Source of the DNA: Actinomycetota bacterium | Lineage (GTDB): Bacteria; Actinomycetota; Thermoleophilia; Gaiellales; Gaiellaceae | Length of the DNA: 36,792 nt | NCBI GenBank assembly: GCA_013697275.1 | Contig: JACCXC010000095.1 | Span: forward strand, 1-36,792 | Direction of reading: 5' to 3' | Shown: piece after piece, positions 1 through 36,792 of the stretch | How the letters are laid out: each line of letters opens with the position of its first letter | How positions within the stretch are numbered: position 1 is the stretch's first letter | Position numbers and translations under genes: made by a program | The notes under the pieces: model-generated | Seen by the model: only the letters and a program-made list of their open reading frames with translations | What the model was told of the DNA's origin: nothing | Database searches by the model: none

Positions 1-956
1 TCACGTTCGCCGGCGCGCAGCGAGCTGAGGCTCGGCTCGTCCCGGCGGCGGGATTCGAGCTCGACCGATTCGCGGCCGCCGGCCTCCCCCGCAGGCCCGG
101 ACTCGCAGCGGTGCGCGCGCTCGGCACGGCGGCTCTGGCCGTTCCGGCCTGCCTCCGGATCCTGCGCCGGCGCGGCCCCGATGTCGTTCTCGGTGGAGGC
201 GGCTACGTCTCTGGGCCGATGACCCTGGCGGCCGCCCTCTCGAGGATCCCCGTCGCGCTCATGGAGGCCGACGCTCATCTCGGCCTTGCGAACCGGACCG
301 CAGCGCCTTTCGCGCGCCGGGTGTTCCTGGCCTTCCCCGTCGAAGGGCGCGAGGGAGGGAAGTACCGCGTCGTCGGGCGACCGATCCCGGAGCGGGCTCG
401 CCCCACGGAGCCCTCCGCTGCGCGGGAGCGGTTCGGCCTGCCGGCGGAGGGCTCGGTCGTCCTCGTCTTCGGGGGGAGCCAGGGCGCCCAGGCTCTGAAC
501 GAGGCGGCGGTCGAGGCCTTCGCGAGTGAGGGCCCGGGCGTGCTCCACCTGTGCGGCGAGGCGCATTTCGGGTCCCTGCGCGAGCGCGTTTCACGGCCCG
601 GCTACGTGCTCCTCCCGTTCACGGACGACTTCGGCGCGGCGCTCGCGGCTGCCGATCTCGTGGTTGCGCGGGCGGGCGGCTCCGTGTGGGAGGTCGCGGC
701 TGCCGGGAAGCCCGCGCTCGTCGTCCCGTACCCGCACGCCACGGCTGACCACCAGGCGAAGAACGCGCGCTTCTTCGAGCATGCAGGCGGCGCGCTCCTC
801 GTGGGCGAGCACGAGCTGAACCTGCGGAGGCAGGTCGGCGAGCTCCTCGGCGACCCGGGGCGCCTCGAGGCGATGCGCGCGGCGATGCTCCGGCTCGCCC
901 GGCCCGACGCGGCCGAGGTCGTCGCGGAGGAGGTGCTTGCCCTTGGCGGCGCTTGA
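1..956 (+). CDS. murG: UDP-GlcNAc:lipid I N-acetylglucosaminyltransferase, 5' truncated
   Basis: Adds GlcNAc to undecaprenyl-PP-MurNAc-pentapeptide (lipid I to lipid II) on the inner face of the membrane. The reading frame is open from base 3 without a start, so the N-terminus, including the first glycine-rich loop, lies outside the window. Visible are the GGGGYVSGP segment, the C-domain entry GGSQGAQALNEA, and the UDP-GlcNAc-site block RAGGSVWEVAAAGKP followed by HATADHQAKNARFF, all typical of MurG. An internal GTG at 111 is not the true start, because the residues before it still read as MurG. The stop at 954-956 lies inside murC, which fits translational coupling in the cell-wall cluster. 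Confidence 0.95.
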   Translation, partial: TFAGAQRAEARLVPAAGFELDRFAAAGLPRRPGLAAVRALGTAALAVPACLRILRRRGPDVVLGGGGYVSGPMTLAAALSRIPVALMEADAHLGLANRTAAPFARRVFLAFPVEGREGGKYRVVGRPIPERARPTEPSAARERFGLPAEGSVVLVFGGSQGAQALNEAAVEAFASEGPGVLHLCGEAHFGSLRERVSRPGYVLLPFTDDFGAALAAADLVVARAGGSVWEVAAAGKPALVVPYPHATADHQAKNARFFEHAGGALLVGEHELNLRRQVGELLGDPGRLEAMRAAMLRLARPDAAEVVAEEVLALGGA

Positions 957-2142
957 CGGGCGACGGATCTGGTTCGCCGGAATCGGCGGCGCCGGGCTCT
1001 CCGCCTACGCCATCGTCGCCCAGGCGTGGGGCGCCGACGTGGCGGGCTGGGATCGAAACGAGACGCCCTACCTGGCCCACGTTCGGGCCGCCGGGATCCC
1101 GGTCACCGTCGAACCGGAGCCTCCGGGCGCGCCGGCAGGCTACGAGATCGTCGTCTCGACCGCGTACGCGGGACGTGTGCCGGGGCGCTCGCGCGCCGAG
1201 CTCCTTGCCGAGCTCGCCGGCGCGGTACCCGCGATCGTCGTGTCAGGAGCGCATGGCAAGACGACGACGGCGGGGATGATCGCCTTCTGCCTCGATCGGC
1301 TGGGGAACGATCCGTCGTTTGCGATCGGCGGCGAGATCCCGCAGCTCGGCGGTCACGCGCGGGCTGGAAGCGGGTGGTTCGTGGTCGAGGGCGACGAGTC
1401 CGATCGCACGGTCTCCTCACTCCCCGCCGAGATCGCGGTGATCACGAACGTGGACCTCGACCATCACTCGACCTTCGCCTCCCGTGCCGAGGTCGAAGCC
1501 GTCTTCACGGAGTGGCTCGCGCGGTTCCCCGACGCGCGAGTCGTGCGAGGGGAGGAGCTCGAGCCGGTGGACTTCCCGCTCGCGGTCCCGGGCGAGCACA
1601 ACCGCCGGAACGCCGCTTGCGCGCTCGCGGCGCTCGAGCTGGCCGGGTTCGGGCACGAGGAGACTGGCGCGGCGCTCGGAGAGTTCCGCGGAGCGGCGCG
1701 CCGGCTCGAGCCCCGCGGTGAGGCCGGCGGCGTCCGGGTGCTCGACGACTACGCCCACCACCCGGCAGAGATCCGGGCCACCCTCGAGGCGGCGCGCGAT
1801 CTCGCCGCAGGCGGCCGCGTGCTCGTGCTGTTCCAGCCGCACCTCTATTCGAGAACCCAGCACCTCGCGCGCGAGCTCGCCGAGGCGCTTGCCCTGGCCG
1901 ACTTCGCCTGCGTGACCGACGTCTACCCCGCCCGTGAGGAGCGACTCGACGGCGTGGACGGGAAGCTCGTCGTCGACAGCCTCTGCGAGTTGCGCCCTGG
2001 GATGCCGGTGGGGTGGGCGCCCGGGGTGGAGGAGGGGGCCGAGCTCGTCGCGAGCGCCGCGCGCCGCGGCGACCTTCTCCTCGCCGTGGGCGCCGGCGAC
2101 GTCGACCGAGCCGTCCCGCTGATCCTCGAGCGGCTCGCGTGA
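943..2142 (+). CDS. murC: UDP-N-acetylmuramate--L-alanine ligase
   Basis: ATP-dependent ligase adding L-Ala to UDP-MurNAc in cytoplasmic peptidoglycan precursor synthesis. About 400 aa, near the family length but on the short side. The N-terminal Rossmann motif is GIGGAGLSAYA, the ATP P-loop is GAHGKTTTAGM, the central block is EGDESDRTV followed by NVDLDHHSTF, then EHNRRNAACALAA and the C-domain DDYAHHPAEI. Two TTG starts are possible, 937 and 943. I prefer 943 because GGAGGAGG at 926-933 then sits 9 nt upstream rather than 3. It overlaps the murG end, and its own stop overlaps the murB start as GTGA. Confidence 0.95.
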   Translation: MAALDGRRIWFAGIGGAGLSAYAIVAQAWGADVAGWDRNETPYLAHVRAAGIPVTVEPEPPGAPAGYEIVVSTAYAGRVPGRSRAELLAELAGAVPAIVVSGAHGKTTTAGMIAFCLDRLGNDPSFAIGGEIPQLGGHARAGSGWFVVEGDESDRTVSSLPAEIAVITNVDLDHHSTFASRAEVEAVFTEWLARFPDARVVRGEELEPVDFPLAVPGEHNRRNAACALAALELAGFGHEETGAALGEFRGAARRLEPRGEAGGVRVLDDYAHHPAEIRATLEAARDLAAGGRVLVLFQPHLYSRTQHLARELAEALALADFACVTDVYPAREERLDGVDGKLVVDSLCELRPGMPVGWAPGVEEGAELVASAARRGDLLLAVGAGDVDRAVPLILERLA

Positions 2143-3020
2143 AGGAGCACGTTCTGCTTTCTGGCTACACCACGCTCGGTACAGGCGGCCCTGCTCGCTG
2201 GCTGGGCGAGCCCGAGGAGGTCGCCGAGCTCGTCGAATTGCTGGCTCGGGCGCGCGCCGAGGGCCTGCCGGTCGCGCCGATCGGCCTCGGCTCGAACCTG
2301 TTGGTCGCCGACGAGGGCTTCGAGGGGCTTGCGCTCAAGCTCTCGGGCGAGTTGGCGGCTGCCCGTGCCGGCGAGGCCACGCTCGTTGCGGGTGGAGGAG
2401 CGCCGCTTGCCGTCTGTCTGCATCGCGCGCGGGCTGCCGGCCTGGGAGGCTTCGAGTTTGCGTGCGCGATCCCCGGTACGGTCGGCGGGGCCGTTTGGAT
2501 GAACGCCGGGGCGTATGGAAGCGACGTCTCGGCCGTTCTGACGCGGGCGCTCGTCGCGGATGCCGACGGGGCCGCCTGGCTCGCTCCCGCCGAGCTCGGG
2601 CTTCGCTACCGGCGCTCCGGCCTCCAGCGCGGCGAGGTGGTGGCGCGGGCGGAGTTCCACCTCAGCCAGCGGCCCGTGGAGGACATCAAGGCGACAGTGG
2701 CCGAAATGCAGGCGCGCCGAAAAGCCGCGCAGCCGACCAATCGGCGGACGTTTGGGAGCGTGTTCAAGAACCCCGAGCACGAGCTGACGGCCGGACGGAT
2801 GCTCGAGGCGTGCGGGTTGCGCGGGCACGCAATCGGAGGTGCCCGGATCTCGCCCAAGCACGCGAACTTCATCGAGAACGACGGCGACGCGCGCTCGGCC
2901 GACGCGGTCGCCCTGATCGCAGAGGCGCGTCGGCGGGCGCTTGAGCAGTTCGGCGTCCGGCTCGAGCCCGAGGTGCAGCTCGTGGGCGCGCTCGAGATCC
3001 CACCGCCGGTTTGGGGGTAG
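2139..3020 (+). CDS. murB: UDP-N-acetylenolpyruvoylglucosamine reductase
   Basis: FAD/NADPH enzyme that reduces UDP-GlcNAc-enolpyruvate to UDP-MurNAc. About 293 aa, matching the shorter type II MurB. FAD-binding motifs PIGLGSNLLV and IPGTVGGAVWMNAGAYG are present. The catalytic set is visible: Arg in LRYRRS, the proton-donor Ser in FGSVFKNP, and Glu in RLEPEVQLVG. GTG 2139 overlaps the murC stop as GTGA. The open frame runs further upstream (to 2013), but that part is murC shadow. Placement between murC and ftsQ is common in clusters of this kind. Confidence 0.95.
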   Translation: MKEHVLLSGYTTLGTGGPARWLGEPEEVAELVELLARARAEGLPVAPIGLGSNLLVADEGFEGLALKLSGELAAARAGEATLVAGGGAPLAVCLHRARAAGLGGFEFACAIPGTVGGAVWMNAGAYGSDVSAVLTRALVADADGAAWLAPAELGLRYRRSGLQRGEVVARAEFHLSQRPVEDIKATVAEMQARRKAAQPTNRRTFGSVFKNPEHELTAGRMLEACGLRGHAIGGARISPKHANFIENDGDARSADAVALIAEARRRALEQFGVRLEPEVQLVGALEIPPPVWG

Positions 3021-3051
3021 GAGCGCCGCGCGCCGCGGCGAAGCACGGTCC

Positions 3052-3894
3052 ATGACCCGTCGCGCCGTTGCCCTGGCGCTCGTTCGCACGCCGCCGCTCC
3101 GGCCGTCGCTCCGCCTGCCGTCGCTCCGCCTGCCGTCGCTCCACCTGCCGTCGCTCCGGCGCCCGAGCGGCCGCGCTCTCGCGATCGCGGGGGGTGTCCT
3201 GGCTGGCTTCCTCCTCGCGTACGCGGTCGCGCGTGAGACCTCGGCCTTCGAAATTCAAAGCGTGGAGCTCACGGGTGCGTCCCCCGAGGTGGCGGCCGCC
3301 ACGCGCGAAGCTCTGCGGCCGCTCGTCGGCACGAGCCTCATGCAGATCGACGCCCGTGAGGTCGAGCGCCGACTCGCGCGCCTTTCGACCGTGCAATCGG
3401 CGAGTGTCGACCGGTCGTTCCCGCATGCCTTGCGCGTGCGCGTGGTCCCCGAGCAAGCAGTAGCCGTCTACCGGAACGGCACGAATGCCTGGCTCGTGGC
3501 GGAGAGCGGTCGGGTAGTCGCCGCCGTCGAGCCCTGGGCGCGCGCCCGCCTCCCCCGCATCCGGATCCCCGAGCCGGTGCGGCCGGCGCCGGGGCAGTCG
3601 CTGCCAGCGCCCGCCGGAATTGCGCTCGCGGTCATCCACTCGCTGCCTAGGCGATTTCCCACTCCGGTTCTCTTTGCGCGCGTCGAGGCCAACGGGGAGG
3701 CGGCAGTCGTCGTCCAGGGTCGGGTCGAGATCCGCCTCGGCGAGCCGACGCAGCTTCGCCAAAAGCTCGCTGCAGCCGGGGCGGTCCTGCGCACGATCTC
3801 GGTGGACGAGCTTGCAACCCTGGCTTACCTGGACGCCAGCCTGGCCGGACGTGTCGTCGCAGGCATGAAGTCTCAACCTGTAAGTGAGAGTTGA
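3052..3894 (+). CDS. ftsQ: Cell division protein FtsQ/DivIB
   Basis: Bitopic divisome protein linking FtsL/FtsB-type partners. About 280 aa. A basic, proline-rich cytoplasmic tail (residues 1-45) carries a pentapeptide repeat. One membrane segment follows (ALAIAGGVLAGFLLAYAVA), then a POTRA domain beginning FEIQSVELTGAS and a DivIB-type beta domain (VRVVPEQAVAVYRNG through EIRLGEPTQLRQKL). ATG 3052 lies 31 nt after murB without a clear Shine-Dalgarno, so the start is reasonable but not proven. Sequence identity in this family is low; the call rests on topology, the POTRA pattern and its place before ftsZ. Confidence 0.88.
   Translation: MTRRAVALALVRTPPLRPSLRLPSLRLPSLHLPSLRRPSGRALAIAGGVLAGFLLAYAVARETSAFEIQSVELTGASPEVAAATREALRPLVGTSLMQIDAREVERRLARLSTVQSASVDRSFPHALRVRVVPEQAVAVYRNGTNAWLVAESGRVVAAVEPWARARLPRIRIPEPVRPAPGQSLPAPAGIALAVIHSLPRRFPTPVLFARVEANGEAAVVVQGRVEIRLGEPTQLRQKLAAAGAVLRTISVDELATLAYLDASLAGRVVAGMKSQPVSES
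3103..3162 (+). repeat. Four 15-bp tandem repeats inside ftsQ
   Basis: Four consecutive 15-bp units of the form CCGTCGCTCCGCCTG. The first two are identical, the third has one change, and the fourth diverges at its end. They encode Pro-Ser-Leu-Arg/His-Leu repeats in the cytoplasmic tail of FtsQ just before its membrane segment. A half unit precedes them (CCGCTCCGG). In-frame tandem units like this can expand or contract without a frameshift. Confidence 0.9.
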
Positions 3895-3928
3895 GAGTTG
3901 GCGGGTAAACTCCCTGCAACCACGCTGA

Positions 3929-3957
3929 TTGACACGGTGATCGGCGGCGCGTAGGCT
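3929..3957 (+). promoter_or_regulatory. Sigma70-type promoter for ftsZ
   Basis: TTGACA at 3929-3934, a 17-nt spacer, then TAGGCT at 3952-3957. This is a perfect -35 with optimal spacing and an actinobacterial-type TANNNT -10 box. Transcription should begin near 3964, giving a leader of about 23 nt before ATG 3987 with no obvious Shine-Dalgarno. It lies wholly in the 92-bp gap between ftsQ and ftsZ, so ftsZ can be expressed apart from the mur genes. Confidence 0.75.
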
Positions 3958-3986
3958 CTTCCGCAAGCTCAACCCGAGCTTCAACC

Positions 3987-5051
3987 ATGAGAGACCAGAC
4001 AGGCAGCTACCTCGCAGTCATCAAGGTCGTCGGCATCGGCGGCGGCGGTTCGAACGCCGTCAACCGGATGGTCGACGCCGGCCTCAAGGGCGTCGAGTTC
4101 ATCGTGGTGAACACGGATGCGCAGGCCCTGCTCATGTGCGACGCGGACATGAAGCTGCATATCGGCGCCCAGGCGACGCGCGGGCTCGGCGCCGGCGCGA
4201 ACCCCGAGGTGGGCCGCCAGGCGGCGATGGAGAGTCGCGACGAGGTGAAGGACGCGCTGAAGGGCGCCGACATGGTCTTCGTCACGGCCGGCGAGGGCGG
4301 CGGGACGGGAACAGGCGGGGCGCCGGTCGTGGCCGAGACGGCCCGCGAGCTCGGCGCGCTGACCGTGGGCGTCGTCACGCGACCGTTCTCCTTCGAGGGT
4401 CGCAAGCGGGCCGAGCAGGCGCAGCTCGGGATCTCCGAGCTCCAGGACAAGGTCGACACGCTGATCGTCATCCCGAACGACCGCTTGCTTCAGGTGGTCG
4501 AAGCCCAGACGTCCGTTATGGACGCGTTCCGGATGGCGGACGACGTCCTCCGCCAAGGCGTGCAGGGGATCACAGACTTGATCACGGTGCCGGGTCTCGT
4601 CAATCTCGACTTCGCTGACGTGCGAACGATCATGCGCGACGCCGGCTCGGCGCTCATGGGAATCGGCGAGGCCGACGGCCCGAACCGCGCCGCAGAGGCG
4701 GCGCGGGCTGCAGTCTCTTCCCCACTGCTCGAAGCCTCGATCGAAGGCGCAACCGGCGTCCTCCTGAACATCAGCGGCGGCCCCGAGATCGGACTCTTCG
4801 AGGTCAACGAGGCAGCCGAGGTGGTCACTGGCGCCGCCGACCAGAACGCGAACGTGATCTTCGGCGCCGTGATCGACGAGGCGCTCGGCGGGAGCGTCCG
4901 CGTCACCGTGATCGCGACGGGCTTCGATGCGCGGTACCGGCGCGAGCGGCGCGAGCGCCCCGAGGAGTCGGCGAGCCCGGCTCCGCGCGAGCGCCAAGGC
5001 TTTGATGTTCCCCGGGATATCCTCGAAGTCCCCTCGTTCCTGCGCGATTAG
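3987..5051 (+). CDS. ftsZ: Cell division GTPase FtsZ
   Basis: Tubulin-like GTPase that forms the Z ring. 354 aa. The N-terminal nucleotide loop [13 protein letters not shown] is present, as are the tubulin signature GGGTGTG at about residues 104-110 and the T7-region block [12 protein letters not shown] that supplies the catalytic Asp to the next subunit. After a short variable linker the protein ends in a conserved tail ([11 protein letters not shown]) used to bind partners such as SepF or FtsW. No ftsA is present in this cluster, as in other actinobacteria. The genes usually found downstream in such clusters (pgeF-like, sepF) are replaced here by tryptophanase. Confidence 0.98.
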
Positions 5052-5094
5052 CCGTAGCGCGGCCTCGCCCCTGACGCGGTAGAACACGCAAGTC

Positions 5095-6510
5095 GTGCGA
5101 GCTCCCCGCGAGCCTTTCCGCATCAAGATGGTCGAGCCGATCCGGCTCACGACGCGCGCCGAGCGGGAGACGGCGCTCGCCCAGGCGGGTTGGAACGTCT
5201 TCCAGCTCTCGGCGAGCGACGTCGAGCTCGACCTGCTGACGGACTCCGGCACCGGCGCCATGAGCCAGGAGCAGTGGGCGGCGCTGATGATCGGTGACGA
5301 GTCCTACGCGGGGTCGAAGAGCTTCCAACGCTTCCGCGAAGCCGTCCGGGAGGTGCTCGGATTCCCGTTCGTCGTACCGGCGCACCAGGGCCGCGGGGCG
5401 GAAGGGGTGTTCTTCGGGGCGGTGATCGACCCGGGCGAGATCGTCCCGTCGAACGCGCACTTCGACACGACCCGCGCGCACATCGAGATCCGCGGCGGCA
5501 TCGCACTCGACCTGCCCGTGCCCGAGGCACTCGACCCACGGCTCGAGGCGCCGTTCAAGGGCGACATGGACGTCGACGGGCTGGTCGAGCTTCTCGACGG
5601 CCCGGACGGCGAGCGGGTCTCGATCGTGATGCTGACGATCACGAACAATGCGGGCGGCGGCCAGCCCGTCTCGCTGGCGAACATCCGCCGGGTCGCCGCC
5701 GTGGCGCGCGAGCACGGGAAGAAGTTGGTGCTCGACATCGCCCGCTTCGCCGAGAACGCCTGGTTCATCCGCGAGCGCGAGGCCGGCTACCACTCCACGC
5801 CGCTGCCTGAGGTCGTGCGGGAGATGCTCGCCCCGGCTGATGCCGTCCTTATGAGCGCGAAGAAGGACGCGATCGCGAACATCGGCGGGTTCGTCGCGGT
5901 GGGGGAGGACGAGGAGTTCTTTCACCGGCTCCAGGCTCGCGGGATCGTGTCGGAAGGGTTCCCCACGTACGGCGGCCTGGCGGGCCGCGATCTCGACGTG
6001 ATCGCCGTCGGACTGCGCGAGGTGCTCGAGGAGCCGTACCTCCGCTACCGGATCGGTCAGGTCGCCTACCTCGGCTCGATCCTCTCCGAGGCCGGTGCGT
6101 CGGTCGTGCAACCCGTGGGCGGGCATGCGGTGTACCTGGATGCCGGGGCAACCCTTCCACACGTGCCAGTGGAGCAGTTCCCGGCCTGGGCGCTCTCGTG
6201 CTCGCTCTACCTCGCAGGCGGCGTCCGGGCCGCCGAGATCGGCTCGGTCATGGCGGGACGTGACCCGGAGACGGGCGAGAATCGGCACCCGCCGCTCGAG
6301 CTCGTCCGCCTCGCCGTGCCGCGGCGCGTCTACACCTCGCGCCAGCTCGAGCAGGCAGCGGACGCGGTCGCTGCAACGCTCGCCGAGGCGGAGAGCGTGC
6401 GCGGTTTCGAGCTCGTCGAGGAGGCCCCCGTCCTGCGCCACTTCACCGCGCGCTTCGTTCCGCTCGATCGGCGCCTGGCGAGCCTCAGCGCCGAAGCCGG
6501 GTCGGTCTGA
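5095..6510 (+). CDS. tnaA: Tryptophanase (beta-eliminating lyase)
   Basis: PLP enzyme cleaving L-tryptophan to indole, pyruvate and ammonia. 471 aa, the usual length. The N-terminus EPFRIKMVEPI is typical of the tryptophanase/tyrosine phenol-lyase family, and the PLP lysine is in MSAKKDAIANIGGF. Two positions favour tryptophanase: FDTTRAH has Asp where tyrosine phenol-lyase has Thr124, and RAAEIGS has Ile where tyrosine phenol-lyase has the phenol-binding Arg381. The GTG start at 5095 has no Shine-Dalgarno. TAGAAC at 5080-5085, nine bases upstream, may be a -10 for a nearly leaderless mRNA. I saw no TnaC-like leader peptide in the 43-bp gap after ftsZ. Confidence 0.88.
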   Translation: MRAPREPFRIKMVEPIRLTTRAERETALAQAGWNVFQLSASDVELDLLTDSGTGAMSQEQWAALMIGDESYAGSKSFQRFREAVREVLGFPFVVPAHQGRGAEGVFFGAVIDPGEIVPSNAHFDTTRAHIEIRGGIALDLPVPEALDPRLEAPFKGDMDVDGLVELLDGPDGERVSIVMLTITNNAGGGQPVSLANIRRVAAVAREHGKKLVLDIARFAENAWFIREREAGYHSTPLPEVVREMLAPADAVLMSAKKDAIANIGGFVAVGEDEEFFHRLQARGIVSEGFPTYGGLAGRDLDVIAVGLREVLEEPYLRYRIGQVAYLGSILSEAGASVVQPVGGHAVYLDAGATLPHVPVEQFPAWALSCSLYLAGGVRAAEIGSVMAGRDPETGENRHPPLELVRLAVPRRVYTSRQLEQAADAVAATLAEAESVRGFELVEEAPVLRHFTARFVPLDRRLASLSAEAGSV

Positions 6511-6540
6511 ACAGCCCGCCGCAGGGTCGAGCTCGAGACG

Positions 6541-6569
6541 GGCACGAAACGGCACGAATCCGGCACGAA
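6541..6569 (+). repeat. Three GGCACGAA direct repeats upstream of gcvT
   Basis: GGCACGAA occurs at 6541-6548, 6551-6558 and 6562-6569, so successive copies begin 10 and 11 bp apart, about one helical turn. They lie in the 184-bp gap between tnaA and gcvT, about 110 bp upstream of the putative gcvT -10. The phasing would suit an activator or repressor array, but no protein is implied by the sequence. Between them and gcvT lies a possible hairpin, GGGGAC (6615-6620) with GTCCCC (6631-6636), that could end the tnaA transcript but has no T tract. Confidence 0.6.
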
Positions 6570-6678
6570 GCGTTACCCACACGCGCGCCGACGGGCGCTA
6601 CGCTGAACCGCGAGGGGGACTCTCGAGGGGGTCCCCGGGGGATCGGTCTCGCGCGCGCGAGGGCTCGGGGCTCCTGAG

Positions 6679-6684
6679 TAGGAT
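6679..6684 (+). promoter_or_regulatory. Candidate -10 box for the gcv operon
   Basis: TAGGAT lies 10 nt before the GTG start of gcvT, predicting a leader of only about four bases. There is no convincing -35 at the usual distance. I looked for a glycine riboswitch in the whole gap and did not find its core sequences. Confidence 0.5.
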
Positions 6685-6694
6685 TGCGCCGCCC

Positions 6695-7723
6695 GTGCAG
6701 ACCCTCCGCCGCACGCCTCTCCACGATCGTCACGCCGCGCTCGGCGCTCGGCTCGTGCCGTTCGTCGGCTGGGAGATGCCGGTCCAGTACACCTCCATCG
6801 GCGAGGAGCACCGAGCGGTGCGGACGGCCGCGGGCGTCTTCGACGTGTCGCACATGGGACAGCTCGACCTGGACGGGCCTGGGGCGCATGACTACCTCCA
6901 GGGGCGCCTCTCGAACGACCTCGACCGAATCGGACCCGGCCAGGCTCAGTACACCCTTCTGACGAATGAGCGCGGGGGCGTGATCGACGATCTCATCGCC
7001 TACCGGCGTGGGCCGGAGAGCTACCTCCTGGTCGTGAACGCCTCGAACGTGGAGTCGGACCACGCCGCGCTCTCCGAGACGCGCGACGCCTCGCACGAGT
7101 GGGCCCTTCTCGCTGTGCAGGGACCGCAGGCGCTCGAGCGGCTCGGCATCGAAGTTGCTCCCTTCACCTTTCGCGAGGCCGAGGTACTTGGCGTCGAGTG
7201 CCTCGTCGCGGGCACCGGCTACACGGGCGAGCGCGGCTGCGAGCTCGGCTGCGCTCCCGACGATGCGCCGCGGCTCTGGGACGCCATCCTCGAACGCGGT
7301 GTCGTCCCGTGCGGCCTCGGCGCGCGTGACACCCTCCGCCTCGAGGTCTGCTATCCGCTGCACGGAAACGAGATCTCGCCCGACCGGACACCCATCGAGG
7401 CCGGTCTCGGCTGGGCCTGCGTCCTCGACAAGGAGTTCACGGGCGTCGGCGTCCTCCGCGAGCAGAAGAAGCATGGCCCGTCGCGGCGGCTGGTTGCGTT
7501 CGTGATGGAGGACAAAGGGATTCCCCGCCAGGGGATGCCGGTTGAGGAGGGCGGCGAGGTCACGTCGGGCACGCTCTCACCGTTCCTCGACCAGGCGATC
7601 GGCCTCGGGTACGTGGAGAGCGCACTCGCGGAGCCCGGCACGGAGATCACGATCGACCTTCGCGGCCGCCCGCGTCGCGCGCGTATCGTCAAGAAGCCGT
7701 TCTACAAGCGAGAGGAGAGCTAG
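6695..7723 (+). CDS. gcvT: Aminomethyltransferase (glycine cleavage T protein)
   Basis: Moves the aminomethyl carbon from lipoylated GcvH to tetrahydrofolate, releasing ammonia and making 5,10-methylene-THF. 342 aa. It starts [21 protein letters not shown], the normal T-protein N-terminus, then shows FDVSHMGQ, the folate-domain run [26 protein letters not shown] and the C-terminal barrel ([17 protein letters not shown]). GTG 6695 was chosen because the open frame upstream lacks T-protein similarity. First gene of a T-H-PA-PB operon. Its stop TAG lies in a CTAG that flanks an inserted element. Confidence 0.96.
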
Positions 7724-7883
7724 TGCCCCTTCAGGCGATCGAAGCCCGCCTCTGGCCCGCGATCACGCGGCGCCAGAGCCCACCCTCGCACTTGCCAAGG
7801 CGGCCAGCCTTGACTGCGGTCGAGTGCGAACTCTGGCTTGGTGCTCGCGACCCAGAGACTGGGCACGATCACCTGAAGGGACA
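7724..7883. mobile_element. MITE-like 160-bp element with 18-bp terminal inverted repeats
   Basis: The left end TGCCCCTTCAGGCGATCG (7724-7741) and the reverse complement of the right end, TGTCCCTTCAGGTGATCG (7866-7883), match at 16 of 18 bases. CTAG stands on both sides (7720-7723 and 7884-7887), as a target duplication would. Inside are more complementary arms: GCCC/GGGC, TCTGG/CCAGA, a CCGCG-ATCA-CGCGG hairpin (7757-7770), GCCAGAG/CTCTGGC (7772-7778 with 7831-7837), TCGCACT/AGTGCGA (7786-7792 with 7823-7829) and CAAGGC/GCCTTG (7796-7801 with 7807-7812). No gene is encoded. Removing it with one CTAG would restore a TAGTG overlap between gcvT and gcvH. It could instead be a fixed structured RNA. 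Confidence 0.75.
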
Positions 7884-7886
7884 CTA

Positions 7887-8282
7887 GTGGCCGCCGAGGA
7901 GAGCTATCCCGCCGAGCTCAAGTACCACGCGGAGCACGACTGGGCCCGTGTCGACGGCGACACCGCCACGGTAGGGATCACCTGGTACGCGCAGGACGCG
8001 CTCGGCGAGATCGTCCATTTCGAGCCGCCCGAGCAGGGCAGCTCGGTCGCGAAGGACGAAAGCTACGGCGAGGTCGAGTCGGTCAAGGCCGTCTCCGACC
8101 TCATCGCGCCGCTCTCCGGCGAGGTGGCTGAGGTGAATCAGACGCTCCTGGACGCCCCCGAGACGATCAATGAAGAGCCATATGGCGAGGGTTGGCTGAT
8201 CCGAATTCGCCTCTCGGAGCCGAGCGAGGTCGACGGCCTCATGGACGTAGACGCGTACCGCAAGCTGCTCGAGGAGCAGTGA
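7887..8282 (+). CDS. gcvH: Glycine cleavage system H protein
   Basis: Lipoyl carrier that shuttles the aminomethyl group between the P, T and L proteins. 131 aa, the usual size. It shows the family start YPAELKYHAEHDWARV, the fold core GITWYAQDALGEIVHFE, the lipoyl-lysine motif VESVKAVSD with Lys67, and the terminal GEGWLIRI. The GTG start shares its G with the right-hand CTAG of the inserted element. The element's right inverted repeat supplies GAAGGGA five bases upstream as an apparent ribosome-binding site. The stop overlaps the gcvPA start as GTGA. Confidence 0.97.
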   Translation: MAAEESYPAELKYHAEHDWARVDGDTATVGITWYAQDALGEIVHFEPPEQGSSVAKDESYGEVESVKAVSDLIAPLSGEVAEVNQTLLDAPETINEEPYGEGWLIRIRLSEPSEVDGLMDVDAYRKLLEEQ

Positions 8283-9610
8283 CCCAGCTCCCGTTCCTCT
8301 CGCTCACCGAACGCGATCGCGAGGAGATGCTCGCCTCGGTCGGGGTCGCATCGGTCGACGAGCTCTTCCGCGACATCCCCAAAGGGCTTCGCTTCGATCG
8401 CACGCTCGACCTCGAGCCGCCGCTCTCCGAGCCGGAGATCGTCGCCCACCTTTCCGAGCTTGCCGAGAGAAACGCCCACACGGGCCGCGAGCTCTCATTC
8501 CTCGGTGCCGGGATCTACGACCACTACGTGCCATCCCTCGTGGACGCGTTGCTCGCGCGCGGGGAGTTCCTGACGGCGTACACCCCCTACCAACCCGAGA
8601 TGAGCCAGGGCGTTCTCCAAGCCATCTTCGAGTACCAGACCGTGATCTGCGAGCTCACCGGGATGGATGTCTCGAACGCGTCCGGCTACGACGGCCCCGC
8701 CGTCACCGCGGACGCCTGTTACATCGCAAAGCACACGACCGGACGCTCGAAGGTCGCGCTCTCGGAAGCCGTGAACCCGCAGGTGCGCCAGGTCGTCAAG
8801 ACCTATGCCCCGGGGTTCGGGCTCGAGATCGTCGAAGTCCCGCACCGCGACGGGGTCACGGACCCCGACGAGCTCCGCGAGGCCGCGGCGGACGCGGCGT
8901 GCGCCATCTTTCAGCAGCCGAACTTCTTCGGCTGCCTCGAGCCGGCGCCCGATCTCGCCGCTGCCGTAAGCGAGCAGGGTGGGCTCGCGATCGCCTACGT
9001 AGACCCGTTGTCGCTCGGCGTCCTCGAGGCGCCGGGCCGCTACGGCTGCGCGATCGCCGTGGGTGAGGGACAGCCAGCCGGGAACTACCAGGCGTATGGC
9101 GGCCCCCACTACGGCTTCCTCGCCGCGCGGAGCGACTACGTGCGCCGCATGCCCGGACGGATCGTCGGGGAGACCACTGACCTCTCCGGCAAGCGCGGCT
9201 ACGTACTGACCCTGCAGACCCGCGAGCAGCACATCAGGCGCGAGAAGGCGACGCACAACATCACGACCAACCAGACCCTCCTCGCGCTCGCCGGCCTTAT
9301 GTACCTCTCGTGGCTCGGTCCGCAGGGGTTGCGCGAGGTGGGGGAGACCTGCCTCGCGCTGGCCGAATACGCGAAGGAGCGGCTCGGACTACCACTACTG
9401 TTTCCTGAACAGACAACGTTCAAGGAGTTTGCTGTGCGTGTCGGACGCCCCGCGAACGAGGCGATCGCGGTCGCGCGGGAGGCCGGCGTGCACCCCGGGT
9501 ACGCCCTTCGCCGCGACTATTCGGGAATGGAGGACGCGCTACTCGTCTGCGTCACCGAGAAACGAACCCGGGAAGACATCGACCGCCTAGCCGAGACGCT
9601 CGCGGCGTGA
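8279..9610 (+). CDS. gcvPA: Glycine dehydrogenase (decarboxylating) subunit 1
   Basis: N-terminal half of the P protein. With GcvPB it decarboxylates glycine and loads the aminomethyl group on GcvH. 443 aa. It has the diagnostic blocks FLGAGIYDHYVPSLV, FLTAYTPYQPEMSQGVLQ, the GMDVSNASGYDG segment and YVLTLQTREQHIRREKATHNI. GTG 8279 overlaps the gcvH stop. It lacks the PLP lysine, which is in GcvPB, as expected for the split form common in Gram-positives, thermophiles and archaea. Confidence 0.96.
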   Translation: MTQLPFLSLTERDREEMLASVGVASVDELFRDIPKGLRFDRTLDLEPPLSEPEIVAHLSELAERNAHTGRELSFLGAGIYDHYVPSLVDALLARGEFLTAYTPYQPEMSQGVLQAIFEYQTVICELTGMDVSNASGYDGPAVTADACYIAKHTTGRSKVALSEAVNPQVRQVVKTYAPGFGLEIVEVPHRDGVTDPDELREAAADAACAIFQQPNFFGCLEPAPDLAAAVSEQGGLAIAYVDPLSLGVLEAPGRYGCAIAVGEGQPAGNYQAYGGPHYGFLAARSDYVRRMPGRIVGETTDLSGKRGYVLTLQTREQHIRREKATHNITTNQTLLALAGLMYLSWLGPQGLREVGETCLALAEYAKERLGLPLLFPEQTTFKEFAVRVGRPANEAIAVAREAGVHPGYALRRDYSGMEDALLVCVTEKRTREDIDRLAETLAA

Positions 9611-9758
9611 ACCTTGCGCGCGTGATTGCTGAACCCCCCGGGGCCTTCGGCCCCTCGCCCCCTGCTTTCAGCGTACTTCGGATATTCGCACCTGGGGCGC
9701 GCTGGATGTGTAGAGACTCCGGCACATCGCGACCGAATCACGGGCATGGGAGCGAGTT
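9611..9758 (+). other. 148-bp gap between gcvPA and gcvPB, with hairpin
   Basis: No gene. It contains a tight hairpin, GGGGCC-TTC-GGCCCC (9640-9654), followed by a pyrimidine run, and a distant 7-bp inverted pair CGTGATT (9621-9627) with AATCACG (9736-9742). GGGAG near 9750 serves gcvPB. No convincing promoter is visible. The hairpin lacks a U tract, so it may weaken or process the operon mRNA rather than end it. Confidence 0.5.
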
Positions 9759-11255
9759 GTGGAGCTGATCTTCGAGAAATCACAGCCGGGTCGGCGAGCC
9801 TCGACGATCCCTCGACCCGATCTGCCCGTGCCCGAGCTCCCGACCGGCCTTCGCCGCGTGAAGCTCCCGCGGCTCCCCGAGCTCTCCGAGCCCGAGGTCG
9901 TTCGCCACTTCACCGCGCTCGCCGACCGGACCTTCGGCGTCGACACGGGCTTCTATCCGCTTGGCTCCTGCACGATGAAGCACAACCCGCGCACCAACGA
10001 GCGCGTGGTCAACCTGCCCGGGTTCCGCGACCTGCACCCCCTGCAGGAGGAGGACGGCGCGCAGGGCGCGCTCGAGCTCATGTGGCGCCTGCAGGAGATC
10101 CTCGCCGAGGTTGCCGGCCTCGACGCCGTCTCACTCCAGCCGGCTGCCGGCTCGCAGGGTGAGCTGACGGGGCTCATGCTCATGCGCGCCTACTTCGCCG
10201 ACCGCGGCGAGAGCGAGCGCGACACGATCTTCGTCGCAGACACGGCCCACGGGACGAACCCCGCGAGTGTCACGATGGCGGGCTACTCGCTCCAGAAAGT
10301 CGGCACGGATGCCCGTGGGAACCTCGATGTCGAATCCTTGCGCGAGCAGGTGAACGAGCGAACCGCGGGCTTGATGCTCACCAACCCGTCGACGCTCGGC
10401 CTCTTCGACGAATCGATCGAGGAGGTTGCCGCGATCTTCCACGACGCGGGGGCGCTCCTCTACTACGACGGGGCGAACCTGAACGCGGTGTGCGGGATCT
10501 CGCGGCCCGGAGACATGGGCTTCGACATCGTCCACTACAACCTCCACAAGACCTTCTCGCAGCCGCACGGAGGCGGGGGACCCGGCGGCGGGCCGGTCGC
10601 CGTGCGCGAGATGCTCGAGCCGTTCCTGCCCGTTCCCGTCGTGGCGCGCGAGGGCGAGCGCTTCGGCTTCGACTTCGACCGGCCGAAGACGATCGGCAAG
10701 GTTCGCGGTTACTACGGCCCGTTCGGCGTCTTCGTCCGCTCGTACGCTTTCATTCGCACCTATGGCCCACGGCTGAAGGAGATGTCCGAGGCGGCCGTGC
10801 TGAACGCGAACTACCTCCTCTCACGCCTCCGCGAGTCGTACGACCTCCCCTTCGACCGGCTCTGCATGCACGAGTTCGTGCTTTCGGCTCGGAACCTCAA
10901 GCGGGAACACGGCGTCTCCGCTCTTGATGTCGCTAAACGCCTCATGGACTACGGGTTCCACCCGCCGACGATCTACTTCCCGCTGATCGTGCCCGAGGCG
11001 CTCATGATCGAGCCGACCGAATCGGAGCCGAAGGAACGGCTCGATGCCTTCGCCGACGCGATGCTCGCCATCGCGCGCGAGGCGGCCGAGAACAAGGAGG
11101 TCGTCAAGAACGCGCCGCAGCACCGCCCAGTACGCCGACTCGACGAGGTGAAGGCCGCGAAGCGCGCCATCCTGAAGTACGCGTTCGACGAGCATCCCGA
11201 CCTGAGCGGCGAGCCGGGCGCCGCCGAGGCGATCGAAGCGCAGAAAGGCGCTTGA
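9759..11255 (+). CDS. gcvPB: Glycine dehydrogenase (decarboxylating) subunit 2
   Basis: C-terminal half of the P protein, carrying pyridoxal phosphate. 498 aa. It shows YPLGSCTMKHNPRTNE, SLQPAAGSQGELTGL, DTAHGTNPASV, and the PLP-lysine block HYNLHKTFSQPHGGGGPG, then the C-terminal FHPPTIYFPLIVPEALMIEPTESE spread. GTG 9759 follows GGGAG at optimal distance. No dihydrolipoyl dehydrogenase gene is present in the window, so the L protein must come from elsewhere. Confidence 0.97.
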   Translation: MELIFEKSQPGRRASTIPRPDLPVPELPTGLRRVKLPRLPELSEPEVVRHFTALADRTFGVDTGFYPLGSCTMKHNPRTNERVVNLPGFRDLHPLQEEDGAQGALELMWRLQEILAEVAGLDAVSLQPAAGSQGELTGLMLMRAYFADRGESERDTIFVADTAHGTNPASVTMAGYSLQKVGTDARGNLDVESLREQVNERTAGLMLTNPSTLGLFDESIEEVAAIFHDAGALLYYDGANLNAVCGISRPGDMGFDIVHYNLHKTFSQPHGGGGPGGGPVAVREMLEPFLPVPVVAREGERFGFDFDRPKTIGKVRGYYGPFGVFVRSYAFIRTYGPRLKEMSEAAVLNANYLLSRLRESYDLPFDRLCMHEFVLSARNLKREHGVSALDVAKRLMDYGFHPPTIYFPLIVPEALMIEPTESEPKERLDAFADAMLAIAREAAENKEVVKNAPQHRPVRRLDEVKAAKRAILKYAFDEHPDLSGEPGAAEAIEAQKGA

Positions 11256-11260
11256 CCGCG

Positions 11261-12526
11261 ATGACGGCTGCCGAGGTGGCCGCGAATTCCCGGATTGCCG
11301 ACCCCTCCCTCGCGCCGGAGGGCGAGCAGAAGATCCAGTGGGTCGCGCGGCACTCGCCCGTGCTGAACCGACTCGCTCGCGAGCGGCTCGCCGACGGGGC
11401 GCTCCGCGGGCGCCGGGTCGCCGTCGTCGTCCACCTCGAGGCAAAGACGGCCTACCTGGCCACGCTCCTCGCCGAGGCAGGGGCCGACGTCGTCGCCGCC
11501 GGAAGCAACCCCGGGTCGACCCAAGACAGCGTTGCGGCTGCCCTCGTCGCTCGCGGGATCCGCGTCTTCGCGCGCCGCGGGGTCAGTCGCGAGGACTTCA
11601 TGGAAGACCTGCTCGCGGTGGCCGATACGGCGCCGGAGATCATCATCGACGACGGGGCGGAGGTGACCTCCCGGATCGTCGAGCACCGCCCCGAGTTGCG
11701 TGAGCAGCTGCGCGGCGTCACCGAGGAGACGACGACAGGGCTTGGCCGGCTGCGCGCGATGGAGGCAGCCGGGCGGCTGACCTTCCCCGCCATCGCCGCC
11801 AACGACGCCGCCTGCAAGCACCTCTTCGACAATCGCTACGGGACGGCCCAAGCGACGATGCAGGCCATCCTCCGCCTGACGAACCTCTCCGGCGCAGGCA
11901 AGCGCTACTGCGTTGTCGGCTATGGGCACGTCGGCAAGGGGCTTGCCAGTTACGCCGAGGGACTGGGCGGGATCGTCAGCGTGATCGAGATCGACCCGGT
12001 CGCGGGCGTCGAGGCTTTCATGGACGGGCACCGGATCGCAAACCGCGAGGACGCTCTTGCCGACGCCGACTATGTGATCACGGCGACCGGCGGGATCGAG
12101 GCCGTCTCGCGCGACGACTTCGCGCTCATGAAGGACGGCGCGGTGCTCGCCAACGCCGGGCATCACGACCGCGAGATCGACGTCGGCGCGCTCGAGGAGC
12201 TGGCCGGACCCGGCGAGGAGGTGCGCCCGGGGGTGTCCCGCTTCGTGCTCGACGAAAAGCGGATCTATGTCCTCGTCCGCGGTGCGCTCGTGAACATCGC
12301 CGGGCTCGACGGGAACCCCGTGGAGATCATGGACCTCTCGTTCGCGGTGCAGGCGCTCTCGGCGCACCACCTCGCTTCGAACGAGCTCGAGCCGGGGCTC
12401 CACCGCTTCCCGCCGCAGCTCGACCGGGAGATCGCGCAGACGAAGCTCGCGTCCCTCGGCGTCGAGCTTGACGAGCTGCGCCCCTCACAGCGTGCGTTCC
12501 TCGAGCAGTGGACGATGTGGGAATGA
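11261..12526 (+). CDS. Adenosylhomocysteinase-family protein 1 (SAH or SIH hydrolase)
   Basis: NAD-dependent hydrolase family that splits S-adenosylhomocysteine (or S-inosylhomocysteine) to homocysteine and a nucleoside. 421 aa, the short archaeal/Thermotoga-type length. Present are VHLEAKTAYL (His58, with Lys62 where the human enzyme has adenine-contacting Glu59), SNPGSTQD, DDGAEVTS, VTEETTTG (Glu156), CKHLFDNRYG (Lys186, Asp190, Asn191), the NAD loop GYGHVGKG, and AGHHDREID (His301). The C-terminal His of the usual GHP motif is Asn (DGNPVEIMD). ATG 11261 is preferred over TTG 11252, which would overlap the gcvPB stop. The stop overlaps the next gene as ATGA. Confidence 0.85.
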   Translation: MTAAEVAANSRIADPSLAPEGEQKIQWVARHSPVLNRLARERLADGALRGRRVAVVVHLEAKTAYLATLLAEAGADVVAAGSNPGSTQDSVAAALVARGIRVFARRGVSREDFMEDLLAVADTAPEIIIDDGAEVTSRIVEHRPELREQLRGVTEETTTGLGRLRAMEAAGRLTFPAIAANDAACKHLFDNRYGTAQATMQAILRLTNLSGAGKRYCVVGYGHVGKGLASYAEGLGGIVSVIEIDPVAGVEAFMDGHRIANREDALADADYVITATGGIEAVSRDDFALMKDGAVLANAGHHDREIDVGALEELAGPGEEVRPGVSRFVLDEKRIYVLVRGALVNIAGLDGNPVEIMDLSFAVQALSAHHLASNELEPGLHRFPPQLDREIAQTKLASLGVELDELRPSQRAFLEQWTMWE

Positions 12527-13770
12527 GCATGATCACGGATCCCGCGCTCGCGCCCGACGGCGAGCGAAAGATCGACTGGGCCTCGACGTGGATGCCCGTC
12601 ATGAACCGTGTGCGCGACCGGCTCAAGGAGGAGGGCGTCATGCGGGGCCGCCGCGTGGCGGTGATCCTCCCCGTCGAGCCGAAGACCGCGTACCTCGCCG
12701 CGACGCTCGCCGACGCGGGCGCCGAGGTGGCGGTGTCCTTTCCCGGCGTGATGGTGCACGACGACGTCGCGGCCGGGCTCGCGGCCCGGGGCGTCGAGGT
12801 CTTCGCGCGGCGGGGGTCGACGCACGAGGAGGAGCTCGGCTTCTTCGAGGAGGTCCTCGCGCGCCGGCCGGAGGTGGTGATCGACGACCGGGCAGACGTG
12901 ATCCGCCTTGCCCACACGACCCATCCCGAGGTTCTGGAGACCCTGCTCGGCGCGTCGGAGGAGACGACGACCGGCGTTCTCACCCTACGCGCGATGGAGG
13001 CGGACGGGACGCTCAAGGTCCCGTGCATCGCGGCGAACGACGCCCGCTGCAAGTACCTCTTCGACAATCGCTACGGGTCGGGGCAGTCGACGGTGCAGGC
13101 CGTCCTCGACAACACGAATCTCCTCCTGGCCGGCCGCCGGCTCGTCGTCGCGGGGTACGGCTGGGTCGGCAAGGGCGTCGCTCGGCGGGCCCGGGGGATG
13201 GGCGCGCGCGTGATCGTCAGCGAGGTCGACCCGTTCGCCGCGCTCGAGGCCTACCACGACGGCTACGACGTAATGCCGATCGAAGAGGCGTGCGAGGTGG
13301 CGGACGTCGTCATGACCGCGACCGGGGTTCGGCGGGCGCTCCCGCTCTCGGCGATCGAGCGCCTGAAGGACGGCGCCCTGCTCGCGAACACCGGGGCCGT
13401 GGACGACGAGTTCGACGTTGCGGAGCTCCGCGAGCGCGCACTCGAGACGCGCATCGTCCGGCCCAACGTCGAGGAGTTCAAGCTCGAGGAAGGCCGCTCC
13501 ATCTTCGTGATCGGGGCCGGGGTCGTCGTCAACCTCTCGGCCGGGGAGGGGCACCCGGTCGAGATCATGGACCTCACCTTCTCGGTGCAGGCCCTCTCGG
13601 CCCGCCACCTGCTCCTGAACGCGGCCGAGATGTCGCCCGGCGTGCACGCGCTCCCGGACGAGATCGACGAGGCGATCGCGCGCGACAAGCTGGACACACT
13701 CGGCCTGCGGATCGACCGGTTGACGGACGAGCAGCAGGCGTTCCTGAAGGCCTGGGAGGCGTTCGCGTAG
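12523..13770 (+). CDS. Adenosylhomocysteinase-family protein 2 (divergent paralogue)
   Basis: Second member of the same family, 415 aa, clearly paralogous to its neighbour. Catalytic ASEETTTG (Glu147) and CKYLFDNRYGSGQS (Lys177, Asp181, Asn182) are kept, as are the NAD loop GYGWVGKG and EGHPVEIMD. The substrate-domain His is Pro (ILPVEPKTAYL), the STQD motif is lost (MVHDD), and the His of GHxDxEID is Ala (NTGAVDDEFD). So NAD binding looks intact, while homocysteine/ribose contacts look altered. ATG 12523 overlaps the upstream stop as ATGA, so the two are probably made together. It could be a partner subunit, a different nucleoside hydrolase, or a weak enzyme. Confidence 0.8.
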   Translation: MSMITDPALAPDGERKIDWASTWMPVMNRVRDRLKEEGVMRGRRVAVILPVEPKTAYLAATLADAGAEVAVSFPGVMVHDDVAAGLAARGVEVFARRGSTHEEELGFFEEVLARRPEVVIDDRADVIRLAHTTHPEVLETLLGASEETTTGVLTLRAMEADGTLKVPCIAANDARCKYLFDNRYGSGQSTVQAVLDNTNLLLAGRRLVVAGYGWVGKGVARRARGMGARVIVSEVDPFAALEAYHDGYDVMPIEEACEVADVVMTATGVRRALPLSAIERLKDGALLANTGAVDDEFDVAELRERALETRIVRPNVEEFKLEEGRSIFVIGAGVVVNLSAGEGHPVEIMDLTFSVQALSARHLLLNAAEMSPGVHALPDEIDEAIARDKLDTLGLRIDRLTDEQQAFLKAWEAFA

Positions 13771-15083
13771 CCAGCGCGCGCTACGTCGCCGAGGCGGTCG
13801 TCACCTGCGACGAGTCGGGGACGGTTCACGAGCCGGGCGCGGTCGAGGTCGAGGGCGCCCGGATCACGTGGGTCGGCCCGGCCGAGGGTGCCCCGCCGCC
13901 TGCCGAGGGGACGGCGGAGACTCGGCTCCCGGGTCTCCTCATGCCCGGGTTCGTCGACGTGCACTGCCACACACCGATGACGCTCTTCCGAGGGGCGAGC
14001 GAGGACGTCGCCCTCGACCGCTTCCTGCGCGAAATCCTCTGGCCCCGCGAGGCGAAGCTCACCGACGACGACGTCTTCTGGGGAATGACGCTCGGCTGTG
14101 CCGAGCATCTGCGCGGTGGCACGACGACGACCTGCGAGATGTACGTGTTCGAGGACGCGATCGTCGAGGCGGTGCGGGCGGCGGGCAGCCGCTGCGTCCT
14201 CACCCCGGGGGTGATCGAGGCACCCGGCTGGGACTACATCGGCCCGTGGAGCGAGCGGCTCGACGCCGTCCTCTCGTTCCGCGACCACCTGGGCGACAGC
14301 GCGGAGACGATCGAGGTCGGGATCGCGGCGCACGCCGCCTACACGCTTCCTCTCGAGGCGCTCGAAGCGATTGGGGCCGCAGCGCACGAGCGCGGCGCGC
14401 TCGTCCACATCCACGTCGCCGAGACCGAAGGGGAGGGCCGCGAACTCGAGGAGCAGCACGGAAAGAGCGTGCCGGCCCTCCTCGGCGAACTCGGGTTTCT
14501 CGACGGTCGCGTCCTCGCCGCGCACGGGGTGTGGTTGACGGAGGACGACCGGCGGCTCTTCGCCGAGCGCGACGTGGCGGTCGCGCACTGCCCGACCGCG
14601 AATGCGAAGCTCGCCTCGGGGATCGCGCCGCTCGCCGACCTGCGCCGGCGTGGGATCCGCGTCGGCCTCGGAACCGACAGCCCGGCTGCGAATAACGACT
14701 TCGACATGTGGGAGGAGCTGCGGCTCGCCGCCTTCTTCGCGCGAGCAACGACGCTCGACCCCGAGGTCTTGCCTGCCGGCGAGGTGCTCGCGCTCGCGAC
14801 GCGTGGCGGGGCGGAGGCACTCGGGCGCGACGATCTGGGCGTCCTCGCGCCCGATAAGGCGGCCGACTTCGTCCACGTGCGCACCGACGACGCGGCGTTC
14901 GTCCCGCGCGTCGAGGAGCGGGATCTCGTCTCCCATCTCGTCTGGGCGGGGACGAGCCGGCACGTGGCCGACGTCTGGGTCGCAGGCGTGCAGGTCGTCG
15001 AGGATGGGCGCTGCACGACCGTGGACGTGGAGCGCGCTCGAGCCGAGGTGCAGGAGCGCGCGACGAGGGTCGCGCGCTCGTAG
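13767..15083 (+). CDS. MTA/SAH deaminase-type amidohydrolase
   Basis: Metal-dependent amidohydrolase of the TM0936/DadD type, which deaminates methylthioadenosine, SAH or 5'-deoxyadenosine to inosine forms. About 438 aa. Metal motifs are HCH (about residues 66-68, GFVDVHCHTPMTLFRG), VHIHVAETEGE, AAHGVWL and GTDSPAANND. No ATG, GTG or TTG lies in frame near the expected N-terminus. GGGAGG at 13754-13759 points to GTA 13767, which overlaps the upstream TAG stop. A CTG at 13752 is the other option. The substrate is inferred from family and from the two AhcY-like neighbours; guanine-, cytosine- or chlorohydrolase activities are not excluded. Confidence 0.82.
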   Translation, partial: VASARYVAEAVVTCDESGTVHEPGAVEVEGARITWVGPAEGAPPPAEGTAETRLPGLLMPGFVDVHCHTPMTLFRGASEDVALDRFLREILWPREAKLTDDDVFWGMTLGCAEHLRGGTTTTCEMYVFEDAIVEAVRAAGSRCVLTPGVIEAPGWDYIGPWSERLDAVLSFRDHLGDSAETIEVGIAAHAAYTLPLEALEAIGAAAHERGALVHIHVAETEGEGRELEEQHGKSVPALLGELGFLDGRVLAAHGVWLTEDDRRLFAERDVAVAHCPTANAKLASGIAPLADLRRRGIRVGLGTDSPAANNDFDMWEELRLAAFFARATTLDPEVLPAGEVLALATRGGAEALGRDDLGVLAPDKAADFVHVRTDDAAFVPRVEERDLVSHLVWAGTSRHVADVWVAGVQVVEDGRCTTVDVERARAEVQERATRVARS

Positions 15084-15088
15084 GCGCC

Positions 15089-15118
15089 GGTCACGACCCG
15101 CCCGGGCGGGCCGTGACC
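15089..15118. terminator. Bidirectional hairpin between convergent genes
   Basis: GGTCACG (15089-15095) pairs with CGTGACC (15112-15118), enclosing the self-complementary CCCGCCCGGGCGGG. It sits in the 40-bp gap between the deaminase stop and the stop of the convergent lipoprotein gene. There is no T tract, so it is a hairpin-type or processing end rather than a textbook intrinsic terminator. Confidence 0.65.
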
Positions 15119-15123
15119 CGCCC

Positions 15124-16191
15124 CTACTCCACGGTCTCGGGGATGTCGGCGATCTCTCCGGCCGCGATCTGTTCGCGGAGGGCGTTCACCTTGTCGACGA
15201 TCTCCTTGGGGATCGCCTTGTTCAGCCCGCCGATCCCGATCCCATCGTTCTTCACCTCGAAGACGCTGTTCTCGCCGCCCGCGAACTCCCCCTTCTGGAG
15301 CGACTCGATCGTGGAGAAGACCGAGACGTCGACCCGCTTGAGGGCACTGGCGAGGATGTGGTCGCCGAGGAAGCCCTGATCGGCGTCCGCGCCGATGCCC
15401 CAGACGCCCTGATCGGCCGCGGCGTCGAGCGCTCCGAGGCCGCAGCCGCCGGCGACCTGGATGATCACGTCCGACCCTTGCGCGATCTGGTCGAGTGCGA
15501 TCTCCTTGCACTTGGCCTGATCGACGAAGTCCTGCGAGTACGTGTTCAGCGTCTCCACCTTCGCGTTCGCCGCCTTGGCACCGGCCATGAAGCCGGCGAT
15601 GTAGCGGTCGACCGGCGGAATCTTCTGGCCGCCGACGCTCGAGACGACGAGCTCCGGCTTCAGCCGCTCGATGTCGCTCGTCTGGACGAGCCCGGCCAGG
15701 TAGCCGGCGAGATACCCGCCCTCCTGCTCCTTGAAGATGAGCCCGCGGACGTTCGTCGGCTTGCTCGGCAGCGCCTCGACCGGCACGTCGATGATCGCGA
15801 AGTTCGTGTCGGGGTACTCCGCCGCCGCCTTGTCGATCGCCTCCGTGATCAGGAAGCCGACGCCGATCACGAGGTCGAAGTCCTCGTCGGCCAGGCCTGA
15901 GAGGTTGGGGATGTAGTCGGCGTCCGACTTCGACTCGAGGATACGCCCTTCGATCCCGAGCTTCTCCTCGGCCTGCTTCAGACCCTCGGCGGCGAGAAAA
16001 TTGAAGGAGCGGTCGTTCAGGCCCCCGATGTCCGTCACGAGCCCGACCCGGAGCTTCTCACCGGACTCTTCGGTGGCCGCTCCCGTGCCCGTCCCGCCGG
16101 CCTCCCCGCCGCCCTCGTCTCCGCCGCAGGCCGCGAGCGCCAGCGCGACGAGTACGACGAGTAGTGCCCCGATCAAGCCTCTCAGACGCAT
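15124..16191 (-). CDS. BMP-family substrate-binding lipoprotein (purine nucleoside type)
   Basis: Extracytoplasmic binding component of an ABC importer of the BMP/PnrA family, whose characterised members bind purine nucleosides. 355 aa. The lipobox is LALAACGG with Cys22, followed by a Gly/Glu-rich linker. Family motifs are LVTDIGGLNDRSFN, DLVIGVGFLITEAI, QEGGYLAGYLAG, IAGFMAGAKAAN and GIGADADQG. Its ATPase and permeases are not in the window, so it is an orphan component here. It is convergent with the deaminase. A shared role with nucleoside products of SAH breakdown is an attractive inference but unproven. GAGGAGGGG lies just before ATG 16191. Confidence 0.88.
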   Translation of the reverse strand: MRLRGLIGALLVVLVALALAACGGDEGGGEAGGTGTGAATEESGEKLRVGLVTDIGGLNDRSFNFLAAEGLKQAEEKLGIEGRILESKSDADYIPNLSGLADEDFDLVIGVGFLITEAIDKAAAEYPDTNFAIIDVPVEALPSKPTNVRGLIFKEQEGGYLAGYLAGLVQTSDIERLKPELVVSSVGGQKIPPVDRYIAGFMAGAKAANAKVETLNTYSQDFVDQAKCKEIALDQIAQGSDVIIQVAGGCGLGALDAAADQGVWGIGADADQGFLGDHILASALKRVDVSVFSTIESLQKGEFAGGENSVFEVKNDGIGIGGLNKAIPKEIVDKVNALREQIAAGEIADIPETVE

Positions 16192-16222
16192 CGCCCCTCC
16201 TCGTTCGACTCGTGACGCGGGG

Positions 16223-16228
16223 ATTCTA
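16223..16228 (-). promoter_or_regulatory. -10 box for the BMP lipoprotein gene
   Basis: TAGAAT on the minus strand lies 31 bp upstream of the ATG, leaving a leader of about 25 nt that includes the GAGGAGGGG ribosome-binding site. No good -35 is seen 17 bp further upstream. The rest of the 134-bp divergent gap holds TTGACA at 16271-16276 on the plus strand, probably part of the patatin promoter, although the best -10 (TTAGGC, 16298-16303) is spaced 21 nt away. Confidence 0.5.
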
Positions 16229-16325
16229 GTGCGCTCTGTTCGGAGCGGCCTCTTCGCCGCCCGGCCACGCTTGACAACAGACAGCCGGCAGGGGAGGTTA
16301 GGCGTCCGTCCAAGGAGGGAGCCCC

Positions 16326-17393
16326 ATGTCGAGCAACGGACAGCGCGCGAAGAAGTGCGACCTCGTGTGCGAGGGAGGCGGCGTGAAGGGGATCGGCCTC
16401 GCCGGCGCCTACTCCGTGCTCGAGGAGCAGGGCTACGTCGCGCAGAACGTGGCCGGGACCTCGGCGGGCGCGATCACGGCCGCCCTGATCGCGGCCGGGT
16501 ACACCGCGGCCGAGCTGCGGGAGATCGTCTTCGGGATGGACTTCGCCGCCTTCCGCGACCGCGGCTGGGAAGACCGCATCCCGTTCGTCCGGCGCTCAGT
16601 TTCGATCCTCAAGGACCTCGGGATCTACGAGGGCACGTTCTTCGAGGAGTGGATCGGGAAGCTGCTCGCGGACAAGGGCATCCGGACGTTCGCCGACCTG
16701 ACGACGGACGAGTTCGGCGACGATCCCCGCTACAGCTCGAAGCTCCAGGTGATCGCCTCCGACGTGACGACGCACCGCCTGCTCGTCCTTCCCCGCGACG
16801 CGGCCCAGCTTGGCGTCGACCCGGGAGAGCTCTCGGTGGCCCGGGCCGTTCGGATGAGCATGAGCATCCCGATCTTCTTCGAGCCCGTCTGTCACCGAAA
16901 CGAGCAGACGAACCGGACGCACCTGATCGTCGACGGGGGGATGCTCTCGAACTTCCCCGTCTGGCTGTTCGATTGCAAGGGAGATCAGGTGCCCGACTGG
17001 CCGACCTTCGGCCTCCTGCTCGTTGAACCCAACCCGAAGACCCAGATCGGCGAGCGCCTGCCTGAGCCGGAGAAGGTGCCGCGCGGGATCGGCGGGCTCC
17101 TGAAGTACATGCGCGCGATGGCGAGCACGATGATGGAGGCGCACGACCGCATGTACGTCGAAACCGCCGAGTTCGCCCGCACGATTCCGGTTCCGACGCT
17201 CGGGATCGGGACGACAGAGTTCGAGATCACGGAGGCGCGCAAGGAAGCGCTCTACCAGTCGGGGCGCGAGTCCGCCGCCGACTTCCTCGAGTCGTGGGAC
17301 TTCGACGCGTACATCGCCGAGTTTCGCAAGGGCGGCGAGAAACGCCGGCGCGACACGGTCACCGAACAGATGCAGGGCGCCGTCGCACCCTGA
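16326..17393 (+). CDS. Patatin-like phospholipase
   Basis: Serine lipid acyl hydrolase with a Ser-Asp dyad. 355 aa. The oxyanion loop GGGVKG is at residues 17-22, the nucleophile elbow GTSAG has Ser46, and the dyad Asp203 lies in VDGGMLSNFP. No signal peptide or membrane segment is seen, so it acts in the cytoplasm or leaves by a non-Sec route. ATG 16326 follows a strong ribosome-binding site (AAGGAGGGA). The lipid substrate cannot be told from sequence. Confidence 0.93.
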   Translation: MSSNGQRAKKCDLVCEGGGVKGIGLAGAYSVLEEQGYVAQNVAGTSAGAITAALIAAGYTAAELREIVFGMDFAAFRDRGWEDRIPFVRRSVSILKDLGIYEGTFFEEWIGKLLADKGIRTFADLTTDEFGDDPRYSSKLQVIASDVTTHRLLVLPRDAAQLGVDPGELSVARAVRMSMSIPIFFEPVCHRNEQTNRTHLIVDGGMLSNFPVWLFDCKGDQVPDWPTFGLLLVEPNPKTQIGERLPEPEKVPRGIGGLLKYMRAMASTMMEAHDRMYVETAEFARTIPVPTLGIGTTEFEITEARKEALYQSGRESAADFLESWDFDAYIAEFRKGGEKRRRDTVTEQMQGAVAP

Positions 17394-17412
17394 CCCTGCG
17401 GTCTTCGCGACG

Positions 17413-18192
17413 TCAGGCGTTCTCTTCGGCTTCGCGCTGCTGCTCTCGCGGCGCCTGCCACTGGATGCGATCCGACCAGAGCACGTAGACGAGGCCCCCT
17501 AGGACAGCCGACAGGGCGAGTACGAGGAAGAGGGCGAGCAGGGAAGGCGCGGGCGCCGGCCGGTACAGCGCGGAGGGCGGCAGGAGCTTCACCGCCGGGA
17601 GCGTCACGATGCTGAGGGCGAATTGGAACGTCGCCGCGCTGAGGCTGACGGGAGGCATCTCGTTCTCGCGCCCGCCCCACCGCACCACGAGCTGGAAGAC
17701 GTCGAGGTCGGGCCGGGCCACCCCGGCGCGGGCAAGCAGCGCCGAGATCGCCAGGATCGACCAGCCGAGGGCGGCGACGAAGGGCACGAGGGCGATCGAG
17801 GCGGGCCCGAGGCCGCCCTCCCAGGCAGCGGCCCCGATGCACGCGATCCCGGCCGCGAAGCGGGCGAGGCCGCCCCAGTGCGGAAGGAGGAGGGCCGACG
17901 CAGCCAGCTTCACGTCGATGCGCGCGCTCGTGGCCAGCTCTGCGATAGGAAGCCGCCAGACGTTCGGCGAGATCACGTTCGCGAGCCCCGACGCGGCCTC
18001 GAGGACGCCGAACGCTCCGACGAACTGCCAGCGCGTCCACGGGGCGAATCCGCCCAGCGCCGTCGCCGTCAGGATCACGCCCACGAGGTTGAGGAACGAG
18101 AATAGGAAGACGAGGATCAGGCCGCGAAACGCCCGTCCCGCTCGCGGCTTCGTCCGGTCTCGTCGGTGCTGGGGCGTGGCTCTTCCCGTCAC
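17413..18192 (-). CDS. Hypothetical multi-pass membrane protein
   Basis: 259 aa with several hydrophobic segments: an N-terminal one (LILVFLFSFLNLVGVILTA), weaker central ones (including ALVPFVAALGWSILAISALL), and two C-terminal ones (FALSIVTLPAVKLL; LLALFLVLALSAVLGGLVYV). It ends in a charged Gln/Glu-rich tail. I do not recognise a family. GTG 18192 was chosen because AGGAGAT stands just upstream; the frame stays open further (to 18402) but only as a shadow of the L,D-transpeptidase. It lies 44 bp downstream of that gene on the same strand, so they may be cotranscribed. Confidence 0.7.
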   Translation of the reverse strand: MTGRATPQHRRDRTKPRAGRAFRGLILVFLFSFLNLVGVILTATALGGFAPWTRWQFVGAFGVLEAASGLANVISPNVWRLPIAELATSARIDVKLAASALLLPHWGGLARFAAGIACIGAAAWEGGLGPASIALVPFVAALGWSILAISALLARAGVARPDLDVFQLVVRWGGRENEMPPVSLSAATFQFALSIVTLPAVKLLPPSALYRPAPAPSLLALFLVLALSAVLGGLVYVLWSDRIQWQAPREQQREAEENA

Positions 18193-18236
18193 TCGATCTC
18201 CTGCGCTCGCCCGCTGGAACAGGCGGAGGGCCGAAC

Positions 18237-19190
18237 CTAGGCGCTGACGATGTAGACCGGGGTTCCCACCTCGACCTGCTCGAAGAGCCACTCCGCCTCG
18301 GGGATCGCCATGCGGATGCAGCCGTGCGAGGCCGAGTAGCCGAGCGAGGCGGCGTCGGGCGTGCCGTGGATGCCGACGGCGGGGGACGAGATGCCCATCC
18401 ATCGCGTGCCGAGCGGGTTGCCGGGGCCGGGCGGGATCGGCTCAGCGTCCTTGGCCCAGTCGCTGTCGGGCGGGTTCCACGTCGGGTCCCGCTCCCGCAC
18501 TACGATCTCGAAGTTCCCGAGCGGGGTGGGGTACTGCGCCTGGCCCGTGGCCACCCTGAACGAGCGGACGACCCGCGGGCCGTCGTAGAGGTAGAGGCTG
18601 TTCGAGCCGCGGCGAATGACGATGATCGGCCCGAAGTTGCCCGCCATCAGGGCGGGTTTGACCGCGAGCACCTTTACCTCGAGCCGCACGTCGCGGTACG
18701 TGGAGCGAAGGGCGCGCACGATCTGACTCACCATCGCGGGCCGGTCGACCCGCTTCCCGGGCTTGGCCGGCGTGAAGGACGGGGCGAGGTTTGCGAGGCC
18801 GACGAGCTGCGCGTTTCGCGCCGGGCGAGCGATCTTCTTGTCGAGCCGTGCGACGTAGCGGCGGACGGCTCGGCGGTCGACGCCGATGTCGAGAGGGAGG
18901 CGTGCTCCCGGCTTCGCCTGCGCGGCGCGGGCGACCGCGTTTTCGATCGAGGCGCTGGCCCCCAGCCTGCCGGGCGAGATCGACCAGGTCTTGCTTCCGT
19001 GAAAGAGGCGGAGCGGCTGCGAGAAGCGCTGCTTGATCCGCCGTTCCGCCTGAACGGAGATGAGGTCGCCCACCTCCACGCCGCCGACGGAGACCCCGGC
19101 CGGGACGACGGGCAGCGAGACCCCCGCCGCGGGCACGGCGGCGCCGAAGCCGGCAGCAACGAGAAGAAGCAGAGCGGCGCGGTGGATCAC
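18237..19190 (-). CDS. Secreted L,D-transpeptidase (YkuD) with N-terminal PG-binding-type domain
   Basis: Makes 3-3 peptidoglycan cross-links or anchors proteins to peptidoglycan outside the membrane. 317 aa. A signal peptide (residues 1-22, ending near AAVPAAG) is followed by a VanW/PG_binding_4-like region (VSVGGVEVGDL, residues 30-170). The YkuD domain from about 185 carries VGIHGTPD and the catalytic SHGCIRM with Cys291. GTG 19190 gives an intact signal peptide, and TACCAT lies nine bases upstream. It is divergent from threonine aldolase. Confidence 0.92.
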   Translation of the reverse strand: MIHRAALLLLVAAGFGAAVPAAGVSLPVVPAGVSVGGVEVGDLISVQAERRIKQRFSQPLRLFHGSKTWSISPGRLGASASIENAVARAAQAKPGARLPLDIGVDRRAVRRYVARLDKKIARPARNAQLVGLANLAPSFTPAKPGKRVDRPAMVSQIVRALRSTYRDVRLEVKVLAVKPALMAGNFGPIIVIRRGSNSLYLYDGPRVVRSFRVATGQAQYPTPLGNFEIVVRERDPTWNPPDSDWAKDAEPIPPGPGNPLGTRWMGISSPAVGIHGTPDAASLGYSASHGCIRMAIPEAEWLFEQVEVGTPVYIVSA

Positions 19191-19199
19191 GGGACTGTG

Positions 19200-19205
19200 A
19201 TGGTA
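19200..19205 (-). promoter_or_regulatory. -10 box for the L,D-transpeptidase gene
   Basis: TACCAT on the minus strand stands nine bases before the GTG at 19190, giving a near-leaderless mRNA. A short inverted repeat, ATCAC-N6-GTGAT (19186-19201), overlaps the start, and CCCCCGC-AC-GCGGGGG lies at 19214-19229 between the two divergent promoters. Either could be an operator. Confidence 0.45.
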
Positions 19206-19248
19206 CGAGAAATCCCCCGCACGCGGGGGGAAATTTCGGGCCCGCCGG

Positions 19249-19254
19249 TAGGGT
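19249..19254 (+). promoter_or_regulatory. -10 box for threonine aldolase, leaderless
   Basis: TAGGGT is followed by seven bases and then GTG 19262. Transcription should begin at or next to the start codon. This argues against the GTG at 19253, which lies inside the box. Confidence 0.55.
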
Positions 19255-19261
19255 GCGACTC

Positions 19262-20338
19262 GTGGTCGATCTTCGCTCCGACACGCTCACGCAGCCGACC
19301 TCGGGGATGCGCCGGGCAATGGCCGAGGCGGTCGTCGGAGACGAGCAGAAGCGCGAGGATCCGACCGTGATCGCCCTCGAGGAGCGGGCCGCCGCCCTGC
19401 TCGGCCACGACGCGGCGATCTACCTGCCCACGGCCACGATGGGAAACCAGATCGCGCTCCGTCTGCTCTCCGAGCCGGGCGACGAGGTGGTCGCCGAGGG
19501 CTCCTCTCACGTCTTCCGCTACGAGCTCGGCGGGCCCGCGGTGCACGGGGGTCTCGCCATGAAGCCGCTTGCGAGCGAAGACGGCCTCCTGACACCCGAG
19601 GACGTTCGCGCGGCTGTGAACCCCCCCGGCGATCTGCACATGGCTCCGACTCGGATCCTCTCCCTCGAGAACACGCACAACGGCGGGGGAGGGCGCGTCT
19701 GGCCGCTCGACAGGTTCAGCGACGTGGTCGCCGAGGCGCGGGCGCAGGGCCTGCGCGTCCACCTGGACGGGGCGAGGCTCCTGAACGCCGCCGTCGCAGC
19801 CGGAGTCTCGGCGGCGGACTACGGGCGGGAGGCCGATACGGTGACGCTCTGTCTCTCCAAGGGGCTCGGATGCCCGCTCGGCGCGGTCATCGCGACCTCC
19901 AGCGAGCTTGCTCCCAAGGCGCGCCGCTTCAAGCACCTCTTCGGCGGCGCCATGCGGCAGGCGGGAGTCGTCGCGGCTACCGGGCTCTACGCCCTCGACC
20001 ACCACGTCGAGCGGCTGGCCGAAGATCACGCCAACGCGCGGCGCCTCGGGGAAGGGCTCGCGGAGGCCGGCTTGCCCGTCGCTTGCGACGCGATCGAGTC
20101 CAACTTCGTCCTCGTCCACGTCGAGAGCATCGGCATCGCGGCGGACGACGCAGTCGCGCGCCTGCGCGCCGAGGGCGTCCTGCTCTCGTTCGCCGCAAAG
20201 CGCGGCGTCCTTCGCGCCGTCACGCACCTGGACGTCAGCGCCGAGGACATCGATCGCGCCATCCCCGCGATCGCCCGAGCCCTGTCGCGCCGCGCGGCTC
20301 CCGTCCGGGCGGCGGCGGATGTCCCCACCGCCTATTAG
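19262..20338 (+). CDS. ltaE: Low-specificity L-threonine aldolase
   Basis: PLP enzyme cleaving L-threonine or allo-threonine to glycine and acetaldehyde. 358 aa from GTG 19262, giving the classic N-terminus VDLRSDTLTQPT. The PLP lysine is Lys200 in LCLSKGLGCPLG. Other family blocks are LEENTHN-like SLENTHNGGGGRVWP, VHLDGARLLNAAVAAG and KHLFGGAMRQAG. The glycine it makes could feed the glycine cleavage operon in this window. It is convergent with a small lipoprotein gene; the two stop codons are only two bases apart. Confidence 0.93.
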   Translation: MVDLRSDTLTQPTSGMRRAMAEAVVGDEQKREDPTVIALEERAAALLGHDAAIYLPTATMGNQIALRLLSEPGDEVVAEGSSHVFRYELGGPAVHGGLAMKPLASEDGLLTPEDVRAAVNPPGDLHMAPTRILSLENTHNGGGGRVWPLDRFSDVVAEARAQGLRVHLDGARLLNAAVAAGVSAADYGREADTVTLCLSKGLGCPLGAVIATSSELAPKARRFKHLFGGAMRQAGVVAATGLYALDHHVERLAEDHANARRLGEGLAEAGLPVACDAIESNFVLVHVESIGIAADDAVARLRAEGVLLSFAAKRGVLRAVTHLDVSAEDIDRAIPAIARALSRRAAPVRAAADVPTAY

Positions 20339-20340
20339 AG

Positions 20341-20652
20341 CTACGTCTCTACGTCCTCGATCGTGAGGGCGTAGAGCACACCGGCTCGCTCCTCGAGGTC
20401 ACAGCGGACAGGAAGCGCTTTCTGCTCGTGCTCGCGCAGGTGCACGAGGTCGAAGCCGTAGTCGACGTCGCCGGCGATCCGGATCTCGAACTCGTCGAGC
20501 CCGACCTCGAGGGTGAATGCTCGGATGTCGGACCCTTCGCCCTCGACGCCCACGATCAGCCCGGTCAGCTCGGACGGGGACGCCTCCGGCTCGCCCCCCG
20601 CGCACCCGGCGACGAGGAAGACGGCCACGAGGAGGACGAGCGCGGTCCGCAC
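20341..20652 (-). CDS. Small hypothetical lipoprotein
   Basis: 103 aa. A short basic start and hydrophobic stretch lead to the lipobox LVAGC, with Cys17 as the lipidated residue. The mature part is acidic with alternating beta-like segments (LTGLIVGVEGEG, FEIRIAGDVDYG). I do not recognise a family; it may be a small beta domain for protein or metal contact at the membrane. It lies 63 bp downstream of the FtsX permease on the same strand, so it may be the last gene of that unit. That gap holds only GC-rich sequence. Confidence 0.72.
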   Translation of the reverse strand: MRTALVLLVAVFLVAGCAGGEPEASPSELTGLIVGVEGEGSDIRAFTLEVGLDEFEIRIAGDVDYGFDLVHLREHEQKALPVRCDLEERAGVLYALTIEDVET

Positions 20653-20715
20653 GCGGCGAGCCTAGCCCGGGGCCGCGGCGGCCGCCCGCGGGTGCGAGCG
20701 GACGCCGGTAGCCCG

Positions 20716-23295
20716 CTACTCGTACTGGAGCGCCTCGAGGACGTTCAGCCGCGCCGCTCGTCGCGCCGGGGCGATTGCCGCGACGATGCCGACGACGATC
20801 GCGATCACCGCGAAGACGACGAGCAGGCTGTACGGCACCTCGAACCGCAGGTCGAACTGGCCGAGCGCCTGCGTCACGAGCGCCGCGAGGAAGATCCCGA
20901 GCGGAAGCCCGAGTGCCGTCCCGATGAGGGCCGTGATCACGCTCTCGTGGCGAACCATCCGGCGAATCTGCCGTCTCGTCATCCCGACCGCGCGGAGCAT
21001 GCCGAGCTCCCTCGTCCGCTCGAAGACCGAGAGGACGAGCGTGTTCACCATTCCGAAGAGGCTCACGATCACCGAGAGAGCGAGGAGGACGTACAGCATG
21101 GTGAGGAACGTGTTGAAGTCCTCGTCCTGCTGCTTGATCCAGCCCTCACGGGTCTGCACCTTCGCGTCCGGGAAGTCGGCGACCGCCGTTTCGAGCTCCT
21201 TGGTGGCCGCCGCGCTCGCCGAGCCTTCCACGTTCACGAACACGTACTGGTTCCGCGGCCGCTCGTAGAGCGAGTCGAAGAGCTCGCGGCCGACCGACAC
21301 GGCCCCGAGGAGCGGGAAGAACGGCGGGGGCTCGTAGACGGCCTTCACCTCGAGGAGCGCCGTCGAGCCGTTCGGCGCGAGCAGCTCGAGCGGTGACCCC
21401 ACCCGGAGGTCGTTGTCGTCGGCGAAGCCCTTCGCCACGATCGCCCCGTCGCGTCCGAGCTCGGCGAGCACGGCGTTCGAGCCGTCCTGCCACTCGAACG
21501 CGTACGTCTCGGCGATCGAGTCCGGGTCGATCCCGGTCACGTACTGCGCCTCGTCGTCGATCTTCCCGAGCTCCGAGCGGACCGGCGTGACGGTCTCGCC
21601 GACGCCCGCCTCTTCGAGCGCGTCGCCCGCGCCCGCGACGAACGGGCTGAAGCCGTCCTGCGCCGTGACGACGTAGTCGGCCTGAACCTGGTCCTCGATC
21701 GCGCCCCGGTTCGACTCCTTCATGCCGTTCGCGAGCACGCCGACGAAGGTGACGAGCGCGACGCCGATCATGAGCGCTGCGGCCGTCGCCGCCGTCCGGG
21801 CCGGGTTCCGCATCGAGTTTTCCTTCGCCAGCCGTCCCGCGACGCCGCCGATCTGCGTCGCCGGCCAGCCGACGACGCGGGCGATCGGGCGCACGACGCG
21901 GGACGAGATCAGGGCCACGCCGAGGAAGAGGAGCAGCACGCCTCCGGCGATCGAGAGGAGCCGCGGCGCCGTCGCGAGGTCGTCCTTGAACATCGCCAGG
22001 CCGAGCAGCGCGACCGCGATGGCGATCGTGACGATCGCGAAGTACGGCGCGAGCGGGGCGAGGCGGGACTTCGGCAGCTCGGCTCCCTCGCGCACCGCCG
22101 CGATCGGCGGGACGCGCGTCGCCCGGATCGCCGGGAAGAGCCCGGCGAGAACCGTCACGACCGTCCCGATCAGGAGCGAGACGACGATCGTCCGCGTCGC
22201 GAAGACCGTGTCCGTGGACGGGAGCTCGAGGTTCAGCGCCTTGAAGAGCTCGTTCAACCCGATCGCGAGTCCGAGGCCCGCAAAGAGCCCGATGATCGCT
22301 GAGAGAAGCCCGATCACGAGCGCCTCGAGTATCACCGACCCGAGCACCTGACGGCGCGAAGCTCCGAGGGTGCGGAGCGTCGCGAACTCGCGGGTTCGTT
22401 GCGCAACCGTGATCGAGAGGGTGTTGAAGATCACGAACGCGCCGACGAAGAGCGCGATGCCTGCGAAGGCAAGCAGGAAGTAGCGGATGAACGTCGTGAA
22501 CTCCGCCGACTCGGCGTCCTCGTCGGCCTGCTCCAAGCCGGTCCGCACGTTGACAACGTCCCCCGGCAGCTCGGACCGCAGGTCCTTGACCAGCGCCGTG
22601 GGGGTCACGCCGTCCCTCGCAGCGACCGAGACCGCGTCGAGCTGGCCGTCGCGGTGGAGGAGCCGTTGCGCCTCGGAGATCGTGAACGCTGCGAACGTGG
22701 CGTTTCCGAGCGAGTCCGTGTTCCCGTACTGCGCGAGGCCGACGATCTCGAACTCCTCGGCGGGCTCGAGCGTCGAGATCTGCACCTTGTCGCCGATCGC
22801 GTAGCCCTCGCGGTCGGCCGTGCCGGAGTCGATCACGACCTCGCCGGCCTCGTCGGCCCACGTGCCGTCGAGAAGCTTCAGCGGATTGAACCGGGACGCT
22901 TCCTCCGAGGTGTCTAGCCCGAAGCCGAAGGAGGGCGCCCCGTTCGTGTTCACGGCCTTGCCTTCCTTGGTCAGGATCTTCGCGTCCCTCTGGTCGAAGA
23001 CGGTGCCGGCCGCCGCCTCGACGCTCGAGACCGACTGAACCTGCTCGAGGATCTCCTCCGGGATGGGAGGCGTCGCGGTCGACTCGCCCTGGAACTCGAT
23101 GTCGGCTCCCCGGCCGTTGACCACGGCGTCGGTGTTCGCGTACGTCTCCTGGAAGATCTGCGAGAACGCCTTGTCGATCGTGTCGGTGAGGACGTAGGTG
23201 CCGCTCACCATCGCGACGCCGAGGATGATCGCGAGCGCGGTCAGGAGCGCCCGCAGCTTGCGGCCGGCGAGGCCCTTGAGCGAGACCCCGATCAT
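20716..23295 (-). CDS. ABC transporter permease, FtsX/MacB type (duplicated)
   Basis: 859 aa. An N-terminal membrane segment (LRALLTALAIILGVAMVSGTYV) leads into a first extracytoplasmic MacB-type domain (about 50-245). Three or more membrane segments with ERTREFATLRTLGAS-like RTREFATLRTLGASRRQV follow, then further segments, a second extracytoplasmic domain (about 540-720), and a C-terminal FtsX block (RTRELGMLRAVGMTRRQI). Such permeases work in lipoprotein or lipid handling, peptide efflux or cell-wall hydrolase control, rather than import. ATG 23295 overlaps the ATPase stop by four bases, so the pair forms one transporter. Confidence 0.93.
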   Translation of the reverse strand: MIGVSLKGLAGRKLRALLTALAIILGVAMVSGTYVLTDTIDKAFSQIFQETYANTDAVVNGRGADIEFQGESTATPPIPEEILEQVQSVSSVEAAAGTVFDQRDAKILTKEGKAVNTNGAPSFGFGLDTSEEASRFNPLKLLDGTWADEAGEVVIDSGTADREGYAIGDKVQISTLEPAEEFEIVGLAQYGNTDSLGNATFAAFTISEAQRLLHRDGQLDAVSVAARDGVTPTALVKDLRSELPGDVVNVRTGLEQADEDAESAEFTTFIRYFLLAFAGIALFVGAFVIFNTLSITVAQRTREFATLRTLGASRRQVLGSVILEALVIGLLSAIIGLFAGLGLAIGLNELFKALNLELPSTDTVFATRTIVVSLLIGTVVTVLAGLFPAIRATRVPPIAAVREGAELPKSRLAPLAPYFAIVTIAIAVALLGLAMFKDDLATAPRLLSIAGGVLLLFLGVALISSRVVRPIARVVGWPATQIGGVAGRLAKENSMRNPARTAATAAALMIGVALVTFVGVLANGMKESNRGAIEDQVQADYVVTAQDGFSPFVAGAGDALEEAGVGETVTPVRSELGKIDDEAQYVTGIDPDSIAETYAFEWQDGSNAVLAELGRDGAIVAKGFADDNDLRVGSPLELLAPNGSTALLEVKAVYEPPPFFPLLGAVSVGRELFDSLYERPRNQYVFVNVEGSASAAATKELETAVADFPDAKVQTREGWIKQQDEDFNTFLTMLYVLLALSVIVSLFGMVNTLVLSVFERTRELGMLRAVGMTRRQIRRMVRHESVITALIGTALGLPLGIFLAALVTQALGQFDLRFEVPYSLLVVFAVIAIVVGIVAAIAPARRAARLNVLEALQYE

Positions 23296-24068
23296 GCGCT
23301 GCCCACCTCGTCGATCGCCACGATCAGGTCGTGGGCGGAGGCGCCGTGCAGCTCCTTGACGATCAGGCCGTCAGCCAGGAAGAGCGTCCGGTGACCGATG
23401 GCGGCAGCGTTGGGGTCGTGCGTCACCATCACGGTCGTCTGGCCGTACTCCTCAACGGACTCGCGGAGGACGTCGAGAATCTCGGCGCTCGTCTTCGAGT
23501 CGAGGTTGCCCGTCGGCTCGTCGGCGAACATGATCGTGGGCCGGGAGGCGAGGGCCCTCGCGATGGCGACCCGCTGCTGCTGGCCGCCCGAGAGCTCCGA
23601 GGGGCGGTGCTTGCGCCGGTCGCTCAGGCCGACCTTGCCGATTACCTGGTCGACCCAGGCCCGGTCATACTTCCTACCGGCCAGCTCGAGCGGGAGGACG
23701 ATGTTCTCCTCGGCCGTCAGCATCGGGAGCAGGTTGAAGAACTGGAAGATGAAGCCGATGTGCTTGCGCCGCACCTTCGTCAAGGCGTTGTCGTCGAGCG
23801 CCGTGATCGTCGAGCCGGCGATCGAGACCTCGCCCGAGGTCGGCTTGTCGAGCCCGGCGAGGATGTGCATGAGCGTCGACTTGCCCGAGCCCGAGGGGCC
23901 CATGATGGCGGTCAACTCGCCCTGCTTGACGTCCAAAGAGATGCCGCGTACAGCCTGCACGGCCGTCTCGCCCTCTCCGTACTGGCGCGTTACGTCGCGC
24001 GCCGAAACGACGGCGGCTTTCGCCGCCTGCTCGCGGCCATCGGTGGTCGCGGGTGCCACTGCGTTCAC
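23292..24068 (-). CDS. ABC transporter ATPase, MacB/LolD type
   Basis: Nucleotide-binding partner of the overlapping permease. Walker A is GPSGSGKST, the Q loop is in FIFQFFNLLP, the signature is LSGGQQQRVAIARALA, Walker B is IMFADEPTGNLDS and the switch His is in VMVTHDPNAA. The frame opens at ATG 24104, but GGAGGT four bases before GTG 24068 argues for the shorter start (about 258 aa); the extra 12 residues would be atypical. The genes are divergent from the metalloprotease across a 135- to 171-bp gap where I see no convincing promoter. Confidence 0.93.
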   Translation of the reverse strand: MNAVAPATTDGREQAAKAAVVSARDVTRQYGEGETAVQAVRGISLDVKQGELTAIMGPSGSGKSTLMHILAGLDKPTSGEVSIAGSTITALDDNALTKVRRKHIGFIFQFFNLLPMLTAEENIVLPLELAGRKYDRAWVDQVIGKVGLSDRRKHRPSELSGGQQQRVAIARALASRPTIMFADEPTGNLDSKTSAEILDVLRESVEEYGQTTVMVTHDPNAAAIGHRTLFLADGLIVKELHGASAHDLIVAIDEVGSA

Positions 24069-24239
24069 GTTTACCTCCACGGTGTAGTCGAGCCACGATC
24101 GCATGGGCTTCGGGCGCCTTCAAGGTGACCAGCCGCCCTCTTGACGTGCGGCTAACCGAACCACGCTCGGAAGCTCGATGCACTTGACCTGCCGCGCCGG
24201 AGGGCGTTGACTGGTTTCGTCCGAGCGAAGGAGGGCCCG

Positions 24240-25136
24240 ATGGCCAGACGACGGCAGTGCGCAACGATGATCCGGCACGAATACCTCTCCGAGACGCAGG
24301 CGAGCTACCGGCGGAACCTCGAAGGCGTCGAGCGCCGGACTGCCCGGAGCATCGCGTCCGGGCGGGCGGCGAGGGCCGTCTCACGCCTCGTCAAGGTCTC
24401 CGTCGTCGTCCACGTGATCTTCCGGCGCGAGGTCGAGAACATCTCGGATGCCCAGGTGAAGAGCCAGATCGACGTGCTGAACCGCGACTTTCGCGCGAAG
24501 AACCCGGACCGGTCGCAGGCGCCCGCCGTCTGGAAGAGCCTCGTCGCCGACGCGAACATCGAGTTCGCGCTCGCGACGAGGGATCCGAACGGCAAGGCGA
24601 CGGACGGGATCACACGCACGAAGACGACCCGGACGTCCTTCCTCCCGGACGACTCGATGAAGACGGCGGCCGGCGGGCATGCCCCCTGGCCGGCGCGGCG
24701 GTACCTGAACATCTGGGTCTGCAACCTCGGGCAAAACCTGCTCGGCTACGCGCAGTTCCCGGGTGGACCGGCGAAGACGGACGGCGTCGTGATCCTGGGG
24801 AGCGCGTTCGGCACGAAGGGAACGGCTGCGGCGCCGTTCAACCTCGGCCGGACAGCCACCCACGAGGTCGGCCACTGGCTGAACCTCCGCCACATCTGGG
24901 CAGACACTCTCGGGTGCGGCGGGAGCGACTTCGTCTCGGACACGCCGAACCAGGCCGGCCCGAACACGGGGAAGCCGGCCTTCCCGCATCTCTCGTGCAC
25001 GAACGGGCCGAACGGCGACATGTTCATGAACTACATGGACTACGTGGATGATGTCGCGATGGTCATGTTCACCCCTGGTCAGGTCGCGCGGATGAACGCC
25101 TGTCTGGCGGACATTCGAGGCGGGCTCGGGCGCTAA
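24240..25136 (+). CDS. M43 (pappalysin/cytophagalysin-type) zinc metalloprotease
   Basis: 298 aa. The metzincin motif [11 protein letters not shown] gives zinc ligands His208, His212 and His218, followed by IWAD, the family's disulfide-type Cys pattern ([19 protein letters not shown]) and the Met-turn MNYMDYVDD. The N-terminal part ([23 protein letters not shown]) is also family-typical. M43 enzymes are normally secreted, yet the N-terminus ([16 protein letters not shown]) has no hydrophobic signal. ATG 24240 follows GAAGGAGGG at ideal distance, so a missed upstream signal is unlikely. It could use another export route. Confidence 0.9.
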
Positions 25137-25138
25137 CA

Positions 25139-25441
25139 GTGCCCGTCGAGCGCTCGGCGCTCATCGGGTCGTGGATTCGCTCCGGGGAGGAGGACGGGCC
25201 GGAGGAGCGGGTCTACCGCCGGCCCGACTATCCGTTCCCGCCAGCTCGAGGCCGCGAGTCCTTCGAGCTCGCCGAGGACGGGAGGCTGGTCGAGCGCGGG
25301 CCGGGCCCGACGGACGTTCCGACGGAAGACTCGGGCGAGTGGGAGTTCGAGGACGACTCGCTCCGGCTGCGCAGCCCCGCTGGTGAGCGGGCGCTCGAGA
25401 TCGTGTCGGCGGAGTCCGACCGCCTAGTCGTGCGCGCCTAG
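25139..25441 (+). CDS. Small acidic hypothetical protein
   Basis: 100 aa, starting at GTG two bases after the metalloprotease stop, so probably translated with it. The pattern is IGSWIRSGEEDG, then FELAEDGRLVERG, GEWEFEDDSLRL and LEIVSAESDRLVVRA. The alternating beta strands and opening Gly-Ser-Trp resemble small lipocalin-like beta-barrel proteins, but this is only a fold impression. No Cys and no signal peptide. It could be a chaperone or inhibitor of the protease, by position only. Its stop overlaps the convergent exchanger stop in a CTAG. Confidence 0.68.
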   Translation: MPVERSALIGSWIRSGEEDGPEERVYRRPDYPFPPARGRESFELAEDGRLVERGPGPTDVPTEDSGEWEFEDDSLRLRSPAGERALEIVSAESDRLVVRA

Positions 25442-26478
25442 CGCTCGCCGGCGAGGAAGAACGCCACGGCCGCGACGACGTAGGCGGCGACGAGCGCGAA
25501 CCCACGGGCCCTGCTCGAGCGGCCCTTCCAGAGAAGGAGGGCCGTGAAAGCGAGCGAGCCCGCGAGCACCGCGAGCTCGACGGGCCTGAAGGAGAGCGCG
25601 AGCGGGTCGATCAACCACGCCAGCAGGGCGACGGCGGGGATGAGGAAGACGGCCACCTGGGCCGCGGAGGCGAGCGCGATCTCGGCCGCTAGTTTCAGCT
25701 TCCCCCTGTAGGCCACGACGACGGCGCCCCCGTGCTCGGCCGCGTTGCCGACGATCGCCACGATCACGGCTGCGACGAAGAAGTCGCTCAGATGCGCCTT
25801 CTCGGCGAAGACCTCGAGCGTGTGCACGAGCGTTTCCGCGACGAACGCCGTCACGACGGTCGCGAGGGCGAGTACGCCGAGCGAGCGGCGAAACGACCAC
25901 GCGTCGAGCTCGCCGGGCTCTTCCGAGGTGTGCAGCCGGTGGTGGCGCCGGAGGGCGAGCCACGTGACCGCCACGTAGACGAGCAGGAGCACGATCGAGA
26001 CGGGGAGTGCGAGCTCGGCCAGCGAGCGGCGATCGGGGTCGCCGTCGAAGCCCGGGATCGCGGTGACGAGGAAGAGGCCGAGCGCGACGGCGATCAGGGC
26101 GAAAGCGGTGAGCGTCGATTCGCGGTCGATGGGGCCGCGCCCGCCGAAGGCGAGCGAGAAGCCGAGGACGAGCAGGAGGTTCCCGACGACGCTCCCGGTC
26201 AGCGAGCCGCGCACGACCTCGGTCAGGCCGCTATTCACCGCGAGGAGGGCGATGATCAGCTCCGGGGCGTTCCCGAAGGTCGCGTTCAGGAAGCCGCCGA
26301 TCCCGGGGCCCGTGTGGTGCGCCGCGTGCTCTGTGGCCTCGCCGATCAGCCAGGCGAGGGGGATGAGCGCGGCCGCCGCCAGGACGAAGAGGAGCACCTC
26401 GCCGAGGTCCGTCGCCACGTCGAGGAGGACGACGAGCGGGCCGAGCCCGAGGAGGGCGTAGAGGACTTTGCGCACCAA
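25438..26478 (-). CDS. Ca2+/H+ antiporter (CaCA family)
   Basis: 346 aa, about eleven membrane segments. The two alpha repeats that form the cation site are visible: GNAPELIIALLAVNSG in the first half and GNAAEHGGAVVVAYRGK in the second, each with its key Asn and Glu. They are separated by a polar loop (HHRLHTSEEPGELD). The family exports Ca2+ in exchange for protons. The start is TTG 26478 or GTG 26475; neither has a good Shine-Dalgarno, and TAGGGT stands nine bases before the TTG. Confidence 0.92.
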   Translation of the reverse strand: MVRKVLYALLGLGPLVVLLDVATDLGEVLLFVLAAAALIPLAWLIGEATEHAAHHTGPGIGGFLNATFGNAPELIIALLAVNSGLTEVVRGSLTGSVVGNLLLVLGFSLAFGGRGPIDRESTLTAFALIAVALGLFLVTAIPGFDGDPDRRSLAELALPVSIVLLLVYVAVTWLALRRHHRLHTSEEPGELDAWSFRRSLGVLALATVVTAFVAETLVHTLEVFAEKAHLSDFFVAAVIVAIVGNAAEHGGAVVVAYRGKLKLAAEIALASAAQVAVFLIPAVALLAWLIDPLALSFRPVELAVLAGSLAFTALLLWKGRSSRARGFALVAAYVVAAVAFFLAGER

Positions 26479-26487
26479 GGCCCCGCC

Positions 26488-26493
26488 ACCCTA
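26488..26493 (-). promoter_or_regulatory. -10 box for the Ca2+/H+ antiporter
   Basis: TAGGGT on the minus strand, nine bases before TTG 26478; a start at about 26481 would leave almost no leader. No consensus -35 at the matching distance. Confidence 0.45.
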
Positions 26494-26696
26494 ACGAGGG
26501 CCGAGCGGAACAATCTTCGGTGAACCGGTACCCCGCTCGCCGCGCATCGTCATCATAGGTAGCCGCGCGCGCATCTGACTACGGGTCCCGACCCGCCCCC
26601 TGCTCGCGTTCAGCCTATCGCCGGAAATCGCACGGAAGGCGCCCCGTTCGAGCCGAATCTGTGAACTGCGCGGCCGACCGAGGATTCGTCATCCTG
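26494..26696. other. Divergent gap between the antiporter and HAD genes
   Basis: About 200 bp with no gene longer than a shadow. A GTG at 26661 is in frame with the HAD protein and would add 12 residues, but it has no ribosome-binding site. Bases 26594-26633 resemble 9656-9691 in the gcvPA-gcvPB gap, sharing CGCCCCCTGCT, TTCAGC and CGCAC in order. No clear promoter for the HAD gene is visible. Confidence 0.4.
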
Positions 26697-27434
26697 ATGC
26701 GGGTGCAAGCGCTCGAGGCCGTTCTCTTCGACTGGGGTGACACGCTCTTCCACTTCGCCTACGACGAGGAACTGCTCGAGGCGGGCTGGGAGGCCGGGCT
26801 CGTCGCGATCGGTCGCACCGACCTGCCGCCGTCGACGGAGACGGCCGCGCGGTTCCGCGAGCATTATCTTCCGCTCCTCTGGGTGCCCGGCTCGCTCGAG
26901 GAGATCGAGTATCCGGAGCTGGTCCGCGAGCTCGTCACGAGCTTCGGCGTCGAGCTCACCGACGCCGAGCTCGAGCGCTTCCTCGAGGCCGAGCACGAGT
27001 CGTGGGCGCCTGCGAGGCAGATGGGGGCCCAGACGCACGCGCTTCTCGACTCGCTTCGCGACCGGGGGCTCAAGCTCGGCCTCGTCTCGAACGCGTTCGA
27101 TCCCGCGTGGCTTCTCCATCGCGACCTGGAGCAGATGGGGCTCGCCGAGCGCCTCGACGCAGCCGTCTTCTCCTCGGAGATCGGCCGGCGCAAGCCCGAC
27201 CCGGCGATCTTCCTCCGGGCGCTCGGGCTCCTCGACGTACCCCCCGAGCGCGCGCTCTTCGTCGGCGACAACCGCCACGCCGATATTTTCGGCGCGAAGG
27301 AGCTCGGGATGACCACGGTGCTGGCGCTCTGGTTTCGTGCCGACCCGGATGACCGCGGGATCGATCCGGATTTTGAAGCCTTCACCCCGATGGACGTCCT
27401 GAACGTCGTCCGCCGCCTCACCGGCGAGACGTAG
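26697..27434 (+). CDS. HAD-superfamily hydrolase
   Basis: 245 aa. Motif I is LFDWGDTL (nucleophile Asp12), motif II is LVSNAFDP, motif III has Lys in RRKPDPAIF, and motif IV is FVGDNRHADIFGAK. A helical cap lies between motifs I and II (about residues 18-110). The position two after the nucleophile, Asp in most HAD phosphatases, is Gly14 here, so a phosphatase role is less certain. The substrate is unknown. ATG 26697 was taken as the start because motif I then begins at the usual distance. Confidence 0.85.
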   Translation: MRVQALEAVLFDWGDTLFHFAYDEELLEAGWEAGLVAIGRTDLPPSTETAARFREHYLPLLWVPGSLEEIEYPELVRELVTSFGVELTDAELERFLEAEHESWAPARQMGAQTHALLDSLRDRGLKLGLVSNAFDPAWLLHRDLEQMGLAERLDAAVFSSEIGRRKPDPAIFLRALGLLDVPPERALFVGDNRHADIFGAKELGMTTVLALWFRADPDDRGIDPDFEAFTPMDVLNVVRRLTGET

Positions 27435-27466
27435 CGAGCTGGGCTCCTACACCCCTCGCCGGAGGC
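27415..27466 (+). terminator. Hairpin at the end of the HAD gene
   Basis: CCGGCGAG (27421-27428) pairs with CTCGCCGG (27455-27462), and outside it GCCT (27415-27418) can pair with AGGC (27463-27466). The left arm overlaps the last codons of the HAD gene. There is no T tract, so it is a candidate only. Confidence 0.4.
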
Positions 27467-27475
27467 TGTCAAGTC

Positions 27476-27504
27476 TTGCGACACCACTGGCGATTGCCCA
27501 CAAT
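27476..27504 (+). promoter_or_regulatory. Candidate promoter for the Cys-rich protein
   Basis: TTGCGA (27476-27481), a 17-nt spacer and CACAAT (27499-27504), eight bases before GTG 27513. The hexamers are imperfect but the spacing is ideal and it implies a near-leaderless mRNA. Confidence 0.4.
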
Positions 27505-27512
27505 CTGGGGCG

Positions 27513-27923
27513 GTGCAACGGCCGCTCAAGGTCATTCAGGAGCTCCCGCTCCGTCCTCAGGACGAGACCGAGTGCCGCCGCTGCGACGTCCACTGCGACA
27601 AGGTCGTCTACCCGGCTGCCTGCGTCGACGGCTCCTGCCCCTTCCTCTATGCGTTCGAGGAGCACGGGCGCACCTACGTCGGCTGTATGCAGAAGGTCTA
27701 CGAGGTCGAGATCGACCTCGAGCTCCTGCGCGAGGCGCAGGGAGAGCGGAACGGCTTCGGGGCGGTCAAAGCTCGCCGGCAGCCGCTCCCCATGTGCCGC
27801 GCCGAGGTCTCGAGCTGCTACGAGAACCGGACCGGCGAGATCGGCTGCGTCAACCCGGAGTACTTCGAGCTGCCGCAGGGCAGCCCCGCGTTCCGGGTGA
27901 TCGCCCGGCCACCGGTGGACTAG
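27513..27923 (+). CDS. Cysteine-rich hypothetical protein
   Basis: 136 aa with nine cysteines. CRRCDVHC opens the protein (CxxCxxxC), followed by ACVDGSCPF, VGCMQ, PMCRAE, SSCYEN and IGCVNPEYFELPQG. Spacing suggests metal or Fe-S binding. I do not recognise a named family. No signal peptide or membrane segment, so it is probably cytoplasmic, where the cysteines would be reduced and free to bind metal. GTG 27513 is supported by the -10-like box upstream and by GC3-rich codon use from the first codon. Confidence 0.75.
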   Translation: MQRPLKVIQELPLRPQDETECRRCDVHCDKVVYPAACVDGSCPFLYAFEEHGRTYVGCMQKVYEVEIDLELLREAQGERNGFGAVKARRQPLPMCRAEVSSCYENRTGEIGCVNPEYFELPQGSPAFRVIARPPVD

Positions 27924-28011
27924 GCGCGCCGCCTCCCGGGGCGTATCGTCTCCCGCGGCGCTCGCGCACTGCGGCCGAGGGCCTCGTCGAGGTGCGACGA
28001 AGGAGGCTGCG

Positions 28012-28749
28012 ATGGCCAGGACCTATACCAGGGAGAGTCTCGGGCGCGAGCTGGCCCGGGCGCAGGCGCGCGGCTGGGAGGCGTGCTGCGTCGAGGCCGA
28101 GCGGCGTGTAGACCTGCCTCGCGCCCTCCTGCTCGCGATCGCGTCGCGCGAGACCGACATGGACGACGTCGTCGGCGACGGAGGCCACGGCCGTGGCCTC
28201 TTCCAGATCGACGACCGCTCGCACCGCACGTTCCTACTCGAGCACGGCGCAGGCGGGACGGATGGGAAGCCGCCGGTGCGCGATGCGGCTCGCTATGCCG
28301 CCCAGCTCGTGCGCGACAACCTGGAGTTCGCGCGCCGCAAGGGCGTCTCCGAGCCCGAGCGGCTGAAGTTCGCCCTCTCCGCCTACAACGCCGGCCCGGG
28401 GAACGCGCACGCCGGCTGGCAGGCGGGCGACTCGGACGCGCGCACGACGGGCGCCGACTACGGCCGCGACGTCCTGCGCCGCCACGAGCACTTCCGCGCG
28501 CTGGTCAACGGCGGCCCGACCAGCGCGCTCGAGCGCGGGTCACGGGGCGGGCGGGTCGAGGAGCTGAAGGGCAAGCTCGCCGATTGGTACGGGCGAAACG
28601 CGCCCGGTGAGTTCGAGCGGTTCGGTGTCAAGCCGGGGCCGGTTTTCGGCGCCGCGCTCGAGCAGGCCGTCCTCGACTTCCAGCGCCGGAAAGGCCTCAA
28701 GGTCGATGGAGTCGTCGGCCCGAAGACGCTCGCCGCCCTCGAGCGCTAG
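28012..28749 (+). CDS. Lysozyme/transglycosylase-like protein with PG-binding domain
   Basis: 245 aa. A lysozyme-like domain (residues 1-160) has the catalytic Glu47 in IASRETDM, then GHGRGLFQID and ALSAYNAGPGNA, all typical of goose-type/SLT muramidases. A C-terminal PG_binding_1 domain (about 175-245) ends DFQRRKGLKVDGVVGPKTLAAL. No signal peptide is present, as in phage endolysins, although no other phage gene is near. ATG 28012 has a strong GAAGGAGG ribosome-binding site. It is convergent with endonuclease IV, with seven bases between the stops. Confidence 0.88.
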   Translation: MARTYTRESLGRELARAQARGWEACCVEAERRVDLPRALLLAIASRETDMDDVVGDGGHGRGLFQIDDRSHRTFLLEHGAGGTDGKPPVRDAARYAAQLVRDNLEFARRKGVSEPERLKFALSAYNAGPGNAHAGWQAGDSDARTTGADYGRDVLRRHEHFRALVNGGPTSALERGSRGGRVEELKGKLADWYGRNAPGEFERFGVKPGPVFGAALEQAVLDFQRRKGLKVDGVVGPKTLAALER

Positions 28750-28756
28750 GCCCGCC

Positions 28757-29617
28757 TCAGGCGGCCGCGACCAGGGAGCGGGCGTGAAGCTCGCGGAGCC
28801 TCGTAACTTCCTCCGCATCGGGGCCGCGCCCGTCTCGTCCGGGAACCTCGAGCACGGTCGGGAGGCCCTGGAGGCTCGGGTGGGCGAGGAAGACGCCGAG
28901 CCCCTCCCCGAGCTCGCCTTCGCCGATGTTCGCGTGCCGGTCTCGGTTCGAGCCGAGCGAGTCGCGCGCGTCGTTCACATGCAACGCGCGCAGCCGGTCG
29001 AGGCCGATGGTCTCGTCGACCTCGGTCACGGTCGCGTCGAGCGCCTCCGGATCGGTCACGTCCACACCCGAGACCCAGAGGTGGCATGAGTCCAGGCAGA
29101 TCCCCAGGCGTGGATGGCGGCCGAGCCGCTCGACGACGACGGCGAGCTCCTCGACGGAGCGGCCGATCGTCCCGCCCGCACCGGCCGAGTTCTCGACGAG
29201 GAGCCAGGTCGTCTCGCTACAGCGCTCGAGCGCCAGCTCGAGCGCGGGAAGGGCGCGCTCCAGGCCGGCTTCGAACCCGGCCCCGAGGTGGGAGCCGATG
29301 TGGAAGACGACGCCGTCGGCCTCGACCGCGCGGGCGACTTCCATGGTGTTCAGGAGCGCCGCGACGGACTTCCCTTGGAGCTCGTCATCGGGGGATGCCA
29401 GGTTCACGAGGTAGATCGCGTGGCAGAGGACAGCCTGGATCCCGGCCTCCGCGCGTCGCTCGCGGAAGCGCTCGAAATTCGCGGGGTCATGGTTCGTGGG
29501 ACGCCAGGCACGAGGGCTTTGCGTGAAGAACTGTACGGAGTCGGCGCCGAAGGACTCGGCCCGGTCGACCGCCGTTTGGATCCCCCCCGAGCACGACACG
29601 TGGGCGCCGGCTAGCAC
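28757..29617 (-). CDS. nfo: Endonuclease IV (AP endonuclease)
   Basis: Zn-dependent AP endonuclease cutting 5' of abasic sites in base-excision repair. 286 aa. The TIM-barrel metal ligands are in family blocks: LAGAHVSCSGG, HAIYLVNLASPD, VVFHIGSHLGAG, LLVENSAGAGGTIG, ICLDSCHLWVSG, HVNDARDSLGSNRDRHANIGEG and VLEVPG. GTG 29617 begins nine bases after the stop of the AlkZ-like gene. The pair therefore looks like a repair operon, with a possible internal -10 for nfo. Confidence 0.95.
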   Translation of the reverse strand: MLAGAHVSCSGGIQTAVDRAESFGADSVQFFTQSPRAWRPTNHDPANFERFRERRAEAGIQAVLCHAIYLVNLASPDDELQGKSVAALLNTMEVARAVEADGVVFHIGSHLGAGFEAGLERALPALELALERCSETTWLLVENSAGAGGTIGRSVEELAVVVERLGRHPRLGICLDSCHLWVSGVDVTDPEALDATVTEVDETIGLDRLRALHVNDARDSLGSNRDRHANIGEGELGEGLGVFLAHPSLQGLPTVLEVPGRDGRGPDAEEVTRLRELHARSLVAAA

Positions 29618-29623
29618 GCCGCC

Positions 29624-29629
29624 ACGCTA
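29624..29629 (-). promoter_or_regulatory. Possible internal -10 box before nfo
   Basis: TAGCGT on the minus strand followed by six bases and then GTG. The box overlaps the stop codon of the AlkZ-like gene. The distance is exactly that of a leaderless start, so nfo may also be made alone. Confidence 0.4.
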
Positions 29630-30667
29630 ACGGAGGAACGTCTGGAGACGGCGAGCCTCGTCCTCGAGCTCCCGCCGCGCTCGCAGCGGAAGGGGATCGA
29701 ACTGCTCGACGACAACGCGTTCCCGCTCGACGCGCCACAGGCCGGCCACGAACCCGTCGACGAGGATGGTCTGCGCCACGTCCCCGCCGACGGCGATGAC
29801 GCTCGAGCGGAGATCGTCCGGGAGGATGCGCGCGCGCCGGTCGTAGGCGAGGAGCGCTTCCTCCCAGCGTGGGAGGAAGCGCACTGGCGCAGGCTCCGTT
29901 CCCTCGGCGAGGGGGGCGCGGGGGAGATCGAGAAGGGCGCGGCCGGCCTCGTCCTCGAACGTGCGCAGGCGAAGCGACTCGAGCGCGGGGTCGAGATCGC
30001 GAAGAGGGACGCGGCTCCAGGCTGCAAGATCTGTCCGCGAGGCGGGCCCGTAGGCGCCGAGGTAGCGGCGGACGAGGTGCACCCGTCCTTCCGCCGGATC
30101 CGGGAGTGCAAGGTCGACGCGCCGAAACGGAGTCACTCGCGGAGGCGACCAGAAGGCCGCCTCGGGTGCCTGCTCGAGCTGGGCCAGCGCGAGGAGCCAG
30201 TGCAGCTCCCGGAACGGCCGGGCGTCGACCGCAGCCGAGAGCGGCGCGTCGTGGCCGAGGAGCGCCAGGAGCTCGCGCCGCGTCACCGGGCCCGCCCGAG
30301 CGAGCTCGACGGCGCGGCGCACGGCCTCATCGGACGGCGGCTCGACGCCGCGGGCGCGCATCCCTACGACCGCCTCGCGGACCGCCGCGGCGAAGAACCG
30401 ATAGTCGCGGGCGCTGACGAGATGGAGCGTCGCCCGCATGAGTGTCCCCTTGAGCACGGCGTCGCGCGCAAGCGCCTTCTCGAGCTGCTCCCGCCTGAAG
30501 CCCTCGAGACGCGACCAGAGGGCGACGTACGGCGACGGAGCCCACTGCGCCTGGAGGCCCGCCAGGCGCTCGAGCGCCGGGACGACTCGCAGCCGGGCGC
30601 GCTTCAGCAAGAGCTGGCGGAGCAGGGTCGTGCGGTTCAGCTCGCGGAGCGTCAGGACGCGCGGCAT
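29627..30667 (-). CDS. Winged-helix DNA glycosylase, AlkZ/YcaQ (HTH_42) family
   Basis: 346 aa. Matches the HTH_42 winged-helix family, whose studied members remove bulky alkylated bases or unhook interstrand cross-links. The catalytic QxQ motif is present as LQAQ (Gln39, Gln41) followed by the usual PYVALWSRLEGF. Other family features are GTLMRATLHLVSARDY, the winged-helix repeats around AYGPASRTDLAAWS, and the C-terminal ILVDGFVAGLWR. The next gene is AP endonuclease, which would process the abasic sites it leaves. ATG 30667 is divergent from gltX with a shared, overlapping -10 region. Damage specificity is not predictable. Confidence 0.88.
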   Translation of the reverse strand: MPRVLTLRELNRTTLLRQLLLKRARLRVVPALERLAGLQAQWAPSPYVALWSRLEGFRREQLEKALARDAVLKGTLMRATLHLVSARDYRFFAAAVREAVVGMRARGVEPPSDEAVRRAVELARAGPVTRRELLALLGHDAPLSAAVDARPFRELHWLLALAQLEQAPEAAFWSPPRVTPFRRVDLALPDPAEGRVHLVRRYLGAYGPASRTDLAAWSRVPLRDLDPALESLRLRTFEDEAGRALLDLPRAPLAEGTEPAPVRFLPRWEEALLAYDRRARILPDDLRSSVIAVGGDVAQTILVDGFVAGLWRVERERVVVEQFDPLPLRARRELEDEARRLQTFLR

Positions 30668-30675
30668 CGCGCGAG

Positions 30676-30682
30676 TACGCTA
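30676..30682. promoter_or_regulatory. Overlapping divergent -10 boxes of gltX and alkZ-like gene
   Basis: The seven bases TACGCTA read as TACGCT on the plus strand, six bases before gltX GTG, and as TAGCGT on the minus strand, nine bases before the alkZ-like ATG. Two RNA polymerases could not open both at once, so the genes may compete. The total gap between the start codons is only 20 bp. Confidence 0.5.
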
Positions 30683-30687
30683 GACGC

Positions 30688-31956
30688 GTGGCCGTCAGAG
30701 TCCGCTTCGCGCCGAGCCCGACGGGCTTTCTGCACATCGGAGGCGTTCGAACCGCGCTTTTCAACTGGCTCTTCGCGCGTCACGAGAACGGCGAGGTCCT
30801 CCTCCGGATCGAGAACACGGATCACTCCCGCGAGGTCGAGGAGGCCGTCGAGCAGATCCGACGCTCGCTCGTTTGGCTCGGGCTCGACTGGGACGGCGAG
30901 GTCGCCTTCCAGCTCGACCGGCTCGAGCGCCACCAGGAGCTCGCCCGCGGGCTCGTCGCGGAAGGGAATGCCTACGAGGACGATGGTGCGATCCGCTTCC
31001 GGATGCCCGACGAGGGGACGACGGCGTGGGACGACGTCGTGCGCGGTCGCATCGAATTCCCGAACGAGAAGCTCGAGGATCTCGTCCTCCTGCGCTCGGA
31101 CGGTCGCCCGACCTACAACTTCGCCTCCCCTGCCGACGACATGGACGACGGGATCACCCACGTCGTCCGCGGCGAGGATCACGTCTCGAACACGCCCAAG
31201 CAGATCCGGATCCTCGAGGCGCTCGGCGCCGCCCTCCCTGCCTACGCGCACCTCCCGAACGTCCTCGGTGAGGACGGTCGCAAGCTCTCGAAACGCCACG
31301 GCGCCGTTTCGGTCGAGGAGTTCCGCGCGCAGGGCTACCTGCCCGAGGCCCTCATGAACTACCTGGCTCTCCTCGGCTGGAGCCTCGACGAGAAGACGAC
31401 CGTCATCCCGCCGGAGGAGCTCGTGCGCACCTTCTCGCTCGAGCGGGTCGGGGCGAGCGCGGCCACGTTCGACTACGCCAAGCTCGCGTGGCTGAATGGG
31501 GTCTACCTCCGCAGCCTGGCGCCGGAGGCATACGCGGACCGCCTGGTCGCCTACCTGCGTGAGACCGGCTTCGAGGGGGACGAGGAGACGATCCGGGCAG
31601 CGGCGCCGCTCGTCCAGGAGAAGGTCCCGAAGCTCGGGGAGTTCGCGTCGTTTGCAGGCTTCCTCTTCGCGCGCTCGGAACCGGATGCCGAGGGGCTCGA
31701 TGGAGGGAGACCCGTGCTCGCCGCGGCGCGAGACGCGCTGGCCGGCCTGGAGCCCTTCACTGCCGAGGCGGTGGAGGGGGCGCTCCGCGAGGCGGCGGAG
31801 CGGCTCGGTCTCAAGCCGCGCCAGGCCTTCGCCCCGATTCGCCTCGCCGTGACCGGATCGAAGGTCTCGCCCGGGCTCTTCGAGTCGATTGCGCTCCTCG
31901 GTCGCGACGAGACGCTCGCGCGGCTCGAGCTCAGCGCCGGTTCTGAGCCGGCGTAA
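30688..31956 (+). CDS. gltX: Glutamyl-tRNA synthetase
   Basis: Class I synthetase charging tRNA-Glu. 422 aa, shorter than the common 470-490 aa bacterial form, mainly in the anticodon-binding C-terminus. HIGH-type motif PSPTGFLHIGG (His16), the RIENTDHSREVEEA loop, GEDHVSNTPKQI, and KMSKS-type KLSKRHG (about 199-205) are all present. GTG 30688 lies at leaderless distance from TACGCT. A tRNA-Glu gene is 2.2 kb away. Whether it is discriminating, or also charges tRNA-Gln, cannot be told here. Confidence 0.95.
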   Translation: MAVRVRFAPSPTGFLHIGGVRTALFNWLFARHENGEVLLRIENTDHSREVEEAVEQIRRSLVWLGLDWDGEVAFQLDRLERHQELARGLVAEGNAYEDDGAIRFRMPDEGTTAWDDVVRGRIEFPNEKLEDLVLLRSDGRPTYNFASPADDMDDGITHVVRGEDHVSNTPKQIRILEALGAALPAYAHLPNVLGEDGRKLSKRHGAVSVEEFRAQGYLPEALMNYLALLGWSLDEKTTVIPPEELVRTFSLERVGASAATFDYAKLAWLNGVYLRSLAPEAYADRLVAYLRETGFEGDEETIRAAAPLVQEKVPKLGEFASFAGFLFARSEPDAEGLDGGRPVLAAARDALAGLEPFTAEAVEGALREAAERLGLKPRQAFAPIRLAVTGSKVSPGLFESIALLGRDETLARLELSAGSEPA

Positions 31957-32107
31957 AGCCGCGGGCCCGGCTCGCGAGGTGGCGGTCAAGCGCCTCCTCG
32001 AACGTCTTCCGGGCCCGGTGGCGAAACGCCCCGGAGGGCCTGGGAAGGAGCCCAAGCAGCGCTGTCCGTAATTGAAGGGCCACGTCGTCCCTATGCTCGC
32101 TGACCAT
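31931..32107 (-). CDS. Possible small protein antisense to the gltX 3' end
   Basis: 58 codons from ATG 32107, preceded by GGGGGA. The predicted product begins MVSEHRDDVALQLRTALLG and continues RHRARKTFEEALDRHLASRARGF, basic and largely helical. It overlaps the last 26 bases of gltX tail to tail and lies 66 bp downstream of the 201-aa gene on the same strand. Codon third positions are mostly G or C. Too short to be sure; it could be chance in GC-rich DNA. The remaining gap to 32173 shows nothing else. Confidence 0.35.
   Translation of the reverse strand: MVSEHRDDVALQLRTALLGLLPRPSGAFRHRARKTFEEALDRHLASRARGFTPAQNRR
31945..31973 (+). terminator. Possible gltX terminator hairpin
   Basis: GAGCCGG (31945-31951) pairs with CCGGCTC (31967-31973) across the stop codon; a competing stem is AGCCG/CGGCT (31957-31972). 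No T tract follows. It overlaps the antisense small ORF. Confidence 0.35.
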
Positions 32108-32173
32108 TTCCCCCGGTCCGCCGCTCGCGCGGCAATGGTGTACGCGGGGTAAACGGTGAAGCGCGGGGGGAGG

Positions 32174-32779
32174 TTACGGGCGAAAGAGGAGAAAGCCGCC
32201 GGCGAAGAGCGCGAGGCCGGCTGCCCAGAGCGGCCACGCCGCCAGCACCGCGCCTGCGGTGAAGAGCAGCGCGCCGGCCACGACCAGTGCAGTCGCCGCA
32301 ACTGCAATCCGGACGAGGTGTATCTCAGCGACGTCCTTCCCCGTCGGTTCCTCACCGGGCTCCGCATCGGGCAAACGAAGCGGCGAGCGCTCGAGCGCGC
32401 GCAGGCGCGCCAGCCGCACGCGGAACAGAGCTCCTCGCCACTCGGGTAGGAGCCGGTCGACAAGCTCGTTGTCGTCGTCCTCGAGCGCCCCGACGATCTC
32501 CGAGGTCGCGTCGCGGGCCTGGCCGAGGGCAGAGACGAGCTCCGCGTGAACGGCACGCGCGTCCGTCGGCGGCCAGATGCCATGGGCGAGCTCAGCCGCC
32601 GCATGCAAGCTGTACTGGAGCGATGGGAGCTCGTCACGGGCCTCGGGCGGGATCCAGCCGCCCGGCGCCTCCGCGACTCGCTCCAGCCGGACGAGCGCGA
32701 CGCCGAGCCGCTCCCACAGGTGGGCGACGGCCGAGGCGTAGTCCCCCCGCCGCACGCCCGCGCGGACGGCTCGTTCCAT
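32174..32779 (-). CDS. Hypothetical protein with C-terminal membrane hairpin
   Basis: 201 aa. A soluble, mostly helical acidic N-terminal region (residues 1-150) contains WERLGVALVRLERV and LVDRLLPEWRGALFRVRLARL. Two closely spaced C-terminal membrane segments follow (VRIAVAATALVVAGALLFTAG; PLWAAGLALFAGGFLLF). I do not recognise it. Topology suggests a tail-anchored cytoplasmic domain. ATG 32779 stands eight bases after TATCAT, divergent from the receiver-domain gene, so the two could be co-regulated. Confidence 0.72.
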   Translation of the reverse strand: MERAVRAGVRRGDYASAVAHLWERLGVALVRLERVAEAPGGWIPPEARDELPSLQYSLHAAAELAHGIWPPTDARAVHAELVSALGQARDATSEIVGALEDDDNELVDRLLPEWRGALFRVRLARLRALERSPLRLPDAEPGEEPTGKDVAEIHLVRIAVAATALVVAGALLFTAGAVLAAWPLWAAGLALFAGGFLLFRP

Positions 32780-32787
32780 CGGCCGCG

Positions 32788-32807
32788 ATGATACCCCTGG
32801 CTACACT
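32788..32807. promoter_or_regulatory. Paired divergent -10 boxes
   Basis: TATCAT on the minus strand (32788-32793) serves the 201-aa gene at eight bases from its ATG. TACACT on the plus strand (32802-32807) serves the receiver-domain gene at exactly six bases from its ATG. Start codons are only 34 bp apart, and both mRNAs would be leaderless or nearly so. Confidence 0.55.
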
Positions 32808-32813
32808 CGCGGA

Positions 32814-33176
32814 ATGGGCGGTCAGCGAGCTGCCACCATCCTCGTCGCCGACGACGATCCCGCCATTCGCCTTCTCTGCAGGGTGAACCTCGAGCTCGAG
32901 GGCTACCGCGTGATCGAGGCCGGTAGTGCGGCGGAGCTCGACGAGGTCCTCGCGCGCGACGAGATCTCCGCTCTTCTGCTGGACGTCCGCCTCGGCGACG
33001 ATGACGGACGTGTGGTTGCCCGGCGCCTCGGCGAGGAGCGTCCCGAGCTTCCGATCGCGTTCTTCACGGGCAGCGTCTCACTGGACGACGTGCGGAACCT
33101 CGTGGACGGCGTGATCCCGAAGCCGTTCACGCTCGAGGAGCTGAGCGCGACCGTGCGGCGGCTGGCTCCCCTGTAG
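32814..33176 (+). CDS. Stand-alone receiver domain (CheY-like)
   Basis: 120 aa, receiver domain only with no output domain. The acidic pocket is in LVADDDPA, the phosphoacceptor is Asp57 in LLLDVRLGDDDG, the switch Thr is in FFTGS and the conserved Lys is in IPKPF. Such proteins act through protein contacts or phosphotransfer. No histidine kinase is in the window. The last 50 bases overlap the end of the convergent UPF0104-type gene. Confidence 0.92.
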   Translation: MGGQRAATILVADDDPAIRLLCRVNLELEGYRVIEAGSAAELDEVLARDEISALLLDVRLGDDDGRVVARRLGEERPELPIAFFTGSVSLDDVRNLVDGVIPKPFTLEELSATVRRLAPL

Positions 33177-34113
33177 ACATCCCTTCGTCGGGGCGGACGT
33201 GGTCTCGCCAGCGCACGGTCCCGAGCATCAACGCGAGTGCGGCGAACCCGATGAGGACGTTGACCGCGACCGTCGCGAGCTGCATGCCGATGCTGAAGGA
33301 GAGGACGGCGCTCCCCGAGGCCCAGCCTGCGAGCGCGAACACCAGCACCGCTTGTTGAGTCCCGGCGCCGCCGGGCGTGAAGGGGAGCGTCGTCGCGAGC
33401 CCACCTACGACGAGCACGGCGAGCACCGTGTCGAACGTCGCCGGGATGTTGAAGGCGCGCAGGAAGAAGAAGACCGACGCGATCCGGAAGACCCACGAGA
33501 GCGCCTGCCACGAGACCACTCGGCGGGCGAAGGCGCGCGCGTCTCCGAGCACGACGAAGCCCTGCATCACCTTCTCGCGGAAAGCGACGACGTGCTGTGT
33601 GGCCCACGCGGCGAGCAGGATCCCCGCAGCGACGAGAGCCGAGAGGAAGAGAGCCGCGACCCGCGGATGCTCGACGGCGAACGACCAGTCGAACGCGGGG
33701 ATCCTGGGGAGGTCGGGCAGCCCGGGGAGGAGCCCCTGCTGGAGCGCGACGAGAAGAAGGAGCGACGCGAGGGCGAAGTCGAAGAGCGTCTCGACGACGA
33801 GCGTGGATCCGAGCGTCGGGTAGGAGGAACCGTCGATCCGCTGCCGGGCCAGGTAGACCTTGACGAGGTCGCCGCCACGCGCGGGCGTGATCGCGTTCAC
33901 CCCGACGCCGGCCCAGTAGGCCCCGAGGACACTCCGGAACGGCACCCGCGAGCCGGGGTAGGTTGCCCGGAGAATGTTCTGCCACGCCCGCACCCGCGCG
34001 CCCAGGCGCACGAGGTGGCAGGCGATCGCGAGGGCCAGGGTTCCGAGGCCGACCGCGGCGAGATGGCGGCCGAACGCCTCGAAGGCGTCGAGGAAGGACC
34101 GAACGTCTTCCAC
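33127..34113 (-). CDS. UPF0104 / lysylphosphatidylglycerol synthase-type membrane protein
   Basis: 328 aa, about eight membrane segments. Family motifs are GAYWAGVGVNAITPARGGDLVK, the ETLFDFALASLLLL helix and TLPFTPGGAGTQQA. This is the flippase-like membrane half of MprF-type proteins without the lysyl-transferase domain, so a lipid or polyprenol flipping role is inferred, not shown. GTG 34113 was chosen because TATCGT lies seven bases upstream. The longer frame to 34227 runs through the tRNA gene and must be wrong. It overlaps the receiver gene tail to tail by 50 bp. Confidence 0.85.
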   Translation of the reverse strand: MEDVRSFLDAFEAFGRHLAAVGLGTLALAIACHLVRLGARVRAWQNILRATYPGSRVPFRSVLGAYWAGVGVNAITPARGGDLVKVYLARQRIDGSSYPTLGSTLVVETLFDFALASLLLLVALQQGLLPGLPDLPRIPAFDWSFAVEHPRVAALFLSALVAAGILLAAWATQHVVAFREKVMQGFVVLGDARAFARRVVSWQALSWVFRIASVFFFLRAFNIPATFDTVLAVLVVGGLATTLPFTPGGAGTQQAVLVFALAGWASGSAVLSFSIGMQLATVAVNVLIGFAALALMLGTVRWRDHVRPDEGMSTGEPAAARSRSAPRA

Positions 34114-34120
34114 CCGACTG

Positions 34121-34126
34121 ACGATA
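34121..34126 (-). promoter_or_regulatory. -10 box for the UPF0104 gene
   Basis: TATCGT on the minus strand followed by seven bases and GTG 34113. It lies between the tRNA-Glu 3' end and the gene, so the gene need not depend on the tRNA promoter. Confidence 0.5.
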
Positions 34127-34178
34127 GCCCCGGGCCCCGCGGCCCGCCACGGCTTACCAGGACTGGGGCGTGCGGCGA

Positions 34179-34251
34179 TACCCCCTACCGGATTCGAACC
34201 GGTGTCACCGCCGTGAGAGGGCGGCATCCTAGGCCACTAGACGAAGGGGGC
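34179..34251 (-). tRNA. tRNA-Glu (anticodon CUC)
   Basis: 73 nt on the minus strand. The acceptor arm GCCCCCT pairs with AGGGGGT (a G-U at the first pair), with discriminator A and no encoded CCA. The D loop has AGTGGCCTAGGA. The anticodon stem is CCGCC/GGCGG with loop CTCTCAC, so the anticodon is CUC and it reads GAG. The T arm is CCGG-TTCGAAT-CCGG. gltX, which charges it, is 2.2 kb away. Confidence 0.96.
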
Positions 34252-34260
34252 GCGGGCCTC

Positions 34261-34266
34261 AGGGTA
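34261..34266 (-). promoter_or_regulatory. Candidate -10 box for tRNA-Glu
   Basis: TACCCT on the minus strand, nine bases before the mature tRNA 5' end. No clear -35 is present. Confidence 0.4.
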
Positions 34267-34320
34267 GCCGATCGCAAACGGCGCCCGCCCTGACGATTTG
34301 CGGCCTCGGGCGCGAGGCAG

Positions 34321-34400
34321 TAGGGTCGCAACCGCCGGTCATGTACCTCCGGGTGCAAGGGGAGCGAACGGCCACGCGGCTCGCGTGGCCGTTCGCTTTT
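34321..34400 (+). ncRNA. Candidate small RNA or leader ending in a perfect intrinsic terminator
   Basis: AGCGAACGGCCACGCG (34363-34378) pairs perfectly with its complement at 34382-34397 around a three-base loop, followed by TTTT and, after a few bases, TTTTTT. No plus-strand gene lies upstream; the neighbour on the left is the tRNA gene on the other strand. TAGGGT at 34321-34326 could start a transcript near 34333, giving an RNA of about 68 nt, with CTCC/GGAG arms able to form a small hairpin before the terminator. It may be a free small RNA, or an attenuator for the secreted-protein genes that follow. I did not recognise any known riboswitch. Confidence 0.6.
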
Positions 34401-34470
34401 CATCAGCTTTTTTGCTTCTGAGCGGGAATGTCGAACGATCGCGGTCCCCAGCCCATCGGAGGTCACGTAC

Positions 34471-34861
34471 ATGCGAGGGCTCTTCCGTCTGCGAGGGCTC
34501 TTCCGTCTCTTGCTTCCGCTCGGGCTCTTGGCCGCGCTCGTGCTCCCGCCGACGGCCGCGGCGGTGCACAACCTCGACCAGCACAGCCTGAACAGGACCA
34601 AGCTCTTCGCGTCGCCGAACACGTCCGGCGCGGGAGGCACAAGCGCGACGAACTCACGCGATCGGCGACGTTGACGCGCTCCAGACGAGCGACCCCGCGA
34701 CGTTCCAGGACGACGTGAGGGAGATCGTGGGCACCGCGGACCGGCGGCTGAACTCGTGGCCGAGCCCATTCGACACGATGCTCGAGAAGCACGGCGGCGT
34801 CGAACTGAGGGAGGCCTATGACGGCCCTCCCGCATGTCAGACCTTCGCCCGCGGCGGCTAG
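34471..34861 (+). pseudogene. Frameshifted small secreted protein
   Basis: ATG 34471 follows GGAGGT and starts a signal peptide (LLLPLGLLAALVLPPTAAA) and a mature start AVHNLDQHSLNRTKLF like that of the LVIVD protein downstream (AVHNADKHSANTSLVF). The frame hits TGA at 34672-34674. In the next frame, coding sequence with very high GC3 carries on from about 34655 to TAG 34861 (AIGDVDALQTSDPATFQDD through AYDGPPACQTFARGG). One extra base near 34651-34660 would explain this. An 18-bp tandem duplication lies in the signal peptide (34474-34509). It could be a real mutation or an assembly error. The rest of the gap to 34875 is empty. Confidence 0.7.
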
Positions 34862-34875
34862 CGGCACCCGCGCTC

Positions 34876-34904
34876 TAGACCTGCACGCACCCATGCTTTA
34901 CGAT
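34876..34904 (+). promoter_or_regulatory. Promoter for the LVIVD-repeat protein
   Basis: TAGACC (34876-34881), a 17-nt spacer and TACGAT (34899-34904). Transcription from about 34911 gives a 28-nt leader carrying GGGAGG at 34925-34930, eight bases before ATG 34939. Confidence 0.55.
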
Positions 34905-34938
34905 CGGCGCCCCTTATTCCACTCGGGAGGTACTGCAC

Positions 34939-36765
34939 ATGCGACGGCTTTCCCGCTTCCTCATACCACTCGGCGTGTTGGCGGCGTTCGCCTTTCCCTC
35001 GGCGGCTATGGCTGTCCACAATGCGGACAAGCACAGCGCGAACACCTCGCTGGTTTTCAGCGCGGTGAACGGCACCAACGCCATCAACTCGGATATCGCG
35101 TTCTGGGGCAACCGCGCCTACTACGGCGACTACGACGGCTTCCGGATCTTCGACATCTCGAATCCGGCCTCGCCGGTGCTGCTCCGCGACTTCGACTGTC
35201 GCGGCCCACAGAACGACCCGGCCGTGTGGGGGAACCTGCTGTTCCTCGCGATTGACCGCACGCAGACAGGACCGAACTGCGGCTCGACTAACACGGCGGC
35301 ACACGACGATCCGAACGGGTGGGAGGGCGTCAGGATCTTCAACGTCTCCAACCCGGCGGCTCCAGTGCAGGTCGGTGCCGTGTACACGGACTGCGGAGCC
35401 CACACCATCACGGTCAACCCGGTCAGTGTCGGAACGATCCACCTGTGGGTTTCGTCCTATCCGCTTCGCCCCGGACCCACCTGCGGGCCGGTTCGCGGGC
35501 CGGCGGCGGGCCGCCATCCGCATCATGGCGTGATCCAGATCATCGAGGTCCCGCTCGCGAACCCGAGCGCGGCCCGCGAGATCGCCGAGCCCCCGATTAC
35601 GTATCCGGGCGACCCGGACAACGCGTTCAACCCGGCCGAGCACGACTTGGCGGGGTTCCTCACGCTGCGGGCGTGCCACGACATCGCGATCAACGTCCCG
35701 CTCCGGCTGGCCGCCGCCGCCTGCGCCGAGCAGGCGCAGCTGTGGCGAATCGGCGCGAACGGGATCCCCGACACGGCGAACCCCGTCTGGACCGTCGACG
35801 ACACGACCGACACCGACGGAGCCGGCGGCGGCGACGTCGCGGTCGACTTCTGGCACTCGGCGACGTTCAGCTGGGACGGCAAGTTGGTCAACTTCATCGA
35901 CGAGTCGTTCGGAAGCGGCTGCCCGACCGTGACGCCGGTCGGGCTCGGCGCGGCTGCGAAGCCGAGCGACACGGGTCGAATGTTCTTCGTGAACACCGCG
36001 ACCGGCGCGTTCCTGAGCCGCTTCACGCTTCCGAGACCCGAGACCTCGCCGATCGTCGACTACTGCTCGGCGCATCTCGGGAACACCGTCCCGTCGATCG
36101 GCAAGTACCTCCTGGTCAACGCCTGGTACACGGGCGGGATCGACGTGATCGACTTCACGAACCCGTCGAGCCCGCTGGAGGTCGCGTACTACGACGTGGC
36201 CGACCGCGACAACCCCGCCCCGCAGCCGGATGTCCTCGGTGGCGACAACTGGTCGGCGTACTGGTACGAGAACACGGCTGGGGACGACGACAACCTGTGG
36301 CTCTTCGCAACCGACGGCGTCGAAAATCCGCCGAGCGGCGAGGGAGCTCAGGTCTATCGGACGTCGATGGCGGTCGAAGACGTCGGCCTGAGACGGCTCA
36401 ATCCGCAGACGCAGGAGGACCTGATCCGATGCCGGGCCACGGTCTCGCCGGGCAACCTCCGCGCCCGCGAGGCTAGGTCGGTCAACGTCCGCGTCAGCGT
36501 CGTACCCGGTGTTTCGCTCCTACCCGGGCAGATGGTTGGGAACGTCCCGGTCCGGCTCCGCGGCCCGGGCGTCTCGATCGAGACGTTCACGAACGCAAAT
36601 GGCGTGGCGCGAGTATCCGGCGTGGCGCCGACGAGGAAGGGAACGCTTCGGGCCACCGTCCGGAGCCTCCCGAACCTGATCGGCTGCCTAGGGACGGCAC
36701 GGATCCGTGCTCCGCGGGCCGGCGTTGCCGCCGGCGGCGCGGGTCTCACCGGTAGGCCCAGCTAG
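34939..36765 (+). CDS. Secreted LVIVD-repeat protein with C-terminal Ig-like domain
   Basis: 608 aa. A signal peptide (residues 1-25, cleavage near SAAMA-VHN) is followed by a beta-propeller-like region with LVIVD-type repeats: GFRIFDISNPASPV, GVRIFNVSNPAAPV and GIDVIDFTNPSSPL. From about residue 505 a beta-sandwich-like domain begins (RCRATVSPGNLRAREARSV, VPVRLRGPGVSIETFTNANG), resembling bacterial Ig-like folds. No sorting signal or membrane anchor is seen at the end, so it is probably released or wall-associated. LVIVD proteins have no settled function. Leader and signal peptide match the frameshifted gene upstream. Confidence 0.88.
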   Translation: MRRLSRFLIPLGVLAAFAFPSAAMAVHNADKHSANTSLVFSAVNGTNAINSDIAFWGNRAYYGDYDGFRIFDISNPASPVLLRDFDCRGPQNDPAVWGNLLFLAIDRTQTGPNCGSTNTAAHDDPNGWEGVRIFNVSNPAAPVQVGAVYTDCGAHTITVNPVSVGTIHLWVSSYPLRPGPTCGPVRGPAAGRHPHHGVIQIIEVPLANPSAAREIAEPPITYPGDPDNAFNPAEHDLAGFLTLRACHDIAINVPLRLAAAACAEQAQLWRIGANGIPDTANPVWTVDDTTDTDGAGGGDVAVDFWHSATFSWDGKLVNFIDESFGSGCPTVTPVGLGAAAKPSDTGRMFFVNTATGAFLSRFTLPRPETSPIVDYCSAHLGNTVPSIGKYLLVNAWYTGGIDVIDFTNPSSPLEVAYYDVADRDNPAPQPDVLGGDNWSAYWYENTAGDDDNLWLFATDGVENPPSGEGAQVYRTSMAVEDVGLRRLNPQTQEDLIRCRATVSPGNLRAREARSVNVRVSVVPGVSLLPGQMVGNVPVRLRGPGVSIETFTNANGVARVSGVAPTRKGTLRATVRSLPNLIGCLGTARIRAPRAGVAAGGAGLTGRPS

Positions 36766-36781
36766 AGAGAGGGACGTGGCG

Positions 36782-36792
36782 CCCCCCCCCCC
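36782..36792. other. C homopolymer at the window end
   Basis: Eleven C bases in a row end the window, 16 bases after the last stop codon. This looks like a contig end or sequencing artefact rather than a biological feature. Confidence 0.6.

Follow-up and report, generated by a model that had tools for sequence, protein, structure and literature searches.

A perfect 16-bp hairpin at 34363-34397, lying between a divergent tRNA-Glu (CTC) gene and a decayed copy of a gene for a secreted LVIVD-repeat protein, has the form of a transcription terminator and is not preceded by a gene. The feature is ordinary, its place unusual. Judged from its sequence, it appears to be an intrinsic-type terminator such as commonly ends genes in this actinobacterial family and would stop transcription in vivo, and it was probably stranded here by the loss or rearrangement of the gene that it once ended. 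The window, meaning the whole stretch of 36,792 nucleotides analysed, is the entire contig C148 of a 2.19-Mb genome in 226 contigs (about 94% complete). The features relevant to the hairpin are as follows.

30688-31956, plus strand: gltX
32814-33176, plus strand: response regulator
about 33127-34113, minus strand: membrane protein of the LPG-synthase-TM family (Pfam PF03706), called "flippase" here as our own shorthand
34179-34251, minus strand: tRNA-Glu (CTC), from ARAGORN and Rfam RF00005, transcribed away from the hairpin
34261-34266, minus strand: -10 box TACCCT of tRNA-Glu, matrix score 11.6
34298-34326, plus strand: weak putative promoter TTGCGG-17-TAGGGT, proposed in an earlier note, -10 score about -1
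34363-34397, plus strand: candidate terminator hairpin, perfect 16-bp stem with loop GCT, from hairpin search and RNA fold
34398-34413, plus strand: broken T tract TTT CATCAGC TTTTTT, from the sequence
34471-34863, plus strand: decayed short copy of an LVIVD secreted-protein gene, from sequence comparison
34899-34904, plus strand: -10-like TACGAT of the intact LVIVD gene, 3' of the hairpin, matrix score 6.4
34939-36765, plus strand: intact secreted LVIVD-repeat protein, 608 aa (Pfam PF08309)

A perfect stem with a broken T tract

The arms of the stem (34363-34378 and 34382-34397) form 16 of 16 Watson-Crick pairs around the three-nucleotide loop GCT, just as an earlier note on this DNA had described. 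The RNA fold of 34360-34402 reaches -34.9 kcal/mol (z -8.1), giving the stable, GC-rich hairpin by which intrinsic terminators are recognised. The same note had called it the best terminator in the window, and it is indeed the longest gapless hairpin there, with runners-up of 13 bp at 29854, inside a coding sequence, and 11 bp at 15054. No longer perfect hairpin occurs in 564,048 sampled bases of the genome, and among 150 surrogate windows generated by a first-order Markov model, one reached 16 bp. The former runner-up is a second perfect palindrome (29854-29882, 13 bp with a 3-nt loop) within the minus-strand gene 29627-30667.

On its 3' side the stem is followed by TTTCATCAGCTTTTTT. The T tract is moderate: TTT abuts the stem and TTTTTT follows at 34408-34413, so the tract reported earlier is present, but it is interrupted by CATCAGC. 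Of this stem, a simple consensus scan picked up no more than a 6-bp core. On the minus strand the stem is followed by CCCCTTGCAC, and T-assisted termination, if any, would therefore serve transcription of the plus strand. The hairpin thus resembles a Rho-independent terminator in its GC-rich stem, short loop and T-rich 3' side on one strand; it differs in that its T run is broken after three bases and no gene lies upstream. The last plus-strand gene before it ends at 33176, with the minus-strand flippase gene and tRNA-Glu in between, which bears out the earlier observation that no plus-strand gene ends at the terminator. No stop codon or RNA end precedes it within about 60 nt, and its likeness to a gene-end terminator is one of shape only.

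Gene-end hairpins in the family and a probable stranded terminator

Hairpin terminators mostly lie within 80 bases of a stop codon, according to a survey of 13 genomes (PMC8355165), and mycobacterial terminators without a poly-U tail are described within 50 bp of stop codons in a review (PMC12288462). To see where such hairpins stand here, we used a 564-kb sample of the same genome, comprising the window and 40 stretches picked by contig number and earlier matches rather than at random, with a home-made gene caller that misses short genes. It contains 18 perfect hairpins of at least 11 bp, five in genes, one at an edge and 12 intergenic; eight of these 12 follow a called stop by 60 nt or less; the other four, 34363-34397 among them, do not. 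The hairpin studied here is the sole one of the 12 in divergent space, which makes up about a sixth of intergenic space.

The relatives give a similar picture, in 526 kb of loci that overweight LVIVD genes because tRNA-Glu, LVIVD and flippase genes served as the anchors for retrieving them. Among 40 perfect hairpins of at least 11 bp, 28 are intergenic; a stop or the end of a tRNA precedes 21 of the 28 by at most 60 nt, and one is divergent. That one, beside the flippase gene in G006, starts 18 nt after a 64-codon minus-strand ORF which, by eye, looks like the tail or a fragment of a larger gene. At least five T in the eight nucleotides after the stem, on either strand, were found for one of the 28. 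This habit of perfect stems just 3' of stops recalls the 'I-shaped' terminators without poly-U described for mycobacteria in the review (PMC12288462), from which the hairpin in the window differs by having some T tail and no nearby stop.

LVIVD genes follow the habit closely. A hairpin of at least 9 bp stands 10-85 nt after the stop in 16 of the 19 LVIVD genes called in 16 loci, the exceptions being single genes in G002 (L191), G007 (L198) and the G034 array (L188). The paralogue on contig C43 of the same genome has a 13-bp hairpin 24 nt after its stop, and G034 has a tandem LVIVD array whose paralogues are separated by hairpins. We had also considered hairpins near LVIVD genes as upstream elements and rejected the idea, as they proved to be 3' once the loci were turned to gene orientation. 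At L188 9831-9856 in G034, 237 nt ahead of the first LVIVD gene, lies a hairpin with almost the sequence of those between the genes, and no gene is called for 1.2 kb; the hairpin is perhaps another stranded terminator, a parallel case.

The LVIVD copy next to the hairpin in the window is decaying. A signal peptide and about 50 residues can be aligned before the frame closes, and the copy carries an 18-nt in-frame tandem duplication (34472-34507). A second open frame in the region (34631-34861) has no Pfam match and no relative in 40 other genomes. The three loci in named genomes closest to the window's LVIVD protein belong to two MAGs of Thermoleophilaceae and one of Actinomycetota.

Directly observed are the hairpin, its isolated position, the usual place of such hairpins at gene ends and the decay of the adjacent LVIVD copy. 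A hairpin of the gene-end type, without a gene, adjoins a decaying copy of a family that in one relative, G034, forms a tandem array with hairpins between its members; a stranded terminator is the simplest reading. The gene in front of the hairpin would have been lost or moved as the stretch was rearranged beside tRNA-Glu, leaving the terminator behind; that gene may have been an upstream LVIVD paralogue, or another gene. We found no remnant of it: the 111 nt that separate the tRNA from the hairpin show no homology to anything found. At present the hairpin would at most halt stray plus-strand transcription from the tRNA side before the secreted-protein genes, perhaps insulating the LVIVD gene from it.

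The genes around the hairpin stand in a rearranged order. tRNA-Gln(CTG), a neighbour of tRNA-Glu in nine of 28 relatives, is on a different contig here. gltX, the response regulator and the flippase gene occur together in G023, and gltX and the flippase gene in G002 and G006, in all three cases without a tRNA-Glu adjoining the flippase gene. In G014 and G020 tRNA-Glu and a flippase homologue lie a few kb apart, with the tRNA 3' of the gene, as opposed to 5' in the window. The tRNA-Glu/flippase junction in the window is thus a local arrangement.

Candidate promoters and a possible small RNA

The earlier note had read the hairpin as the end of a small RNA or as an attenuator; the terminator without a gene before it stands, while neither role is borne out. 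A small RNA confined to this lineage, some 68 nt long from a start near 34333 to its end at the hairpin, is unlikely, though it has points in its favour. The TAGGGT box said to lie 36 nt before the stem is there, at 34321-34326, and TTGCGG (34298-34303) precedes it at the good spacing of 17 nt. The 68-nt segment also folds stably (z -6.0), owing mostly to the hairpin, and orphan terminators are an accepted cue in small-RNA searches (PMC2573895). Our case shares with those predictions a terminator that cannot be assigned to a flanking coding sequence, but it lacks a convincing promoter and conservation.

To score candidate promoters, we built a -10 matrix from the sequences 5' of tRNA genes in this genome. 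Of 30 such regions, 28 had TANNNT 3-18 nt before the tRNA; the two without it, both tRNA-Leu, were dropped. The resulting consensus of tRNA-gene -10 boxes is GCTANNNT (28 sites), and the training sites score 6.7-15.3, values that are partly circular because site selection presupposes the TANNNT motif. TAGGGT is a poor -10 box by this measure: its score of about -1 falls under all 28 training sites, and a score of this size occurs on average every 54 nt of strand. Sites matching GCTANNNT at leaderless spacing occur just 5' of the response regulator (32799-32814, plus strand, 12.2) and just 5' of the flippase gene (34113-34129, minus strand, 7.0), so the matrix is not confined to tRNA genes. The site 5' of the decayed LVIVD copy, AACGAT at 34434-34439, is degenerate, and a simple consensus scan of 28000-36792 returned no sigma-70 promoter. 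The segment 34298-34326 may still serve a sigma factor of another class.

Conservation gives the small RNA no help. A query of 34160-34480 matched 54 of 60 relatives, at the tRNA and its immediate edge only. With 34256-34936 as query, 16 of 102 other family genomes gave short matches, all beyond the hairpin and in or after the decayed copy; the hairpin and its leader matched none of the 102, none of which is congeneric. Local alignment scores against eight relatives lie in the range of shuffled sequences, the best being equalled by 35 of 300 shuffles. In Rfam the tRNA alone reaches a gathering score in the region; matches of the palindrome at lax thresholds (miRNA families, asX1, ncS035 and others) fall far below it and are attributable to chance. 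Among the papers searched, none deals with a small RNA and terminator in Thermoleophilia. Absent conservation does not argue the RNA away, because it could be lineage-specific. A young RNA of about 68 nt, in which a promoter divergent to tRNA-Glu became joined to the stranded terminator, is decidedly unlikely. In general, a terminator without a gene is by itself little reason to expect a small RNA here, because long perfect hairpins of this family mark gene ends and seemingly outlast the loss of their genes. The GCTANNNT consensus and the hairpin habit 3' of LVIVD genes may in turn aid annotation of other genomes in the group.

Flanks of tRNA-Glu and the remaining alternatives

Unlike most comparable hairpins, the one studied here has a T tract, if a partial one, and it may equally well have belonged to a stable RNA. 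It is nevertheless very unlikely that it ended a small transcription unit once holding such an RNA, for example tRNA-Gln(CTG), since deleted. tRNA-Gln(CTG) is divergent from tRNA-Glu in G005 (94 nt) and G024 (70 nt), with a hairpin after it in G005, and some tRNAs of this genome are followed by T-tailed hairpins. Against this, tRNA-Gln(CTG) is present elsewhere in the genome, on contig C114, and a good -10 box is no longer present. It lies at most 2.5 kb 5' of tRNA-Glu in nine of 28 relatives surveyed, several with flanks shorter than 2.5 kb, and of these nine, seven have the two on the same strand and two divergent.

The 5' flank of tRNA-Glu varies in almost every relative. An intergenic hairpin of at least 9 bp occurs within 400 nt 5' of tRNA-Glu in three of the 28 (G034, G012 and G006), and a conserved hairpin at this place was rejected as the sequences and positions differ among relatives; a 13-base match to the hairpin of G012 (E 0.53) is within chance. 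Two other stretches 5' of tRNA-Glu are shared by pairs of relatives. In G012 (L025) and G006 (L029), about 50 nt are similar across two genera beside a hairpin terminator (CATGCTGGCGGTCA.TCCCCGAGCCGCAGGAGGA); the stretch matches nothing in Rfam at gathering score and is perhaps a short leader ORF or an RNA. In G034 (L013) and G002 (L026), about 260 nt of intergenic sequence, including two hairpins, are kept across two congeneric species.

The dyad is perfect and stable on both strands, as would suit a DNA palindrome acting as an operator or other protein site rather than as an RNA element. We regard this as highly improbable: the arms are 16 bp long with a 3-nt spacer, the T-rich side is on one flank only, and a genome search allowing up to three mismatches found no further copy. 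With this single copy, and no second one of the surrounding stretch in the genome, a repeat or mobile element was likewise rejected.

That the hairpin belongs to a leader of the secreted-protein genes and acts there as an attenuator is barely plausible: it lies 73 nt 5' of the start codon of the decayed copy and a 26-codon ORF at 34341 (no Pfam match) passes through it, but that ORF crosses the terminator instead of stopping before it, the minimum-energy fold has no competing hairpin, hairpins of at least 9 bp close before the starts of the 19 LVIVD genes are all terminators of the preceding gene, bar the one in G034 at 237 nt, and the intact LVIVD gene has its own good, promoter-like -10 site below the hairpin. 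Directly 3' of the stop of that intact gene, the last letters of the contig are a run of C (36780-36792), at a place where LVIVD genes of the family usually have a hairpin; the assembly perhaps broke at one.
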